The notes under the pieces were generated by a model. That model saw only the letters and a list, made by a program, of their open reading frames with translations, did no database searches and was not told the origin of the DNA. This document shows positions 1 through 64,000 of a DNA stretch of 64,000 nucleotides, in pieces (positions within the stretch are counted from its first letter, which is position 1; each line of letters opens with the position of its first letter). The DNA is from Acidovorax sp. CF316 (GTDB taxonomy: Bacteria > Pseudomonadota > Gammaproteobacteria > Burkholderiales > Burkholderiaceae_C): positions 1-64,000 of the forward strand of contig NZ_AKJX01000164.1 of assembly GCF_000276605.1 (NCBI RefSeq). Reading direction: 5' to 3'. Both the position numbers and the translations under genes were made by a program.

Positions 1-603
1 CGCCACGGCGGCGGCCAGGCCCCAGGCCAGGCCGTTGAGGCGCTGCACGGGAATGCCCATGTAGTAGGCCGCCAGCTGGTTTTGCGACGAGGCCTGCATG
101 GCGATGCCGAGCTTGCTGTAGCGAAACAGTGCGAACAACAGCGCACACAGCACGCCGGTGGCGCCGATCACGGCCAGCTGCTCGGCGTTGAGCACCAGCG
201 CGCCAAGCTTGAACGACAGGTCCTTGTAGGGCACGGGCAGGGTGTGCGTCTCGGTGCCGATGGCGGGGATCATCGTCACCAGGCCGCGCAGTACGTAGCC
301 GATGCCGATGGTCAGCATGACGATGGAGAAGGCCGGCTGGCCCAGGATGGGGCGGATCACCGCGCGCTCGAGCACGGTGCCGAACAGGCCCATGGCTGCG
401 ATGCTGGCCAGCACCGCCACCCAGAAGGGGAAGCCGAGCACCGTCATCAGCGCCAGGCCGCAGAAGGCGCCCAGCATCATGAGCTCGCCCTGGGCGAAGC
501 TCACGGTTTCCGTGGCCTTGTAGATGAGAACGAAGCCGAGCGCGATCAGGCCGTAGATGCACCCCTGGGCGATACCGCTGATCAACAGTTGCACGAATTG
601 CAC
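1..603 (-). CDS. Branched-chain amino acid-type ABC transporter permease, LivH family (3' end beyond window)
   Basis: The left edge cuts the gene; about 201 N-terminal codons are present. The product is very hydrophobic and opens with a helix containing GIAQGCIYGLIALGF followed by VSFAQGELMMLGAF, the pattern of LivH-type inner-membrane permeases that form the channel of HAAT ABC importers with LivM, LivF, LivG and a binding protein. The chosen start is GTG at 603, behind GGAGGG; the spacing is short (about 4 nt), and a second in-frame GTG lies 9 bases further in. No other subunit is visible because the gene runs out of the window. Members of this family also carry aromatic or short-chain acids, so the substrate cannot be read here. 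The divergent enoyl-CoA hydratase and the shared palindrome hint at a catabolic acid. Confidence 0.85.
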   Translation of the reverse strand, partial: MQFVQLLISGIAQGCIYGLIALGFVLIYKATETVSFAQGELMMLGAFCGLALMTVLGFPFWVAVLASIAAMGLFGTVLERAVIRPILGQPAFSIVMLTIGIGYVLRGLVTMIPAIGTETHTLPVPYKDLSFKLGALVLNAEQLAVIGATGVLCALLFALFRYSKLGIAMQASSQNQLAAYYMGIPVQRLNGLAWGLAAAVA

Positions 604-619
604 ACTGGCCCTCCGGAAT

Positions 620-649
620 ATTTATACAAAGCAATTGCTTTGCATAAAT
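620..649. promoter_or_regulatory. 30-bp near-perfect palindrome between livH-type gene and enoyl-CoA hydratase
   Basis: The inner 16 bases CAAAGCAATTGCTTTG are a perfect palindrome. The symmetry extends outward through ATTTAT/ATAAAT with one mismatched pair. It begins 17 bp upstream of the permease start and lies about 140 bp before the enoyl-CoA hydratase start. Its size and AT-richness fit an operator for a MarR- or TetR-type dimer controlling the permease and perhaps both divergent genes. No regulator gene is adjacent in the window, so the binding protein is unknown. Confidence 0.55.
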
Positions 650-786
650 AATGGTGCCTGCGTGCGGCCCCTGCCGCACTCGGGGCTAACCCTGAGTGCA
701 GGCACTGCCAGGGCACCGCGCATGTTGTCCCTTTGCCAGGGGGCGCGCAATAAGGGTTGCGTCCTATGCGGCGCGTGGAGGAGTCC

Positions 787-1584
787 ATGTCCATCGAGGT
801 AGAAAAGCAAGGCCGTGTCACGCTGGTGACACTCCACCGGCCCGAGGTGCGCAACGCGGTCGATGCGGCGACGGCCCGTGCGCTGCACGCGGCCTTCCTG
901 GCGTTCGAGCGCGACGACACGGCCGACGTGGCCGTGTTCCATGGCGCGGGTGGCCACTTCTGCGCGGGCTGGGACCTGCAGTCGGGGGCGCGGCTGCAGG
1001 CCGAGGGTACGTCGCCCAAGGCACTGGCGCAATCGCTCGACTATGCGGCCGGTACACCGGACCCCGCCGCCCCCATGGGCCCGAGCCGGCTGCAGCTGTC
1101 CAAGCCCGTGGTGGCCGCCGTCAGCGGTGCGGCCGTGGCCGGCGGCATGGAGCTGGCCCTGTGGTGCGACCTGCGTGTGATGGAGGAGGGCGCCTATTTC
1201 GGCGTGTACTGCCGCCGCTTCGGCGTGCCGCTGATCGACGGCGGAACGGTGCGCCTGCCGCGCCTCATCGGGCTGTCGCAGGCGCTCGATCTGATCCTCA
1301 CGGGCCGCAAGGTCGAGGCCCCCGAGGCCTTGCGCATGGGCCTTTGCAACCGCGTGGTGCCGCCCGGCCAGGCCCTGGCGGCCGCGCTGGCGCTGGCGCA
1401 CGAGATCACCGCCTTTCCGCAGGCCACGCTGCGGGCCGACCGCGCCAGTGCCTTCGCACAAGAGGGCCTGCCGCTGGCGCAGGCGCTGCTGCAGGAGTGG
1501 CAGGGCGGGCGGGCCTGCTTGGCCGATGCGCTGCAGGGCGCGGAGCGCTTCACCGCGGGCCAGGGGCGGCATGGAAAGTTTTGA
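787..1584 (+). CDS. Enoyl-CoA hydratase/isomerase (crotonase) family protein
   Basis: A cytosolic crotonase-fold enzyme of about 265 residues, the usual length. The first oxyanion-hole segment is seen in GAGGHFCAGWDL (around residues 55-67) and the second in SGAAVAGGMELALWCDLRV (around 115-130), followed by the conserved FGVPLIDGGTVRLPRLIG stretch. Such enzymes hydrate or isomerise acyl-CoA esters in fatty or aromatic acid breakdown. The motif Glu pair of classical hydratases is not clear, so exact chemistry is open. ATG at 787 is chosen because GGAGGAG sits just upstream; a longer in-frame start at 757 lacks such a site. A thioesterase gene follows after 83 bp in the same direction, suggesting a small acyl-CoA unit. 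Confidence 0.85.
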   Translation: MSIEVEKQGRVTLVTLHRPEVRNAVDAATARALHAAFLAFERDDTADVAVFHGAGGHFCAGWDLQSGARLQAEGTSPKALAQSLDYAAGTPDPAAPMGPSRLQLSKPVVAAVSGAAVAGGMELALWCDLRVMEEGAYFGVYCRRFGVPLIDGGTVRLPRLIGLSQALDLILTGRKVEAPEALRMGLCNRVVPPGQALAAALALAHEITAFPQATLRADRASAFAQEGLPLAQALLQEWQGGRACLADALQGAERFTAGQGRHGKF

Positions 1585-1667
1585 TTGAAAATGGCCTGAA
1601 ATGCTTACTTGGATGGCATGGCCCGCTATCCATTGCAGAGCGCACGGAGACACCGAACAGGAACACC

Positions 1668-2153
1668 ATGAGCAAGACCAGCACCGCACTGCCGCAGGAA
1701 TTCGAGCCCGAATTCGTGGCCGGCCTGAAATCCATCTTCGAGGAAAAGATCGTCTTCAACCAGGTGCTGGGCCTGAAGATCACCGCCCTGCACCCCGACC
1801 GGGTGGAGGGGCGCATCGAGATGAAGCCCGAGCTGGTGGGCCACTATGCGTACAACCGCGTGCACGGCGGCGTGATCAGCGCCGGGCTCGATGCCATGGG
1901 CGGCCTGGCCGTGATGGCGGCCATCGGCGGGCGCCACATGGACGAAGCGCCCGAGCAGCGACTGCACCGCTTTGCCAAACTTGGCACCATCGACCTGCGC
2001 ATCGACTACCTGCGTCCGGGCATCGGCAGCCACTTCACGCTGCACGCCGAGGTGCTGCGCCTGGGCTCGCGCGTGGCCACCACGCGCATGGAGTTCAAGG
2101 GGCCCAACGGGGAGATCATGTCCGCAGGGGCGGCGGCCTACATCGTTTCCTGA
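1668..2153 (+). CDS. yigI: YigI-like acyl-CoA thioesterase (hotdog fold)
   Basis: A 161-residue single hotdog-domain protein. The central helix segment HGGVISAGLDAMGGLAV (around residues 65-81) and the strand LGTIDLRIDYLRPGIG (around 105-120) match E. coli YigI closely by memory; YigI was shown to hydrolyse medium- and long-chain acyl-CoAs. The protein would release free acids and CoA in the cytoplasm. ATG at 1668 follows an AGGA-like site. It lies 83 bp after the enoyl-CoA hydratase on the same strand, so co-transcription is plausible. Confidence 0.8.
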   Translation: MSKTSTALPQEFEPEFVAGLKSIFEEKIVFNQVLGLKITALHPDRVEGRIEMKPELVGHYAYNRVHGGVISAGLDAMGGLAVMAAIGGRHMDEAPEQRLHRFAKLGTIDLRIDYLRPGIGSHFTLHAEVLRLGSRVATTRMEFKGPNGEIMSAGAAAYIVS

Positions 2154-2329
2154 CGCGGGCTCAAAAAAAGCAGGATATCCCGTCGAGGATGTAATGCGCC
2201 GGATGTGAGTGCCCGCAAACATTGCAAGCGCATGCTACGGATGAACCGTTTGGTTACCGTTCTTGCGCAATGCACGCATCCGTCGCGTAGGTGCACTCCT
2301 ACGATGAAATCTCTTTTCAAGGAGTACCG

Positions 2330-2911
2330 ATGGCCGTGCAAAACCCCTTCTTTGGCAAGCGTGAACCCGAGTCGTTTCAGCCCCGCCACAGTCCTTCCAA
2401 CTCCACCGGCCTGAGCAGCCCGGTGGCCAGTTCGTCCGCCAGCGGTGCCGCGCCGGCATCGGCACCGGTCAGCCCGGCCCTGGCCAAGCCCTCGTCGGCC
2501 GTGGATTCCACCGGCAGCAAGCTCACGGTGGGCCCCAACATCAAGCTCAAGGGCGTGGAAATCACCGATTGCGACACCCTTGTGGTCGAAGGCACGGTAG
2601 AGGCCACCATGGACTCGCGCGTGATCCAGATCTCCGAGCACGGGGCCTTCCGCGGCTCGGCCGAGATCGACATCGCCGAAATCCATGGCGAGTTCAACGG
2701 CACGCTCACGGTGCGCCAGAAGCTCGTGATCTACAGCACCGGCAAGGTCAACGGCAAGATCCGCTATGGCAAGCTGGTGGTGGAAGAGGGCGGCCAGCTC
2801 GCTGGCGAGATCGAATCCGGCATCGGCTCGGGCAGCGCCTCGTCGGCATTGCGCAGCGCGCTGCCTGCGCAGCAGCCGGTGCGTGCCGAACCGACCGCGC
2901 TGGCGGCCTGA
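2330..2911 (+). CDS. Bactofilin (polymer-forming cytoskeletal protein)
   Basis: A 193-residue protein with a low-complexity Ser/Ala/Pro-rich N-terminal tail (about residues 1-70), then a beta-helical core containing the repeating pattern GVEITDCDTLVVEGTVEA, SAEIDIAEIHGEFNGTLTV and GKVNGKIRYGKLVVEEGGQ, and an Ala-rich tail. This is the bactofilin layout: the core polymerises without nucleotide at the inner face of the membrane and helps set cell shape or position wall enzymes. ATG at 2330 is preceded by AAGGAG with 5 nt spacing; an earlier in-frame ATG at 2291 lacks this. No M23 peptidase partner gene is next to it. Confidence 0.9.
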   Translation: MAVQNPFFGKREPESFQPRHSPSNSTGLSSPVASSSASGAAPASAPVSPALAKPSSAVDSTGSKLTVGPNIKLKGVEITDCDTLVVEGTVEATMDSRVIQISEHGAFRGSAEIDIAEIHGEFNGTLTVRQKLVIYSTGKVNGKIRYGKLVVEEGGQLAGEIESGIGSGSASSALRSALPAQQPVRAEPTALAA

Positions 2912-2972
2912 ACGACCGCCCGCTGACGACCGGTGCCCTGCCGGGGCCCGGTCGGTCTTTCTTGTCTGCTGA

Positions 2973-3398
2973 CTACTCGCCTTCCTTCTTCGGGCGCGGC
3001 ACGGGGCGCGGACGGCCTTCGTCGTCGATGGCCACGTAGGTCAGGCGCGCTTCCGTCACCTTGACGTAGCGCCCCTGGTCGGCAAAGCGCTCGGCATATA
3101 CCTCCACCTGCACGGTGACCGAGGTGTTGCCCACGCGCGTGATCGACGAGAAGAACGACAGGATGTCGCCCACGCGCACGGGCTGCTTGAAGATGAACTC
3201 GTTGACCGCCACGGTGGCCATGCGGCCCTGCATGTAGCGCGCCGGCAGCACGGAGCCGGCCAGGTCGACCTGTGCCATGACCCAGCCGCCGAATATGTCG
3301 CCATTGCCATTGGTGTCCGCCGGCATGGGGATGACCTTGAGCACCAGTTCCTTGTCGGTGGGCAATTGGGCGGCGGGTGGGCTGAAATTCTCGGACAT
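2973..3398 (-). CDS. Acyl-CoA thioesterase, YciA/BACH type
   Basis: A 141-residue hotdog protein. The segment PADTNGNGDIFGGWVMAQVD (about residues 23-42) carries the conserved Asn-Gly-Asp-Ile-Phe-Gly-Gly motif of the YciA group, whose Asp is catalytic, and TVAVNEFIFKQPVRVGDILSF continues the family pattern. These enzymes hydrolyse a broad range of acyl-CoAs in the cytoplasm. The start at 3398 (MSENFS) gives the usual length; upstream in-frame codons would add a non-homologous tail. The gene converges with the bactofilin and is divergent from the ABC exporter. Confidence 0.85.
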   Translation of the reverse strand: MSENFSPPAAQLPTDKELVLKVIPMPADTNGNGDIFGGWVMAQVDLAGSVLPARYMQGRMATVAVNEFIFKQPVRVGDILSFFSSITRVGNTSVTVQVEVYAERFADQGRYVKVTEARLTYVAIDDEGRPRPVPRPKKEGE

Positions 3399-3525
3399 GG
3401 GCACAATCTCGGTTGGGGCTGGCACGGATGCTGGGGGACACCACGGGTGGACTCCAGGGCACGCCCCGAGAAAACCACCCAGGCGCCAGCCGGGTCGGTA
3501 AAAACAACAACCGGAATTGTCCCCC

Positions 3526-5370
3526 ATGCGCCCTGTCGGCGAACCCCACCCTGCCCAGGCACCGGCTTTGGCCGCTGCAACCCCTCCCTCCGACTGGGCC
3601 ACCATCGGCCGCTTGCTGCCCTACCTGTGGCAGTACAAGTGGCGTGTGGTCGCGGCCATCGTCTTCATGGTGGGCGCCAAGATGGCCAACGTGGGCGTGC
3701 CCGTGCTGCTCAAGACCCTGGTGGATGCCATGGACCTGAAGCTGGGCGAGCCGGCCACCTTGCTGGTGGTGCCGGTGGGGCTGTTGCTGGCCTACGGCGC
3801 CCTGCGCCTGTCCACCTCTATCTTCAGCGAATTGCGCGAACTGGTGTTCGCCAAGGCCACGCAGGGTGCCGCGCGTTCGATTGCGCTGCAGACCTTCGAG
3901 CACCTGCATGCCTTGAGCCTGCGCTTTCACCTGGAGCGGCAGACCGGCGGCATGACGCGCGACATCGAGCGCGGCGTGCGCGGCATCGAGTCGCTGATCT
4001 CCTTCACCCTGTTCAACGTGGTGGCCACGCTGGTCGAAGTGGCCCTGGTGCTCACCGTGCTGGCCGTCAAGTTCGACGCGTGGTTTGCCTGGATCACGCT
4101 GGCGGCCTTGGCGTTCTACATCCTGTTCACCGTGTTGGTGACCGAGTGGCGCACGCAGTTCCGGCGCGAGGCCAACGAGTTCGACTCGGCCGCGCACACC
4201 AAGGCGGTGGATTCGCTGCTCAACTACGAAACCGTCAAGTACTTCAACAACGAAGGCTTCGAGGCGCGCCGCTACGACGAAAGCCTGGAGCGGCTGCGCC
4301 ATGCGCGCCTGAAGAGCCAGACCACGCTGTCCATGCTCAACGCCGGGCAGCAGTTGATCATCGCCATCGGCCTGGTGGCCATGCTGTGGCGCGCGACGCA
4401 GGGTGTGGTCGACGGGCGCATGACGCTCGGTGACCTGGTCATGGTCAACGCCTTCATGATCCAGCTGTACATACCGCTCAACTTCCTCGGGGTGATCTAC
4501 CGCGAGATCAAGCAGAGCCTGACCGACCTGGACAAGATGTTCGTGCTGATGGACAAGGAGCGCGAGGTGGCCGATGCTCCCGGTGCGCTGCCGCTGTCGG
4601 GCCTCGACCAGGCCACAGTGCGTTTCGAGGATGTGCATTTCGCCTACGACACGCGCAAGGGAGAGGGCCTGGCCGCCGGCCGGCCCATCCTGCAGGGCGT
4701 GAGCTTCGAAATCCCCGCCGGCAAGACGGTGGCCGTGGTCGGGCCCTCGGGCTCGGGCAAGTCGACCCTGGCGCGGCTGCTGTACCGCTTCTACGACATC
4801 CAGCAGGGGCGCATCACCATCGCCGGGCAGGAGATCCGCGCGGTGACCCAGGCCAGCGTGCGCCAGGCCATCGGCATCGTGCCGCAGGACACGGTGCTCT
4901 TCAACGACACCATCGCCTACAACATCGCCTACGGCCGCCCAGGCGCCAGCCAGGCCGAGGTGGAAGCGGCCGCCCGCTCGGCGCGCATCCACGACTTCAT
5001 AGCCGGCACGCCGGCCGGCTATGGGGCCATGGTGGGCGAGCGCGGGCTCAAGCTCTCGGGCGGCGAGAAGCAGCGCGTGGCCATCGCCCGCACGCTGCTC
5101 AAGAACCCGCCCATCCTGATCTTCGACGAGGCCACCTCGGCGCTCGACTCGGCCAACGAGCGCGCCATCCAGTCCGAGCTGCAAAGCGCCGCCCAGAACA
5201 AGACCACGCTGCTGATCGCGCACCGCCTGTCCACCGTGGTCGATGCGCACGAGATCCTGGTCATGGACGCCGGCCGCATCATCGAGCGCGGCACCCACGC
5301 CGAACTGCTGGCCCAGCGCGGGCGCTACGCCAGCATGTGGGCGCTGCAGCAGAGCGACGCCGCGGCATGA
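3526..5370 (+). CDS. ABC exporter, Atm1/ABCB7-type half transporter
   Basis: A 614-residue fused permease-ATPase. Six membrane helices fill about residues 35-300, with NYETVKYFNNEGFEARRYDE and PLNFLGVIYREIKQSL, sequences typical of Atm1-like exporters. The C-terminal ATPase has Walker [10 protein letters not shown], signature LSGGEKQRVAIAR and Walker B ILIFDEATSALD. Bacterial Atm1 relatives export glutathione-linked metals or persulfides and can confer heavy-metal tolerance; the substrate here is inferred from family only. It works as a homodimer in the inner membrane. ATG at 3526 is chosen over a TTG nine bases upstream. The hydroxyacid dehydrogenase follows 57 bp later. Confidence 0.88.
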   Translation: MRPVGEPHPAQAPALAAATPPSDWATIGRLLPYLWQYKWRVVAAIVFMVGAKMANVGVPVLLKTLVDAMDLKLGEPATLLVVPVGLLLAYGALRLSTSIFSELRELVFAKATQGAARSIALQTFEHLHALSLRFHLERQTGGMTRDIERGVRGIESLISFTLFNVVATLVEVALVLTVLAVKFDAWFAWITLAALAFYILFTVLVTEWRTQFRREANEFDSAAHTKAVDSLLNYETVKYFNNEGFEARRYDESLERLRHARLKSQTTLSMLNAGQQLIIAIGLVAMLWRATQGVVDGRMTLGDLVMVNAFMIQLYIPLNFLGVIYREIKQSLTDLDKMFVLMDKEREVADAPGALPLSGLDQATVRFEDVHFAYDTRKGEGLAAGRPILQGVSFEIPAGKTVAVVGPSGSGKSTLARLLYRFYDIQQGRITIAGQEIRAVTQASVRQAIGIVPQDTVLFNDTIAYNIAYGRPGASQAEVEAAARSARIHDFIAGTPAGYGAMVGERGLKLSGGEKQRVAIARTLLKNPPILIFDEATSALDSANERAIQSELQSAAQNKTTLLIAHRLSTVVDAHEILVMDAGRIIERGTHAELLAQRGRYASMWALQQSDAAA

Positions 5371-5426
5371 ACCTTGCCTCCAGCCACGACAACCATCGCT
5401 TTTGATTTCCTTTTGATTCCACTGCC

Positions 5427-6359
5427 ATGAAACCTGTCCTGCTTGCCCTCTCATTCCTTGCCGAGGAACATTGCGCCCAGCTGTCGGAAACCTTCGAGCT
5501 GGTTTACGCACCCGACGCCGCCCAGCATGCGAAGGCCATTGCCGAGCATGGCAGCCGCGTGCGCGTGGTGCTCACCATCGGCTCCATCGGCATCACGCCG
5601 GCGCAGATCGATGCGCTGCCGGCCGCCACGCTGATCTGTGCGCTGGGTGCGGGCTACGAGAACATCGCCGTGGCCCATGCCAAGGCGCACGGCATCGTGC
5701 TAGCCAATGGTGCGGGTACCAACGACGACTGCGTGGCCGACCACGCCTTCGGCCTGTTGATCGCCGCCGTGCGCGGCATTCCCCAACTCGACGTCGCCAC
5801 CCGCCAGGGCGTGTGGCGCACGGCCTTGCCGCTGCCACCCAATGTGTCGCACAAGCGCATCGGCATCGTCGGCCTGGGCACCATCGGCAAGAAGATCGCG
5901 CAGCGCGCGCTGGGCTTCGACCTGCAGGTCGGCTACCACAACCGCAGCGAGCGCAGCGATGTGCCTTACCGCTACTTCGGCGACGTGACAGCGCTGGCCG
6001 AATGGGCGGATTTCCTGGTCGTGGCCACGCCCGGCGGCCCGGGCACCAAGCACCTGGTCAACGCCTCGGTGCTCGCTGCCCTGGGACCGCGCGGCTATGT
6101 GGTCAACATCGCGCGCGGCAGCGTGATCGATACCGCGGCGCTGGCCAGCGCCTTGCGTGACGGCCGCATTGCGGGCGCGGGCCTGGATGTGTACGAGAGC
6201 GAGCCCGCGCCACCGGCCGAGCTGCTGGACCTGCCCAGCGTGGTGCTCACCCCCCATGTGGGCGGCTGGTCACCCGAAGCGGTGCAGGCCTCGGTGGACC
6301 GCTTTGTCGAGAACGCGCGCCGCCACCTCGCGGGCGAGGCACCGGTATCGCCCATCTGA
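5427..6359 (+). CDS. D-2-hydroxyacid dehydrogenase (NAD-binding)
   Basis: A 310-residue enzyme of the D-isomer-specific 2-hydroxyacid dehydrogenase family. The Rossmann fingerprint GIVGLGTIGKKIAQ lies near residue 147; the catalytic Arg is in NIARGSVID, the Glu in DVYESEP and the His in LTPHVGGWS, so the triad is complete. It should reduce a 2-oxo acid such as hydroxypyruvate or glyoxylate with NAD(P)H in the cytosol; the particular substrate is not evident. It may be cotranscribed with the upstream ABC exporter. The gene ends 38 bp from the convergent efflux operon. Confidence 0.87.
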   Translation: MKPVLLALSFLAEEHCAQLSETFELVYAPDAAQHAKAIAEHGSRVRVVLTIGSIGITPAQIDALPAATLICALGAGYENIAVAHAKAHGIVLANGAGTNDDCVADHAFGLLIAAVRGIPQLDVATRQGVWRTALPLPPNVSHKRIGIVGLGTIGKKIAQRALGFDLQVGYHNRSERSDVPYRYFGDVTALAEWADFLVVATPGGPGTKHLVNASVLAALGPRGYVVNIARGSVIDTAALASALRDGRIAGAGLDVYESEPAPPAELLDLPSVVLTPHVGGWSPEAVQASVDRFVENARRHLAGEAPVSPI

Positions 6360-6396
6360 GTCGGCCCCCACCAGCAATGGGCAGGTCGTCGGGGGC

Positions 6397-7938
6397 TCAG
6401 CCCCCGCCGAGTACCTTGTACAAGGTGATGCGGTTGGTCTGCTCGGCCAGCTGCAGGCTCAGCAAGGTCTGCTGCGCCGCGTACAGCGAGCGCTGGGCGT
6501 CGAGCACCGTGAGGTAGTTGTCGGCACCGGCCTTGAAGCGGGCTTCGGACAGGGCGTAGACGCGCTCCGTCGCGGCCAGCAGCGAGGTCTGCGCGGTGAT
6601 GCGGTCCGTCAGGGTGGCGCGCTCGGCGAGTGCGTCCGCCGCTTCGCGGAAGGCGGTCTGGATGACCTTCTCGTACTGCGTGAGGGCGATGCGCTGGTTG
6701 GCCTGGGCGACGTCCAGGTTGGCCTGGTTGCGGCCGCCGTCGAAGATCGGCAGGCGGATCTGCGGCACGAAGCTCCACAGCAGGTTGCCGCTGCCGAACA
6801 GGCCCGAGAGCTCGGTGCTCGCCGTGCCCACGCTGGCCGTGAGCGAGATGCTGGGGAAGAAGGCCGCACGCGCAGCGCCGATGTTGGCATAGGTGGCCTG
6901 CAGGCTGCGCTCGGCTGCCATCACGTCGGGGCGCGTGAGCAGCACACTCGAGGGGATCTGCGCGGGCACGGCCAGCAGCTGCAAGGCGCTCTCGCGCAGC
7001 ATGGGCACCGGTGCGGCCGCCTGCGTCACGCGCGCGCTGCGCCGTTCGTCCGGGACCTGTGCGGCCACGGGTACAGGAGGGGCGGGTTGTACGGCGGGCA
7101 GCAACGTGGCCGGAACGGGCGAACCCACCAGCAACTGCAGCGCATTGCGGTCGCGCGCCACCTGGCTGGTGAAGGCGGCGACGTCGGCGCGCGCACTGTC
7201 CACCGTGGTCTGGTTCTGCGCCAGCACCAGGCCCGAGGTACCGCCCAGGCGGTGCGTGCGCTCGGTCAGAGAGTACGACGCCTCGCGCGAACGCAGTGTT
7301 TCTTTCGCCAGCTCCAGGCGCGCCTGGTCGGCGGCGAGGTTGAGCCAGGCGCTGGTGACCTCGGCCACCAGGCTCAGCTGCACGCTGCGCTGGTTGTCGG
7401 TGACGCGCAGCACCTCCTGCAGGGCGGCCTCGTTGAGGTTGCGCACACGGCCGAAGAAGTCGAGCTCGTAGCTGGTGATGCCCAGTTGCGCGCTGTACTG
7501 CTCGCCGATCTGCGAGCGGCCGGCCGTGGTCAGGTCGGCGGCGGTGCGCGTGCGGTTGCCCTGGGCCGTGCCACCCACGCTGGGCAGCCGGTCGGCGCGA
7601 CTCACGCCGTACTGGGCCTGGGCGCGCTCGATGGCCAGGGCCGCGGAGCGCAGGTCGCGGTTGTTCTGCAGCGCCAGGGTGATCACGTCGCGCAACTGCC
7701 CGGACTGCACCACGGCATCCCAGCCCAGCGGGGCATAGGTGGCCGCGCTGGCGTCCGCGACCGTGGCGGCGTTGTCCAGGGCGGCGGGAACCGGGGCCGC
7801 GGGGCGGTCGTAGCCGGGGGCCAGGTTGGTGCAGCCGGCCAGGAGCAGCAGGGCACACAGCGGGGTCAGCAGGGCTTTGTGCATGCCGCCGGAAATAGAA
7901 GATCCAGATCGGGTCGCGAGGGTGGTGCGCACGGTCAT
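6397..7938 (-). CDS. RND efflux outer-membrane lipoprotein (OprM/NodT family)
   Basis: A 513-residue outer-membrane channel subunit. A lipoprotein signal ends in LLLLAGC (cleavage before Cys about residue 36), followed by two OEP repeats rich in coiled-coil heptads; FFGRVRNLNEAAL and PIFDGGRNQANLDVAQAN are family landmarks. It would form the trimeric outer-membrane duct of the tripartite pump encoded upstream. The start at 7938 overlaps the stop of the inner-membrane pump gene (ATGA) and has AAGGAGGT six bases upstream; an internal ATG at 7884 would give a more standard signal-peptide length and is the alternative. Last gene of the efflux operon. Confidence 0.92.
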   Translation of the reverse strand: MTVRTTLATRSGSSISGGMHKALLTPLCALLLLAGCTNLAPGYDRPAAPVPAALDNAATVADASAATYAPLGWDAVVQSGQLRDVITLALQNNRDLRSAALAIERAQAQYGVSRADRLPSVGGTAQGNRTRTAADLTTAGRSQIGEQYSAQLGITSYELDFFGRVRNLNEAALQEVLRVTDNQRSVQLSLVAEVTSAWLNLAADQARLELAKETLRSREASYSLTERTHRLGGTSGLVLAQNQTTVDSARADVAAFTSQVARDRNALQLLVGSPVPATLLPAVQPAPPVPVAAQVPDERRSARVTQAAAPVPMLRESALQLLAVPAQIPSSVLLTRPDVMAAERSLQATYANIGAARAAFFPSISLTASVGTASTELSGLFGSGNLLWSFVPQIRLPIFDGGRNQANLDVAQANQRIALTQYEKVIQTAFREAADALAERATLTDRITAQTSLLAATERVYALSEARFKAGADNYLTVLDAQRSLYAAQQTLLSLQLAEQTNRITLYKVLGGG

Positions 7939-10900
7939 GCCTGCACCTCCTTCACCTCGGCGGGCAGCTGGGGTGGGACGGGTTTGCGCGAGGCGAACCA
8001 CGAGCGCACCAGCAGGAAGAACACCGGCACGAAGAACAGCCCCAGGACCGTGGAGGCGACCATGCCGCCCAGCACGCCGGTGCCGATGGCCTGGCGGCCG
8101 CCCGCGCCCGCGCCCGTGCCGATGGCCAGGGGCAGCACGCCGAAGCCGAAGGCCAGCGAGGTCATGAGGATGGGGCGCAGGCGCATGCGCACGGCCTCCA
8201 CCGTGGCGTCGTACAGGCTCTTGCCCTGCTCCTGCAGCTGCACCGCGAACTCCACGATCAGGATGGCGTTCTTGGACGCCAGCCCCACGGTCGTGAGCAG
8301 CCCCACCTGGAAGTACACGTCGTTGGTCATGCCGCGCGTGTAGGTGGCCAGCAGGGCGCCGATCACGCCCAGCGGCACGGCCAGCATCACCGAGAACGGC
8401 ACGCTCCAGCTTTCGTACAGGGCCGCCAGGCACAGGAACACGAAGAGGATGGAGACGGCGTAGAGCAGCGGCGCTTGCGAGCCCGAGCGGCGCTCCTGCA
8501 GCGATGCGCCCGTCCACTCCATGCCGATGCCGGGCGGCAGTTTCTTCATGATTTCCTCGATGGCCACCATGGCGTCGCCCGAGCTGGCGCCTGGCGCGGT
8601 TTCGGCCTGCAGTTCCAGGGCGGGGCTGCCGTTGTAGCGCATGAGCTGGGGCGGGCCGTTGGTCCACGAGGTGCTGGCAAAGGTCGAGAAGGGCACCATT
8701 TCGCCACTGCGGTTGCGCACACTCCAGTGGCCGATGTCCTGCGGCAGCATGCGGTAGGGCGCATCGCCCTGCACATACACGCGCTTGACGCGGCCCTGGT
8801 GCACGAAGTCGTTCACATAGGTGCCGCCCATGGCGCTGGAGAGCACGCCGTTGATGTCCGCCGTGGTCAACCCCTGGGCCGCAGCCTTGCGGTCGTCGAT
8901 GGTGACCTTGAGCTCCGAGGTGTTGTCGAAGTTGGTGGTCCGCACATTGGTGAGGATCGGGTTCTGCCGGGTCAGTTCGATCAACTGGTCCTTGGCAGCG
9001 ACGAGGGCATCCTGCCCCAGCCCGTTGAGGTCCTTGATCATGAAATTGATGCCCGCGCTCGACCCCAGGCCGCGCACGGCGGGAGGAAGGGTCACGAAGA
9101 TGCGGGCGTCGCGGATCTTGGCGAGGTCCTTGGTGGCCTGGCTCGCGATGACCTCGGCGGACTGGCTGCGCAGCGGGCGGTCCGCCCAGGGCTTGAGCCG
9201 GATGAACATGTTGCCCGAGTTCTGGTTGCCGTTGTTGCCCGCGATCGAGTTCACGCGCAGCACCTCGGGCTTGGCCAGGAAGTAGTCCTTGATCTCATCG
9301 AGCACCACACCCAGGCGCTCGTCGGTGGCGCCTGAGGGCAGCGTGATGATCGCCGAGACGAAGCCCTGGTCCTCATTGGGCAGGAAGGAGGTGGGCAGCT
9401 TCTTGAACAGGAAGGCCACGGCGAGCAGGATCACCAGGTAGATGACCACCATGCGCAGGCTGCGCTTGAGCAGCCCGCCCACGGCGCGCTGGTAGCGGTT
9501 GGCCGTGCTGTCGAAGCTGCGGTTGAACCAGGCGAAGAAGCGGTCGTTCAGGCCCAGCAGGCCGCGCCGCGGCGGGCCGTCGTGCGCTGCGTGGTGGCCT
9601 TTCTCGATGGGCTTGAGCAGGGTCGCGCACAGCGCCGGTGTCAGCGTCAGCGCCACGAACACCGACAGCGCCATGGCCGAGACGATGGTGATCGAGAACT
9701 GGCGGTAGATCACGCCGGTGGAGCCCGTGAAGAAGGCCATGGGGATGAACACCGCCGACAGCGTGAGGCCGATGCCCACCAGTGCCGGCGTGATCTCCTT
9801 CATGGACTTGCGCGTGGCCTCCTTCGGGGGCAGGCCTTCCTCGCTCATCACGCGCTCGACGTTTTCCACCACCACGATGGCATCGTCCACCAGCAGGCCG
9901 ATGGCCAGCACCATGGCGAACATGGTCAGCATGTTGATCGAGTAGCCCAGCGCAGAGAGCACGCCGAAGGTGCCCAGCAGCACCACGGGCACGGCGATGG
10001 CCGGGATCATCGTGGCGCGGAAGTTCTGCAGGAAGATGAACATCACGATCACCACCAGCAGCATGGCCTCGGCCAGCGTCTTGACCACCTCCTCGATGGA
10101 GGCGCGCACGAAGGGCGTGGAGTCGGAGCTGACCACGCCGTTGATGCCATCGGGGAAGAAGGGCTCGAGCTCCTTCATCTTGCGCGCCACGGCGTCGGCC
10201 ACGTCCATGGCGTTGGCGCCGTCGGCCAGCACGATGCCGATACCGGCGCCCGGTTGCCCGTTCAGGCGCGACTTCACGGTGAGGTTGTCCGCCTCCAGCG
10301 CCACCCGGGCCACGTCGGCCATGGTGACCACCGAGCCATCGGTGCCGGACTTGAGGACGATGTTCTCGAACTCGGGCACTGTCTGCAGCTTGGTGCGAGC
10401 GGTGATCGTGGCGTTGAGCATCTGCCCTGCGGGGGCAGGCTGCTGGCCGAGCTGGCCGGCCGAGACCTGGGCGTTCTGGGCATTGAGCGCATTGATCAGG
10501 TCCGACGGCATGAGCGCGAACTTCTCCATCTTGGCCGGGTCGATCCAGATGCGCATGGCATAGGAGGTGCCGAACACGGTCACGTCGCCCACGCCGTCCA
10601 GGCGGGCGATCACGTCGACTACGTTGCTGGAGATGTAGTCGCCAATGGCCACCTGGGTCACGGTGGGATCGGGCGAGGTGAACACATAGGTCACCAGGAA
10701 GTCCTGGCCGCCCTTGTTCACGAACACGCCGCGGCTCTTGACGGCCTCGGGCAGGCGGTTCATGGCCGCCTGCAGCTTGTTCTGCACCTGCACCTGGGCC
10801 ACGTCGATGTTGGCGCCGGGGGCGAAGGTCAGGGTGGTGCGCGAGCGGCCTGCGGAGTCGCTGGTCGAGCCCATGTACAGCAGGCTGTCGATGCCCTTGA

Positions 10901-11105
10901 GCTGCTGCTCGATCACCTGGGTCACCGAGTTGTCGACCGTGCCGGCCGAGGCGCCGGTGTAGGTGGTGTTGATGGTCACGCGCGGTGGCGCGATGTCGGG
11001 GTACTGCTCCAGCGGCAGCGTGAAGATGGACATCGCCCCCGCCAGCATGATGACAATGGACAGCACCCAGGCGAAGACCGGGCGGTTGATGAAGAACTGG
11101 GCCAT
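7935..11105 (-). CDS. RND multidrug efflux transporter, inner-membrane subunit (AcrB/MexB-like, HAE1)
   Basis: A 1056-residue proton-driven pump, the usual AcrB length. It begins MAQFFINRPVFAWVLSIVIM, the HAE1 N-terminal helix. The proton-relay Asp pair is in GLLVDDAIVVVENVERV (helix 4, about residues 400-416), and the duplicated porter domains and twelve membrane helices are evident from hydrophobic blocks. It takes drugs, detergents or solvents from the periplasmic side and passes them to the outer-membrane channel with the adaptor. It sits between the adaptor gene (61 bp upstream) and the channel gene (ATGA overlap). No regulator gene adjoins the operon. Confidence 0.95.
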   Translation of the reverse strand: MAQFFINRPVFAWVLSIVIMLAGAMSIFTLPLEQYPDIAPPRVTINTTYTGASAGTVDNSVTQVIEQQLKGIDSLLYMGSTSDSAGRSRTTLTFAPGANIDVAQVQVQNKLQAAMNRLPEAVKSRGVFVNKGGQDFLVTYVFTSPDPTVTQVAIGDYISSNVVDVIARLDGVGDVTVFGTSYAMRIWIDPAKMEKFALMPSDLINALNAQNAQVSAGQLGQQPAPAGQMLNATITARTKLQTVPEFENIVLKSGTDGSVVTMADVARVALEADNLTVKSRLNGQPGAGIGIVLADGANAMDVADAVARKMKELEPFFPDGINGVVSSDSTPFVRASIEEVVKTLAEAMLLVVIVMFIFLQNFRATMIPAIAVPVVLLGTFGVLSALGYSINMLTMFAMVLAIGLLVDDAIVVVENVERVMSEEGLPPKEATRKSMKEITPALVGIGLTLSAVFIPMAFFTGSTGVIYRQFSITIVSAMALSVFVALTLTPALCATLLKPIEKGHHAAHDGPPRRGLLGLNDRFFAWFNRSFDSTANRYQRAVGGLLKRSLRMVVIYLVILLAVAFLFKKLPTSFLPNEDQGFVSAIITLPSGATDERLGVVLDEIKDYFLAKPEVLRVNSIAGNNGNQNSGNMFIRLKPWADRPLRSQSAEVIASQATKDLAKIRDARIFVTLPPAVRGLGSSAGINFMIKDLNGLGQDALVAAKDQLIELTRQNPILTNVRTTNFDNTSELKVTIDDRKAAAQGLTTADINGVLSSAMGGTYVNDFVHQGRVKRVYVQGDAPYRMLPQDIGHWSVRNRSGEMVPFSTFASTSWTNGPPQLMRYNGSPALELQAETAPGASSGDAMVAIEEIMKKLPPGIGMEWTGASLQERRSGSQAPLLYAVSILFVFLCLAALYESWSVPFSVMLAVPLGVIGALLATYTRGMTNDVYFQVGLLTTVGLASKNAILIVEFAVQLQEQGKSLYDATVEAVRMRLRPILMTSLAFGFGVLPLAIGTGAGAGGRQAIGTGVLGGMVASTVLGLFFVPVFFLLVRSWFASRKPVPPQLPAEVKEVQA

Positions 11106-11166
11106 GGATCAGCGTCGGGGTGGGGTCGCAGGTCGGTCGGGTGGGGCGGTGCGCGCAGCGCGCGCC

Positions 11167-12381
11167 TCAGGAACTGGCTGCGGCCGATGAGGCCGTGGCC
11201 GCCGCGGGCGCGGCCTTGTCACGTGGCTTGACCACCGTGGGCTTGACCGTCTGGCCCACGCGGGCCTTCTGGAAACCGTCCACCATCACCTTTTCCCCGG
11301 CCTTGACGCCCGAGATCACGAGCCAGCGGTTGCCCACGGCCTGGCCGAGTTCCACCGGGCGCTTGGTGAGCTTGTTGTCCTCGCCCACCACCTGCACGCT
11401 GGGCTCGCCGGCGGGGTTGCGGATCACGGCCTCCTGGGGCAGCAGCAGCGCCTGCGGTGCCACGCTGGTGGCCAGTTGGGAGCGCACGTACATGCCGGGC
11501 ATGAGGAGGTGGTCGGGGTTGGGGAAGGTCGCCCGCAGGGTGATCGCGCCGGACGTCGGGTTCACGGCGGTGCCGGTGAACTGCAACGTGCCTTCCTTTT
11601 CATAGGTGGACCCGTCTTCCAGAATGAGCTTCACCTTGGCCTGGTTGGAATCCACGCGCGTGAACTTGCCCTCTTGCCACTGTCTGCGCAACTGCAGCAG
11701 GTCCGAGCTGGACTGCGTGATGTCCACCTGGATCGGGTCGAGCTGCTGGATGGTGGCCAGGGCATTGGTCTGGTTCGCCGTGACCAGGGCACCGGCCGTC
11801 ACGGACGATAGCCCGATGCGCCCGGAGATGGGCGCCAGCAGGCGTGTGTAGCGCATGTTGATGCGTGCAGCGTCCAGCGCAGCCTGCGCCACGCCCACGT
11901 CGGCCTGCGTCTGTTGCACCGCGGCCTGGCTTTCGTCGAAGACCTGGCGGCTGATGGCATCGATCTCGACCAGCTCCGCATTGCGCTTGGCATTGACCTG
12001 GGCCGTGCGCGCGGTGGCCTGCGCCTTGGCCAGGGCCGCCTGGGCACTGGCCTGGGCGGCTTCGTAGGTGGCCGGGTCCACCTGGTACAGCGGCTGGCCG
12101 GCCTTGACCAGTGCGCCTTCGGTGAACAGCCGCTTCTGGATGATGCCGTTGATCTGCGGGCGGATATCGGCGTTCTGGAACGCCGCGGTGCGGCCCGGCA
12201 GCTCCGTGCTCAGGGTCTGGCTCTCGGTGGCCAACACCACCACGCCCACCGCCGGTTCGCCTGCGGGCTTGTTGCCGGGGCCGGCCTGGGCCGGCTGGTC
12301 CTTGCCGGAGCAGGCCACCAGGCCGCCGATGCACAGGGCCACGATGCAGCTTCGCACCCAGGCCGGGTTCAGCCGGGACAT
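11167..12381 (-). CDS. RND efflux periplasmic adaptor lipoprotein (AcrA/MexA family)
   Basis: A 404-residue membrane-fusion protein. The signal peptide ends in GGLVACSG, a lipobox, so it is anchored in the inner-membrane outer leaflet. A split lipoyl/barrel-sandwich part (GIIQKRLFTEGALVKAGQPLYQVD and YTRLLAPISGRIGLS) encloses an Ala/Gln-rich coiled-coil hairpin. The C-terminal tail is Ala/Ser-rich. The start MSRLN at 12381 places the signal peptide correctly; an in-frame ATG at 12465 (MPFLLN) would add 28 residues, and neither has a strong ribosome site. First gene of the three-gene pump operon. Confidence 0.9.
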   Translation of the reverse strand: MSRLNPAWVRSCIVALCIGGLVACSGKDQPAQAGPGNKPAGEPAVGVVVLATESQTLSTELPGRTAAFQNADIRPQINGIIQKRLFTEGALVKAGQPLYQVDPATYEAAQASAQAALAKAQATARTAQVNAKRNAELVEIDAISRQVFDESQAAVQQTQADVGVAQAALDAARINMRYTRLLAPISGRIGLSSVTAGALVTANQTNALATIQQLDPIQVDITQSSSDLLQLRRQWQEGKFTRVDSNQAKVKLILEDGSTYEKEGTLQFTGTAVNPTSGAITLRATFPNPDHLLMPGMYVRSQLATSVAPQALLLPQEAVIRNPAGEPSVQVVGEDNKLTKRPVELGQAVGNRWLVISGVKAGEKVMVDGFQKARVGQTVKPTVVKPRDKAAPAAATASSAAASS

Positions 12382-12503
12382 GGGACGGGCGGGGCGGGCA
12401 GGGGAGGAAGCCAGCGTCAGCGAGCCCGTGGCAGCCGGGCGGACGGCATTCAGAAGGAACGGCATGGGGGACGGTGAGTCAGAGTTGAAGGCATTGTGGG
12501 GGC

Positions 12504-12532
12504 CATATGTGTACGCACGATAAAGTTGGCAA
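12504..12532 (-). promoter_or_regulatory. Candidate sigma-70 promoter of the RND efflux operon
   Basis: On the minus strand TTGCCA (12532-12527) and CATATG (12509-12504) are separated by exactly 17 bp, a plausible -35/-10 pair. Transcription would start near 12497, about 115 nt before the adaptor start. The rest of the gap between the adaptor and dctP (12382-12707) contains only this promoter and the dctP terminator; I see no gene in it. Confidence 0.4.
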
Positions 12533-12627
12533 AGCCGGAGCCCGTCGGCGGGTTTTTTCCCAGGCAGATGCGTTCCCCCGCACTGGGGCGGCACTTGCAA
12601 GCATCGGGCCAGCAGGCGGCCGCCCAC

Positions 12628-12657
12628 AAAAAAGCGCTCCCTTGTCACAGGGAGCGC
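12628..12657 (-). terminator. Rho-independent terminator after dctP
   Basis: On the minus strand an 8-bp stem (GCGCTCCC pairing with GGGAGCGC) with an 8-nt loop is followed by a run of six T. It lies 50 bp past the dctP stop and would end the TRAP operon transcript before the efflux promoter region. Confidence 0.85.
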
Positions 12658-12707
12658 CTTGGATTGTGCGGGCCGCCCTTATCGGCTGCCGGTATGTGCT
12701 TATGCGC

Positions 12708-13745
12708 TTATTGCTTGCGCGCGGCAATCGCCTTTTCGGCTTGGGTCACCAGGTCGGCGCCGATCTGGCCCTTCCACTTCTCGAACACGGGGCGCGTGGC
12801 CTTCACGAAGGCCTCGCGCTCGGCAGGGGAGAGCTGGGTCACGGTCACGCCGTTGGCGGCAATGTCCTTGAGCAGGGGCTTGTCGGCCTCGACCATGCCC
12901 TTGCGGGCGATGGCGATCTCTTCCTTGCCGGCGTCGATGGCGGCCTGCCTGACGATCTCGCGGTCGGCCGGGGTCCAGGAATTCCAGATGTCCTTGTTCA
13001 CCACGAAGATCAGCGGGTCGTTGATGTAGCCCCACATGGTCACGTGCTTTTGCGCCACGGTGTGCAGCTTGGCCGCCATGTAGACGGCAATCGGGTTCTC
13101 CTGGCCGTCCACGGCGCCGCTGGCCATGGCGGGCTGGGCGTCGGCCCAGCTCATCTGCGTGGGGTTGGCGCCCAGGGCGGTGAAGGTGTCCAGGAACAGG
13201 GGCGAACCCACCACGCGGATCTTCAGGCCCTTGAGGTCCTCGGGGGTCTTGATGGCCTTCTTGGAGTTGGAGATCTCGCGGTAGCCGTTCTCGCCCCAGG
13301 CCAGCGGCACCACGCCGGCCTTGTCCAGCGTGGCGAAGATGCTCTTGCCGACTTCGCCCTGGGTGAGCGCGTCCACGGCCGCATAGTCGGGCATCAGGAA
13401 GGGCAGCGAGAACAGGTTCAGCTGCTTGACCTGGGGCGACCAGTTGATGGTCGAGCCCACGGCCATGTCGATCACGCCCTGGCGCAGCGCCGAGAACTCG
13501 CGCGTCTGGTCGCCCTGGATCAGCGAGACGCCGGGGTACAGCTTGATGTTGATGCGGCCCTGGGTGCGCTCGCGCACCTTGTTGGCCCACAGCTCGCCGC
13601 CCTTGCCCCAGGGGAAGGCGGTGCCCAGCACCAGGGACATGCGGTACTCGCTCTTGTAGGCGGTCTGCGCGATGGCGGCAGGTGCGGTGAAGGCCAGGGC
13701 GGCTGCAGCCGCGACGGCAGAGGTCAGGAAGGTGCGCAATTTCAT
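12708..13745 (-). CDS. dctP: TRAP transporter periplasmic solute-binding protein (DctP family)
   Basis: A 345-residue periplasmic receptor with signal peptide (MKLRTFLTSAVAAAAALAF, cleavage after AIAQ). Family landmarks include GGELWANKVRERTQGRI, LKIRVVGSPLFLDTF and the ligand-carboxylate region around GANPTQMSWADAQPAMASG. TRAP binding proteins of this group usually capture C4-dicarboxylates or other organic acid anions and hand them to the DctQM membrane complex; the ligand cannot be read. AAGGAG stands ahead of the ATG. It is the last gene of the dctQ-dctM-dctP operon, 59 bp after dctM, and is followed by a clear terminator. Confidence 0.9.
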   Translation of the reverse strand: MKLRTFLTSAVAAAAALAFTAPAAIAQTAYKSEYRMSLVLGTAFPWGKGGELWANKVRERTQGRINIKLYPGVSLIQGDQTREFSALRQGVIDMAVGSTINWSPQVKQLNLFSLPFLMPDYAAVDALTQGEVGKSIFATLDKAGVVPLAWGENGYREISNSKKAIKTPEDLKGLKIRVVGSPLFLDTFTALGANPTQMSWADAQPAMASGAVDGQENPIAVYMAAKLHTVAQKHVTMWGYINDPLIFVVNKDIWNSWTPADREIVRQAAIDAGKEEIAIARKGMVEADKPLLKDIAANGVTVTQLSPAEREAFVKATRPVFEKWKGQIGADLVTQAEKAIAARKQ

Positions 13746-13804
13746 GGTTTCAGTCTCCTTGGGATCGTTGTCGGTACTACGGTAGGGGGCAGATTCGGCC
13801 GGGC

Positions 13805-15103
13805 TCAGTAGCCCAGGCGGGCGGGCAGCCACAGGGCCAGGGGCGGGAAGGCGATCACAAGCACCATCACGAGGAACATGGCGAACAGCATCCAGCCGAC
13901 CCAGCGCACGGTCGATTCCATGCGCACGCCCGCGATGCGGCACGAGACCATCAGGTTCACGGCCAGCGGCGGGGTGAACTGGCCCAGCGCCACCTTGAGG
14001 GTCAGGATCACGCCGAACCAGACGGGGTCCCACTGGTAGTGCTGCATGATGGGCAGCAGCAGCGGCACGAAGATCAGGAAGATGGAGATGCCGTCGAGGA
14101 ACATGCCCACGGTGATGAGCAGCACGATCAGCAGCGCCAGCACGCCGTACTCGCCCAGGCCCGAGTTCACGATGGCCTTGGCCACCGGGTCGATCACGCC
14201 CAGCGTGGACAGCGAGTAGGCAAAAATGCCCGCCAGCGAGACCACGATGAGGATCACCGCCGACAGCTCTCCCGATTCGCGCAGGATGGGGAACAGATCG
14301 CGCACCTTGATCGTGCGGTGGATCACCATGCCCACGAAGAGGCCATAGAACACCGCGACCACGGCGGCTTCGGTCGGGGTGAACCAGCCTGCGCGCATGC
14401 CGCCCAGGATCAGCACCGGCGCAGCCAGGCCCCACAAGGCTTCGCGCAGGCTCTTCCAGAACGGCGGGCGGGGCATGGTGGATTCGAGCGCGCCCATCTT
14501 GTGTTTGCGCGCCATCCACACGGCGGGCACGATCAGCGCGATGCCGGCCAGGATGCCGGGAATCATGCCGGCGGCAAACAGGGCGGGAACAGAGGCGCCG
14601 GGCACCAGTACCGAGTAGATGATGAACGCCACCGACGGCGGGATCAGGATGTCGGTGGCGGCCGCGGCCCCCACCACGCTGGCCGAGAACGAGGGCGGGT
14701 AGCCCGCGCGCGACATGGCAGCGATCATCACGCCGCCCACGGCGGCGGCATTGGCCGGGCCCGAGCCCGAGATGCCGCCCAAGAACATGGCCACGGCAAT
14801 CGCCACCAGCGGCAGCATGCCCGGGCCGCGCCCGACGATGGCCACGGCGAAGTTCACGAGGCGCAAGGCCACGCCCGAACGGTCGAAGATGGAGCCCACC
14901 AGCACGAACATCGGGATCGCCAGCAGCGGGTACTTGCCCAGGCCGGCATAGAAGTTCTGCGGCACGGCCAGCAGGCCGAACCACTGGCTGTCGGCATTGG
15001 CCAGGGCGATGGCGGCAGCACCGGCCAGGCCCAGGGCGGCGCCGATGGGCACGCCCACGAACATCAGGCCCAGGAAGGCCACGAACAGCAGCGTGGCGAT
15101 CAT
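13805..15103 (-). CDS. dctM: TRAP transporter large permease subunit (DctM)
   Basis: A 432-residue, twelve-helix inner-membrane protein. The N-terminal IATLLFVAFLGLMFVGVPIG, the segment YPLLAIPMFVLVGSIFDRSG and ILIPPSVAFIIYSVLV are typical of DctM, the sodium-coupled transport subunit of TRAP systems. The start at 15103 overlaps the dctQ stop (ATGA), showing translational coupling. It works with the DctQ and DctP products of the same operon. Confidence 0.92.
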   Translation of the reverse strand: MIATLLFVAFLGLMFVGVPIGAALGLAGAAAIALANADSQWFGLLAVPQNFYAGLGKYPLLAIPMFVLVGSIFDRSGVALRLVNFAVAIVGRGPGMLPLVAIAVAMFLGGISGSGPANAAAVGGVMIAAMSRAGYPPSFSASVVGAAAATDILIPPSVAFIIYSVLVPGASVPALFAAGMIPGILAGIALIVPAVWMARKHKMGALESTMPRPPFWKSLREALWGLAAPVLILGGMRAGWFTPTEAAVVAVFYGLFVGMVIHRTIKVRDLFPILRESGELSAVILIVVSLAGIFAYSLSTLGVIDPVAKAIVNSGLGEYGVLALLIVLLITVGMFLDGISIFLIFVPLLLPIMQHYQWDPVWFGVILTLKVALGQFTPPLAVNLMVSCRIAGVRMESTVRWVGWMLFAMFLVMVLVIAFPPLALWLPARLGY

Positions 15104-15663
15104 GGCTGGGCGTCCCTGGCGGGGTCGTCGGACGCCGGTGTTTCGCGGCTTCGGCGCACGAGCAGGCCCACGGCCCGCGCAGCGATCAGCGCGGAGATGA
15201 GGGGCAGCCAGATGGAATACCACCACTGCGGTACGCCAATGCCTGGCGAGGTCTCGCCAAAGCGGTAGTCGTCCCAGACCACGCGCACGCTGAGCACGGC
15301 GATCAGCCCGAACAGCAGGGCCACGGCCACGGCGCCCAGCTGCGCCAGGCGCTTGCGGCGGGCGGCCGAGCCGCCTTCGGCAAAGTATTCGATGCGGATG
15401 TGCTGGTCGCGCGCCACGGCGGCGGAGCCCGCCACCAGGGCCAGCACGATCATCAGGAAGACGGAGATCTCCTCCGTCCAGGCAAAGGAAGAGCTGGTGA
15501 AGTAGCGCACCAGCACGTTGGCAAAGGTGATCAGCGCGAGCGCGGCCATCACGATGACGGTGAGCCAGTCCTCGATGCGCAGGGAGCGGGGTTCGTCGGA
15601 GTCAGGGGCGGCGACGGGCACGGAGGCGTCGGTCACCGGCCCTTGGGGAGGGGTGGAGGACAT
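15100..15663 (-). CDS. dctQ: TRAP transporter small permease subunit (DctQ)
   Basis: A 187-residue protein with four hydrophobic helices after a roughly 30-residue cytoplasmic tail. NVLVRYFTSSSFAWTEEISVFLMI is split across helices 1-2 and carries the conserved W-T/S-E-E pattern of DctQ. It associates with DctM in the inner membrane. The start at 15663 follows GGAGGA. First gene of the operon, divergent from a LysR-type regulator that is the obvious candidate controller. Confidence 0.88.
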   Translation of the reverse strand: MSSTPPQGPVTDASVPVAAPDSDEPRSLRIEDWLTVIVMAALALITFANVLVRYFTSSSFAWTEEISVFLMIVLALVAGSAAVARDQHIRIEYFAEGGSAARRKRLAQLGAVAVALLFGLIAVLSVRVVWDDYRFGETSPGIGVPQWWYSIWLPLISALIAARAVGLLVRRSRETPASDDPARDAQP

Positions 15664-15792
15664 CGGAGCGGCGGTACAGGAGAACAAACAGGACGGGGCC
15701 GGTCGCTCTGCCCGCCGGTGTTGTGCACCTGGGGCCGTGACGCGGGAGCGCGCTTTGGACGCAACTTTCCCTATTATGCGGTGCGTTGCTAT

Positions 15793-15802
15793 GTGTGCAC
15801 AC
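15793..15802. promoter_or_regulatory. GTGTGCACAC palindrome in the dctQ / LysR intergenic region
   Basis: A perfect 10-bp palindrome sits in the 222-bp divergent gap, 83 bp before the LysR start. It contains the T-N-A symmetry common to LysR-type operators. It is a candidate binding site only; the gap shows no gene. Confidence 0.35.
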
Positions 15803-15885
15803 CAATGGTGCGCTATGGATAAACCCTTGTACAGGCTTTCCATGACAGCCCGGCACGCTGCGGGGCCGCCACCGATAATGCACCG

Positions 15886-16812
15886 ATGGAAACCAAGTGG
15901 CTTGAAGATTTCGTCAGTCTTGCAGAAACGCGCAGCTTCAGCCGGTCTGCCCAGTTGCGGCACGTGACGCAGCCCGCTTTTTCGCGGCGCATCCAGGCCC
16001 TGGAGGCCTGGGCCGGCACCGATCTGGTGGACCGCAGCTCTTACCCCACGCGCCTGACCCCGGCCGGCAAGACCCTGTACGACCAGGCGCTGGAGATGCT
16101 GCAGGCGCTGCAGAACACCCGGGCCATGCTGCGCGCGCACACCAGTGCGGGCAAGGACATGATCGAGTTCGCCGTGCCGCACACGCTGGCGTTCACCTTC
16201 TTCCCGGCCTGGGTGTCGAGCCTGCACGACAAGTTCGGCCCGTTCAAGAGCCGGCTCATCGCGCTGAACGTGCACGACGCCGTGATGCGCCTGGTGGAAG
16301 GCGGCTGCGACCTGCTGATCGCCTACCACCATCCCTCGCAGCCGTTCCAGCTCGACTCCGATCGCTACGAGATGGTGAGCCTGGGCCAGGAGGTGCTGTC
16401 GCCTTATTCCAAGGCCGATGCCGACGGCCAGCCCCTGTTCCGGCTGCCGGGCCGCGTGGGCCAGCCACTGCCCTACCTGGGCTATGCGCCTGGCGCCTAC
16501 CTGGGGCGGGTGACGGAGCTGATCCTCAAGGAGTCGGGCACCCCGATCCACCTGGACCGGGTCTATGAAACCGACATGGCCGAAGGCCTCAAGGCCATGG
16601 CGCTCGAAGGCCACGGCGTGGCCTTCCTGCCCCACAGCGCGGTCAAGAAGGAGCTGCGCACGCGCAAGCTGGTCAGTGCCGCCCCGGCGGACACGGAAGG
16701 CCTGCAGATGACCATGGACGTGCGTGCCTACCGCGAAAAGCCCTCGGGCAAGGAGGCGCCCAAGGGCACGGCCCAGGCCCTGTGGACCTATCTGCAGGCG
16801 CAGGTCGGCTGA
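15886..16812 (+). CDS. LysR family transcriptional regulator, HypT/YjiE-like
   Basis: A 308-residue LysR regulator. The N-terminal winged helix-turn-helix contains ETKWLEDFVSLAETRSFSRS and THPAF-type recognition segment VTQPAFSRRIQALE; the C-terminal effector domain follows from about residue 90. The opening ETKWL and the QPAFSRRI segment resemble E. coli HypT (YjiE), a hypochlorite-responsive regulator, more than typical CbbR/BenM types, but that assignment is from memory. Being divergent from dctQMP it more likely senses a substrate of that TRAP system. I could not identify its ligand. Confidence 0.85.
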   Translation: METKWLEDFVSLAETRSFSRSAQLRHVTQPAFSRRIQALEAWAGTDLVDRSSYPTRLTPAGKTLYDQALEMLQALQNTRAMLRAHTSAGKDMIEFAVPHTLAFTFFPAWVSSLHDKFGPFKSRLIALNVHDAVMRLVEGGCDLLIAYHHPSQPFQLDSDRYEMVSLGQEVLSPYSKADADGQPLFRLPGRVGQPLPYLGYAPGAYLGRVTELILKESGTPIHLDRVYETDMAEGLKAMALEGHGVAFLPHSAVKKELRTRKLVSAAPADTEGLQMTMDVRAYREKPSGKEAPKGTAQALWTYLQAQVG

Positions 16813-16848
16813 GCAGGGCCATGCCTAGGGTAAATACGGATATAAACA

Positions 16849-16872
16849 GTTTGCATAGTTGTCCGCGCAAAC
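16849..16872. promoter_or_regulatory. Inverted repeat upstream of a sigma-54 promoter (candidate activator site)
   Basis: GTTTGC at 16849-16854 and GCAAAC at 16867-16872 form a perfect 6-bp inverted repeat with a 12-bp spacer. It is centred about 98 bp upstream of the -24 element at 16958, a normal distance for an enhancer-type activator site. Which activator would bind is unknown. Confidence 0.45.
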
Positions 16873-16957
16873 GGCATTGGAGTTTCATGGTAACGACACG
16901 TACAGTCGCCCCCATTGCTGGATCAGCGATGGCGATGTAGTCTCTTTGGAGCCAGGG

Positions 16958-16973
16958 TGGCACGAAGATTGCA
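16958..16973 (+). promoter_or_regulatory. Sigma-54 promoter of the amino-acid binding-protein gene
   Basis: TGGCACGAAGATTGCA matches the sigma-54 consensus TGGCAC-N5-TTGCW at every defined position. Transcription should begin near 16985, about 24 nt before the ATG at 17009. This implies activation by an NtrC-type enhancer-binding protein, as is known for glutamate/aspartate uptake in some proteobacteria. The cognate regulator is not in the window unless RtcR-like proteins elsewhere are involved. Confidence 0.8.
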
Positions 16974-17008
16974 GATCTGATTCCACTTCCTACTTACCGA
17001 GACACCGC

Positions 17009-17902
17009 ATGAAAGTTCAGCATTGGGGATTGGCGTGGGGCCTTGCGGCCCTGTGCTGTGCATCCGCGGCGTCTGCCCAGGGGGTGCTCGAGCGCATCAG
17101 CGGCGGTGGCAAGCTGGTGATTGCGCACCGGGAGTCTTCGGTGCCGTTTTCCTACATCGACAGCAAGACCGGCAAGCCGGTCGGCTATGCCGTGGACCTG
17201 TGCCTGCGCCTAGCCGAGGTGGTGAAGAAGAAGACCGGCAAGAAGGACATGCAGGTCGAGTTCCTGGCCGTCACGCCGGCCAACCGCATTGCCGTGATCG
17301 AGCAGGGCAAGGCCGACATGGAGTGTGGCTCCACCACCAACAATGCCGAGCGGCGCCAGAAGGTGGCCTTCACCGTGCCGCATTTCATCACCGGTGCCCG
17401 CCTGCTGGTGAAATCGGGCAGCACCATCGACAAGGTGGAAGACCTCAACGGCAAGAAGCTGGTGTCCACCAAGGGCACGACGCCGCTGAAGGCGGCCGAC
17501 CAGGCCAACCGCGAGCGCCTGATGGGCATCACCATCCTGGAGGCGCCCGACCACGCCAAGGCCGTGGAGATGGTGGAGAAGGGCGAGGCCGATGCCTTCG
17601 TCATGGACGACGTGCTGCTCTACGGCCTGGCCGCAGGCCGGCCGAACCCGGGTGCCCTGAAGGTGGTGGGTCGCTTCATGACCACCGAGCCGCTGGCCAT
17701 CATGCTGCCCAAGAACGATCCCGAATTCAAGAAGCTGGTGGACGAGGAGATGCGTCGCCTCATCAACAGCCGGGATATCTACCCCATATATGAGAAGTGG
17801 TTTGCCAAACCGATTCCCCCCAACAGCACCACGCTGAACCTTCCGGTCAGCTATCTGTTGCGGGACTTCTGGAAATACCCTACCGACCAGGTCCCGTTCT
17901 GA
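17009..17902 (+). CDS. Amino-acid ABC transporter periplasmic binding protein (GltI-like, sigma-54 controlled)
   Basis: A 297-residue family 3 solute-binding protein with signal peptide (ends ASAASAQ). RESSVPFSYIDSKTGKPVGY and the ligand-contacting MECGSTTNNAERRQKVAFT are characteristic of glutamate/aspartate receptors such as GltI, as is the late FAKPIPPNSTTLNLPVS. It lacks its own permease; a second related receptor follows after 110 bp and then gltJKL, so both probably dock on the same permease. The perfect sigma-54 promoter immediately upstream is its main regulatory sign. Start ATG at 17009 is set by the signal peptide; its ribosome site is weak. Confidence 0.87.
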   Translation: MKVQHWGLAWGLAALCCASAASAQGVLERISGGGKLVIAHRESSVPFSYIDSKTGKPVGYAVDLCLRLAEVVKKKTGKKDMQVEFLAVTPANRIAVIEQGKADMECGSTTNNAERRQKVAFTVPHFITGARLLVKSGSTIDKVEDLNGKKLVSTKGTTPLKAADQANRERLMGITILEAPDHAKAVEMVEKGEADAFVMDDVLLYGLAAGRPNPGALKVVGRFMTTEPLAIMLPKNDPEFKKLVDEEMRRLINSRDIYPIYEKWFAKPIPPNSTTLNLPVSYLLRDFWKYPTDQVPF

Positions 17903-18012
17903 CTAATATCGCTGGTCGCGTGGTTCCCTTTTTGGTTTTTTGCCCACCGGCCCTTGCGGGCCGGGTAAATCTCTAAAATCCCCCCCTTTTCGTTTCACAC
18001 AAGGAGATCCCA

Positions 18013-18912
18013 ATGAAGAAGCATTTGCTCGCGGTTGCCGTGACCGCCCTGGCTGCAGGCAGCGCATTCGCCCAAGCCACCGACACCCTGGCCAAAATCA
18101 AGGCCTCGGGCAGCGTGACGCTGGGTGTGCGCGAGTCTTCGGGTCTTTCCTACACCCTGGGCAATGGCAAGTACGTGGGTTTCCACACCGAAATGGGTGA
18201 AATCATCCTGGCCGACATCCAGAAGCAACTGGGCCTGGCCAAGCTGGAAACCAAGTACCAGCCCGTGACCTCGCAAAACCGCATTCCCCTGGTGACCAAT
18301 GGCACCGTGGACCTGGAGTGCGGCTCCACCACGAACAATGCCGCGCGCCAGAAGGACGTGGCCTTTGCCGTGACCACCTACGTGGAAGAAGTTCGCACGG
18401 TCGTGAAGGCCAACTCCAACATCACCTCCATCAAGGACCTGAACGGCAAGACCGTGGCCACGACCACGGGCACCACCTCGGTGCAGACCCTGCGCAAGCA
18501 CGAGCGCGCTGGCGGCATCGACTTCAAGGAAGTCTTCGGCAAGGACCACGCCGACAGCTTCCTGATGCTGGAAACCGGCCGTGCCGACGCCTTCGTGATG
18601 GACGGCTCGATCCTGGCCGCCAACGTCTCCAAGTCCAAGAACCCTGCCGACTACAAGATCGTCGGCGAAGTGCTGTCGGTGGAGCCTATCGCCTGCATGC
18701 TGCGCAAGGATGACGCCGGCTTCAAGAAGGCCGTGGACGACAGCATCAAGCGCCAGATCGCCGACGGCTCGCTGGCCAAGCTGTACGACAAGTGGTTCAT
18801 GCAACCCGTGCCTCCGACCAACACCAAGATCGGCCTGCCCATGTCCGACGCCACCAAGGCGGCTTGGGCCAGCCCGAACGACAAGCCCATGGAAGACTAC
18901 GCCAAGAAGTAA
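18013..18912 (+). CDS. gltI: Glutamate/aspartate ABC transporter periplasmic binding protein
   Basis: A 299-residue receptor. A standard signal peptide (MKKHLLAVAVTALAAGSAFA) is followed by VTLGVRESSGLSYTLG and the ligand motif LECGSTTNNAARQKDVAF, with FMQPVPPTNTKIGLPMS near the end. It captures dicarboxylic amino acids in the periplasm for GltJKL. A strong AAGGAG precedes the ATG. A hairpin with six T follows its stop, before gltJ, which probably makes the receptor mRNA more abundant than that of the membrane components. Confidence 0.92.
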   Translation: MKKHLLAVAVTALAAGSAFAQATDTLAKIKASGSVTLGVRESSGLSYTLGNGKYVGFHTEMGEIILADIQKQLGLAKLETKYQPVTSQNRIPLVTNGTVDLECGSTTNNAARQKDVAFAVTTYVEEVRTVVKANSNITSIKDLNGKTVATTTGTTSVQTLRKHERAGGIDFKEVFGKDHADSFLMLETGRADAFVMDGSILAANVSKSKNPADYKIVGEVLSVEPIACMLRKDDAGFKKAVDDSIKRQIADGSLAKLYDKWFMQPVPPTNTKIGLPMSDATKAAWASPNDKPMEDYAKK

Positions 18913-18928
18913 TCTTCGGGATGCTTGC

Positions 18929-18964
18929 GCCCCTTCGGCCGCCATGGTTTGAAGGGGCTTTTTT
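18929..18964 (+). terminator. Terminator/attenuator between gltI and gltJ
   Basis: GCCCCTTC pairs perfectly with GAAGGGGC across a 14-nt loop and is followed by TTTTTT. It stands 17 bp past the gltI stop and 58 bp before gltJ. Partial read-through would supply the permease genes, giving the usual excess of binding protein. Confidence 0.75.
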
Positions 18965-19021
18965 GTTGGGTCCGCAAAGGATTGCGCCCAATTCAATACC
19001 AAACAATAAAGGGGTGATCCT

Positions 19022-19780
19022 ATGAGTTGGGATTGGCAGGTGTTCTGCCAGGACACCATGGACAGGGAAGTCGTGCAAAGCTGCTTTGGCAAGGGCGGCG
19101 ACATCACTTACCTGGACTGGATGCTGTCGGCCTGGGGCTGGACGGTGTCTGTTTCGTTGCTGGCCCTGGTGCTGGCGCTCGTGTTGGGCTCCGTGATCGG
19201 CACCCTGCGTACCTTGCAGGACCGGCCGATGATCGTGCGCCTGGGCAATGCCTGGGTCGAGCTGTTTCGCAATATTCCGCTGCTGGTACAGATTTTCCTG
19301 TGGTACCACGTCATCCCCAGCCTCTTTCCAGTCATGAAGGGCGTTCCCGGCTTCACGCTGGTGGTGCTGGCGCTGGGCTTCTTCACGTCGGCGCGGATTG
19401 CCGAGCAGGTGCGCTCGGGTATCAATACCCTGCCCCGTGGCCAGCGCTATGCAGGGATGGCCGTGGGCTTCACCACCTTCCAGACCTACCGCTACGTGCT
19501 GCTGCCGATGGCGTTTCGCATCATCATCCCGCCGCTGACCAGCGAGACGATGAACATCTTCAAGAACTCCTCCGTGGCGTTTGCCGTGTCGGTGGCTGAG
19601 CTCACGATGTTCGCCATGCAGGCGCAGGAAGAAACCTCGCGCGGCATCGAGGTCTATCTGGCCGTGACGGCGCTCTACGTCATCTCCGCGTTTGCGATCA
19701 ACCGCATCATGGCGTTCATCGAGAAGCGTGCACGCATCCCCGGGGTGGTTGTGCCCAGCGGCGCAGGTGGAGGGCACTGA
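19022..19780 (+). CDS. gltJ: Glutamate/aspartate ABC transporter permease GltJ
   Basis: A 252-residue inner-membrane permease of the His/Glu/Gln/Arg/opine family. It begins with the GltJ-type extracytoplasmic tail (DWQVFCQDTMDREVVQSCFG) and contains VELFRNIPLLVQIFLWYH and the ATPase-contact EAA loop around NTLPRGQRYAGMAVGFTTFQ. It pairs with GltK to form the channel. ATG at 19022 follows a GGGGTGAT stretch. The gltK start lies 3 bp past its stop. Confidence 0.93.
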   Translation: MSWDWQVFCQDTMDREVVQSCFGKGGDITYLDWMLSAWGWTVSVSLLALVLALVLGSVIGTLRTLQDRPMIVRLGNAWVELFRNIPLLVQIFLWYHVIPSLFPVMKGVPGFTLVVLALGFFTSARIAEQVRSGINTLPRGQRYAGMAVGFTTFQTYRYVLLPMAFRIIIPPLTSETMNIFKNSSVAFAVSVAELTMFAMQAQEETSRGIEVYLAVTALYVISAFAINRIMAFIEKRARIPGVVVPSGAGGGH

Positions 19781-19783
19781 CAA

Positions 19784-20449
19784 ATGAATCTCGACTTTGG
19801 CTTTTACAACTGGGACCTGATCTCCAACTTCGTGCTCAAGGGGCTGTATTTCAGCCTGATCCTCACGTTCGTGGCCACCATCGGTGGCGTGATCTTCGGG
19901 ACCGTGCTCGCGCTCATGCGGCTGTCGGGCAAGAAGTGGCTGGACGTGCCAGCCACCATCTACGTCAACGGCATGCGCAGCATTCCGCTGGTGATGGTGA
20001 TCCTGTGGTTCTTCCTGCTGGTGCCGGCCATCATCGGGCGGCCCATCGGCGCGGAAGTCTCGGCGGTGGTGACCTTCATCGCCTTCGAGGCCGCCTACTT
20101 CAGCGAGATCATGCGCGCCGGCATCCAGTCCATCGCGCGTGGGCAGGTCCATGCGGGCCAGGCCCTGGGCATGACCTATGGCCAGAACATGAAGCTGGTG
20201 GTGCTGCCCCAGGCGTTCCGCAACATGCTGCCGGTGCTGCTCACGCAGACCATCATCCTGTTCCAGGACACCTCGCTGGTCTACGCCATCGGCGCCTACG
20301 ACATGCTCAAGGGCTTTGAAGTGGCGGGCAAGAACTTTGGCCGCCCCATCGAGGCCTACCTGGCCGCAGCGGTTCTGTACTTTGTGATGTGCTATGCGCT
20401 GTCCTGGATGGTCAAACGCCTGCACCAGAAGATCGCGATCATTCGCTGA
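19784..20449 (+). CDS. gltK: Glutamate/aspartate ABC transporter permease GltK
   Basis: A 221-residue permease with five helices; NGMRSIPLVMVILWFFLLVP and the EAA loop QSIARGQVHAGQALGMTYGQ identify it. It pairs with GltJ in the inner membrane. It is separated by 3 bp from gltJ and by 30 bp from the ATPase gene, so it is the middle of the operon. Confidence 0.93.
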   Translation: MNLDFGFYNWDLISNFVLKGLYFSLILTFVATIGGVIFGTVLALMRLSGKKWLDVPATIYVNGMRSIPLVMVILWFFLLVPAIIGRPIGAEVSAVVTFIAFEAAYFSEIMRAGIQSIARGQVHAGQALGMTYGQNMKLVVLPQAFRNMLPVLLTQTIILFQDTSLVYAIGAYDMLKGFEVAGKNFGRPIEAYLAAAVLYFVMCYALSWMVKRLHQKIAIIR

Positions 20450-20479
20450 TGCAAAAGAGATTGGATTGAGGAACAAGAA

Positions 20480-21217
<738 letters not shown>

Positions 21218-21265
21218 GCTGCACACACTGTGCTCTGCCCGGGCGCAGTGTGCAGGAAGTCACAC

Positions 21266-21287
21266 AAGGCGCCTTCGGGCGCCTTTT
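21266..21287 (+). terminator. Rho-independent terminator of the glt operon
   Basis: GGCGCC and GGCGCC close a TTCG tetraloop preceded by AA and followed by six T, 50 bp past the gltL stop. Confidence 0.9.
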
Positions 21288-21363
21288 TTGTTCGTGTGGG
21301 CCATCGGCGTAGAAGGTGTGCCGTGCTACGTTCGCTGCTTGTCCATTTTTCGGTGCATTCGCC

Positions 21364-22365
21364 ATGCGTCCCACGCACCCCTCTTCCCCCTGCCTTCCTG
21401 TGCCGACCCGCCGCGGGGGGCGCTGCATTGCAGGGAGTGCCTGGCTGCTCCTGGTGCTGGCACCGGTTGTCGCCATGGCGCAGGACAAGGCCGCACCACC
21501 ACCGGGGTGCGCGCGGCTGGCCCAGGTGGCCCAGGCCCTCCACCTGGCGGGGCCTGGCACAGCCGGCCGCTACCAGTGCGATCTGCAGCAGCGCACGCCT
21601 GTGGGCCAGGTGTTTGCCCTGCGCTACCAGGGCCCCGAAGTGCGCGATGGCAGCAGCAACCTGGTGGGCTACTACGAGGTGGACCGCCGCACCCAAGCCG
21701 TGCACCCCTGGGACCTGGCCACCGGCAAGCGTGCAGCCGAGCCACTGCCCGCCGATGCCATGCCCCCGCCCACCGTGATGGCCTGCGGCCTGGCTTTCGA
21801 ACTGCCCGTGCACTACCGCGTCACCAAGCCGCGCCGCACGGAGGGGGTGGACGGTATGCGCCTGTGCGCTTTCGATGTGGTGCCTGCGAAAATGCCGCCC
21901 AGAGAACTGGAATGCAAGGACAAGGACGAGGGCGGTTCGTCGCCCTACAAGGTGTGCGACTGGGCCATTGACGGTGCCAAGGCCTGGCCTACCGTGCAGG
22001 TGGCGCGCACCCGGATCGACATCGACCACAAGCAGGTGGATCCCTTTCAGTTCGAGAACGGAGCCTGGCGCTTGCCCAATGCCCAGGCCGATGCGGAGGC
22101 CGCGGAGCGCTTTCGTTTCTTTGGCAAGCGGGCCTATCGAGGTGAGACGGTGACCCGCATGTCCTGGTACCGGACCCGCATCAAATCCTCCGAGTCGATC
22201 TATGCCGGCACAGGCACCACGCAGGCCGTGCTGATGCAGCTCACGCCCCAACTGGCCGTGGTGCTGGTGGATCCCCCCGCGGACGATTCCGCTGGCGGTG
22301 TGACGGAATGCCGGATTTTCTGCAAAAGTTTGCGCGCCGCCGGGCGTTCCGGCGACGAGCCCTGA
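21364..22365 (+). CDS. Uncharacterised exported protein
   Basis: I do not recognise this 333-residue protein. The N-terminus (Arg/Cys-rich then AWLLLVLAPVVAMAQ) is a signal peptide with probable cleavage after AMA, so it is likely periplasmic. Several Cys residues (for example MACGLAF, LCAFDV, KVCDWA, ECRIFC) could form disulfides. ATG at 21364 is the best-placed start; an in-frame ATG at 21316 lies in the glt terminator shadow. It is followed by a SUKH-like gene and another small exported protein on the same strand, which may be a unit. Confidence 0.6.
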   Translation: MRPTHPSSPCLPVPTRRGGRCIAGSAWLLLVLAPVVAMAQDKAAPPPGCARLAQVAQALHLAGPGTAGRYQCDLQQRTPVGQVFALRYQGPEVRDGSSNLVGYYEVDRRTQAVHPWDLATGKRAAEPLPADAMPPPTVMACGLAFELPVHYRVTKPRRTEGVDGMRLCAFDVVPAKMPPRELECKDKDEGGSSPYKVCDWAIDGAKAWPTVQVARTRIDIDHKQVDPFQFENGAWRLPNAQADAEAAERFRFFGKRAYRGETVTRMSWYRTRIKSSESIYAGTGTTQAVLMQLTPQLAVVLVDPPADDSAGGVTECRIFCKSLRAAGRSGDEP

Positions 22366-22446
22366 TACAACGCCGGATGACTTGCCTGCGCCGGGGTATC
22401 GCGGTGATGCATGCGGGGCGGTGGACTGAGAGGAGAGCGCACGGCC

Positions 22447-23931
22447 ATGAGCAGCACCCCAGAGAGCGACGAATTCGAATTTCCGGCGGGCCTGCCGGTA
22501 CCGCAACCCCTGCGTGACCTGCTGCGCGCCTTCCCGCAGTTGCGCCAGCCCTCCGCGCCGGTGAGCGGCTCCTTTGCCTTCCATGCCCAGCCGCCCGGTG
22601 CGGTGGCGCGCTATTTCGGCGAGGCAGGCCATGCCGGTGGGCAGGCAGCTGCGCAGCACCTGGGCGTGTTCGGTGTGGAGCCCGATGGCTCGGCCATTGC
22701 CATCTGGCGTGCACCGCAGGGCGGCCTGCCGGTGGTCTATCTCGGCTCTGAAGGAGGTGGGCGAGTGCTGGCCAGCGATGCGCTGCAGTTCCTGCGTCTG
22801 CTGGGCGTGGGCTATGGCGAATTCGCGCTGTATGGCAACCTGGACGAGCCGCCCGAGGAAGACGGCGAGGTGGCCCCGGAGCTGCTGGCGTGGCTTGCGG
22901 CGCAAGGGCTGTCGGTGCCCGCAACGGGGGAAGACATCCTGGCCGAGGCTGAGCAGCGCTGGCCCGATTTCGATGGCTGGGTGGAGGATGCGATCGCCGG
23001 GCGGGTGGTGACGCCGGTGCCTGCGGGGCCATCCCCGGCCGCGGCGCCTGTGGCCGCAGCCGCCGGGGGCAATCTCTGGGACCAGATGCTGGCCTGCATC
23101 GGCCGGCGCATCGACGATCCGCTGGTGCTGCAGTGGCTGGCTGCCGTGGGGGCCAAGCCCCTCAAGCCCGCCACACCGCACAACGACAGCACCTACGTCA
23201 GCGTGCGCGCCACGGGCATCGAGGTCAGTGCCGAGATGGCACCCAAGCACCGCGGCTTCTGGCCGCCGCGCAAGGACGGGCGCATCTGGCGCACCTATGT
23301 CACGCGCATCATCGTGCCCGTGAAGGCGGCGGGGCTCATCCCCTTGCCCGATGGCCTGTCCTGGGCGCATTTCCCCGGCACCGTGGATGGCCATGGCTTC
23401 ATGGACCAGGCGGTCAGCGACACGCTGGAGCTGGCCTTCCTGCGCGCGGACAAGGGCGGCAGCATCGCCCGCATCGACGCCCGGCTGCCCACGGAGCGCG
23501 ACTTCATGGAGGCCAGTGCCGACTACGAGCAGACCAAGCCCCTGGTCTATGTCGAGGACGCATTCTTCGTGACCTGGTGCGCGCTGCAGGGACTGCTCGA
23601 TCCGGCGCGCTACCCGGCCGACCTGCTTGCGCCCTGGCGCGCCCGCAGCGCCACGCCGCTGCAACTGCTGCACGGCCCCTGCGGGCGCATCGTCTGGACC
23701 GACGACCTGGCGCCGGGCGCCTCGGACTTCTGGGACCGCTACTACCGGGGCTTCGGCACGCCCGATGCCGAGCGCTGGGTGAGCGACGTCAAGACCGTGT
23801 TCGGGTCGTCCAACCACTTCCGCGAGCCGGAAGAGGCCATGACGCCCGACAGCTGGGAGGCCTTCGACCGCATTGCGCCGAAGATCGCACGCCGTTTCGA
23901 GGCATGGCGCCGCAAGGCGCCGCAGGGGTGA
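22447..23931 (+). CDS. SUKH/SMI1-KNR4-like N-terminal domain protein with uncharacterised C-terminal half
   Basis: A 494-residue cytosolic protein without signal peptide. Residues about 15-185 read like a SUKH (SMI1/KNR4) domain: DGSAIAIWRAPQGGLPVVYL, the SEGGGRVLASDALQFLRLLG stretch and WPDFDGW fit that fold. An Ala/Pro-rich linker near residue 200 leads to a second domain beginning DDPLVLQWLAAVGAKPLKP that I cannot name. SUKH proteins are frequent immunity proteins against polymorphic toxins, but no toxin, VgrG or Rhs gene is near, so that role is only a possibility. ATG at 22447 follows GGAGAG. Confidence 0.6.
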   Translation: MSSTPESDEFEFPAGLPVPQPLRDLLRAFPQLRQPSAPVSGSFAFHAQPPGAVARYFGEAGHAGGQAAAQHLGVFGVEPDGSAIAIWRAPQGGLPVVYLGSEGGGRVLASDALQFLRLLGVGYGEFALYGNLDEPPEEDGEVAPELLAWLAAQGLSVPATGEDILAEAEQRWPDFDGWVEDAIAGRVVTPVPAGPSPAAAPVAAAAGGNLWDQMLACIGRRIDDPLVLQWLAAVGAKPLKPATPHNDSTYVSVRATGIEVSAEMAPKHRGFWPPRKDGRIWRTYVTRIIVPVKAAGLIPLPDGLSWAHFPGTVDGHGFMDQAVSDTLELAFLRADKGGSIARIDARLPTERDFMEASADYEQTKPLVYVEDAFFVTWCALQGLLDPARYPADLLAPWRARSATPLQLLHGPCGRIVWTDDLAPGASDFWDRYYRGFGTPDAERWVSDVKTVFGSSNHFREPEEAMTPDSWEAFDRIAPKIARRFEAWRRKAPQG

Positions 23932-23935
23932 CGGC

Positions 23936-24409
23936 ATGCCGCAGCGCCGCTCCGTTCTGGCATGGGGCTCCGTGTGCGCATGCGCGGGCATGGCGGCCTT
24001 TTCTACCCCCACCCAGGCTGCTCCCATGGAAAAGACCCTGCTGTTCGAAAGCGCCGTGCACCCCTGGAAGGTCTACTACGTGCGCGAGAAGCCCACCTGG
24101 CAGACGCGAGAGCACTACTACCAGGTCACGCACCAGGGCCAGCCCTTCGTGCTGCCCAAGGAGCTGTTTCGCGGCGTGCGCGACGTGGACCGTTTCATCG
24201 CCGCCTCGGGCTTCGAGACACAGGAGACGCACGCCGACTCGGTGTTGCTGGTGTTCGAGAACCGCACGCTCAAACCCGACGGCTTCGAGGAGCGTGCCAT
24301 GGTCTCCGTGATGGCTCAGTCGGTGCGCGCGGGCAAGGGCTACCAGGTGCGCATTGCCAACCTGCAGGGCCAGGTGCTGGCGGTGATCGAGCGGGAGCCG
24401 GCACGCTGA
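23936..24409 (+). CDS. Small uncharacterised exported protein
   Basis: A 157-residue protein starting 4 bp after the SUKH-like gene, so almost certainly cotranslated. An RR-containing N-terminus (MPQRRSVLAWGSVCACAGMA) then STPTQAAP looks like a Tat- or Sec-type signal peptide. The mature part contains WKVYYVREKPTWQTREHYYQ. No family recognised. Confidence 0.6.
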   Translation: MPQRRSVLAWGSVCACAGMAAFSTPTQAAPMEKTLLFESAVHPWKVYYVREKPTWQTREHYYQVTHQGQPFVLPKELFRGVRDVDRFIAASGFETQETHADSVLLVFENRTLKPDGFEERAMVSVMAQSVRAGKGYQVRIANLQGQVLAVIEREPAR

Positions 24410-24428
24410 GTGGCCGGCAGCGGCTGGC

Positions 24429-25349
24429 TTATTTCCGGGCAGGTTTGCGCCCCGGCATGCCCTCCACGATGAGCTGCTGGTCCTCCACATCCTTCCACAG
24501 CGTGTCGCGGCGCTTGAGCGCCTCCGACACCGCTGCGTGGCGCAGTTGCGCCACGGCCGACACCAGCGCATTGCACAGGAAGAAGGCCGCCGTGTAGGAG
24601 TCGAACGGCGAGGCGTTGGAGGTGCGCACCAGGATGCGCTCGTGCGCCAGCGTGGCCAGGGGCGCCGAGGCGCTGTCGGTCAGGGCCAGCACCTGGCCAC
24701 CGGCCTCGCGAAAGCGCTGCGCCACCTTCACCGGCCCGCTCGCGTAGCGGCGGATGCTGAAAGCCAGCAGCACATCGTCGGGCTGCACCCAGAGCAACTG
24801 GTCGGTGGCGGCCACGGCACCCGCGCCCAGTTCGTGCACGCCGGGGCGGCACATGTTCAGGTGCAATGCCAGCCAGGCGGCCACGGGCGCGCTGTTGATC
24901 TGCGCCAGCACGAAGACCCGGCCCTTCTCCTGGGCCAGCCGGTTGGCAATCGCCTCGAAGGCCGCCATGTCCAGGCCGTCGCGCGTGGCGCCGATGTTGT
25001 GCTGGTCGTGCAGCAAGGCGTCGTCCACGCACTGCTGCAGGCTGCGCCGGGTGCCGATGGTCACCGGCGCGCGCTGGCCGGCGGTCTGCAGCAGCGCCGT
25101 GACCTCGGCGCGGGCCTCGCGCTGGGCCTCGGCGTAGCTGCCGTAGCCGAGCTTGGCGAACAGCCGCACCACGGTGGAGGCGCTGGTGCCCGTGCGGGTG
25201 GCCAGCGAGGTGGCCGATTCGAGCAGCGCATGCGGATAGTCGCGCTCCAGTGCTTCGGCCAGCGCGCGTTCGCTGGCGGTCAGGCCCGCGCCCTGGCGGG
25301 CCAGGCGCTCAGGCAACAGGCCGTCGGCTGATTGCAATGTTGATTTCAT
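24429..25349 (-). CDS. MurR/RpiR family transcriptional regulator
   Basis: A 306-residue regulator with the two-domain RpiR layout: an N-terminal helix-turn-helix containing ESATSLATRTGTSASTVVRL and FAKLGYGSYAEAQ (about residues 40-75), and a C-terminal SIS domain in which RVFVLAQINSAPVAAWLALH replaces the usual sugar-phosphate pocket. Many RpiR proteins of this type control peptidase or amino-acid transport genes rather than sugars. It is divergent from the M20 peptidase/Bug pair, which it probably regulates; an inverted repeat covers its own start codon. Confidence 0.88.
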   Translation of the reverse strand: MKSTLQSADGLLPERLARQGAGLTASERALAEALERDYPHALLESATSLATRTGTSASTVVRLFAKLGYGSYAEAQREARAEVTALLQTAGQRAPVTIGTRRSLQQCVDDALLHDQHNIGATRDGLDMAAFEAIANRLAQEKGRVFVLAQINSAPVAAWLALHLNMCRPGVHELGAGAVAATDQLLWVQPDDVLLAFSIRRYASGPVKVAQRFREAGGQVLALTDSASAPLATLAHERILVRTSNASPFDSYTAAFFLCNALVSAVAQLRHAAVSEALKRRDTLWKDVEDQQLIVEGMPGRKPARK

Positions 25350-25368
25350 TGATGTCCATTTTATGAAA
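25344..25368. promoter_or_regulatory. Candidate RpiR operator
   Basis: TTTCAT and ATGAAA form a perfect 6-bp inverted repeat with a 13-bp spacer, in the divergent gap and reaching over the first codon of the RpiR gene. Location suggests autorepression and control of the M20 peptidase gene; this is inference from position. Confidence 0.4.
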
Positions 25369-25450
25369 AATGTATTGCAAACAGCGGCGGTGCGTGCAAC
25401 ACTTTCGTCCCATCACCCTGCCGTTTCCGGGCGGGGGCGCAAAGGACAAC

Positions 25451-26620
25451 ATGCAGGATACCCTTGAAGAGAGCCGCGCACAGGTGCGCGAACGCATCCT
25501 GGCCTGGCTGGCAGACCAGCAGCAGGCGATGCAAGACCTGTTGCAGAAAGTGGTCGACATCGACAGCGGCAGCCGCGACGAGGCCGGCGTGACGGCGGTG
25601 GCCAGTGTGCTGCGCGAGCGGCTCGTGGCCGCCGGGGTGGCGGTGGAACTCGTGCCCGTGCCTGGCTATGGCGTGCTGCTGCAGGCCCAGGTGCCCGGGC
25701 CCACCGAGGGCGCGCCCATTCTGCTCATGGGCCACATGGACACCGTCTACCCCGCGGGCACCGTGGCCCGCCGCCCCTTCCGCGTGGCGGATGGCCGGGC
25801 CTACGGCCCCGGCGTGGCCGACATGAAGTCGGGCCTGGTGATGAACGCCTTCGTGGCCGAGGCCTTTGCGCGCTGCGGCGGGCTCACGGCGCCGCTGCGG
25901 CTGTTCTTCTCGTGCGACGAGGAGATCGGTTCGCCCGCCACGCGCGAGCAGATCATGGCCGCGGCCCGTGGTGCCCGCGCCGTGCTCAATGCCGAGCCCG
26001 GCCGCGTGAGCGGCAACCTGGTCACCAGCCGCAAGGGCTCCATGGCCGTGGAGTTCGAGGTGGACGGCGTGGCCGCGCACGCGGGCATCAACCCCGCAGC
26101 GGGCGCCAGCGCCATCGGCGCCCTGGCGCACAAGATCCTGGCCCTGCACGCGCTGACCGATCCGGACGTCGGCACCACCACCAACGTGGGCGTGGTACAG
26201 GGCGGCATCGTGCCCAACATGGTGGCGCCGCTGGCCAAGGCCGAGCTCGATGTGCGCTACACCGCCGAGACCGATCCCGACGAACTCTTCGAGCGCGTTC
26301 GCGCCATCGTCGAATCCGAGAGCCTGCCGCGCACCATGGGCCGCATCACCGGCATGCGCCGCACCTTGCCCATGAAGCCCACGCCCGGCGAGTTGCTCGC
26401 GCTGTACCAGCGGGGTGCCGAATCCCTGGGCTTTTCGGTGCAGGGCGAATTCACCGGCGGTGCGGCCGACAGCGGCCTCACGGCCTCGGTGGGCGCCCCC
26501 ACGCTGTGCGGCACCGGCCCCGTGGGCGGCCACCCGCACACCGAGCGCGAGTACTGCGAGCTGTCCACCCTGGTGCCGCGCGCCCAGGCCGTGGCGCTGG
26601 CCATCCTCGACCATCCCTGA
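25451..26620 (+). CDS. M20 family metallopeptidase (carboxypeptidase G2-like)
   Basis: A 389-residue dinuclear-zinc peptidase. Zinc/catalytic segments are [25 protein letters not shown] and [11 protein letters not shown], with the dimerisation-domain His in [20 protein letters not shown] and the last ligand near [13 protein letters not shown]. The set matches glutamate carboxypeptidase (CPG2) relatives that release C-terminal amino acids. There is no signal peptide with the ATG at 25451, which follows AAAGGA. The stop overlaps a possible start of the downstream Bug binding-protein gene, so the two are one operon. Confidence 0.9.
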
Positions 26621-26655
26621 TGTCCGTTTCCTGCAAGACCTTGAGAGAAGACCCC

Positions 26656-27657
26656 GTGAACTCCTTCATGCAACCCAATCGCCGCCACATCCTCAACGCC
26701 GGCCTCGGGCTGGGCCTGGCGGGCCTTGCGCCGCTGGCGGCCCGCGCCGACGACAAGTTTCCATCGCGCCCCATCACGCTGGTCGTGCCCTTCCCGCCCG
26801 GCGGCTCGGTGGACATCATGGCGCGCCAGTATTCGGAGCCGCTGTCGCGCATCCTGGGTGTGCCCATCGTGGTCGAAAACCGCGCCGGTGCGGGCGGATC
26901 GGTCGCCTCGCTGGCCGTGGCACGCGCCAAGCCCGATGGCTACACCCTGGTCGTGTCCTCGCAGAGCAGCCACCTGGCCAACCCGCTGACACAGCCCAAG
27001 GTGGGCTACGACCCGATCAAGGATTTCGAGAACATCGCCATCCTGGGCCGCCAGCCCAATGCGCTGGTGGTGCATTCCAGCCTGCCCATCAAGTCCGTCA
27101 AGGAGTTCGTCGACTACGCCAAGAAGAACCCGGGCAAGCTCAACTACGGCAGCGGCGGCATCGGCAGCATGGGCCAGCTCAACGTGGAGATGTTCAAGGC
27201 CGTCACGGGCGTCTTCACCACGCACATCCCCTACCGCGGCGGCACGCCGCTGATCACCGCCGTGCTGGCCAACGAGGTGCAGTTCATCCTGGACAACCTG
27301 GTCATCATGCTGCCGCACGTGCAGTCGGGCAAGGTGCGCGCCCTGGCCGTGGCCTCCGACCAGCGCCTTCCGCAGCTGCCCGACGTGCCCACGATGGCCG
27401 AGGCCGGCTACCCCGAGCTCAACCTCACCTCCTGGACGGGTCTGGCCGCGCCGGGCGGTACGCCCGACGCCATCGTGCAGACCCTGTACAAGGCCGTGCG
27501 CCAGGCGGCCACGGCGCCGGCCATGGTGGCCAATCTCAAGGAGCGCGGCGTGATCGTGCCCGAGGAGATGGGCCCCGCGGCCTTCGAGAAGATGATGGCC
27601 GAGCGCATGGTGAAGTTCGGCGACGTGGTGCGCAAGGCCGGCATCACCGCCGAGTGA
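26656..27657 (+). CDS. Bug-family tripartite tricarboxylate-type solute-binding protein
   Basis: A periplasmic binding protein of about 333 residues. The signal peptide has an NRRHILNAG stretch (possibly Tat) and ends [26 protein letters not shown], the [11 protein letters not shown] motif and [13 protein letters not shown] are diagnostic of the Bug family, which is strongly expanded in Burkholderiales. GTG at 26656 with GAGAAG upstream is preferred; ATG at 26620 and ATG at 26668 are alternatives. There are no TctAB membrane genes nearby, as is common for orphan Bug proteins. Pairing with the peptidase suggests a peptide or amino-acid derivative as ligand, which is inference. Confidence 0.85.
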
Positions 27658-27704
27658 CCTGCGCAGGGCAGGGGGCGGTGGCCGGGAATGGGACAATAGC
27701 GCCC

Positions 27705-28751
27705 ATGACCGCAGCAGCCCCCACCAACACCCTCACCATCACCCGCCCCGACGACTGGCACCTGCACGTGCGCGACGGGGAGCCCCTGCGCACCGTGGTG
27801 CCGCACACGGCCGCCCAGTTCGGCCGCGCCATCATCATGCCCAACCTGCGCCCGCCCGTGACCACGGCCGAGCAGGCCCTGGCCTACAAGCAGCGCATCC
27901 TGGCCGCCGTGCCCGCGGGCGTGCAGTTCGAGCCGCTGATGACGCTGTACCTCACCGACAACCTGCCGCCCGAGGAAATCGTGCGCGCACGCGAAGCCGG
28001 CGTGGTCGCGGCCAAGCTCTACCCGGCCGGCGCCACCACCAACAGCGATGCCGGCGTGACCGACCTGCGCAAGACCTACAAGACCCTCGAAGCCATGCAG
28101 AAGAGCGGCATGCTGCTCTTGGTGCACGGCGAGGTGACCAGCAGCGACATCGACCTGTTCGACCGCGAAGCGGTGTTCATCGAGCAGCAACTGATCCCGC
28201 TGCGCCGCGATTTCCCTGAGCTGAAGATCGTCTTCGAGCACATCACCACCAAGGATGCGGCCGACTACGTCAATGCCTCCGACCGCTTCACGGCCGCCAC
28301 CATCACGGCGCACCACCTGCTGTACAACCGCAACGCCATCTTCATCGGCGGCGTGCGCCCGCACTACTACTGCCTGCCCGTGCTCAAGCGCGAAACCCAC
28401 CGCGTGGCCCTGGTGCAGGCCGCCGCCAGCGGCAGCGTCAAGTTCTTCCTGGGCACCGACAGCGCCCCGCACCCCGCGCACCTCAAGGAGCATGCCAGCG
28501 GTTGTGCCGGCTGCTACACCGCCCATGCAGCGATGGAGATGTACGCCGAGGCCTTCGACAACGCGGGTGCCCTGGACAAGCTGGAGGCTTTCGCCAGCTT
28601 CAACGGCGCCGACTTCTACGGCCTGCCGCGCAACACCGGCACCATCACGCTGCGCCGCGAATCCTGGACGCCACCGGACAGCTTCGCTTTCGGCGAGGCC
28701 GAGCTCAAGCCTTTGCGCGCGGGTGAAGCGCTGCCGTGGCGGCTGGTCTAG
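27705..28751 (+). CDS. pyrC: Dihydroorotase
   Basis: A 348-residue class II dihydroorotase, catalysing ring closure of carbamoyl-aspartate in pyrimidine synthesis. Metal-binding HLHVRDG is near residue 18, the carbamylated Lys is in [19 protein letters not shown], further ligands are in [11 protein letters not shown] and FEHITTKD, and the catalytic Asp in GTDSAPH. The length equals E. coli PyrC. It overlaps the next gene by 16 bp. Confidence 0.96.
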
Positions 28752-29479
28752 AAGGCATCGACTGGGCAGCCGCCTGGCTGGCCCCGTACCGCGCCACTGG
28801 AGAGGCAGTGGCGCAGCAGGTGCTGTCACAAGGTGCGCCCGTGCACCAGGCACTGCAATGCACTGCGGCGCCCGTGCAGTTCGTTCCCCAGGATGACCTG
28901 CCCGAGGGCGCGGCCTACGAGCAGCACATCTTCGACACCCGCCGCGTGCCCACGCGCGAGAACCTGCACGACTTCTTCAACGGCCTGGTGTGGCTGCATT
29001 TCCCGCGGGCCAAGCGGCGGCTGAACGGGTTGCAGGCCGGCGCCATCGCCGCGCACGGGATTGGTGCGGTGCGCGGCCCGCTGCGCGACGCGCTCACCGT
29101 GTTCGACGAGAACGGCGCCTTGCTCGATGCGCCCGCGCCGATCTGGCAGGCGCTGCAGGCGCGCGAGTGGACGCGCTTGTTCGTGGACCTGCGCCCACTG
29201 TGGCGCGAGGCGCGGTTGCTGTTGTTCGGCCATGCGCTGCTGGAAAAGCTGGTGGCGCCCCGCAAACCCATCGTGGCCCATGTCTACCGAACCCAGTGCG
29301 CTATGGATTCGACAACTGATGCCGACGCCTGGCTGGCGCAGCAGATGGAGCCGGGGCACTGGGCCGGCAAACCCTTCACCCCGCTGCCGGTGCTGGGTGT
29401 ACCGGGTTGGTGGCCGGCGAATGAAGATCCGCAGTTCTACGCGGACCCGCAGGTGTTCCGCCCCCCTCGCAGCGCCTAA
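28736..29479 (+). CDS. DUF3025 domain-containing protein
   Basis: A 247-residue cytosolic protein recognised as DUF3025 by [21 protein letters not shown] and [15 protein letters not shown], plus the C-terminal [20 protein letters not shown]. Function of the family is unknown; it is often next to pyrC in betaproteobacteria. It starts at a GTG inside the pyrC 3' end and is translationally coupled to it. Confidence 0.8.
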
Positions 29480-29614
29480 TTCCCGTCGGCGACTGTGTGA
29501 TAAGGGCCTTTTCTCGATTCGCCCTACCATACCGCGACGGGAAACTGCGGCGTGCGGTCCCTGGGAGGCTGGCGCTTGAATCGCGCCGGCCCACCCCCCA
29601 TCTAGGCCGCAGTT
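29480..29614 (+). promoter_or_regulatory. Structured leader upstream of htpX (two large hairpins)
   Basis: Two long-range inverted repeats abut. TTCCCGTCG (29480-29488) pairs perfectly with CGACGGGAA (29535-29543), and inside it AGGGC pairs with GCCCT. AACTGCGGC (29543-29551) pairs perfectly with GCCGCAGTT (29606-29614), and inside it GGCGC pairs with GCGCC. The ribosome site GGAGAG near 29629 lies outside both. This looks like a folded RNA rather than an operator, either an untranslated-leader regulator or a separate small RNA. I do not recognise a known riboswitch class. Confidence 0.55.
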
Positions 29615-29642
29615 CCTTGTCTACCCACGGAGAGAACAGAAC

Positions 29643-30518
29643 ATGAAGCGGATTATTTTGTTTGTACTGACCAACCTGGCCGTCGTCGTCGTGCTGGGGG
29701 TGGTGGCGAGCTTGCTGGGCGTGAACCGCTACCTCACGGCCAACGGGCTGAACCTGGGCGCGCTGCTCGGCTTTGCGCTCATCATGGGCTTTGGCGGCGC
29801 GATCATCTCGCTGCTGATCAGCAAGCCCATGGCCAAGTGGACCTCGGGCGTGCGCGTGATCGACGGCTCCGGTTCGGCCGATGAGCGCTGGATCGTTGAG
29901 ACCGTGCGCAAGTTCGCCGACCAGGCGAAGATCGGCATGCCCGAAGTCGGCATCTTCGAAGGCGACCCGAACGCCTTCGCCACGGGTGCCTTCAAGAACT
30001 CGGCGCTGGTCGCCGTGTCCACCGGCCTGCTGCAGGGCATGACGCGCGAAGAGGTCGAGGCGGTGATCGGCCACGAGGTGGCCCACATCGCCAACGGCGA
30101 CATGGTCACCATGACGCTGATCCAGGGCGTGATGAACACCTTCGTGGTGTTCCTGTCGCGTGTCATCGGCTACGCGGTCGACAGCTTCCTGCGCAAGAAC
30201 GACGAGAACAGCTCGGGCCCCGGCATTGGCTACTACGTGACCACCATCGTGCTCGACATCGTGCTGGGCTTTGCCGCGGCCATCATCGTGGCCTGGTTCA
30301 GCCGCCAGCGCGAGTTCCGTGCCGACGCAGGCGCCGCCCAGCTGATGGGCCGCCGCCAGCCCATGATCAACGCCCTGGCCCGCCTGGGCGGCATGCACCC
30401 GGGTGAGCTGCCCAAGAGCGTGGCCGCCATGGGCATCGCCGGCGGTATCGGCAAGCTGTTCAGCACCCACCCGCCCATCGAGGAGCGCATTGCGGCGCTG
30501 CAGAACAAGCAGGGGTGA
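29643..30518 (+). CDS. htpX: Membrane zinc protease HtpX
   Basis: A 291-residue inner-membrane M48 peptidase of the heat-shock/quality-control type. Two N-terminal helices are followed by the zinc motif [12 protein letters not shown] (about residues 140-151), two more helices and the third ligand in [14 protein letters not shown]. It degrades misfolded membrane proteins together with FtsH. The length is standard. A structured leader of about 135 nt precedes it and a strong terminator follows, so it is monocistronic. Confidence 0.96.
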
Positions 30519-30558
30519 TGCAACGCACGGCCCGGGCCGTGCTGCTTGAGCGGAACCG

Positions 30559-30595
30559 AAAAAAGCCGCCGGGTGCAAGCCCGGCGGCTTTTTCT
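30559..30595. terminator. Bidirectional terminator between htpX and the SDR gene
   Basis: GCCGCCGGG pairs with CCCGGCGGC around a 6-nt loop. A-run before and T-run after the stem make it functional for htpX (plus) and for the convergent SDR-thiolase unit (minus). Confidence 0.9.
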
Positions 30596-30613
30596 TTTTC
30601 GGATCGGCCGGCT

Positions 30614-31312
30614 TCAGCCTGCGTAGGCGGGGGTGGCGCTGGACAGTGATTGCTTCACATGCCGCGTGGTGTCGTCCGCCAGCACTTCGGCGAGGCCTGC
30701 CTCCACGCCCTGCAGCGCCAGGCGCGCGACGTCGAGCGGTGCGGCCTTGGGGGCATCCAGGCCGCGCGCCATGTCGGTGTCCATGTAGGCCACATGCAGG
30801 CTGGTCACCTGCGTGCCCTGGTCGCGCAGTTCACTGCGCAGGCCGTTGCTCAGCGACCAGGCGGCCGCCTTGGACGCGCTGTAGGTGGCTGCGCCGGGAA
30901 TCGTGAGCCAGCTCAGCACCGACAGCACGTTGAGCACCGCGCCGCCGCCGTTGGCCTGGAGCACCGGAGCAAAGGCCTGCGCCACGGCCCAGAGGCCGAA
31001 GAAGTTGGTCTCGAACTCGGCGCGTGCCGCCGCCATGGCATCGGGCGTGCCCAGGAAGCTCGATCCGCGCGAGATGCCGCTGTTGTTCACCAGCAGCGTC
31101 ACATCGGGACAGGCGGTCACGGCTGCGGCGATCTGGGCGGGGTTGGTGACATCGAGCTGCACGGGGATGACGCCGGGCAAGGTCACGGTGGCGGGGTCGC
31201 GAGCGGCCGCGTAGACCTTGCGGGCACCCGCGGCGAGGGCCGCCTGGGCAAAGGCCAGGCCCAGGCCGCGGTTGGCACCGGTGATGAAGACGACGGAGTT
31301 CTGAAGGTTCAT
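30614..31312 (-). CDS. Short-chain dehydrogenase/reductase
   Basis: A 232-residue classical SDR. The cofactor motif TGANRGLGLA is at residues 11-20, NNSGISRG in the Asn-Asn-Ala-Gly position, and catalytic Ser plus YSASK follow (LSVLSWLTIPGAATYSASK). It oxidises or reduces an alcohol/ketone with NAD(P). It is the downstream gene of the thiolase pair, 49 bp after it, and should fall under the same TetR regulator. Confidence 0.88.
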   Translation of the reverse strand: MNLQNSVVFITGANRGLGLAFAQAALAAGARKVYAAARDPATVTLPGVIPVQLDVTNPAQIAAAVTACPDVTLLVNNSGISRGSSFLGTPDAMAAARAEFETNFFGLWAVAQAFAPVLQANGGGAVLNVLSVLSWLTIPGAATYSASKAAAWSLSNGLRSELRDQGTQVTSLHVAYMDTDMARGLDAPKAAPLDVARLALQGVEAGLAEVLADDTTRHVKQSLSSATPAYAG

Positions 31313-31361
31313 GGAAGCAGTCCTTGGAGGAAAAGGGAGGGGGAGAAGGTGGGCGCGGCGG

Positions 31362-32495
31362 TCACAGTGCCTGCAGCACCGTGGCAATGCCCTGGCCGCC
31401 GCCGATGCACTGCGTGGCCAGCGCGTAGCGCCCGCCCTGGCGCTGCAGCAGGGCGGCGGCCTTGCCGGTGATGCGCGCGCCCGTGGCGCCCAGCGGGTGG
31501 CCGATGGCCATGCCGCCGCCGTCGAGGTTGATGGCCTCGGGCTTGAGGCCCAGTTCGCGGATGCAGGCCAGGGCCTGGGAGGCAAAGGCCTCGTTGATCT
31601 CGACCACGTCCATGTCGGCCGCGGTCAGGCCGGCGCGGGCCAAGGCCTTGCGCGATGCGGGAATGGGGCCCAGGCCCATGAAGGCCGGGTCCACACCTGC
31701 CGTGGCCATGGCCACGATGCGGGCCAGCGGGGCGAGGCCGTGGCGCGCGGCATAGGCCTCGCTGGTCACCAGCACGGCGGCAGCGCCATCGGTCAGCGGC
31801 GACGAGGTGCCGGCCGTCACCGAGCCGGTTTCACGGAAGGCGGGCTTGAGTCCGGCCAGGGCTTCGAGCGAAGTGCCGGGGCGGATGCAGCCGTCCTCGG
31901 CCACCACCTGGCCGTCGGGCAGTGCGATGGGCACGATCTCGCTGCGCAGCAGGCCGGCCTCGCGCGCGGCGGCGGCCTTGCGGTGTGACTCGAAGGCCAG
32001 TTGTTCCTGGTCGGTGCGCGACACCGCATGGCGCTCGGCCACGTTCTCGGCCGTCTCGCCCATGGAGATATAGGCATCGGTCTCTTCGTACAGCACCGGG
32101 TGGGGCGAGAAGCTCAGGCCGCCCTGCGGCACCATGGTCATCGACTCGATGCCTAGGCACAGGTAGGCATCGCCGAGGCCGGCCTCGATCTGTGCGGCGG
32201 CGATGTGCACCGCCGACATGGACGAGCCGCAAAAGCGGTTCACCGTCATGCCGCCGACCTCGTGCGGCAGCCCGGCCAGCAGCGATGCGATGCGCGCGAT
32301 GTTGTTGCCCTGCGCGCCCTCGGGGTAGGCGCAGCCGGCGATCACGTCGTCCAGCGTGGCCGGGTCGATGCCGGTGCGCTGCACCAGCTCCTTGATGAGT
32401 TCGGCGGCCAGGGTGTCGGGCCGCACTGGGGCCAATGCGCCCTTGCGGGCGAAGTGGAAGGGGGTGCGGGCGTACGCGGAGATCAAGGCTTTCAT
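31362..32495 (-). CDS. Acetyl-CoA C-acyltransferase (thiolase)
   Basis: A 377-residue degradative-type thiolase. The nucleophilic Cys is in RFCGSSMSAVHIAAA (about residue 86), the His in GMAIGHPLGATGAR and the second Cys in CIGGGQGIAT. It splits 3-oxoacyl-CoA with CoA, the last step of beta-oxidation. ATG at 32495 is preferred over a TTG six bases earlier. Divergent from a TetR regulator across a gap holding two operator-like palindromes; no FadB-type partner is adjacent. Confidence 0.92.
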   Translation of the reverse strand: MKALISAYARTPFHFARKGALAPVRPDTLAAELIKELVQRTGIDPATLDDVIAGCAYPEGAQGNNIARIASLLAGLPHEVGGMTVNRFCGSSMSAVHIAAAQIEAGLGDAYLCLGIESMTMVPQGGLSFSPHPVLYEETDAYISMGETAENVAERHAVSRTDQEQLAFESHRKAAAAREAGLLRSEIVPIALPDGQVVAEDGCIRPGTSLEALAGLKPAFRETGSVTAGTSSPLTDGAAAVLVTSEAYAARHGLAPLARIVAMATAGVDPAFMGLGPIPASRKALARAGLTAADMDVVEINEAFASQALACIRELGLKPEAINLDGGGMAIGHPLGATGARITGKAAALLQRQGGRYALATQCIGGGQGIATVLQAL

Positions 32496-32516
32496 GGGCA
32501 AGTCCCGGTTGGTTAG

Positions 32517-32556
32517 ATGTCAATCGACATGAATAAATATAAATGTCAATCAACAT
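32517..32556. promoter_or_regulatory. Pair of operator-like palindromes between thiolase and tetR
   Basis: ATGTCAATCGACAT (32517-32530) is a perfect ATGTC-N4-GACAT palindrome. ATGTCAATCAACAT (32543-32556) repeats it with one change. Centres are 26 bp apart, two and a half helical turns. They fill the short AT-rich divergent gap where both promoters must lie, so they are the expected TetR binding sites. Confidence 0.7.
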
Positions 32557-32586
32557 GTAAAATAAGTCAAGCACCAGGAGGCAACC

Positions 32587-33168
32587 ATGAAAGTGACAAG
32601 GGCGCAGGCCGAGGCCAACCGCGAACGCATCGTCGATGTGGCAGGCGAGTTGTTCCGCGAAAAAGGTTTCGATGGCATCGGCCTGAACGAGTTGATGCAG
32701 GCCGCCGGGCTGACGCGGGGCGGCTTCTATGGGCATTTCGAGTCCAAGGACGAACTGGCCAGCCTAGCATGTGAGCGCGCACTCTCGGCCAACAACCATT
32801 ACTGGGAGGAGCTGTCTGCCAAGCCGCCGGCCGAGGCGTTGCAGGCGCTGGTGGGCTTCTACCTTTCGGACCTGCACTGCCAGCGCCTGGCCAATGGCTG
32901 TGCGATGGCCGCGCTGGCCGGCGATGTGGCCCGTGCCGGTCCTTCGCTGCAGGGTCCCTTCGAGGCGGGTGTCGAGAATTTTCTGCGGGTGCTGGAGCCG
33001 CTGATGCAGGCCGATGGCCCGGAAGAGCGCAGGGAGCAGGCCCTGTCCACCTTGTCGCAGCTGGTCGGATCCCTGGTGCTGGCGCGGGCCGTCCGCAGCC
33101 CGGAACTGTCGAGGGACCTGCGTGCCGCGGCGGGTGCTGCGGTGATGAGGGAGCACGCGGCTGGATGA
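32587..33168 (+). CDS. TetR family transcriptional regulator
   Basis: A 193-residue regulator. The TetR helix-turn-helix is NELMQAAGLTRGGFYGHFESKDEL-type, seen here around residues 35-58, with the all-helical ligand domain after it. The C-terminal GCAMAALAGDVARAG belongs to a subgroup often found beside thiolase or SDR genes. AGGAGG precedes the ATG. It probably represses the divergent thiolase-SDR operon and itself. Confidence 0.9.
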   Translation: MKVTRAQAEANRERIVDVAGELFREKGFDGIGLNELMQAAGLTRGGFYGHFESKDELASLACERALSANNHYWEELSAKPPAEALQALVGFYLSDLHCQRLANGCAMAALAGDVARAGPSLQGPFEAGVENFLRVLEPLMQADGPEERREQALSTLSQLVGSLVLARAVRSPELSRDLRAAAGAAVMREHAAG

Positions 33169-33303
33169 TTTTGGGGCTTTTGCCAGCCACAGGGATGGTC
33201 GGGAGCAGATGGTGCTCAAGTCGGTGCTATGGATTGACGATATAAGGGAAAACCCGGGTCATTGGCTGTGCGCTGCCCCGGACCTCTTTGATTGAACGAA
33301 CAG

Positions 33304-34884
33304 ATGCCCACCATGTCCCTCTCCCAGACGCGTGTCGCGTTCCGCCTGGCCCTGGCCTTTGGCGTCGTCTGCCTTGTCATGTCCCTGTCGGCCGCCGTGG
33401 GCATCTGGCGCTTGGCGGAGCTGCAGGACATCGCCGATGACCTGGGCGGCAACTCCTCCGAGCGTGCCCTGCTGGCGCGCGAGCTGCATGCCATCGTGGT
33501 GCTCAGCTCGGTGCGCGCCGAGACGCTGCTGGAGATCGACAACCCGGCCTATGCGGCACGCATCGATGCCGACCGCAAAGTCACCTCCGCCCGTTCCAGT
33601 GAGGTGCGCAAGCGGCTCGACGAACTGGCCGAAGACCCGCAGTCTCAGCGCCTCTTCGATGCCATCGACAAGGCGGGCAACCAGTTCCGCAGCGTGCGCG
33701 ACGACCTGGTCAAGCGCCGCAAGGCGGGCGAGGCCCTGCCCGCCGACGCCATATCCGGCAGCCTGCGCCCTGCCGCCGACGCCTATGCGAAGGCGGTGGA
33801 CGAACTGGCCGAGTACCAGCGCCAGCGCGTGGCCGATGCGCGCGAGGCCGCCCTGCGCAGCGAACGGCAGGGCAAGCTGCTGCTGGCCGCGGGCTCGGCG
33901 GTGGGGCTGCTGCTGAGCCTGGTGTGTGCCTGGCTGCTGTCACGCTCTATCCTGCGGCCGCTGGCCCTGGCGTCGGGTGTGACCGACCGTATCGCCGAGG
34001 GCGACCTGACCTCGCACATCCCTGCCGTGGATGCTGGCAACCGCGATGAGCTGCAAGCCCTGATGGCCCGCCTGGGGGGCATGCAGGCGCGCCTGGCGAC
34101 ACTGGTCGTGGGCATGCGCGGGGCCAGCAGCTCGGTGGCCGATGCCAGCGGCGAGATTGCGGCGGGCAACAGCGACCTGTCGGCCCGCACGGAGCAGACG
34201 GCCTCCAACCTCGAGGAAATCGCGGCCAGCATGGAAGAGCTGCTGGCCACCGTGCGCCACAGCGCCGATGCCGCCGCGCAGGCCAGCAGCCTGGCGACCG
34301 GTGCCAGCGGCGTGGCCCAGCGCGGGCGCGAGGCGGTGGACCGCGTGGTGGGCACCATGGACGGCATCGCCCAGTCCTCGCGCCGCATTGCCGACATCAC
34401 CAGCGTGATCGACGGCATTGCCTTCCAGACCAACATCCTGGCGCTCAATGCCGCTGTGGAGGCTGCGCGGGCCGGCGAGCAGGGCCGCGGCTTTGCCGTG
34501 GTGGCCAGCGAGGTGCGCAGCCTGGCCCAGCGCTCGGCCACGGCCGCCAAGGAGATCGGTGGTCTGATCAGCGACAGCGTGCGCCAGGTGGACGAGGGCT
34601 CGGCCCTGGTGCACGCGGCCGGCGGCACCATGGGCGAGATCGTCGATTCGGTGAAGCAGGTGGCGACCATCATTGGCGAGATCAGCACGGCGGCGCGCGA
34701 GCAGACCACGGGCCTGAGCCAGGTGGGCGAGGCCGTCTCGCAGCTGGACCAGATGACGCAGCAGAACGCAGCGCTGGTGGAGGAATCGTCCGCCGCCGCC
34801 CAGGGCCTGCGCATGCAGGCACAGCAACTGGCCGAGCTGGTGGAAGCCTTCCGCCTGCCGGCCAGCACCATCGGGCTGCGCTGA
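33304..34884 (+). CDS. Methyl-accepting chemotaxis protein
   Basis: A 526-residue receptor with helix 1 at about residues 10-32, a periplasmic four-helix ligand domain, helix 2 around 190-212, a HAMP domain and a cytoplasmic signalling hairpin. The tip sequence [25 protein letters not shown] is split by the usual symmetry and is intact. It signals to CheA/CheW. The C-terminus lacks a CheR-docking pentapeptide. ATG at 33304 is chosen; another at 33313 is possible. Ligand unknown. Confidence 0.92.
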
Positions 34885-34909
34885 GCCGGATTGCTCCCTT
34901 AGAACCTGT

Positions 34910-35962
34910 TCAGCCGCCCGCCACTTCCACCCGCCAGCGCCGGCGCGGCGCGCGCAAGGCGTGGCGCTTGCGGTACTCGGCCGGCGGCGTGCCGACATGG
35001 CGTACGAAGATGCGCCGAAAGGCGGCAGGGTCTGCGTAGCCGCAGGCCACGGCGATGCTGCTCACGCTCTCCAGCGTCACCTCGAGCATCACCTTTGCGC
35101 GTGCGCAGCGCAGGGCATGCAGGTAGTCGAGCGGCGACTGGGCCAGCTCGGCCTGGAAATGCCGCAGCAGGGTGCGCGTGCTCACCGAAGCGGCCTGCGC
35201 AAGGCGTTCCAGCGAATAGGGTTCCTCCAGATGGGCTTCCATCCAGGCGATCGCGCGGGCCAGGGTGCTGTCGCGCGTGGCGGGGATGTGCTGCTGGGCA
35301 TTGGCCTGCAGCGCCGCCTGCGCGCGCTGGTGGTCGGGTGCCATCACGGTGGCGAAGGCCCGGGCCAGTTCCTCGCCGAAGGCATGGCGCACCAGCGCGA
35401 TGGCCAGGTCCACCAGGTTGTGGGGCAGGGCGCCGCTGAGCCAGGGGCCATCGTCGGTCCAGTCCCGGCCCGGCACCAGCGCGATGCCGGGAAAGTCGCG
35501 CGCAAAGCCGGCCATGTAGAACCAGGGCAGGCTGGCCGTGCGCCCCTGCAGGCGACCGCTGGCCGCAGCCAGCCAAGCCCCGTCCCCCATGGTCAGCAGT
35601 TTCTGCCCGGCATCCACCGCAATGCCGACCTGGCGCACCAGCGCGGGGTGGCGCGCGACCACCTGGCGGATGGCCGGGATGTCGGCCGCGAGGAACGAGG
35701 GAATGAACACCGCCTGTGCCGAGCCCGGGGGGCCTTCGGTGGAAGGCATGGCCGTGGTGTAGTGGGACCAGGGCGCGGGAGCAGTGGGCAGGGGCCGGCC
35801 ATCGGCATCGAGGAGCCGCCAGTCCATGCGTGGAGCCTGGTTGCCCAAGCGCAGCCGGGCCAGCAGATTGGCGCTGCGCAGCAGGTCGATGAAGTGCAGT
35901 GCATTGCCCAGGGCGGACTCGGGTACCAGCGGAATGTCGATGCGGAAGGGAATGGTGGGCAT
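34910..35962 (-). CDS. GlxA family transcriptional regulator (DJ-1/PfpI-like plus AraC HTH)
   Basis: A 350-residue regulator. The N-terminal half (to about residue 200) is a glutamine-amidotransferase-like DJ-1/PfpI domain; the usual catalytic Cys position reads LPWFYMAGF without Cys, typical of regulators. The C-terminal AraC domain has LERLAQAASVSTRTLLRHFQ and IAVACGYADPAAFRRIFVRH. Divergent from the exported M20 amidohydrolase, which is the likely target. Confidence 0.87.
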   Translation of the reverse strand: MPTIPFRIDIPLVPESALGNALHFIDLLRSANLLARLRLGNQAPRMDWRLLDADGRPLPTAPAPWSHYTTAMPSTEGPPGSAQAVFIPSFLAADIPAIRQVVARHPALVRQVGIAVDAGQKLLTMGDGAWLAAASGRLQGRTASLPWFYMAGFARDFPGIALVPGRDWTDDGPWLSGALPHNLVDLAIALVRHAFGEELARAFATVMAPDHQRAQAALQANAQQHIPATRDSTLARAIAWMEAHLEEPYSLERLAQAASVSTRTLLRHFQAELAQSPLDYLHALRCARAKVMLEVTLESVSSIAVACGYADPAAFRRIFVRHVGTPPAEYRKRHALRAPRRRWRVEVAGG

Positions 35963-36069
35963 GGCGATATTGGCTTTGCAGATGGCGATTTTCGCTTGTC
36001 ATGAAACATCTGGCCACCCGTAGCATGAACGCTCGTTCTTTTTCTATCCCTCTGCACGGACCCCGCCTC

Positions 36070-37413
36070 ATGCACAAAACCCTCTCGTCGATCGCCATCG
36101 CTGCCGGCCTCGTGGCCGGCAGCCTGACCCTGGTTTCTTCCGCCCATGCCCAGGCCCTGGATGCCGCCGGCCTGCAGGCCATCGATGCCGCCGTGAACGG
36201 CGTGGCGGGCAAGATGGTCAGCTGGCGCCGCGACATCCATGCCCACCCGGAGCTGTCGGGCCAGGAAGTGCGCACCGCCAAGCTCGTGGCCGAGCACCTC
36301 AAGCGCCTGGGCATGGAAGTGCAGACCGGCGTGGGCGGCACCGGCGTGGTGGGCACACTGCGCGGCGGCCTGCCAGGCAAGGTGGTGGCCCTGCGCGCCG
36401 ACATGGATGCGCTGCCCGTGCCCGAGAACACCAAGCTGCCGTTTGCCTCCAAGGTCAAGGCCAACTACCTGGGCAAGGAAGTGCCCGTGATGCACGCCTG
36501 CGGGCACGATGCCCACGTGGCCATGCTCATGGGCGCGGCCGAGGCGCTGGCCAGCATGCGGGCCACGCTGCCGGGCACCATCAAGTTCATCTTCCAGCCG
36601 GCCGAAGAAGGCGCGCCTGTGGAACCCGATGCCAATGGCAAGGTGCCCAGTTTCGGCGCCAAGGCCATGGTGGAAGAGGGCGCATTGAAGGACGTGCAGG
36701 CCATCTATGGCCTGCACGTCACGGCCAACCTGCCGTCCGGCGTGGTGGGCTACCGCAGCGGTCCGCTGATGGCGGGCTCGGACAACATCAGCATCCAGGT
36801 CGAAGGGCGCGGCGGCCATGGCTCGTCGCCCTGGAACGCGGTGGACCCGGTGGTGGCTGCCAGCCAGGTCGTGCTGGGCCTGCAGACGGTGGTGAGCCGC
36901 CAGCTCAATATCAGCCAGGAGCCGGCCGTGATCACCATCGGCTCCATCCATGGCGGCACGCGCTACAACATCATTCCCGACAACGTGGAGCTGCTGGGTA
37001 CCTTGCGCACCTTCGACGAAAGCATGCGCCAGGAGGCGATCAAGCGCATCACCACCACGGCCGAGTCGATTGCGGCGTCGAGCGGTGCCAAGGCCAAGGT
37101 GCGTTTCGGCCCCGTGGCCTATCCCGTGACGTCCAACCCCGCGGCGCTGACCGAGGCCTCGTTGCCCGCGCTCAAGCTGGCCACGGGTGGCAAGACCATG
37201 ATCATTCCCAAGGTCAGCGGCTCGGAAGACTTCTCGGAGTTCCAGAAGGTGGCGCCGGGCTTCTTCTACTTCCTGGGCGCGCCGCCGAAGGGGGCGGACT
37301 TCACCAAGGCCCCGTCCAACCATTCGCCGCTGTTCGACATCGATGAAGACCAGTTGCCCGTGGGCGCACGCACCCTGGCGGCGCTGGCGGTCGACTTCCT
37401 GCAGCGCAAGTAG
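36070..37413 (+). CDS. Exported M20 family amidohydrolase (hippurate hydrolase/IAA-amino acid hydrolase type)
   Basis: A 447-residue enzyme. A signal peptide (SIAIAAGLVAGSLTLVSSAHA) shows it acts in the periplasm. Metal ligands are in HAHPELSGQE, MHACGHDAHVAMLMGAAEAL and FQPAEEGAPVEPD, and GRGGHGSSPWNAVDPV carries the dimer-domain His. It should split N-acyl amino acids or similar amides. ATG at 36070 matches the signal peptide; earlier in-frame ATGs at 36025 and 36001 are alternatives. Confidence 0.9.
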   Translation: MHKTLSSIAIAAGLVAGSLTLVSSAHAQALDAAGLQAIDAAVNGVAGKMVSWRRDIHAHPELSGQEVRTAKLVAEHLKRLGMEVQTGVGGTGVVGTLRGGLPGKVVALRADMDALPVPENTKLPFASKVKANYLGKEVPVMHACGHDAHVAMLMGAAEALASMRATLPGTIKFIFQPAEEGAPVEPDANGKVPSFGAKAMVEEGALKDVQAIYGLHVTANLPSGVVGYRSGPLMAGSDNISIQVEGRGGHGSSPWNAVDPVVAASQVVLGLQTVVSRQLNISQEPAVITIGSIHGGTRYNIIPDNVELLGTLRTFDESMRQEAIKRITTTAESIAASSGAKAKVRFGPVAYPVTSNPAALTEASLPALKLATGGKTMIIPKVSGSEDFSEFQKVAPGFFYFLGAPPKGADFTKAPSNHSPLFDIDEDQLPVGARTLAALAVDFLQRK

Positions 37414-37422
37414 GTAGGCGCG

Positions 37423-37959
37423 TCAGCGCAGCGCTGCTGCCCGGTTGCCGATGAACAGGCGAAACGGCAGCAGCAGCGCCACGCCCAGAGTGAGCTTCAC
37501 AGCCAGGTCGCCCAGGGCCCAGGTGATCCACGGGTCGCTGGTGCCCGCGAATGCGATGCTCCAGAAAACGGCCGTGTCCAGCACGGCCGCCAGCAGGGTG
37601 GCGACCAGCGGCGCGCGCCACCAGCTGCCGTGGCGCAGGCGATCGAAGACACCGATATCGAGCCACTGCGACAGCAGGAAGGCGGTGCCCGAGGCCACGG
37701 CAATGCGCGCTGGCGCCAGCACCAGCGAGGCCGCCACGGCCACCGCAAACCCCACCCAGGCCACACGCCGCGCCTGCTGCGGGCCATGGCGGCGGTTCAC
37801 CAGCTCGCTGACCAGGAAGGCCACCGGGTAGGTGATGGCGCCCCAGGTGAGCCAGTCGTTGATCGGAAATTGAACCAGGATGTTGGAGGCCAGCACCACG
37901 CCGGCCATGGCCAGTGCAGCGATAGTGAACTGCGCGCGCGTGGGGGCGGTGAACGGCAT
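37423..37959 (-). CDS. VUT-family queuosine precursor transporter (YhhQ-like)
   Basis: A 178-residue, roughly six-helix membrane protein with GAITYPVAFLVSELVNRRHG, the family signature. YhhQ-type proteins import 7-cyano-7-deazaguanine or 7-aminomethyl-7-deazaguanine for tRNA queuosine. The C-terminal WALGDLAVKLTLGVALLLPF also fits. ATG at 37959 is preferred to the GTG six bases upstream. The gene is convergent with the amidohydrolase and 11 bp downstream of the flavoprotein gene. Confidence 0.82.
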   Translation of the reverse strand: MPFTAPTRAQFTIAALAMAGVVLASNILVQFPINDWLTWGAITYPVAFLVSELVNRRHGPQQARRVAWVGFAVAVAASLVLAPARIAVASGTAFLLSQWLDIGVFDRLRHGSWWRAPLVATLLAAVLDTAVFWSIAFAGTSDPWITWALGDLAVKLTLGVALLLPFRLFIGNRAAALR

Positions 37960-37970
37960 GGCCACCCGCC

Positions 37971-39701
37971 TCAGGCAATGCCCAGCATGGCGCGGGCCAC
38001 GGCCTCGCCGACCTTGATGCCGTCGACCCCTGCGGACAGGATGCCGCCCGCGTAGCTCGCGCCTTCCCCGGCCGGATAGAGCCCGCCGGTGTTCAGGCTC
38101 TGCAGGTTCTCGCCACGCCCGATCTTGAGCGGCGACGAGGTGCGCGTCTCCACGCCTGTGAGCACCGCATCGTGCATGTCGAAGCCCTTGATCTTGCGGC
38201 CGAAGGCCGGCAGGGCCTCGCGCAGCGCCTCGATGGCATAGCCGGGCAGGGCCGCGTGCAGGTCGCCCAGTGCCACGCCGGGCTTGTAGGACGGTTCCAC
38301 GTCGCCCAGTTGTTTCGAGTCGCGCCCGGCGATGAAGTCACCCACCAGCTGCCCGGGTGCGCTGTAGTCGCGCCCACCCAGCACATAGGCATTGGATTCG
38401 AGCTGGCGTTGCAGCACGATGCCCGCCAGTGGGTGGTGCTGACCGGCCGGCTGCGCTTCGGCTCCGTAAGTGCCGCCCAGGTGCAGCGCGAAGGCTTCGG
38501 CGTCCGTGGGGTAGTCCGTGGGGTCGATGCCCACCACCATGCCGGCGTTGGCATTGCGCTCGTTGCGCGAGTACTGGCTCATGCCGTTGGTCACCACCCG
38601 GCCGGGTTCGCTGGTGGCGGCCACCACCGTGCCGCCCGGGCACATGCAGAAGCTGTAGACCGCCCGCCCGTTGGCTGCGTGGTGCACCAGCTTGTAGTCG
38701 GCCGCGCCCAGCAGCGGGTGGCCGGCATGGCGGCCCCAGCGCGCGCGGTCGATCACGCCCTGTGGGTGTTCCACCCGGAAGCCGATGGAAAAGGGTTTGG
38801 ATTCCATGGCCACGCCGCGTTCGTAGAGCATGGCAAAGGTGTCGCGCGAGCTGTGGCCCAGCGCCATCACCACGTGGTCGGCACGCAGCTCGGTGGTCTC
38901 GCCCGTGGCCTGGTTCAGCACCTGCAGGCCGCGCAGGTGGCGGCGCTCGCCCGTGCCCTCGACGATCACGTCGGTCACGCGCTGCTCGAAGCGGATCTCG
39001 CCGCCCAGGGCGATGATCTGCTCGCGCAGGTTCTCCACCACTTTCACGAGCTTGAAGGTGCCGATGTGCGGGTGCGCCACGTAGAGGATCTCCTCGGGCG
39101 CGCCGGCCTTGACGAATTCGCCCATGACCTTGCGGCCCAGGTGGCGCGGGTCCTTGATCTGGCTGTAGAGCTTGCCGTCGCTGAAGGTACCGGCGCCGCC
39201 TTCGCCGAACTGCACATTGCTCTCGGCATGCAGTTCACGCTTGCGCCACAGGCCCCAGGTGTCCCGGGTGCGTTCGCGCACCGGCTTGCCGCGTTCCAGC
39301 ACGATGGGCTTGAAGCCCATCTGCGCCAGCACCAGCGCGGCGAAGATGCCGCAGGGCCCGAAGCCCACCACCACCGGGCGCAGCGGCAGGTCGGCGGGCG
39401 CCTGGCCCACCGGCTGCCAGGCCATGTCGGGTGTGGGCTGGATGTGCGGGCGACCGGCATGCCGGGCCAGCAGTGCGCCCTCGCCCGAAGGATCGGCCAG
39501 AGTCAGGTCGATGATGTAGACCGCCAACAGGTCGGCCTTGCGCGCATCGAAGCTGCGCTTGTGCACCTGCACGGCGGCGATGTCGGTCGGGGCGATGCCC
39601 AGGATCTGGACGGCCTGGGCGCGCAGCGCGTCCAGCGGGTGCTCGGCGGCTTCGGCCGGCACGGCTGCCAGCGGCAGCTTGAGTTCGGAAAGGCGGATCA
39701 T
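37971..39701 (-). CDS. FAD-dependent oxidoreductase, COG2509 type
   Basis: A 576-residue flavoprotein. The dinucleotide motif VVVGFGPCGIFAALVLA lies near residue 108, after an N-terminal domain of about 95 residues containing VHKRSFDARKADLLAVY. NVQFGEGGAGTFSDGKLYSQ and YSFCMCPGGTVVAATSEPG identify the COG2509 group, whose reaction is not established. The Cys pair in FCMC is conserved in that group. Probably cotranscribed with the YhhQ-like gene. Confidence 0.85.
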   Translation of the reverse strand: MIRLSELKLPLAAVPAEAAEHPLDALRAQAVQILGIAPTDIAAVQVHKRSFDARKADLLAVYIIDLTLADPSGEGALLARHAGRPHIQPTPDMAWQPVGQAPADLPLRPVVVGFGPCGIFAALVLAQMGFKPIVLERGKPVRERTRDTWGLWRKRELHAESNVQFGEGGAGTFSDGKLYSQIKDPRHLGRKVMGEFVKAGAPEEILYVAHPHIGTFKLVKVVENLREQIIALGGEIRFEQRVTDVIVEGTGERRHLRGLQVLNQATGETTELRADHVVMALGHSSRDTFAMLYERGVAMESKPFSIGFRVEHPQGVIDRARWGRHAGHPLLGAADYKLVHHAANGRAVYSFCMCPGGTVVAATSEPGRVVTNGMSQYSRNERNANAGMVVGIDPTDYPTDAEAFALHLGGTYGAEAQPAGQHHPLAGIVLQRQLESNAYVLGGRDYSAPGQLVGDFIAGRDSKQLGDVEPSYKPGVALGDLHAALPGYAIEALREALPAFGRKIKGFDMHDAVLTGVETRTSSPLKIGRGENLQSLNTGGLYPAGEGASYAGGILSAGVDGIKVGEAVARAMLGIA

Positions 39702-39779
39702 GGTCTTGCAGGCCCGTGTCGATCGGGCGGTGGCAATGTCGTGGGGCTGGTATTTTAAAGGAGGCGGTCCTGCCAGGTG

Positions 39780-40856
39780 CTAGTCGCCGTTCAACAGGTC
39801 TTCGCGCTGGGCCTTGAGCCACTGCTTGAGGTAGTCGTTGTCGTCCATCGCCTGCACCTCCCGCCGCAGCAACGGAATGTCATGCTCCAGCGCCTGGATC
39901 TGGCTGCGCAGCTGGGCCATCAGCTGACCGGGCTGCAGCTTGCGCCGCGAGGTGCTGCCGAGTTGTTCGCGCATGCTGGCCTCCAGCGTGGCCACCTCCT
40001 GCTGCAGCTCGGCTAACTGGTCGGTGAGCACCTGGTTGTAGCGCTGCAGGTGTGTGTCACCCACGGTGGCCATGTGCTGTGCGTCGATCTGCTCCACCTC
40101 GAGCTGCAATTGCAGCAGGTCGAGCAGGCTGCCTGCGGCGTAGGCCAGGTTCACGCGCTGCATGAGCGCGGTCTTGCGCAGGCGCTCGGCCTCGTCGGGC
40201 TCGCGGTCGGGGTGCAGGGCGCTGGCCAGTTTGCGGTACACCGAGCGCACCGACTGGCTGGCCTCCTGCGCAGCTTCCTGCTGCTGGCGCTGCTGCGCGC
40301 TGGGTTTGCGGGCCCGGCTGGCATGGTGGAGCTCGCGCTCCTGCTGCGCGCGCGCCTGACGCGCCTGCATTTCCTCCTCCACGCGGCGCACGATGTCCTC
40401 GGGCGATTCCGGCCCGCCGGGCGGCGCAATCTGCAATGCGTCCGGGGTGTCGGGCACATCCGCAAGCTGCTCCTGCGCATACTGGGCCTGCAGCGCCTGC
40501 ATCGCAGCGCGGGTGGCCGGGTCGCGCACGTTGTCGGCCAGGTCCCGGGCCAGCCGGGCGATCACGGCATGCAGATCGCGCAGCAGCGTGCGGCCCAGGC
40601 CCTTGCGCGCCGAAGCTTCGACCAGGGCGTTGACCAGGGCGGCGTGCGCGGCGTAGTACCTCTCGAGCAGGGGTGCCACGTCCTTGGCGTAGCGCTGGTG
40701 GTAGGCGTCGATGGCCTGGTTCCAGGCGGCGAGGATGGCGCGCTGGTCGGCGATCTGGGCCAGCAGCGCATTGAACGACTGCTGCGCGGGGGTGAGCGAT
40801 GGGTCACCAGGCTGGCGGCCGATGCGCAGCGGCGTGGCGGCGGGAGAAGGGGGCAT
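39780..40856 (-). CDS. J-domain-like coiled-coil protein
   Basis: A 358-residue, Gln/Ala-rich soluble protein predicted almost entirely helical. In the middle (about residues 210-250) RSVYRKLASALHPDREPDEA carries the His-Pro-Asp tripeptide of J domains in the right helical setting, followed by LMQRVNLAYAAGSL. Long coiled-coil stretches flank it. J proteins stimulate DnaK; this one has no Gly/Phe or zinc region, so its client is unknown. ATG at 40856 is chosen over a GTG at 40901. Confidence 0.65.
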   Translation of the reverse strand: MPPSPAATPLRIGRQPGDPSLTPAQQSFNALLAQIADQRAILAAWNQAIDAYHQRYAKDVAPLLERYYAAHAALVNALVEASARKGLGRTLLRDLHAVIARLARDLADNVRDPATRAAMQALQAQYAQEQLADVPDTPDALQIAPPGGPESPEDIVRRVEEEMQARQARAQQERELHHASRARKPSAQQRQQQEAAQEASQSVRSVYRKLASALHPDREPDEAERLRKTALMQRVNLAYAAGSLLDLLQLQLEVEQIDAQHMATVGDTHLQRYNQVLTDQLAELQQEVATLEASMREQLGSTSRRKLQPGQLMAQLRSQIQALEHDIPLLRREVQAMDDNDYLKQWLKAQREDLLNGD

Positions 40857-40913
40857 TGGAGGTGCAAAGGGGAGGCGAAGGCCCCCGGATTTTGCCTGCA
40901 CGGCCCAGGCGGG

Positions 40914-41978
40914 TCAGACCGTGCGGCTGCCGCCCTGGTGGTGGCGCCAGCGCAGCTCCACCAGGCCAAAGGCCAGGGCGGCCAGGACCAGCGGCGCAAA
41001 GAAGTACAGGCTGCGGTAGGCCAGGATGGCGGCCAGTGCCTGCGGCGCCGGCATGTAGGCCGACAGCACGGCCGTGCCCACGGCCTCCAGAACACCGAGG
41101 CCGGCGGGAATGCGCGAGATCAACCCCGCAACGGCCCCGAGCAGCACGGTGGCCAGGGCCGCCACATAGGGCACCTGCTGCTGCGTGAGCAGCCAGATGG
41201 CGCCGGCCATGACCATCCAGTTCACCGCCGACAGCACCAGCTGCAGCAGCCCGACGGACCAGTGCGGCATGGGAAAGGCATGCCCGCGCAGCGTGATCGG
41301 TTCCCCCCGGCGCAGCACGCAGACCACGAGGTACAGCCCGGTCACCGCGGCCATGGCGCTGCCGATCCAGCGCAGCTGGTGGCCGGCCATGTCCCAGCCT
41401 TCGGGCAGCTGGGGTGTCCAGAGCCAGAATACGGCGCCCGCGAGCACGAAGTAGCCGAGCCAGTTGGTGATGATGCTGATGGCCACCACCTGGCCGATGT
41501 CGCCCACCGACAGCCCCTGGCGCGAGTACAGCCGGTAGCGCACGGTGACACCGCCGATGAGCGAGCCCAGGTTGAGGGTGAACGGGTAGGCGATCAGCGT
41601 GGTGCCCACCGTGCGCGCCACCGGCAGGCCGTGCCGGGTGTAGTAGCGCCCGAACAGGTCGAAGGTGCTGTAGATGCCATGGCTGGCGAAGGCCAGCGCG
41701 GCGCCGCCCAGCAGCGCGGCGCTGGGCAACTCGACCAGCGCATTCCATACGGCGCCCCAGTCCACGGTGCGTGCCTGCCGGAACAGCAGGGCCCCGATCA
41801 GCAGCACGAATGCGCCCGTGACCAGCGTGATGGCCCAGGGCCACCAGCGGCTGTTGCGCAGGGTGTTCCAGCGGCTGGGGGCTGCCGGGGCTTCCTTGCG
41901 CGCGCCCGGCCTGTGGGCCGGGGCCGTGGGCGCTGGCGTGGCGGTCCCGCGCAGTGAATGGGTGGCGGGCGCGCTCAT
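40914..41978 (-). CDS. ybhN: YbhN-type integral membrane protein (LPG synthase-like, UPF0104)
   Basis: A 354-residue membrane protein with a Pro/Ala-rich cytosolic tail and about eight helices. NLGSLIGGVTVRYRLYSRQG and LISRIPAGLGVLEAVG are typical of the flippase-like part of lysylphosphatidylglycerol synthases. It follows clsB by 10 bp, reproducing the E. coli ybhP-clsB-ybhN order, and probably acts in envelope lipid handling. Confidence 0.85.
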   Translation of the reverse strand: MSAPATHSLRGTATPAPTAPAHRPGARKEAPAAPSRWNTLRNSRWWPWAITLVTGAFVLLIGALLFRQARTVDWGAVWNALVELPSAALLGGAALAFASHGIYSTFDLFGRYYTRHGLPVARTVGTTLIAYPFTLNLGSLIGGVTVRYRLYSRQGLSVGDIGQVVAISIITNWLGYFVLAGAVFWLWTPQLPEGWDMAGHQLRWIGSAMAAVTGLYLVVCVLRRGEPITLRGHAFPMPHWSVGLLQLVLSAVNWMVMAGAIWLLTQQQVPYVAALATVLLGAVAGLISRIPAGLGVLEAVGTAVLSAYMPAPQALAAILAYRSLYFFAPLVLAALAFGLVELRWRHHQGGSRTV

Positions 41979-41988
41979 GGCCGGTACC

Positions 41989-43236
41989 CTAGGTGGCCGA
42001 CGCCGCCTGGGGGTTGTCCGTGCGCAAGGCCTCGGCCTGCTCCTGGGCCTTGACCAGCGAGATGGTGGGCTCGTGGCGCGGCAGCCAGCCGGCCCATGCC
42101 GGAAACCAGCGCATCAGGTGGAACACGCAGTAACTGCGCACCAGGCGCAGCCCTTCCCACGGCCCCTTGGGCGAGGGCTCGACCTGCTTGCAGCAGTTGT
42201 CCATGAGGTGGGCCATGCGGCTGTACAGCGTGGCGTTGAACGTGCGGTCGCGGATGATCACGTTGGCTTCCAGGTTCAGCGACAGGCTCAGTGGATCGAG
42301 ATTGCTCGATCCCACGGTGGACCATTCGTCGTCCACCAGCGCCACCTTGCCGTGCAGCGGGCGGTCGCAGTACTCATAGATGCGCACACCGGCGCGCAGC
42401 AGATGGTCGTAGAGCAGGCCGGCGGCCGTCTTCACGATGGGCATGTCGGGCTGGCCCTGCAGGATCAGGCGCACGTCCACACCCCGCCGCGCGGCCCGCC
42501 GCATCTCGCGGATGAAGCGGTAGCCCGGGAAGAAGTAGGCATTGGCGATCACCACGCGCTTGCGCGCCGAGCGCAGGGCAATGCGGTAGTGGCGCTCGAT
42601 GTCGTTGGTGTGGTCGTGGTTGTCGCGGGTGACGAAGATGGCATGTGCGGTGCCCGCATACGGCTGGCCGCGCGCCGGCAGCGCCTTGGCGCGGCTGCGG
42701 CGGCGCTCAGCGGGGCTGAGAACGGCCTCGTGCGTGTACTGGTGCATCTGCGCGACGATGGGGCCGCGCACTTCCACGGCATAGTCCTGCTTGGCTTCCG
42801 GGCCGAAGTCGGCCACATGGTCGGCCGAGTAGTTGATGCCACCGATGAAACCATGCTCGCCATCGACCACCACGATCTTGCGGTGCATGCGGCGCAGCAT
42901 GTTCAGGCGCTGGCCCAGCACCCGCTTGCCAGGATCGAAGATGCGAAAGTGCACGCCGGCCTGCACCAGTGCATCCAGGTATTGGTCCGACAGGTCGGGC
43001 GAGCCGAAACCGTCCACCAGCACATGCACCTGCACGCCACGTTGCGCCGCAGCGAGCAGCACGGCATGCAGCTCCTGGCCGATCTTGTCGTCGAACAGGA
43101 TGAAGGTTTCGAGCATGACCTCGCGGCGTGCCTTGGCTATGGCCTCGAACACCCGGGGGAAGAAGTCCTCCCCGTTTTCGAGCAGCTCGAACTGGTTGCC
43201 CGGTACCCAGCGCGATGACTGCGAGGCCCGGCTCAT
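41989..43236 (-). CDS. clsB: Cardiolipin synthase ClsB (phospholipase D family)
   Basis: A 415-residue PLD-superfamily enzyme with two HKD motifs: [20 protein letters not shown] (about residues 117-136) and [20 protein letters not shown] (about 299-318). It makes cardiolipin or phosphatidylglycerol from phospholipids at the inner membrane. There is no N-terminal helix pair, as in ClsB rather than ClsA. Its start overlaps the ybhP stop (ATGA). Confidence 0.92.
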
Positions 43237-44000
43237 AGCGAAATCTCCGCGGCCAGGGGGGCGTGGTCCGAGAGCTTGTCCCAGGGCTTCTTGGGCAGGT
43301 GCAGCGGCGCATGCACAGCGGCATTGCGCACATAGATGCGGTCCAGCGCCAGCAGGGGCATGGAGGCCGGAAAGGTGCGCACAGCGCGCCCTGTGGATTG
43401 CACGAACACCTCGTGCAGGCCGGCGCGGTCGCGCAGGATCTCGTGCGCGCGGCCACGCCAGTCGTTGAAGTCGCCGGCCACGACCACGGGCTCCTCGGGA
43501 TCGAAGGTGTTCACCAGATCGCACACGCTGCGCAACTGGCGCTGGCGGTGCGCCTCCTGAAGACCCAGGTGCACGCAGATCGCATGCACGGGGCTGTGGT
43601 GGTTGGGCGGCTGCAGGATGCAATGCAGCATGCCGCGCCGCTCCGGCCCGCTCACCGAGATGTCATGGTTCTCGTAGTGGGTGATGGGAAACTTGGACAA
43701 AAGGGCATTGCCGTGGTGGCCGTTGTCGTACACCGCATTGCGGCCATAGGCGAATTGGGTCCAGATGGTGTCCGCCAGGAACTCGTAGTGGGGCTCCTGC
43801 GGAAAGTTCTCGACCCGGCCTGCATGGCGGTGGTGCGTGCCGAGCACTTCCTGCAGAAACACGAGGTCCGCAGACACGTGGCGCACGGCATCGCGCAACT
43901 CGTGCAGCATGAAGCGCCGGTTGAAGGTGGTGAAGCCCTTGTGCACATTCACGGTCAATACCTTGAAGGCAATGGGCTGGGATGCGGAGGTGTGCGCCAT
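43233..44000 (-). CDS. ybhP: Endonuclease/exonuclease/phosphatase family protein (YbhP-like)
   Basis: A 255-residue EEP-fold phosphohydrolase. [29 protein letters not shown] (metal-binding Glu), [12 protein letters not shown] (Asp-Phe-Asn) and [11 protein letters not shown] (catalytic His) give a complete active site. It heads the ybhP-clsB-ybhN operon, implying a role in lipid or phosphodiester turnover; the substrate is unknown. ATG at 44000 is chosen by family length. Confidence 0.88.
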
Positions 44001-44159
44001 GGAAACAATCTGAAAAGGGTGCCGCACCGTGCTGGTGCGTGCCCCCTCGGGCATGCGCCGTCAGGGGTTGTGCCTTGATTGTTCCGGCCCGTGGCCGGGG
44101 CTTCTGTAGGACGGCTTGCCGTCAGCGCGTGCAGCGGCGGCCCAAAGCGCGGGCCCAGG

Positions 44160-45077
44160 TCAGGCGGGCAGGAAGCCTTCGACCGACAGGTAGCGCTCGC
44201 CCGTGTCGTAGTTGAAGCCCAGCACGCGGGCGCCCACGGGCAGCTCGGGCAGCTTCTGGGCAATGGCGGCCAGCGTGGCACCCGAGGAGATGCCCACGAG
44301 CATGCCTTCCTCGCGTGCGCAGCGGCGCGCGTATTCGCGTGCGGGCTCGGCATCGACCTGGATCACGCCGTCGAGCAGGGTGGTATCGAGGTTCTTGGGC
44401 ACGAAGCCCGCGCCGATGCCCTGGATGGGGTGGGGCGAGGGCGCGCCGCCCGAGATCACCGGCGAGGCCGAGGGCTCCACCGCGAACACCTTGAGCTGTG
44501 GAAATTTCGCCTTGAGCACGCGCGCCACGCCGGTGATGTGGCCACCCGTGCCCACGCCGGTGATGAGGGCGTCCAGGCCATCGGGGAAGTCCTGGAGGAT
44601 CTCCTGCGCCGTGGTGCGCTCGTGCACGTCGATGTTGGCGGGGTTCTCGAACTGCTGGGGGATCCAGGCGCCGGGCGTCTGGGCCAGCAGTTCCTGGGCG
44701 CGGGCGATCGCGCCCTTCATGCCCTTCTCGCGCGGGGTCAGGTCGAATGTGGCGCCGTAGGCCAGCATCAGGCGGCGGCGCTCGATGCTCATGCTGTCGG
44801 GCATCACCAGCACCAGCTTGTAGCCCTTGACGGCGGCCACCAGCGCCAGGCCGATGCCGGTGTTGCCCGAGGTGGGCTCGATGATGGTGCCGCCGGGCTG
44901 CAGCGCGCCCGAGCGCTCAGCGTCTTCCACCATGGACAGGGCGATGCGGTCCTTGATCGAGCCGCCGGGGTTGCCGCGCTCGGCCTTGACCCAGACATTG
45001 GCCGCGCTGCCGAACAGGCGGTTGATGCGCACGTGCGGCGTGTTGCCGATGGTCTGCAGAATGTTGTCGACTTTCAT
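44160..45077 (-). CDS. cysK: Cysteine synthase (O-acetylserine sulfhydrylase, CysK type)
   Basis: A 305-residue PLP enzyme. The Schiff-base Lys is in [14 protein letters not shown], the PLP-phosphate and substrate loop [28 protein letters not shown] and [12 protein letters not shown] follow. The VPKNLD and GISSGA segments place it nearer CysK than CysM. It forms cysteine from O-acetylserine and sulfide. It lies 86 bp downstream of rtcA on the same strand with no clear terminator, so some read-through from the rtc operon is possible. Confidence 0.92.
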
Positions 45078-45163
45078 GGCGTCTCCTGGTCAAGAAAAGG
45101 GTGGGTGACAGTGCAAGGCGGCATTGTGGCCCAGTCCGGCCTTCTCCCGCACTGCCGTACCCA

Positions 45164-46210
45164 CTACGCCGGGCTCACCCGGACCAGAACGCTGCCGCCT
45201 GCACCCGGCTCTGTCGCCACCCGCACCGGCAGGCAGGCATTGATCACCGCCGAATTCGTGCGCGTGTGGTCCGTGAGCTCGCTCGCCGTGTAGCGGGCCT
45301 CCTGGCCCGTGCGCCATACGGCCAGGGCCAGCGGCAGCATCCACTGGTCGGCCAGGTGGGGGCCGGTGGCTGCGGTGCTGCGCTCGTAGGCCTGTACCTC
45401 CTCGGCCAGCTTGCGCGCCACGGTCTCGGCCGACAGGCCGCGTTCGCCGAACTGGCAGAACACCTCGGTCACCTGCGCGTATTCCAGCGTGGCCATCAGC
45501 ACATTGCCCGGTCCTTCGTGCTGGCGTACGCCGGGCGCGCGCAGCTGGCCGGCCTCCAGCGTCCAGCCCAGGCGCCGGCCCAGCTCCTCCAGCTCGCGTG
45601 TGGCCACGCTGCGCGCCAGGCCGGGTGCCAGGGCCTCGGCCCAGGCGGCCACGGGCGCCCCGCGTTCCACCAGATCGAACAGAGTGAGGGCCTGCGTTGC
45701 CGGCGTGATCTGCGCGTGCAGCAGCCCGCCACCGGCCGGGTAGAAGCCGCGCCGCTCCAGCGCCAGTTCCAGTCCCACGCCCAGCCGCGCAAGCAGCGGC
45801 GCATACGCGCGCTGCAGAAAGTCGAACGGCGGCGCCATCGGGTTGTGCGTGCCGCCCGCCAGCTGGATGCGGCTGGGCCCGTCGGCCAGCATCAGCGCGG
45901 GCAGCACGGTCTGCAGCACCAGCAGGCAGCTGCCTGCGCCGGCGATGCGGAAGGTGTAGTCCCCCGCGCGCACCGCACCGGGCGTGAACTGCAGCGACTG
46001 CGAGCCCAGCTCCGCCCCTTCGGCCTGCCCGCCGCTGACCTGCACCGCTGCCTGCACGCAGGCCAGGTGCTGGCGCATCAGCCCGGGCTTGGCACGCCCG
46101 GCGCGGATGCGCTCGATGTGCAGCGGCCGGCCCGTCACCATGGACAGCGCCAGGCCGGTGCGCAGGATCTGGCCGCCGCCTTCGCCCTGGGAGCCGTCGA
46201 GCTTCAGCAT
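45164..46210 (-). CDS. rtcA: RNA 3'-terminal phosphate cyclase RtcA
   Basis: A 348-residue cyclase that converts RNA 3'-phosphate (or 2'-phosphate) ends to 2',3'-cyclic phosphates with ATP through an AMP-His intermediate. The N-terminal DGSQGEGGGQILRTGLALS, the THNPMAPPFDFL loop, GRGFYP-like RRGFYPAGGG and LADQWMLPLALAVW are diagnostic. The catalytic His is expected in ELTDHTRTNSAVI. The true start is ATG 46210, overlapping the rlaP stop by 7 nt (ATGCTGA), so the two are coupled. Last gene of the RtcR-controlled operon. Confidence 0.95.
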   Translation of the reverse strand: MLKLDGSQGEGGGQILRTGLALSMVTGRPLHIERIRAGRAKPGLMRQHLACVQAAVQVSGGQAEGAELGSQSLQFTPGAVRAGDYTFRIAGAGSCLLVLQTVLPALMLADGPSRIQLAGGTHNPMAPPFDFLQRAYAPLLARLGVGLELALERRGFYPAGGGLLHAQITPATQALTLFDLVERGAPVAAWAEALAPGLARSVATRELEELGRRLGWTLEAGQLRAPGVRQHEGPGNVLMATLEYAQVTEVFCQFGERGLSAETVARKLAEEVQAYERSTAATGPHLADQWMLPLALAVWRTGQEARYTASELTDHTRTNSAVINACLPVRVATEPGAGGSVLVRVSPA

Positions 46211-47061
46211 GGCGCCTCCTGCGATGGGGGTGCGTTGAAGCGCAGCACGGTGTCGTGCAGCAGGGTGTCGAGCGCGCCATGGCCCGGCACGGGCAGGGGC
46301 TGCACCGGCTCGGCGGCGTTGCGCGCCAGTTCGGCTTCGATGAAGGCGTGGATGCCGGGCCAGCGCGGGCTGGTCGCGGACTCTCCCGCGCGCACCTTCA
46401 CCTCCAGCAAGGCGTTGATCTCGGCGATCAGCGCGGCGTCGGCCACCGGGTCCAGCGTGTGCTGGGCCAGTTCGGCAAAGCGCATGGGCGGCACGCCAGG
46501 GCGCGCACGTATCCAGCGCGCGGCCAGCAGCGGGCGCAGCACGTAGAGGTATTTCTTGTAGCGCACCTCGTCGGCCTGCAGGTGCTCGCGGAAGTTCTTC
46601 TTGGCCATGGAGGCGTAGTGGTGCCAGCCTTTGGCGTTGGAGAACACGGTCTCGGCCAGCGCACGAAAACGCTCCATGGTGCCGGCGTCCTCGCGGTAGA
46701 CCACGGGCGAACGCAGCCATTCGAGCAGCGTGGGGTTGGACTCGCGCATCAGACCCAGCGCCTTGCGCAGGTCCCAGCCGTTGATGTCCAGGTCGCCACT
46801 GATCGGCACCTCGATCACGTCGCGCCCCGGGGCCACGGTGAGGTACCAGGGCAGCCGGTTCACGTAGATGAAGCGCACGTCGTAGTCGCTGTCGGGCGAG
46901 GCAAAGCCCCAGCCCCGGCTGCCCGACTCGCAGGCGAAGAGGATGGTGACCTGGTGCTGTGCTTCGATGGCGCAAAGGTTCTCCATGATCTGCACGCGCA
47001 TGGCGGGATCGATGGGGTGGGCCGATTGGAGGAATTCTTCCAGTTGCTGTTCTTTGTGCAT
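46204..47061 (-). CDS. RlaP-type nucleotidyltransferase (RNA-repair polymerase-beta family)
   Basis: A 285-residue predicted nucleotidyltransferase of the YcgL/RlaP group (PF10127 as I remember it). The catalytic pattern CESGSRGWGFASPDSDYDVRF (split here at residues 44-64) holds the Gly-Ser and Asp-x-Asp metal site; YLYVLRPLLAARW and the C-terminal helical part follow the family. RlaP has been linked by genome context to RtcB/RtcA RNA repair, and it could add nucleotides to damaged RNA ends, but activity is unproven. Placed between rtcB and rtcA in the operon. Confidence 0.85.
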   Translation of the reverse strand: MHKEQQLEEFLQSAHPIDPAMRVQIMENLCAIEAQHQVTILFACESGSRGWGFASPDSDYDVRFIYVNRLPWYLTVAPGRDVIEVPISGDLDINGWDLRKALGLMRESNPTLLEWLRSPVVYREDAGTMERFRALAETVFSNAKGWHHYASMAKKNFREHLQADEVRYKKYLYVLRPLLAARWIRARPGVPPMRFAELAQHTLDPVADAALIAEINALLEVKVRAGESATSPRWPGIHAFIEAELARNAAEPVQPLPVPGHGALDTLLHDTVLRFNAPPSQEAPC

Positions 47062-47131
47062 GTGCTGATGCCGGCGCTGGTCTGGCCAGCGCCGGCTCCG
47101 TTCAATGGTTGCCGTGGAGGTGCAAAGGGGC

Positions 47132-48349
47132 CTACCCCTTCACGCACACCACCTGCTTGAGCGTGTAGACCACCTCCACCAGGTCCTGCTGGGCGGCCAT
47201 CACGGCGTCGATGTCCTTGTAGGCCATCGGGATCTCGTCGATCACGTCGGCGTCCTTGCGGCATTCCACGCCCTCGGTGGCAGCGATCTGGTCGGCGATG
47301 GTGTACATCTTCTTGGCCTTGGTGCGGCTCATCTTGCGGCCCGCACCGTGGCTGCAGCTCATGAAGCTCTCGGGGTTGCCCTTGCCGCGCACGATGAAGC
47401 TCTTGGCGCCCATGCTGCCCGGGATGATGCCCAGCTCGCCGGCCTTGGCGCTCACGGCACCCTTGCGGGTGACGAGCACGTCCTCGCCGAAGTGGGTCTC
47501 GCGGCTCACGTAGTTGTGGTGGCAGTTCACCGCCTCCACATGCGCCTCGAAGGGCTTGGTGATCACCTTGCGGGCGGCCGCGATCACGCGCTGCATCATC
47601 ACCTCGCGGTTGGCGCGCGCGAACTTCTGCGCCCAGCCCACCGCACGCACGTAGTCGCCGAAGTACTTGGCGCCTTCCTCGAAGTAGGCCAGGTCCTGGT
47701 CGGGCAGGTTGCGCTGGTGCAGCTCGGCATCCTTCTTGGCCAGCTCGATGAAGTGCGTGCCGATGGCATTGCCCACGCCGCGCGAACCCGAGTGCAGCAT
47801 GAACCACACGCTGCCGTGCTCGTCCAGGCAGACCTCGATGAAGTGGTTGCCGGTGCCCAGAGTTCCCAGGTGCTTGTGGTTGTTGGTGTTGCGAAAGCGC
47901 GGGTAGTCCTCGCAGATCGCGTCGAACTCGCCCTTGAGCGCGGACCAGGCCACATCGGTCTCGTCGGGCGGCGTTTCCCACGCACCCTTGTCGCGGCCCA
48001 CGCGGCGCGGGTTGCTGCCGTGCGGCACGGCCTTCTCGATCGCCGAGCGCAGCGGGCCCAGGTTGTCGGGCAGGTCGTTGGCGTGCAGCGTGGTCTTGCA
48101 GGCCATCATGCCGCAGCCGATGTCCACGCCCACCGCGGCCGGGATGATGGCCTTGAAGGTCGGGATCACCGAGCCCACCGTGGCGCCGATGCCGTAGTGC
48201 ACGTCGGGCATGGCTGCCACGTGCTTGAACACGATGGGCAGGCGTGCCGCGTTCTCCAGTTGCTTCTGGGCCTCGTCTTCGACGGGGACGCCCTGGGTCC
48301 ACATCTTGATGGGGACGCCGTTTTCCACATTGCGTTGCAGGTAGTTCAT
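47132..48349 (-). CDS. rtcB: RNA-splicing ligase RtcB
   Basis: A 405-residue GTP/manganese-dependent ligase joining 2',3'-cyclic phosphate or 3'-phosphate ends to 5'-OH ends. Metal and guanylate sites are in VGVDIGCGMMACK (Cys), LGTGNHFIEV, MLHSGSRGVGN, VNCHHNYVSRE and SCSHGAGRKMSR (guanylated His). No residue of these motifs is missing. The length is that of the short E. coli-type RtcB. AAGGAAAGAG precedes the ATG. Central gene of the RNA-repair operon. Confidence 0.96.
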   Translation of the reverse strand: MNYLQRNVENGVPIKMWTQGVPVEDEAQKQLENAARLPIVFKHVAAMPDVHYGIGATVGSVIPTFKAIIPAAVGVDIGCGMMACKTTLHANDLPDNLGPLRSAIEKAVPHGSNPRRVGRDKGAWETPPDETDVAWSALKGEFDAICEDYPRFRNTNNHKHLGTLGTGNHFIEVCLDEHGSVWFMLHSGSRGVGNAIGTHFIELAKKDAELHQRNLPDQDLAYFEEGAKYFGDYVRAVGWAQKFARANREVMMQRVIAAARKVITKPFEAHVEAVNCHHNYVSRETHFGEDVLVTRKGAVSAKAGELGIIPGSMGAKSFIVRGKGNPESFMSCSHGAGRKMSRTKAKKMYTIADQIAATEGVECRKDADVIDEIPMAYKDIDAVMAAQQDLVEVVYTLKQVVCVKG

Positions 48350-48388
48350 TTCTCTTTCCTTGTTCTTGGTTCTGTTTCGGTGGTTCTG

Positions 48389-49201
48389 CTATTCGCTGGC
48401 CAGGTCGAACACCGCTTCGAGGATTTGCTTCTCGCCCATGCACCCGCCACAGGTGCAGTGCGCGGGCGGACCCATGGCGCTCGTGTCCATCGCCAGGATC
48501 TGCTGTGCGAATCGCTGGCGGTTGCCTTCATCGAGCAGCCAGGCCTTCATGGTTTCGCGAAACTCCGGCTGGTCTTCGGAAAAAGCGTTCTGGATCTCGT
48601 GTTGGCCCCAGAAATCCCAGTAGCTGGCATTCGCATAGTGCTGCACGGCGCTTTCCCGCTCGTCCGCCAGCCAGTGGGCCAGCAGCGGGGCGATGGACAC
48701 GCCGCCCTTGTGGAACATCAGCAGGATATCGAACGCATTCGCGCCGTCGAACGGGCTGGCCTCGCGCCCGGTAGAGCCCAGGCCCTCGCGGAAGAAGGCC
48801 AGTGCGAAGGCGTCCACGGCGGCACGTTCCTTGGGCGACAGTGCATCTGCGGGGCATTTGCCCAGCCGGTCCAGGTACAGCTCGGTCGAATGGTGCAACT
48901 CCTTGCCCTGGGCCAGCAGCTCCAGCATGCGGGGCAGGAAGTACAGCAGCTCATCCGCAGGTTGCTCGCTGCTCTTGGCCGAGCCGTTGTACTCGTAGAA
49001 ATGCCGGTTGGTGACCTGGCGCAGCGGCAGGCGGCGCATCTCGCGCTCCATGGCCTCGTCCATGCAGCAGGCGATGCACACATCCAGCATCTGCGTCGGC
49101 GCGCGGTGGTGCTGGAAGGCGGCATACGCGGCATCCACCGCCTCGCGCAGGGCGGGTGGCAGGGTCGTGGCTTCCTCTTCAGCGATTTGACGGGCTTCCA
49201 T
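48389..49201 (-). CDS. Uncharacterised protein of the RNA-repair operon (Cys-cluster C-terminus)
   Basis: I cannot assign this 270-residue protein to a family. It is acidic and helical, without signal peptide or membrane segment. There is a Cys pair region CIACCMDEAMEREMRRLP near residue 45 and a C-terminal HCTCGGCMGEKQ (about 250-261) that could bind a metal. ATG at 49201 is preferred since GGAGAG lies 7 nt upstream; an in-frame ATG at 49216 would add five residues. It stands 39 bp upstream of rtcB and 49 bp after the next unknown gene, so it is part of the operon. Confidence 0.7.
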   Translation of the reverse strand: MEARQIAEEEATTLPPALREAVDAAYAAFQHHRAPTQMLDVCIACCMDEAMEREMRRLPLRQVTNRHFYEYNGSAKSSEQPADELLYFLPRMLELLAQGKELHHSTELYLDRLGKCPADALSPKERAAVDAFALAFFREGLGSTGREASPFDGANAFDILLMFHKGGVSIAPLLAHWLADERESAVQHYANASYWDFWGQHEIQNAFSEDQPEFRETMKAWLLDEGNRQRFAQQILAMDTSAMGPPAHCTCGGCMGEKQILEAVFDLASE

Positions 49202-49250
49202 CGTCGTACTCTCCATGGCGTCTTGTGCGCCGTGCTGTCATCCATCGCAT

Positions 49251-49988
49251 CTACTGCACCATTCCCAGGGCGGCAGCGCGTGCATAGTTCTTCAGTTCCT
49301 CGTCGTGCGCCGGCACGCTGCGGATGAATAGCTCCACCCGTTCCTGCAATTCCCTCGGGCGCTGCAGATAGCGGCCCTCGTGGCCGATGCCATGCAGGGC
49401 AGAGACCTGTACCTCGCGGCAGGGCACCTCCAGCATGTGGCAGAAAACAGCCCACATCGCATCGCGCCATTCAGGAACTTCTTTGACATTCCAGAACGTC
49501 GGCCACACGTCGAACCACATGTAGCAGGCAAAGTGCAGCCGGTCGCTGCCGCTGCCGATGGCCGCTTGCACGTGGGCCATGCGCGGTGCGAAGCATTCGC
49601 TCCACAGGCGCGGGAAGGCCTGCATCATGCGCATCGCATCCGCCAGCGGAACCGATGGGTCTAGCACCATGGCCGGTATGTCGCCGGCGTTGTTGCTCAT
49701 CACATGCGTGAGGCCCATGCCCACCTGCTCGTCGCTGTAGGGCGCGAGATCGGTGCCCGCGTTGGCGAACAACACGGTCTGGATATGCGTCCACTGCAAG
49801 GGCGTGGCCTGAAAATCCGGCCCATCGTTGTCCCAGTACCACTCCTGCTCCTTCTTGCCCGGCACGGGCCGGTCGAAGAGGTAGCGGACGGCGTCGGCAT
49901 ACAGCGTGGCATCGAGTCCCAGGGACCCGGGTGTCACTGGCAACGGCGCCTGCCTTGCCAGTCGTTTTTCACGTGCAGTCTGTTTCAT
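49251..49988 (-). CDS. Uncharacterised protein of the RNA-repair operon (Trp-rich, helical)
   Basis: A 245-residue cytosolic protein, not recognised. The N-terminus is very basic (MKQTAREKRLARQ), compatible with RNA contact. The middle is rich in Trp and Phe (EQEWYWDNDGPDF, FACYMWFDVWPTFWNV) and the C-terminal part has ALHGIGHEGRYLQRPRELQE, which resembles a HEAT-like helical pair. The start at 49988 has AGAGGA upstream. It begins 29 nt past the ACCA end of a tRNA-like element, so release of that RNA would create a new 5' end just ahead of this gene. Confidence 0.7.
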   Translation of the reverse strand: MKQTAREKRLARQAPLPVTPGSLGLDATLYADAVRYLFDRPVPGKKEQEWYWDNDGPDFQATPLQWTHIQTVLFANAGTDLAPYSDEQVGMGLTHVMSNNAGDIPAMVLDPSVPLADAMRMMQAFPRLWSECFAPRMAHVQAAIGSGSDRLHFACYMWFDVWPTFWNVKEVPEWRDAMWAVFCHMLEVPCREVQVSALHGIGHEGRYLQRPRELQERVELFIRSVPAHDEELKNYARAAALGMVQ

Positions 49989-50017
49989 GGCGTTCCTCTT
50001 TTACTTCTTTCTCTGTT

Positions 50018-50090
50018 TGGTGGACGCGACGGGATTCGAACCCGCATCTTTGCAGCGACCAGGGTGCTTTACTCCGCTGGCCCAGTGAAC
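50018..50090 (-). ncRNA. tRNA-like element 3 with encoded ACCA end
   Basis: On the minus strand the 3' part is a canonical tRNA end: T-arm stem GCGGG/CCCGT with loop TTCGAAT, then CGCGTCC, discriminator A and CCA (ending at 50018). The 5' part (CACTGGGCCAGCGGAGTAAAG...) keeps pieces of a D-arm but I cannot draw a standard cloverleaf: no clean 7-bp acceptor partner or 5-bp anticodon stem is found. CAGCG/CGCTG can form a hairpin there, and GGCGCG about 20 nt further upstream (before 50100) can pair with CGCGTCC if one T bulges. It lies between the slipin and an uncharacterised gene inside the rtc operon. The 5' boundary is uncertain. Confidence 0.6.
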
Positions 50091-50271
50091 GGTTGGAAAC
50101 GCGCGCCAGTGGCAGACCCGTCATCGGAGCCAGCACCTGCATCCTCAACCTTGCCCGTTCACCGACTCTCCCGCTGCACTCGGTGTTACCCGACCTGCCG
50201 GCAATAACAACATTTTTGGCAGTGGCGCTCCCTTCTGTGCCAGCGCGCCCGTATTCCTCTTGGCTCTTTGC

Positions 50272-51411
50272 TCAGCGCAGCTTCACCAGGCCGTTGAGCA
50301 CCTGGTCCAGGCCGCCGAACACCGAGATCTTGTCGATGCGCTCGGCCACGCGCTCCAGCGTTTCCAGCTCCTTCATGCGCAGGGCGACGGGGTTGTCCTC
50401 CATCACCTTGGCGGTGTTGAGGAGCGAGCGCGTGGCGGCCGTTTCCTCGCGGCGGCGGATCACGTTGGCCTGGGCCTGCTTCTCCGCCTGCACCACCTGG
50501 GTCAGGATGGCCTTCATGTCTCCAGGCAGCACGATGTCCTTCACGCCGGCGCTCTCCAGCGCAATGCCGTAGGGCGCGAGCTTGGCGGCCATGTGGGCAC
50601 CCACCACCTCGTCGATCACCGTCTTGTTCTCCAGCAGCTCATCGAGCGTGCGGGTGCCCACGGCGGCGCGCAGCGCGAACTGCAGCTCGCGGTACAGGTG
50701 CTCCGCAGGCTTTTGCAACTGGCTCCAGGCGCGCAGCACGTCGGTGTAGCGAAAAGTGGCGCTCAGGTTGATGCGCAGGCCCACCTTGTCGCGGGTCATG
50801 ATGTCCTGGCCCGAGACTTCCACCGACTGCAGGCGCAGGTCCACCTGCTCCACCGCCACCGTGCGGCCGTACTTCCAGAAGGCGTACGCACCTGCGGCGA
50901 GCAGGCGCTCCACCTTGCCGTCCACCGTCAGCAGCGCGCAGGACGACTCGGGCACCTGCACCTGCAGCAGGCCGGCCAGGCCGGTCACCGTGCGGTGGCG
51001 CAGCTGGGGCTGCGTCAGGCGCGCCACCAGTGCAGCAGGCAGTTCGGGGCCGGCGTTCAGGTCGATCACCTGCACGGATACCTCCACCTGCCCCTTCCAG
51101 TACAGGCGGCGGGTGCCGGGGGGCAGGATCTCGACCAGCACGCCGTTCTCGCAGCGCAGGCCCACTTCGTTCTCGGCCAGTTCTACGCGCACGAACTCGG
51201 CGGCCACCACCTCGGGCTCACGGGCCATCAGGTAGTCGGCCAGGGCGTGGGTGAAGGCGGGTTGCTCCAGTGCGAAGGTTTCCACGCGCAGCTGGTCCAG
51301 GCTGGTAAACAGCCAGTGCGTGCCGCTGTGCAGGACACGGTCGAAATCGCCATTGCGCAGCAGCAGGGCGCGTTCGTTCTTCTTGACGGTGGTGCGTTGG
51401 ATCTTCAGCAT
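50272..51411 (-). CDS. Slipin / SPFH (band 7) family protein
   Basis: A 379-residue SPFH-domain protein. VEQVDLRLQSVEVSGQDIMT and DKVGLRINLSATFRYTDVLR are the prohibitin-homology core of slipins (about residues 185-225), and LESAGVKDIVLPGDMKAILT follows, with a coiled-coil AEKQAQANVIRRREETAATR. Typical slipins start with a membrane hairpin; here the first 180 residues are a soluble extension with no strong helix. Its place between tRNA-like elements in an RtcR-type operon suggests a stress role linked with RNA repair. First protein gene of the operon, preceded by a leader of about 560 nt. Confidence 0.85.
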   Translation of the reverse strand: MLKIQRTTVKKNERALLLRNGDFDRVLHSGTHWLFTSLDQLRVETFALEQPAFTHALADYLMAREPEVVAAEFVRVELAENEVGLRCENGVLVEILPPGTRRLYWKGQVEVSVQVIDLNAGPELPAALVARLTQPQLRHRTVTGLAGLLQVQVPESSCALLTVDGKVERLLAAGAYAFWKYGRTVAVEQVDLRLQSVEVSGQDIMTRDKVGLRINLSATFRYTDVLRAWSQLQKPAEHLYRELQFALRAAVGTRTLDELLENKTVIDEVVGAHMAAKLAPYGIALESAGVKDIVLPGDMKAILTQVVQAEKQAQANVIRRREETAATRSLLNTAKVMEDNPVALRMKELETLERVAERIDKISVFGGLDQVLNGLVKLR

Positions 51412-51677
51412 GTGTCTACCCTCGTTCTTTCTTTTTTCAATGTCGTTGGTCGCCGCATCAAACTTCTTGCAAAGGGGCCGTTACAGCGGGGCAGTGGTCC
51501 CAGGGGGCGCGGCTCGGGCCCTGCAGTGCGCCGTGGCGGCGGCCTCGAGGGGCCTTCGCTTGGGCTGGCTGCGGGCGCGGGCCGTGCCGGGTGCTGGCAC
51601 AAACCGCCACCGCTGACGGGGCAATGGCTTCCAGGCTGCGGCGCAACCCTTGGTCCTTCACCCCGCGTCCGGCGGGT

Positions 51678-51716
51678 GGTCTTTCGACCGTCTTCGATAG
51701 CCGGCCCGAAGGCCGG
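51678..51716 (-). ncRNA. Stable hairpins directly after tRNA-like element 2
   Basis: On the minus strand CCGGCC-TTCG-GGCCGG (51716-51701) and GGTC-GAAA-GACC (51689-51678) form two hairpins with very stable tetraloops, starting 5 nt past the CCA of element 2. No T-run follows, so they are unlikely to terminate; they may protect the processed 3' side or insulate the elements from the slipin mRNA. The remaining leader down to 51412 shows no gene. Confidence 0.45.
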
Positions 51717-51721
51717 AAGAA

Positions 51722-51787
51722 TGGGCAGGAGTCGAACCTGCGACAGTCCCTTTTCAGGGGTGCTCTACCGGACTGAGCTACCAGTGG
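51722..51787 (-). ncRNA. tRNA-like element 2 (Phe-tRNA-like with reduced acceptor)
   Basis: On the minus strand the order is CCACTGG, TA, a canonical D arm (GCTC-AGTCCGGTA-GAGC), a short hairpin that reads either CCCT-GAAA-AGGG or CCC-CTGAAAA-GGG (the latter loop equals a Phe GAA anticodon loop), a spacer, and a canonical T arm (GCAGG-TTCGACT-CCTGC) followed by CCA. Only three acceptor pairs (TGG/CCA) are possible, so it cannot be a normal charged tRNA. It shares its first bases with the ACCA of element 1. Confidence 0.7.
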
Positions 51788-51844
51788 TGCAGGCCGGGAG
51801 TCGAACCCGACAGCCCCTTTCGGGGCTGGCTTCCACAGCCCTGC
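51785..51844 (-). ncRNA. tRNA-like element 1 (60-nt compact cloverleaf, ACCA end)
   Basis: On the minus strand every base is used: acceptor GCAGG (51844-51840) with CCTGC (51793-51789); mini D-arm GCT-GTGGA-AGC; a 7-bp arm CAGCCCC/GGGGCTG closed by GAAA (51828-51811) in place of the anticodon arm; T arm TCGGG-TTCGACT-CCCGG (51810-51794); then A and CCA (51788-51785). The acceptor is 5 bp rather than 7 and there is no anticodon. The architecture recalls the tRNA-like domain of bacterial Y RNAs (YrlA) but no Ro protein gene is present. Confidence 0.75.
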
Positions 51845-51984
51845 CGTCACCCGGCGCTCGCAGCGTGCGGCATGCGGGGAATCCAAAAAGCCTGAAGCCC
51901 CGGACTCCCGGCACCGGCAGGGCGGGCCTGTGCCCCAACCCTGGCCTGTGAGCGTTCACTGTTTGCGCCGAGTGCTTTTCTATT

Positions 51985-52000
51985 CGCGAATTGCGTGCCA
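51985..52000 (-). promoter_or_regulatory. Sigma-54 promoter of the RNA-repair operon
   Basis: Minus-strand TGGCACGCAATTCGCG has a perfect -24 element TGGCAC and GG-N10-GC spacing; the -12 box is TCGC instead of TTGC. It faces the tRNA-like/slipin/rtcBA operon and would start transcription near 51974. RtcR is the expected activator because known RtcR proteins drive rtcBA from sigma-54 promoters. Confidence 0.75.
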
Positions 52001-52028
52001 GGCAGCTGTCGAAGCGCAAAATTTTCTG

Positions 52029-52041
52029 CAAGCTGTTGATT
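52029..52041. promoter_or_regulatory. IHF-type site between promoter and activator site
   Basis: CAAGCTGTTGATT is an exact match to the reverse complement of the IHF consensus WATCAR-N4-TTR. It lies between the sigma-54 promoter and the RtcR-box candidate, where a DNA bend is normally needed. Confidence 0.55.
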
Positions 52042-52065
52042 GGAAATGGATTTTTCGTTTTCAAG

Positions 52066-52091
52066 AAGATCTGGATTTGCACCAGGATCTT
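52066..52091. promoter_or_regulatory. Candidate RtcR upstream activating site
   Basis: AAGATCTGG (52066-52074) and CCAGGATCTT (52082-52091) are inverted copies differing by a single extra base, separated by 7 bp. The site is centred about 80 bp upstream of the sigma-54 -24 element and overlaps the probable rtcR promoter -35, so it could couple operon activation with autoregulation. Confidence 0.5.
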
Positions 52092-52104
52092 GATTAACTA
52101 GAAT
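52076..52104 (+). promoter_or_regulatory. Candidate sigma-70 promoter of rtcR
   Basis: TTTGCA (52076-52081) and TAGAAT (52099-52104) are spaced by 17 bp. A start near 52111 leaves a 21-nt leader before the ATG at 52132, where only AGAG is seen as ribosome site, suggesting low expression, as expected for a latent activator. Confidence 0.5.
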
Positions 52105-52131
52105 GGGGGATAGCTTTATAGAAATTTAGAG

Positions 52132-53763
52132 ATGCGCAAGAATAGGGTGGTCGTCGGTTTCATCGGTACCCAGCTCGATTCCGGCAAGGGCGCAGGCCGC
52201 TGGGAGAAGTGGCGGCCCACCGTGTCGCTGGTGCAGCACGAGGACATGGTGGTGCACCGCATGGAGCTGCTGTACACGCCGGCCCACCAGGAGTTGGCGC
52301 ACCAGGTGCGCAACGACATCGCCATCGCCTCGCCCGAGACCACGGTGCAGTTGGTGCCCATGCAGATCGCTGACCCTTGGGACTTCGGCGAGGTCTACGC
52401 CAAACTGTTTGACTGGACCCAGGCCTACCGCTTCGACACCGAACGCGAGGAGTACTGGACCCACATCACCACCGGCACGCACGTGGCGCAGATCTGCCTG
52501 TTCCTGCTGGTGGAATCGCGGCGCATTCCGGGCGTGCTGGCGCAGACCTCGCCGCCCAAGCGCCAGCAGATGGGTGATCCGGGCAGCTATGCGCTGATCG
52601 ACCTGGACCTGTCGCGCTACGACGTGATCGCCCAGCGCTTCGGTGCCGAGCAGCGCGATGCGGTCGACTTCCTCAAGAGCGGTATCGCCACGCGCAATGC
52701 GCGCTTCAACGCGCTGATCGACGAGGTGGAACGTGTGGCGGTGCGCTCGCGCGCACCCATCCTGTTCACAGGGCCCACGGGGGCGGGCAAGTCGCACCTG
52801 GCGCGGCGCATGTACGAGCTCAAGAAGGCCCGCCACCAGGTGGAGGGCGAATTCGTCGAAGTGAACTGCGCCACCCTGCATGGCGACGGGGCCGCCTCCA
52901 CCCTGTTTGGGCACAAGAAAGGCGCCTTCACGGGCGCCGCGGCCGACCGCGCGGGCCTGCTGCGCACGGCGCACAAGGGTGTGCTGTTCCTTGACGAGAT
53001 CGGCGAGTTGGGCCTGGACGAGCAGGCCATGCTGCTCAAGGCGGTGGAGGAAAAGCGCTTTTACCCCATGGGCAGCGACCGCGAGGTGGCCAGCGATTTC
53101 GAGTTGATCGCCGGCACCAACCGCGACCTGCGCACCGAGGTGGCGGCCGGGCGCTTCCGCGAAGATCTGTATGCGCGCATCAACCTCTGGAGCTACCAGC
53201 TGCCAGGCCTGGCCCAGCGCCCCGAGGACATCGAGCCCAACCTGGATCACCTGCTGGCCCGCACCGGCACGGAACTGGGCCGCACGGTGCGCCTCTCGGC
53301 CGAGGCGCGCACGGCCTACCTGCGCTATGCCCAGTCGCCCGATGCGCTGTGGAGCGGCAACTTCCGCGACCTATCGGCCAGCGCCACGCGCCTGGCCACC
53401 CTGGCCGACAGCGGCCGCATCGGCCTGCCCCTGGTGGAGGCCGAGATTGCGCGCCTGCAGTGGCTGTGGCAGCCGGCCAAGGATGCACGCGATGGCCTTT
53501 TGGGTGCCCGGGCTGCCGATGCCATCGATCTGCGCGTCCTGTTGGGCGAAGACGCCTTGGACGCGATGGACCTGTTCGACCAGTTGCAACTGGCCGCCGT
53601 GCTGCGCGTGTGCCGCCAGGCTCGCACCCTGTCCGAGGCGGGGCGCCAGCTGTTCCAGGCCTCGCGCGCGCAGCGCGCGGTGGTCAACGATGCCGACCGC
53701 CTGCGCAAATACCTGGCGCGCTTTGACCTTACATGGGAACGCGCCAGCTCCGGTGAACGATAA
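52132..53763 (+). CDS. rtcR: RNA-repair transcriptional activator RtcR (CARF plus sigma-54 AAA+)
   Basis: A 543-residue enhancer-binding protein. Residues 1-180 are the CARF-like sensor (VVVGFIGTQLDSG; WTHITTGTHVAQICLFLLVE), known in other RtcR proteins to bind RNA ends with cyclic phosphate and to hold the ATPase inactive. The AAA+ domain has Walker A GPTGAGKSHLA, the sigma-54 contact loop KGAFTGA, Walker B GVLFLDEIGEL and the arginine-finger region FREDLYARINLW. A C-terminal helix-turn-helix (ARTLSEAGRQLFQASRAQRA) binds DNA. Divergent from the operon it should activate. The stop TAA overlaps the -10 box of rnpB. Confidence 0.96.
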   Translation: MRKNRVVVGFIGTQLDSGKGAGRWEKWRPTVSLVQHEDMVVHRMELLYTPAHQELAHQVRNDIAIASPETTVQLVPMQIADPWDFGEVYAKLFDWTQAYRFDTEREEYWTHITTGTHVAQICLFLLVESRRIPGVLAQTSPPKRQQMGDPGSYALIDLDLSRYDVIAQRFGAEQRDAVDFLKSGIATRNARFNALIDEVERVAVRSRAPILFTGPTGAGKSHLARRMYELKKARHQVEGEFVEVNCATLHGDGAASTLFGHKKGAFTGAAADRAGLLRTAHKGVLFLDEIGELGLDEQAMLLKAVEEKRFYPMGSDREVASDFELIAGTNRDLRTEVAAGRFREDLYARINLWSYQLPGLAQRPEDIEPNLDHLLARTGTELGRTVRLSAEARTAYLRYAQSPDALWSGNFRDLSASATRLATLADSGRIGLPLVEAEIARLQWLWQPAKDARDGLLGARAADAIDLRVLLGEDALDAMDLFDQLQLAAVLRVCRQARTLSEAGRQLFQASRAQRAVVNDADRLRKYLARFDLTWERASSGER

Positions 53764-53764
53764 T
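53759..53764 (+). promoter_or_regulatory. Candidate rnpB -10 element overlapping the rtcR stop
   Basis: GATAAT covers the TAA stop of rtcR and stands 7 nt before the expected RNase P RNA 5' end at 53772, the right distance for a -10 box. A good -35 is not seen at 17 bp (GGAACG), so the promoter may be of extended type or rely on upstream sequence within rtcR. Confidence 0.5.
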
Positions 53765-53771
53765 CCACCCT

Positions 53772-54210
53772 GTGAAGCGCGCCAGACCGCCGCTGGTGCA
53801 ATCTGGGAAACCAGGCACTGGAGGAACGTCCGGACTGCACAGGACAGCGTAGCAGCTAACGGCTGCCCACCGTGAGGTGAGGATCAGAGCAACAGAGACG
53901 AGTTCGGACACGGGACCACCAGGGGTGTTCTGTGGGACGCCAGCGCAAGCTGGCTGCGGATGGCGCAAGCCAGACGGTTCCCGGCGCAAGCCGGGAAATC
54001 CCACAGCCACCTCGGGCGCGTTCCGCGCCCGAGGTGAAACGGGCAATCTCTACGCGCAGCAATACCAAGTAGGCCAACGTTGATGTGGTTCCGCAGAGTT
54101 GGCGGGTAGGTAGCATCGAGCCGGTGTGGCGACACCCGGCCCAGAGTAATGGCGGTCACGCCGCGGGCAACCGCGGTGCACAGAATCCGGCTTATCGGCG
54201 CGCTTCACAC
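53772..54210 (+). ncRNA. rnpB: RNase P RNA (class A)
   Basis: The catalytic RNA that removes tRNA 5' leaders. A perfect 12-bp P1 helix forms between GTGAAGCGCGCC (53772-53783) and GGCGCGCTTCAC (54197-54208). The P4 strand GAGGAACGTCCGGAC and the 3' conserved block ACAGAATCCGGCTTAT are present, as is AGAGTAATGGC. About 437 nt is a normal bacterial size. It follows rtcR by 8 bp. The hairpin CGCCGGT/ACCGGCG at 54224-54240 is the only terminator candidate and lacks a T-run. Confidence 0.95.
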
Positions 54211-54252
54211 TTATCAATTCCATCGCCGGTCTCACCGGCGCATCCCGGCACC

Positions 54253-55476
54253 TCAGGCAGGCTTGGGGCAGTGCAGCGCGTGCCCTTGCTCCAGCTCCTT
54301 GGCGCGCTCCACGGTATCGGGGTGGCTGCTGAGCAGGGACCATACCGGGCCCAGCGCCTCCGAATCCTTCCTGGGTGCCGTTGTTTCGGCCGGGGCGCTG
54401 GCACCTTCCTTGGCTGCAGTGGCGGTTTTTTTCTTTTCTGCCTTCTCTTCGCCGTCCTCGTCCTTGGCAATCGCCAGCAGCAGCTTGCCCATGGGGGCCG
54501 TGGGCAGTTTGGCGTGGCCCATGAGGGCGATGGCAAAGCAGTCGGCTTCGCGCTCGTGGTTGCGGCTGTAGGCCAGGCCCGTGAGCACCGAAGCGCCGGT
54601 GGCGACGATGCCCGACACATCGCCCAGCGCCAGGCCCATGCCCATCTGCAGCACGCCCTGCTGCACGATCATGCGCGTGGTGTGGCGCTGCGCCACATGG
54701 CCAATCTCGTGGGCCAGTACGCCTATCAGGGCATCGTCATCGAGCCCCTGTTTCTCGGCCGCCTTGGCCAGGCCATCGGTCATCACCACCGTGCCGCCAG
54801 GCAGGGCAAAGGCATTGGCCCCCATGCCTGAGCGGAACGACAGGGTGTAGGTCGGCCGATAACCCGGGTAGCGCTGCAGGCCGGTGGGCACCTGCTGCAC
54901 CAGGGTGTCGAAGCGTGCCTGCAGCTGGGCCTGGCGTTCCTTGGACAGTTTGCTGGGCTTGAGCGTGCCCTTGTCCATCTGCGTGAGCACATTGCTGGCC
55001 ACGCTGGCTTCCCAGGAGACGGGCACGAAGCGCGTGAGCTCGGTGGCGGCCCAGGGGGTGCCGTAGCGGTAGAACAGGGTCAGGCCGACGATGGCGACTG
55101 CGGTCACCCCCAGCAGCACCGGCCAGCGCGTCTGCATGCGCCCCGCCAGGCTGGGGCGTCCACCCGCAGCTGCCAGGGCCGCATGCCATTGGGCCACGGC
55201 ATCGATTTCCAGGCTGCCATGGTCGCGCAGGTCCACGACCACGCGCTGCTGCGGGCGGCGCTCGCTCCAGGCCTCGGGCCAACCCACCTCGCCCCAGGTG
55301 AACACCGTCGGGGTCGCGCCGGGTTGTGACAGCGGGTGCAGGGCCAGCGATGGGCCCTTGGGCGTGGGCTGCAGGCCCACGAGCACCGGCTTGGCCTGGC
55401 TGCTCAGGCCGTCGAACCAGCGCCCGGGCACCAGCTTGCCGCCGGGTTCTGCCACAGGGGATGTCGCTGCGGCCAT
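54253..55476 (-). CDS. M48 family membrane metallopeptidase
   Basis: A 407-residue protease. An N-terminal cytosolic part of about 120 residues precedes a membrane helix (WPVLLGVTAVAIVGLTLFY), then the peptidase domain with zinc motif LAHEIGHVAQRH and the Glu ligand in NHEREADCFAIALM. A charged Lys/Glu-rich insert lies near the C-terminus. The start overlaps the DUF898 stop by 1 nt, so the pair is coupled, an arrangement that recurs for YjgN-type proteins. Probably quality control at the inner membrane. Confidence 0.85.
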   Translation of the reverse strand: MAAATSPVAEPGGKLVPGRWFDGLSSQAKPVLVGLQPTPKGPSLALHPLSQPGATPTVFTWGEVGWPEAWSERRPQQRVVVDLRDHGSLEIDAVAQWHAALAAAGGRPSLAGRMQTRWPVLLGVTAVAIVGLTLFYRYGTPWAATELTRFVPVSWEASVASNVLTQMDKGTLKPSKLSKERQAQLQARFDTLVQQVPTGLQRYPGYRPTYTLSFRSGMGANAFALPGGTVVMTDGLAKAAEKQGLDDDALIGVLAHEIGHVAQRHTTRMIVQQGVLQMGMGLALGDVSGIVATGASVLTGLAYSRNHEREADCFAIALMGHAKLPTAPMGKLLLAIAKDEDGEEKAEKKKTATAAKEGASAPAETTAPRKDSEALGPVWSLLSSHPDTVERAKELEQGHALHCPKPA

Positions 55477-56747
55477 CAGCCGATCAGGTCGAGCCCGGCG
55501 GCATCGGCCAGCGCGTCTCCGATGCCCCCCTGCTGCTGCTGGCGCACCATGGCGCCGGTCACCTGGTCCACGCCACCCTTGACGTGCAGCGTGACGGATT
55601 CGGCCTTCATGCGGTACTCGCTCACCCGGGCGAACGGACGGTACAGGCCCAGCGTGAGCAGGGTCAGGAACAGGTTCTTGACGCGCAGGAGCACAAAGCT
55701 GTGCGTACGCAAACCGCACTTGAAGCGCGCCACCTGGCTCAGGCCGATGTTGTCCCACATCAGCTGGAACATGCGCGCTTCGCGGTAGGCGCGTGCCGGC
55801 GCGGAAGTCAGCAGCAGCATGAAGATACCGCCGAAGATGCCCACGATGATGGCCACCATGATCAAGGCGAACGAGCGGGTTTTGGCATCGTCGATGAACA
55901 GGGCCATAGTCCCGCCGGCCAGCACGCCCAGCACCACCACAACACCCAGCACGAACAGCAGGAAAACGGCCACCGTGGCCAGCCAGACCTTGATGAAATC
56001 CATGTACACCGGCTTCCAGCGGCCGGCCTCGGCGCCCACCTGGGCGCGCAGCACCAGCAGGCTCTTGTAGTTGTATTCGAGGCGGATAACGCACATGATC
56101 GACAGCAGTAGGCCCATGGCCAGCAATCCCCAGATGCCGGCCGTCATGCTGGGCAGGCCGGGATCGCTGCTGTCTTCGGCTGCCAGCTCCTGCAGGGCGT
56201 TGGCCGACTCGGGGGCCAGGTACTGGATGCCGAAGAACACGCCGAACCACACCAGGGCAATGGCGAACACGGGCCAACTGGCTTTGTAGACTTCACCCCA
56301 GGAGGCCGTGAACTGCAGGCGCAGGCCACGCCAGCGCGTGGAACCCAGGCGAAAGCGCATGGCGCTGCCCCAGATGAAGGGCGAGAGAAGGGCGCCCACC
56401 AGCAGGAACACGCCGACCGCCGTGTCCTGCCCGGTGTTGACGGCGATCTGGTAGGCGATGGTGAGCATCACCAGGATGATGAAGCCCTTCACCATGCGGC
56501 TTTGCGGGGCCGTGAATTCGAGCGGGCTGCCGGCCACCAGGGTATGGCCATAGAAATACTGCGCAGTACGCCGCCGCGCCCAGGGGGTGTAGATGCCCAG
56601 GGTGAGGATGGTCAGCAGCACGTTGACGATCCAGACCCGGAAGTATTCGCCGCCGCTGCCGGTGAATTCGAGCGGATGCGCGTCGATCTCCTGTGCCGCG
56701 AAGCCCGAGACGGGCGCCGCTGCGGCCCCTGATTGCTGATGGTCCAT
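55476..56747 (-). CDS. DUF898 (YjgN family) integral membrane protein
   Basis: A 423-residue polytopic membrane protein with repeated units. FTGSGGEYFRVWIVNVLLTI followed by LGIYTPWARRRTAQYFYGHT is the DUF898 signature and returns near the C-terminus as NLFLTLLTLGLYRPFARV. Function unknown. Coupled to the M48 peptidase downstream. Confidence 0.88.
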   Translation of the reverse strand: MDHQQSGAAAAPVSGFAAQEIDAHPLEFTGSGGEYFRVWIVNVLLTILTLGIYTPWARRRTAQYFYGHTLVAGSPLEFTAPQSRMVKGFIILVMLTIAYQIAVNTGQDTAVGVFLLVGALLSPFIWGSAMRFRLGSTRWRGLRLQFTASWGEVYKASWPVFAIALVWFGVFFGIQYLAPESANALQELAAEDSSDPGLPSMTAGIWGLLAMGLLLSIMCVIRLEYNYKSLLVLRAQVGAEAGRWKPVYMDFIKVWLATVAVFLLFVLGVVVVLGVLAGGTMALFIDDAKTRSFALIMVAIIVGIFGGIFMLLLTSAPARAYREARMFQLMWDNIGLSQVARFKCGLRTHSFVLLRVKNLFLTLLTLGLYRPFARVSEYRMKAESVTLHVKGGVDQVTGAMVRQQQQGGIGDALADAAGLDLIG

Positions 56748-56849
56748 GGACTCCCTCCTGTTATGGCGGGCAGTGTATCAGCGGCCTGTGGTGGATCGCC
56801 ATCCCTCGAAATGGTGATTGCTCACCTTTTGATAGCTGACGAGTGCCGA

Positions 56850-57638
56850 TCAGAATCGCTCCCAGGGCTGCAGGTAGCGCCACTGGCCCTCGGGCACCTT
56901 GGCCAGGGGCACGCGGCCGATGCGCAGGCGCTTGATGGCCACCACGCGCAGGCCCACGGCCTCACACATGGCCGGAATCTGCCCCGGGCGGATGCCCTTG
57001 AGCGCAAAGCGCAGCCGGGTCTCGTTCTGCCAGCTCACCTTGATGGGCGGCAGCGCGCGGCCGTTGAACGACAGGCCGTGGCACAGCCGCTGCAGCCCGT
57101 TGGGCGCGATCTCGCCGGCCACCTCCACGAGGCATTCCTGCTCCAGCGATTCGATGTCCTCGGCCAGCTTGCGTGCAATGCGCTTGTCCTGCGTGTAGAC
57201 CACGAGGCCGCTGGCCTCGGTGGGCAGAGGGGTGAAGCATTCGAGCTGGCGGAAATGGCGCTGCAGCACGCGGATGCCCGAGGCGTCCTCGGGCAGGTGC
57301 GAGGCGAGGGACAGCAGAGTCACTGCGGGCGTCGCGCCCTGGCTGCGGCTCGCGTGGGCGGCGCCAGCCTGGCCCGGGGCACCCAGGCCCGCCTCGAAAC
57401 CGGCGGGCTTGTGCAGCAGCAGGGTGACGGGGGTGAGCTCCAGCAGGCTCGCGTCCGGGTCCACAGCCACGCTCTGGTGCGGCGCCACGCGCGCGCCGGG
57501 CGCCTCGACCACGGCGCCCTCGACGCTCACGAAGCCGCCCTCGATGAATTGTTCGGCCGTGCTGCGCGAGCAGTTGAGCTGCTCGGCCACGCGCTTGGCC
57601 AGGCGCACATGGCCGGCTTCAGGATTTTTTTCAGTCAT
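56850..57638 (-). CDS. RsuA/RluF-like pseudouridine synthase homolog lacking the catalytic Asp
   Basis: A 262-residue protein with an N-terminal S4-like RNA-binding segment (VRLAKRVAEQLNCSRSTAEQFIEGG) and the pseudouridine synthase fold (LLHKPAGFEAG; IRPGQIPAMCEAVGLRVVAIKRLRIG). At the catalytic motif, where the family has R-L-D-x-x-T-S-G-L, this sequence reads PLPTEASGLVVYT, so the Asp is replaced by Pro. It may bind RNA without modifying it, or use another residue. An insert of about 30 residues also departs from RsuA. It overlaps the upstream NUDIX/MBL gene by 8 bp. Confidence 0.8.
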   Translation of the reverse strand: MTEKNPEAGHVRLAKRVAEQLNCSRSTAEQFIEGGFVSVEGAVVEAPGARVAPHQSVAVDPDASLLELTPVTLLLHKPAGFEAGLGAPGQAGAAHASRSQGATPAVTLLSLASHLPEDASGIRVLQRHFRQLECFTPLPTEASGLVVYTQDKRIARKLAEDIESLEQECLVEVAGEIAPNGLQRLCHGLSFNGRALPPIKVSWQNETRLRFALKGIRPGQIPAMCEAVGLRVVAIKRLRIGRVPLAKVPEGQWRYLQPWERF

Positions 57639-59298
57639 TACCGGGTTCCATGGCGCGGATGCGCTCTACGTGGGCGAGCAGCGAGCGCTGGGCGACGGGC
57701 CACATGCGCGGGGGCACATCGTCGTAGGCATGGCGCACCCAGTCGTCCATGCTGCCCTGGGGCAGGGCCTGCATGGCAGCCAGCACCTTGGCCTCGCGTG
57801 CCAGGCGGTGGGCCCTCAGGCGGGCGATCGCGCCGCGCGCTTCGCCCAGCACGTAGCCGTGCGCGGGCAGGATGAAGTGCACGCCATGCTGCTCGCAGGC
57901 GGCATCCAGCGCGTCCAGCGAATCGAGGTAGTCGGCCATGTTGCCGTCCGGCGGGTCGATCACCGTGGTGCTGCCGTTGAGGATGTGGTCGCCGCTGAAC
58001 AGCAGGCCGTCTTCCTCGAGCAGCAGGCACAGGTGGTTGGCCGCATGGCCGGGGGTGTGGATCACCAGCAGGGTGTGGTGGGTGGTGGCATCGGCTGCCT
58101 CGTTGGACAGCACCAGGCGCTCGCCATGGGCCAGTTCGCGTTCGGGTGTGAAGGTGCTGGCCACGCGGGCCGTGGGGGCCGAGCGCAGGCCCAGGATGGG
58201 TGGGGCGCTCTGGCCGGCCCGCGCGCACAGGGCCTGCAGCGGAGCGGCTCCCGGGGAATGGTCGGGATGCGAATGCGTGCACACGATGGCGCGGATATCG
58301 CCACCGGCGGCGCGCCAGAGTTTTTCCAGGTGTTCCAGGTCGGCCGGGCCCGGGTCGATGGCGATGAAGCCCGTGGTCGGGTCGCCCACCAGGTAGCTGT
58401 TGGTGCCTGGGCCGGTCATCACCCCCGAGTTGGGCGCCGTGAGGCGCTGCACGTTCTTGAGCAAGGGCACGGGGTGGTCGGTCTGCCAGTCCAGCGGGTG
58501 CACGATCTGCCCGTCGGGGCAGACCAGCGCCAGCTCGCCGAAGGGCATCTCGTCTTCCATGTAGCGCGACTCCTTGCCGGCCAGCAGGCCGGCGCGCGGG
58601 CAGCTCACCCACAGGGGCTGTTCGCTGGCCAGGGCGTCCAGCACAGCCTGGGTGTTCTTGAACTTGGCCAGCCGCTGCAGCGTGCGGATGGTCGGGAAGA
58701 TCATGAAGAACTGGCCTGCCTCGTGCCGCGCCAGCGCATCGGCGGGGCGCACCCACACCGGCTCGAACTGCTCGGCCTCGTCGGCCACCGGGGTCTGGCC
58801 TTCGGGCATGCGCGCCGCCAGGAAGGGCACCTCGAAGCGGCGCGGCAGGTCGCGGTCGGCCGTCCAGTAGGCCAGCAGGTACACGCTGTCGGCCGCCAGG
58901 CGCAGGCCACGGGCCTCGCACTGCGCGGCAAACGGCGCGCTGCGGTCCAGTGCGGCAATGTCGGCGGCATCGGCCATGCGGCCGTCGGGGTGGCGCGCGA
59001 GCAGCACGCCCAGTTCCTCGAAGCTCTCGCGGATGGCGGCGATGGCCTGGGTCAGGTGCAGGTCGGTCTGGGCCGGGCGGCGGTCCGCCACCGGGTGCGA
59101 CTGGGCGTCGAGCGCATCGATACCGCCGCCCGGGAAGACGTAGGCGCCCGGGGCAAAGCTCGCGTTGGGCGAGCGCCGCGTCATCAGCACCTCCAGCGTC
59201 CCGTCGCCCTCGGCATCGCGCAGCAGCAGCACGGTGGCGGCCAGGCGGGTGGGTACGGGTTCGCGGTGGGGGTGGAGTTGCTGGCTGAGGCGGGGCAT
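57631..59298 (-). CDS. NUDIX hydrolase fused to metallo-beta-lactamase-fold hydrolase
   Basis: A 555-residue two-domain protein. Residues 1-260 are NUDIX-like: PGAYVFPGGGIDALD and AAIRESFEELGVLLARH form an extended NUDIX box. Residues 290-555 are MBL fold with metal motif CTHSHPDHSPGAAP, further ligands in IHTPGHAANHLCL, FSGDHIL and LPAHG. The MBL half resembles human LACTB2, a ribonuclease. Individual activities are likely intact, but the joint substrate is unknown. Divergent gap of 75 bp from the isomerase gene carries nothing obvious. Confidence 0.85.
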   Translation of the reverse strand: MPRLSQQLHPHREPVPTRLAATVLLLRDAEGDGTLEVLMTRRSPNASFAPGAYVFPGGGIDALDAQSHPVADRRPAQTDLHLTQAIAAIRESFEELGVLLARHPDGRMADAADIAALDRSAPFAAQCEARGLRLAADSVYLLAYWTADRDLPRRFEVPFLAARMPEGQTPVADEAEQFEPVWVRPADALARHEAGQFFMIFPTIRTLQRLAKFKNTQAVLDALASEQPLWVSCPRAGLLAGKESRYMEDEMPFGELALVCPDGQIVHPLDWQTDHPVPLLKNVQRLTAPNSGVMTGPGTNSYLVGDPTTGFIAIDPGPADLEHLEKLWRAAGGDIRAIVCTHSHPDHSPGAAPLQALCARAGQSAPPILGLRSAPTARVASTFTPERELAHGERLVLSNEAADATTHHTLLVIHTPGHAANHLCLLLEEDGLLFSGDHILNGSTTVIDPPDGNMADYLDSLDALDAACEQHGVHFILPAHGYVLGEARGAIARLRAHRLAREAKVLAAMQALPQGSMDDWVRHAYDDVPPRMWPVAQRSLLAHVERIRAMEPGND

Positions 59299-59373
59299 GG
59301 GGCCATTATCGGGTGTTGCCCGGCCACCTGCCGGCCGCCCGCTGCTGGAACATGCGGGGCTTTGCCCTGGGGA

Positions 59374-60126
59374 TCAATACCTGCCGGAGAGCAGGGCGCC
59401 TGCGTTGGGCACCCGGGTTTCGAGGCCCAGGCGCTTGAGCATGGCCCAGGTGGTGCACGCGGCAGCGGACACCACGGGGATGCCCAGCCGGTCCTGCGCT
59501 ACCTGCACCGAGGCCAGCGAGGGCATCTGCACGCAAGCGGAGATCACCACCACGTCCACGCCGCGGGTGTCCAGGCGCTGCACGATCTGCGCCGGGGCGG
59601 CGGGGTCCTGTGCGCCCACCTCCAGGTTGTCCGCGATCTCCAGCGACAGGCTGTCGTGCACGGCAATACCCTCGTGCTCGATGTAGTCCACCACCAGCTG
59701 GGTGAGCGGCTTCATGTAGGGGGTGAGCACCGAGACCCTCTTGGCACCCATGGCCTTCAGGCCCTCGACCAGCGCGCCCGCGCTCGATACCACGGGCGCG
59801 GGCTTGCCGTTGGCCACGGTGATCTCGTGCAGCCGCTTTTCGGACGTGCGGTGGTAGCCCAGGCCCATGCTCATGATGGCCACCAGGCAGGCATAGCCCA
59901 TCACGTCCATCTTCCCATCGGACAGTTCCAGCGCGCAGCGGTCGGAGTCGCGGTCCATGGCGGCCAGCTCTTCCTTGGTGACCTTCTGCATGCGCATGCG
60001 ACTGGCATGGAAGCTGAAGCGCTCGGGCAGGATCTGCTCCCGGGCGCGCAGCATGGCGGGGATCTCGGTCTCCATGGTGGTGTTGGAGCTGGGCACGATC
60101 TGCCCGATGCGGTAGGTGCGTTGCAT
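59374..60126 (-). CDS. Maleate isomerase (maleate cis-trans isomerase)
   Basis: A 250-residue Asp/Glu-racemase-superfamily enzyme. IGQIVPSSNTTMETEIPAML at the N-terminus, the first Cys in GYACLVAIMSMG and the second Cys in VISACVQMPSL match maleate isomerases such as NicE/MaiA. It turns maleate to fumarate, the last step of nicotinate and some aromatic degradation routes. It is followed by a Bug binding protein in the same orientation upstream, so maleate or a precursor may be imported by it. Other nicotinate genes are not in the window. Confidence 0.9.
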   Translation of the reverse strand: MQRTYRIGQIVPSSNTTMETEIPAMLRAREQILPERFSFHASRMRMQKVTKEELAAMDRDSDRCALELSDGKMDVMGYACLVAIMSMGLGYHRTSEKRLHEITVANGKPAPVVSSAGALVEGLKAMGAKRVSVLTPYMKPLTQLVVDYIEHEGIAVHDSLSLEIADNLEVGAQDPAAPAQIVQRLDTRGVDVVVISACVQMPSLASVQVAQDRLGIPVVSAAACTTWAMLKRLGLETRVPNAGALLSGRY

Positions 60127-60214
60127 GGTGGTCTTTCAGGAAAAATGGCAAAGCGCTGCCTGCCGGCGCTGGAGGCGCCGGGGACGGGATCACGCAGGGA
60201 GAAACCTTGGCGGG

Positions 60215-61177
60215 TCAGTCGGCCTTGATGCCCGCGCCCTTGATGGTCTTGGCCCAGTAGGCGGTTTCAGTTTTCACGAGATCGCCCAGCGCCTCGGGCG
60301 GCAGGTAGCGCAGCTCGATGCCGGCGGCGTCGGCGCGCTGGCGCGTCTCGGGCATCTCCAGCGCCTTCTTCACGTCGGCCGTGAGCTTGGTGACCACGGC
60401 AGGCGGCGTGGCCGCCGGGGCGAACAGGCCCACCCAGGCTTCGAGCTTGAAGTCGGGCATGCCGGCCTCGGCCACCGTGGGCACGTTGGGCAAGCCGGGG
60501 TGGCGCTTGGTACCGGTCACGGCAAAGGCCTTGAGCTTGCCGCTGACCACATGCTGCATGACCGACGGCGGGGTGGTGATGAAAACCTGCACCTGGCCGG
60601 CCAGCACGTCGGCCACGGCCGGGCCCGAACCGCGGTAGGGGATGTGGGTCATGAAGGTGCCGCTCTGCTGCTTGAAGATCTCGGTGCCGATGTGCGAGAG
60701 CGAGCCATTGCCCTGCGATGCGTAGTTCACCTTGCCCGGGTTGGCCTTGAGGTAGGCGATGAATTCCTTGAGGGTGTTGGCCGGCACCGAAGGGTGGGCC
60801 GCAATCACATTGGTGGCCACGGTGAGCAGGGCCACCGGGGTGAAGTCCTTGGCCTCCCAGGGCAGGTTCGGGGTGAGCGCCGGGTTACCCACGTGGTAGG
60901 CCGAGTACGAGATCAGCAGGTTGTAGCCGTCGGCCTTGGCGCGGGCCACGGCGCCGTAGGCCACGTTGCCGCTGCCGCCGGCCTTGTTGTCGATCACCAC
61001 GGGCTGGCCCAGCACGCGCGCCAGCGGCTCGTTGAGCAGCCGGGCCGAGGTGTCCACCACCCCGCCGGGCGGGTTGGGCACGGTGAGCGTGATGGCTTTG
61101 CTGGGGTAGTTGTCCTGCGCCGAGGCCAGGCCCGAAAGGGCCAGCGTGGCAGCCAGCAGGCTGTGCTTGATCGTCAT
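60215..61177 (-). CDS. Bug-family tripartite tricarboxylate-type solute-binding protein
   Basis: A 320-residue periplasmic receptor. The signal peptide ends GLASAQ; PNPPGGVVDTSARLLNEPLA, the NKAGGSGNVAYGAV motif and IPYRGSGPAVADVL define the family. ATG at 61177 with GGAG upstream is preferred over a GTG at 61189. It is divergent from a LysR regulator and upstream of the maleate isomerase by 88 bp, forming a two-gene unit. The ligand may be maleate, from context only. Confidence 0.88.
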   Translation of the reverse strand: MTIKHSLLAATLALSGLASAQDNYPSKAITLTVPNPPGGVVDTSARLLNEPLARVLGQPVVIDNKAGGSGNVAYGAVARAKADGYNLLISYSAYHVGNPALTPNLPWEAKDFTPVALLTVATNVIAAHPSVPANTLKEFIAYLKANPGKVNYASQGNGSLSHIGTEIFKQQSGTFMTHIPYRGSGPAVADVLAGQVQVFITTPPSVMQHVVSGKLKAFAVTGTKRHPGLPNVPTVAEAGMPDFKLEAWVGLFAPAATPPAVVTKLTADVKKALEMPETRQRADAAGIELRYLPPEALGDLVKTETAYWAKTIKGAGIKAD

Positions 61178-61250
61178 GTTTGTCTCCACCTGGTGTTGTT
61201 GTCAGGGGGTATTGTGGAAACAAGCGAACCCGCAGTCCAATATATTGTTG

Positions 61251-61264
61251 GTCTTGATCAAGAC
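61251..61264. promoter_or_regulatory. Perfect 14-bp palindrome in the Bug / LysR intergenic region
   Basis: GTCTTGATCAAGAC is a perfect palindrome, 13 bp before the LysR start and 73 bp before the Bug gene start. This is the classic place for a LysR-type binding site with autorepression. Confidence 0.6.
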
Positions 61265-61277
61265 TTTTGGGGTATCA

Positions 61278-62150
61278 ATGGAACTGCGGCACCTGCGCTA
61301 CTTCATCGCCCTGGCAGAAGAGCTGAGCTTCACGCGCGCCGCGCAGCGCCTGCATGTCTCGCAGCCGCCGCTGAGCCTGCAGATCGCCCAGCTGGAGACC
61401 GAACTGGGCGCCCAGCTGTTCGTGCGCACCAGCCGGCGCGTGGAGCTGACGCTGGCCGGACAGGCCTACCTGGTCGATGCACGCGCCGTGCTGGAGCGGC
61501 TGGACACGGCGCGCCAGCGGGTGGCGGCCATCGGCCAGGGGCAGGCCGGGCGCATCGAGGTGGGGCTCTCGGGCTCGCACTTTCTGGGGCCGTTTCCTGC
61601 GGCCTTGGCGCGCTACCGGCAAAGCCACCCCGGCGTGGACGTGGTGCTGCACGAGATGCAGCCCTCGCTGCAGCAGGCGGCCCTGCGCGACAAGCGCATC
61701 GACGTGGGCATCTCGCGCACGGCGGTCAACGACGACCAGCTCGCCAGCACCCTGCTGTGGCCCGACCCCGTGGTCGCGGCCCTGCCGCCCGGCCACCCGC
61801 TGGCGGCCCGCAAGGCGCTGGCCTTGAGGGACCTGCGCAGCGAAGCCTTCGTGATGCTGCGCCGCGACTCGTCGGCCCATGCCGAGCACATGGTGCAGTG
61901 CTGCGTGCAGGCCGGCTTTGCGCCCCGGGTGGCGCAGACCACGGTGGAGCTGGCGGCTCTGCTGAGCCTGGTGGCTGCAGGGTTGGGCGTGGCCCTGGTG
62001 CCATCGTCGCTTGGCAACTTGTTCGGCGCCCGCGTGGTGCTCAAAACCCTGGGCGCAAAGGCACCCAGGGCAGATGTGCATGCCGTGCAGCGACGCGACG
62101 ACCATCTGGGCGTGGTGCCGGCCTTCGTGCGCGTGGTAGCAGGCGTCTGA
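61278..62150 (+). CDS. LysR family transcriptional regulator
   Basis: A 290-residue regulator of the CbbR/BenM-like branch. The N-terminal MELRHLRYFIALAEELSFTR and VSQPPLSLQIAQLETELG form the winged helix-turn-helix; the effector domain contains GLSGSHFLGPFPAALARYRQ. It is divergent from the Bug-maleate isomerase pair and most likely activates it in response to the transported acid. Confidence 0.92.
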   Translation: MELRHLRYFIALAEELSFTRAAQRLHVSQPPLSLQIAQLETELGAQLFVRTSRRVELTLAGQAYLVDARAVLERLDTARQRVAAIGQGQAGRIEVGLSGSHFLGPFPAALARYRQSHPGVDVVLHEMQPSLQQAALRDKRIDVGISRTAVNDDQLASTLLWPDPVVAALPPGHPLAARKALALRDLRSEAFVMLRRDSSAHAEHMVQCCVQAGFAPRVAQTTVELAALLSLVAAGLGVALVPSSLGNLFGARVVLKTLGAKAPRADVHAVQRRDDHLGVVPAFVRVVAGV

Positions 62151-62265
62151 GGCAAGCTTTCCTTGCAGCGTCACGACGTCATGTGTCGCTTGCTCACAGG
62201 CCGAGAAATTGGCGCTGCCCATGCCGGGACTGCCGCGCAAGGGCCGCCCCGCCGCGCTGGCAGTG

Positions 62266-62330
62266 TCCCCCTTCCCGAATTGCGCAGCAATTCGAGAGAA
62301 GGGGGAAGGCGCGAAGCGACTCAGGGGGAT
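62266..62330. repeat. Intergenic hairpin element
   Basis: CCCCCTTC (62267-62274) pairs with GAAGGGGG (62298-62305), and inside it GAATTGC pairs with GCAATTC around a 3-nt loop. A trailing GGCGCGAAGCGACTC and AGGGGGAT follow. I recall similar pyrimidine/purine-rich hairpins as dispersed intergenic repeats in Comamonadaceae. It sits between convergent LysR and dkgB genes, where it may also stop transcription. Only one copy is seen in this window. Confidence 0.5.
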
Positions 62331-62338
62331 GTACCGAA

Positions 62339-63151
62339 TCAATCCCAGGCGGGAGCCAGGCCGTCAGGATTCACGAGGCGGCCGCCGCGGTCCAGCGCGG
62401 CGATCTGCGCCATCTCGGCATCGGCGAGGCGCAACTGCTGTGCCAGGAGATTGCTGGCCAGGTTCTCGCGCCGGGTGGACGAAGGGATCACCGCGTAGCC
62501 CTGTTGCAGCGCCCAGGCCAGCGCCACCTGGGCCGTGGTGGAGCCGTGCGCGCGGGCAATGGCTTCGATCACCGGGTCGTTCAGCACCTTGCCGTAGGCC
62601 AGCGTCATGTACGAGGTGACGTGGATGCCCTGGCTGCGGGCGAAGTCGACCACGGCGCGGTTCTGCAGGTAGGGGTGCAGCTCGACCTGGTTGGTGGCGA
62701 TGGCGCCTGCGCCCACGGCGGCAATGGCCTGCTGCAGCAGCGCCACGGTGAAGTTGGAGACGCCGATCTGCGCGGCCAGGCCCTGGGCCCTGGCTTCGGC
62801 CAGGGCGCCCATGAACTCGGTCACGGGGACGGCACCGCCGGGCGAGGGCCAGTGGATCAGCGCCAAGTCCACCTGCTCGGTGCGCAGCTTGGCGAGGCTG
62901 TCTTTGAGGCTGGGGATGAGCTTGTCCGCGGCCAGGTTCTCGGTCCAGACCTTGGTGGTGATGAACAGTTCGCCGCGCGGCACGCCGCTTTCGGCGATGG
63001 CCTGGCCGACGGCCGCCTCGTTGCCATAGATCTGGGCCGTGTCGACCAGGCGGTAGCCCAGGTCGAGAGCGTTGCGCACCGAGTCGATGGCGACCTGGTC
63101 CTGCAGCCGGAAGGTGCCCAGGCCGAATGCGGGAATGGAAGAAGAATGCAT
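62339..63151 (-). CDS. dkgB: Aldo/keto reductase, 2,5-diketo-D-gluconate reductase B type
   Basis: A 270-residue NADPH-dependent reductase very close to E. coli Dkg[21 protein letters not shown], the catalytic Tyr in [20 protein letters not shown], the Lys in [11 protein letters not shown], the His in LIHWPSPGG and the cofactor segment [15 protein letters not shown] are present. It reduces methylglyoxal and other small aldehydes. ATG at 63151 gives the family length; a TTG 18 bases earlier is unlikely. It lies 39 bp downstream of the MFS gene. Confidence 0.93.
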
Positions 63152-63190
63152 GGGAAGGCTCCGTGTCAAAGGGATTGGGAAAAGAAGGGT

Positions 63191-64000
63191 TCAATGGCCC
63201 ACGGGCACCGGTCCGCTGGCGCGCACCGGGATGCCGGCACGGCGGTCCAGTACGCCGCTGTAGTGCGCCAGGGCCAGGGAGCCCAGCACCACCACGGCGC
63301 CGATCCAGGGCGTGTGCATGAGGCCCAGGTGCGTCACGATCAGGCCACCGGCCCAGGCGGCGCCGGCAATGCCCAGGTTGAAGGCGGCGATGTTCAGGCC
63401 CGAGGCCACGTCCACCGCCTGGGGCGTGAAGCGCTCGGCCTGCTTGACCACGTAGACCTGCAGCCCGGGCACATTGCCGAAGGCCACGGCGCCCCAGAGC
63501 AGCACGGTCACCAGCGCCAGCCAGGGGTGCGGCGCGGTGAACTGCAACAGCAGCAGTACGGCGGCCAGCAGCGCGAACACGATGCGCAGCGCAGGGATCG
63601 GGCCCAGCCGGTCGGCCAGCCGGCCGCCCCAGATGTTGCCCACCGCGACCGACACGCCATACACCAGCATCACCCAGCCGACCGCGCCGGCGCTGAAGCC
63701 CGAGATGTCGGTGAGGATGGGCGCGAGGAAGGTGAAGGGGATGAAGCTGCCGCCGTAGCCGATGGCCGTCTTGGCATACACCAGCAGCAGGCGTGGCTCG
63801 GCCAGCACCCGGGCCTGCTGCAGCAGCGAGGCCGGAGGGGTGTGGGCGATGTTGCGTGGCACGAAGAGCGCGCTGCCGGTGAAGGCGACCACACCCAGCG
63901 CCGAGACGGCCAGGAAAGTCTCGCGCCAGCCGAAGTGCTGGCCGATGAAGGTGCCCAGCGGCACGCCGGTGACCAGGGCCACGGTGAGGCCGGTGAACAT
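63191..64000 (-). CDS. MFS transporter, YdhP/AraJ-like (5' end beyond window)
   Basis: The C-terminal 269 residues of a twelve-helix exporter are present; the N-terminal helices lie outside the window and the Met at the edge is probably internal. GVPLGTFIGQHFGWRETFLA (helix 5 region) and VGNIWGGRLADRLGPIPALR (the loop between helices 8 and 9) are typical of the drug:H+ antiporter-1 branch with AraJ and YdhP. Substrate unknown. Probably cotranscribed with dkgB. Confidence 0.85.
   Translation of the reverse strand: MFTGLTVALVTGVPLGTFIGQHFGWRETFLAVSALGVVAFTGSALFVPRNIAHTPPASLLQQARVLAEPRLLLVYAKTAIGYGGSFIPFTFLAPILTDISGFSAGAVGWVMLVYGVSVAVGNIWGGRLADRLGPIPALRIVFALLAAVLLLLQFTAPHPWLALVTVLLWGAVAFGNVPGLQVYVVKQAERFTPQAVDVASGLNIAAFNLGIAGAAWAGGLIVTHLGLMHTPWIGAVVVLGSLALAHYSGVLDRRAGIPVRASGPVPVGH

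Follow-up and report, generated by a model that had tools for sequence, protein, structure and literature searches.

Burroughs and Aravind (2016, NAR) reportedly described RNA-repair modules of the SPFH/Band-7 type with a cognate "tRNA-like molecule". The operon of Acidovorax sp. CF316 analysed here resembles these modules in its slipin, its RNA-repair genes and its tRNA-like RNA, and the molecule in question is most likely one or both of the leader elements designated E1 and E2 below. Hughes et al. (PMC7790460) present the Salmonella rsr-yrlBA-rtcBA operon as regulated by damaged tRNAs and raise the possibility that YrlA competes with an anticodon nuclease; YrlA fragments were not detected there. 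According to a further study (PMC9650030), tmRNA is the most frequent RtcB ligation target in E. coli, and RtcR needs a repair-dependent signal. For Anabaena, PMC10272220 describes a single regulon, that of the trn array with TrcR, in which a stress tRNA array is combined with rtcB (all3526) and the slipin alr0740 (Table 1 of that paper). The genes of that regulon are scattered and under a repressor, whereas those of the array-type relatives treated below are contiguous.

The window, i.e. the whole stretch of 64,000 nucleotides that was analysed (contig NZ_AKJX01000164.1, positions 1 to 64,000), carries on its minus strand, in this order, a sigma-54 site, a conserved leader, E1, E2, slipin, E3, two proteins without a family, RtcB, RlaP and RtcA, with RtcR divergent (Table 1). 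In common with the Salmonella operon (PMC7790460) are RtcR, sigma-54, RtcB, RtcA and an operon-encoded tRNA mimic; here, however, slipin and E1/E2 replace Ro and YrlA, and RlaP, the two family-less proteins and E3 are extra. The gene content and order given in the initial annotation agree with the family profiles for RtcR, slipin/Band_7, RtcB, RlaP and RtcA. RtcR scores above its curated cut-off (818 against 650 bits) beside genes of the RtcB and RtcA families, and the sigma-54 promoter already proposed in that annotation, TGGCACGCAATTCGCG, is a putative one that lies ahead of the operon. In the family sample a site of this type is found no more than 1 kb 5' of slipin in 14/14 RtcR-adjacent loci versus 1/12 RtcR-less loci. 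Control of the operon by RtcR and sigma-54, predicted by position, is thus supported. The operon proteins include no Ro family and tblastn gave no Ro match near E3 in the window, in line with the earlier statement that a Ro gene is absent. The predicted folds of the 245-aa and 275-aa proteins had no match in the PDB at E<=0.001, and a PADLOC search with five proteins matched none.

Table 1. Positions in the window of rtcR and of the features of the RNA-repair operon.
Feature	Position	Strand	Basis
rtcR, CARF-domain sigma-54 activator	52132..53763	+	NF038308, 818 bits (cut-off 650); PF06956
sigma-54 type promoter TGGCACGCAATTCGCG, predicted	51985..52000	-	site present in 14/14 RtcR-adjacent slipin loci, family sample
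5' leader domain of slipin RNA	51862..51975	-	conserved blocks in alignment A6 (8 loci); start estimated from promoter
E1, mini-tRNA: 5-bp acceptor GCAGG/CCUGC, A, CCA, short D-like arm, GAAA-capped hairpin, T-arm	51785..51845	-	comparison of loci; Rfam scan, tRNA-Sec 22.4 bits, below threshold
E2, tRNA body: D-arm, GAAA-capped anticodon stem, T-arm, 3-bp vestigial acceptor, without CCA	51721..51784	-	Rfam scan, tRNA (RF00005) 35.2 bits (cut-off 29); covariation; loop survey
two leader hairpins 3' of E2: one UUCG-capped; GGUCGAAAGACC then CCCGCCGGACGCGGG	51661..51716	-	GGUCGAAAGACC in 7/8 rows of A6
slipin (SPFH/Band 7), 379 aa	50272..51411	-	PF01145, 106 bits
E3, 233-nt alanine-tRNA-like RNA: acceptor GGGCGCG/CGCGUCC, G3-U70, A73, CCA, D-arm, T-arm	50018..50250	-	alignments, covariation
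ultra-conserved arm of E3 (nt 103-158)	50093..50148	-	almost no variation among 20 sequences
protein 1, 245 aa, all-helical model	49251..49988	-	no Pfam/NCBIfam/PADLOC family; pLDDT 83
protein 2, 275 aa, nearly all-helical model	48389..49216	-	no Pfam/NCBIfam/PADLOC family; pLDDT 89
rtcB, RNA ligase	47132..48349	-	PF01139, 427 bits
rlaP, nucleotidyltransferase	46204..47061	-	PF10127, 307 bits
rtcA, RNA 3'-phosphate cyclase	45164..46210	-	TIGR03399, 335 bits (cut-off 250)

The presence of tRNA mimics inside the operon is supported by recurrence and covariation in relatives, where E1, E2 and E3 are all found again beside slipin/rtcB; a lack of such conservation, which the initial annotation had named as a refutation, was not observed. 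The three tRNA-like RNAs of the initial annotation are present and conserved, but they are not of one kind, the third being the 3' end of the 233-nt E3. The single-sequence folding energies of the elements are not unusual; the support for them is comparative. ARAGORN called no tRNA in the window. A canonical tRNA has a 7-bp acceptor, CCA and a 7-nt anticodon loop; E1 has 5 bp and a GAAA tetraloop, and E2 has 3 bp (judged by eye), no CCA and likewise a GAAA tetraloop. The GAA read earlier as a Phe-like anticodon of E2 turned out in the loop survey to be part of this tetraloop. Among relatives the E2 loop has 7 nt in 3/12 RtcR-adjacent and 9/12 RtcR-less loci, and in the other nine RtcR-adjacent loci (9/12) it is shorter, six of these loops being GNRA.

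Changes on both sides were found at 11 of the 18 pairs of E2 (shuffled 6.6 +/- 1.1; 0/500 shuffles as high), including 5/5 pairs of the anticodon stem. The acceptor of E1 was tested in two forms. The first, with a range that excluded shorter E1s and with any hairpin allowed, was not significant (2/22 loci under 0.05). Range and criterion were altered after this negative outcome, and in the second form a full 6-bp acceptor with a tetraloop hairpin was present at 9/22 loci (shuffled mean 2.7, maximum 8 in 300), a test that the 5-bp E1 of the window itself fails. Covariation is strong for E2 and, as described below, E3, with moderate support for E1. By comparison of loci E1 and E2 are leader elements tied to slipin; E2 is kept in 12/12 RtcR-less slipin loci and an E1-like T-arm in 11/12, and RtcR above cut-off is absent from 10/12 of these genomes. 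As tRNA mimics in the same operon slot they resemble YrlA (RF02553). They differ in that the YrlA model reaches 35.7 bits across E1/E2 in the window, below the cut-off of 69, and in that no Ro/TROVE gene is linked to them there. The junction of E1 and E2 gives weak YrlA matches (E-values 0.0025 to 0.21) in 5/8 RtcR-type loci and in the tRNA array of locus L040, in which the model matches no other tandem tRNA pair.

E3 has no anticodon arm; a long branched domain stands in its place, and its ends pair as an alanine-tRNA-like acceptor. The G3-U70 pair is the alanine identity rule for AlaRS. The alanine marks of E3 are constant while other acceptor pairs covary: G3-U70 and A73 were found in 23/23 loci and CCA in 22/23, and pairs 4, 5 and 6 show changes on both sides in the 20 aligned rows. 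With G3-U70 in its acceptor, E3 is a candidate substrate of AlaRS. The T-stem is paired in 100% and the D-stem in 98.7% of cells (20 rows). Over the whole of E3, both-side changes occur at 20 of 67 pairs, against 11.0 +/- 1.6 in shuffles and no more than 4 after sliding; of the five measures used, that of further pair types did not exceed the shuffles (128/500 as high). The ultra-conserved arm recovered two distant homologues, and in a Conchiformibius MAG E3 is still 74% identical. Three other matches to the arm (L066, L067, L068) were rejected as resembling protein-coding DNA, a judgement of the stretches by eye. E3-model matches under about 34 bits were tRNA- or tmRNA-like among those inspected of the matches listed; a 52-bit match at a contig end (L138), incomplete and probable, is outside the counts. 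A 69-nt insertion in the T-loop occurs in L073 and L077, and the insert was found once in the one carrier genome of four checked. Both rows were excluded from alignments A1, A2 and A7 and were kept unaltered in the E3 locus survey, where L031, from the same genome, represents L077.

E3 stays below every cut-off of Rfam 15, and literature searches found no paper that describes it. Its nearest likeness is to tmRNA (RF00023), with which it shares an acceptor with G3-U70, A73 and CCA, plus the T-arm. In contrast to the stemless D-loop of tmRNA it has a D-stem, and it is tied to RNA-repair genes and scores 16.5 bits in the window (47 needed) and 15-22 bits across loci. Stops are aligned at columns 68 and 122 (20/20) and 147 (19/20), and because the open frame ahead of them can be as short as 4, 3 and 7 codons, respectively, there is no long shared tag frame. 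E3 was rejected as the tmRNA of the cell, the genome having a normal ssrA of 184.9 bits, and also as YrlA, since the two are different RNAs that are present together in one operon.

In the 23 E3 loci the upstream gene is slipin in 12, Ro in 8 and neither in 3. RtcB lies downstream in 18/23; L069, a further locus, has an RNA ligase of the T4 type. RNA-repair, slipin or Ro genes are near E3 in 23/23. In L131 E3 sits inside a tRNA array. No E3 was found in phage records, or by exact pattern in viral contigs. In the family sample, nine of the 14 slipin loci next to RtcR are without E3 and one has an E3 remnant. On a tree of 43 RtcBs, built without the short matches L078 and L096 and without the E3 loci L063, L074, L075 and L079, E3 was gained or lost about 8-10 times and clusters weakly (37/500 shuffles as low). 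Strict co-evolution was thus not borne out, and the partnership of E3 with RtcB is not a strict one.

Acidovorax sp. A1169 (L073) has Ro and three YrlA matches (70.1, 59.1 and 38.4 bits; cut-off 69) at the place of slipin and E1/E2 in the window, between flanks that are 92% identical on the rtcR side and 88-99% identical from E3 to rlaP. This is the one locus pair examined in detail, and the Ro of L073 was assigned by match to a query protein from L076 that was itself checked (vWA_Ro60 and TROVE, Pfam). Because one set replaces the other between similar flanks, Ro+YrlA and slipin+E1/E2 look like interchangeable cassettes. The contrast with the Salmonella type drawn in the initial annotation is therefore narrower than stated: Ro is indeed missing here, but the two sets share a slot in similar operons. 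The RtcR-less relatives have 2-17 ordinary tRNA genes before slipin. Of 5426 complete E. coli genomes, 1625 have a match to a related slipin-RlaP locus; in the record examined, this locus is preceded by a sigma-54 site and by a T-arm motif.

The preferred reading, given a probability of about 0.4, is an RNA-damage operon under RtcR and sigma-54 that comprises two RNA-protein parts. Slipin and the E1-E2 leader RNA, processed out of the transcript, would form a membrane-linked RNP cassette with the function that Ro and Y RNA have in sister operons, and E3, with an alanine-tRNA-like end and elbow and without an anticodon, would be alanylated by AlaRS and go with the repair ligase. On a scaffold of slipin or Ro, the tRNA-like ends may dock enzymes that handle tRNA (RtcB, RtcA, RlaP, EF-Tu or nucleases of processing), and the absent anticodon loop would protect the RNAs from being cut or decoded. 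This reading draws on the replacement in L073, the company of E3 (slipin, Ro and RtcB), the constant G3-U70 amid changing acceptor pairs, the both-side changes throughout the E2 anticodon stem, the weak YrlA match at the E1/E2 junction and, from PMC9650030, tmRNA as RtcB target and the repair-dependent signal of RtcR. Counted against it are the gains and losses of E3 on the RtcB tree, the RtcR-adjacent slipin loci without E3, the single locus pair for the exchange, the YrlA E-values, the contexts of L131 and L069 and the 7-nt loops of E2.

Sensor, substrate and decoy roles cannot be told apart from sequence alone, and a scaffold function of the RNAs, in which E3 would partner the repair ligase, is favoured over sensor and decoy roles. 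Ordinary anticodon-nuclease substrates are argued against because no element in the window has a 7-nt anticodon loop, yet three RtcR-adjacent E2s do. The same loops bear on decoys, mimics that retain elbow and T-arm, and in E1 and E3 the acceptor and CCA as well, but have no cuttable anticodon loop and would titrate tRNA-cleaving nucleases during attack. The shortened E2 loops and the competition considered for YrlA in PMC7790460 are consistent with this role, which is nevertheless doubtful given the 7-nt loops, most of them in RtcR-less loci, and an ultra-conserved E3 arm that would be superfluous for a simple decoy. A further reading, likewise rather unlikely, sees in E3 a new class of tRNA-like RNA that AlaRS would alanylate and EF-Tu would carry, and that would serve the repair machinery as a dedicated ligase substrate or as a ribosome probe reporting tRNA damage and be common to the slipin and Ro RNP pathways.

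A divergent second tmRNA, rescuing ribosomes stalled by tRNA damage, would account for the tmRNA-like ends and sub-threshold tmRNA matches of E3 and for tmRNA being an RtcB target in E. coli (PMC9650030). The D-stem, the normal tmRNA of the genome and the lack of a long shared tag frame make it improbable, even though the invariant arm could hold a tag of <=7 codons. Cut or repaired ends of E1-E3 could also be read by the CARF domain of RtcR, giving self-amplifying control; the elements are by position on the same sigma-54 transcript, and damaged tRNAs regulate the Salmonella operon according to Hughes et al. (PMC7790460). From their position downstream of the promoter, however, the leader and E3 would appear mainly after induction, and E2 and the E1-like T-arm persist in genomes without RtcR above cut-off, so that such a feed is quite improbable. 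The ordinary tRNA genes upstream in RtcR-less relatives and the coming and going of E3 on the RtcB tree would fit a view of E1/E2 as what is left of a decayed tRNA array, with E3 as a passenger element. This origin is very improbable, being disfavoured by the compensatory changes in E2 and E3, the identity kept in Conchiformibius and the constant neighbourhood of E3.

E3 offers a sharp handle on the question of why RNA-repair operons contain tRNA mimics, as an RNA under every Rfam 15 cut-off in which alanine marks persist amid a covarying stem and which adjoins RNA-ligase genes. The exchange of slipin and Ro suggests that slipin is a functional counterpart of Ro, which would give an SPFH protein family a role. 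The array-type relatives link RNA repair with replacement of the tRNA set, and through the E. coli slipin-RlaP locus part of the system could be studied in a laboratory organism.

Slipin was searched for at the family level in 299 genomes (threshold E<=1e-20) and was found in 26 of them, the genome of the window included; all 26 loci were mapped. RtcR adjoins slipin in 14 of these loci. A sigma-54 site is present in all 14 versus one of the other 12. The 12 loci without adjacent RtcR (L033-L036, L038-L041, L043-L045 and L052) all have ordinary same-strand tRNA genes 420-8000 nt upstream of slipin, 2-17 each, and RtcR above the cut-off was found elsewhere in just two of their genomes. Among the 14 RtcR-adjacent loci, such genes were found in that interval in L037 only, where 18 tRNA genes for 18 amino acids lie upstream, on the far side of rtcR. 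L037 combines this array with slipin, the Ro/TROVE protein (Ro) and the Y RNA YrlA.

Other open reading frames are found in relatives. A small HNH endonuclease (Pfam HNH_5) is encoded at L040:9909-10481 and L131:1776-2345, with resembling frames in L034, L038 and L045 as judged by eye; it lies between the tRNA array and the leader elements E1/E2, or next to the array. A ClpP-like SDH-type serine protease (PF01972, 42.5 bits) is found between slipin and RtcB at L036:12189-13196, and by eye L043 has a similar frame.

At the class level 21 of 369 genomes have slipin, again including the genome of the window, and 20 new slipin loci and five plasmid records formed the follow-up set. Most slipin genes of this set have T-arm motifs or ARAGORN tRNAs within 800 nt 5'; L090 has its nearest one ~1.4 kb away on that side, and for L106 and L111 the start had been assigned within slipin. 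In the plasmid records L108 and L109, from E. coli and Citrobacter, slipin-RlaP sits near lysC-pgi and is preceded by a sigma-54 site and a single T-arm motif. Of 5426 complete E. coli genomes, 1625 have a match to the E. coli slipin-RlaP stretch.

In the window the leader between the sigma-54 site and slipin is ~560 nt long, with the conserved elements within its first ~315 nt. An intergenic stretch of ~280 nt follows 3' of slipin, then two unknown proteins, RtcB, RlaP and RtcA on the minus strand; RtcR is divergent from this operon. ARAGORN called no tRNA in the 64-kb window. The single tRNA reported by Rfam is E2 (35.2 bits), and sub-threshold matches were obtained for YrlA, tRNA-Sec and tmRNA. 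The RNase P RNA gene listed in the table was likewise called in L027, L031, L032 and L073.

Positions of the operon features and the neighbouring RNA gene in the window
Feature	Position	Strand	Location
sigma-54 type site	52000-51985	minus	upstream of slipin leader
E1	51785-51845	minus	leader
E2	51721-51784	minus	leader
slipin	51411-50272	minus	after leader
E3	50250-50018	minus	between slipin and unknown protein 1
RNase P RNA gene	53774-54210	plus	directly past rtcR

E1 is a mini-tRNA whose acceptor measures 5-7 bp; its D region is reduced, its hairpin is capped by a tetraloop, and it has a T-arm and, in many loci, N-CCA. The automatic fit of this structure is clearly wrong at some loci. By a strict criterion E1 was recovered in 9 of 22 loci, whereas 300 shuffles averaged 2.7 and never exceeded 8; an earlier test with a different range was negative. 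E2 has, by eye, a D-arm, an anticodon arm, a T-arm and a 3- to 5-bp acceptor lacking CCA. Both sides have changed at 11 of its 18 pairs in 24 loci, a number reached in 0 of 500 shuffles. The anticodon loop of the window's E2 is a GAAA tetraloop. It is GNRA in six of 12 RtcR-adjacent loci, another 4- or 5-nt loop in three and 7 nt in three; in 12 other loci it is 7 nt in nine, and GNRA, another 4-nt loop and 6 nt in one each. ARAGORN anticodons for E2 in loci without adjacent RtcR correspond to differing amino acids. With the motifs used, E2 was not found in L047 and L050, nor E1 in L043 and L048.

The start of E3, GGGCGCG, pairs with CGCGUCC, which is followed by ACCA. Twelve of 399 family genomes contain E3 at nearly full length, and another three matches are weak or partial. 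A 40-base exact pattern placed it in 11 named contigs (Acidovorax 5, Polaromonas 2, Allofranklinella, Vandammella, Pelomonas and Conchiformibius); it was found in one plasmid and in no phage record. In an alignment of 18 sequences 98.7% of cells are paired, and both sides have changed at 20 of 67 pairs (shuffled 11.0 +/- 1.6; slid 1-4), counts that overstate the events because several aligned rows are near copies. The number of further pair types was not above shuffles in these sequences. G3-U70, the main alanine identity element, is present in all 23 E3 loci, as is A73, and CCA in 22. Three distant homologues from other families have different acceptors (GGGCAUG/CAUGUCC, GGGGACG/CGUCUCC, and GGGCAGG/CAUGUCC with one mismatch) and nevertheless all keep G3-U70 and A73. 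Two of them (L128, L137) stand directly before RtcB and the third (L131) within a tRNA array, 0.9 kb past slipin. In two Acidovorax strains (L073:3391-3691, L077:1069-1369) the T-loop carries a GC-rich 69-nt insertion folding into hairpins, which occurs once in the genome checked.

Within the family sample, 4 of 14 RtcR-adjacent slipin loci have E3 and one more retains a remnant; E3 is absent from the 12 others. Over the 23 loci RtcB is downstream in 18; upstream are slipin in 12, Ro in eight and neither in three. The five loci without RtcB are L079 and L074, with short 3' flanks, L131 in its array, L048, with no RtcB within 4.7 kb, and the Conchiformibius MAG L069 (L069:3121-5723), where E3 and unknown protein 2 are followed by a frame matching T4-type RNA-ligase and AAA_33 in place of RtcB. 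The tree of 43 RtcBs placed L037 and the ten array-type RtcBs that it includes in one supported clade, and E3 requires ~8-10 changes on it. E3 is modular and not tied to a single RtcB lineage.

Acidovorax sp. A1169 (L073) matches the window at 92% on the rtcR side and at 88-99% from E3 into rlaP. Between these flanks it has Ro and three YrlA matches (70.1, 59.1 and 38.4 bits; cut-off 69) where the window has slipin and E1/E2. The Ro query protein was taken from L076 and matches Pfam vWA_Ro60 and TROVE. The YrlA model matches weakly (E 0.0025 to 0.21) where E1 meets E2 in L040 and five of eight RtcR-type loci; in L040 the signal is confined to E1/E2 and absent between ordinary tandem tRNAs. The match in the window is better than in relatives' junctions, still sub-threshold. 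From these sequence comparisons we read slipin with E1/E2 as the probable counterpart of Ro with Y RNA.

A literature search, mostly at title and abstract level, found no paper joining slipin, rtcB and a tRNA-like RNA. The abstract of Burroughs and Aravind 2016 reportedly mentions a 'novel tRNA-like molecule' that accompanies SPFH/Band-7 modules, so E1/E2 are probably already known in outline. The P. aeruginosa rtc locus is described as including an SPFH gene (PMC13086221), and Anabaena TrcR as the repressor of a 26-tRNA array, rtcB and, per Table 1, a slipin gene (PMC10272220).

Activation of RtcR in E. coli is reported to require RtcA/RtcB plus a repair-dependent signal (PMC9650030), and damaged tRNAs are reported to regulate the Salmonella operon (PMC7790460). 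The mimic RNAs may be sensors. They may also be decoys, and YrlA has been proposed as possibly competing with an anticodon nuclease (PMC7790460). A further possible role is tmRNA-like rescue; tmRNA is described as the RtcB ligation target seen most often in E. coli (PMC9650030); three stop codons in E3 are aligned family-wide but the preceding frames are common to all for only 3-7 codons, and the genome of the window has a separate standard tmRNA. The window RNAs keep the elbow, and E1 and E3 also the acceptor, and have dropped the anticodon loop, which favours the reading that they would serve for docking on a scaffold formed by slipin or Ro. E3 would be the ligase-side partner and is probably alanylated.
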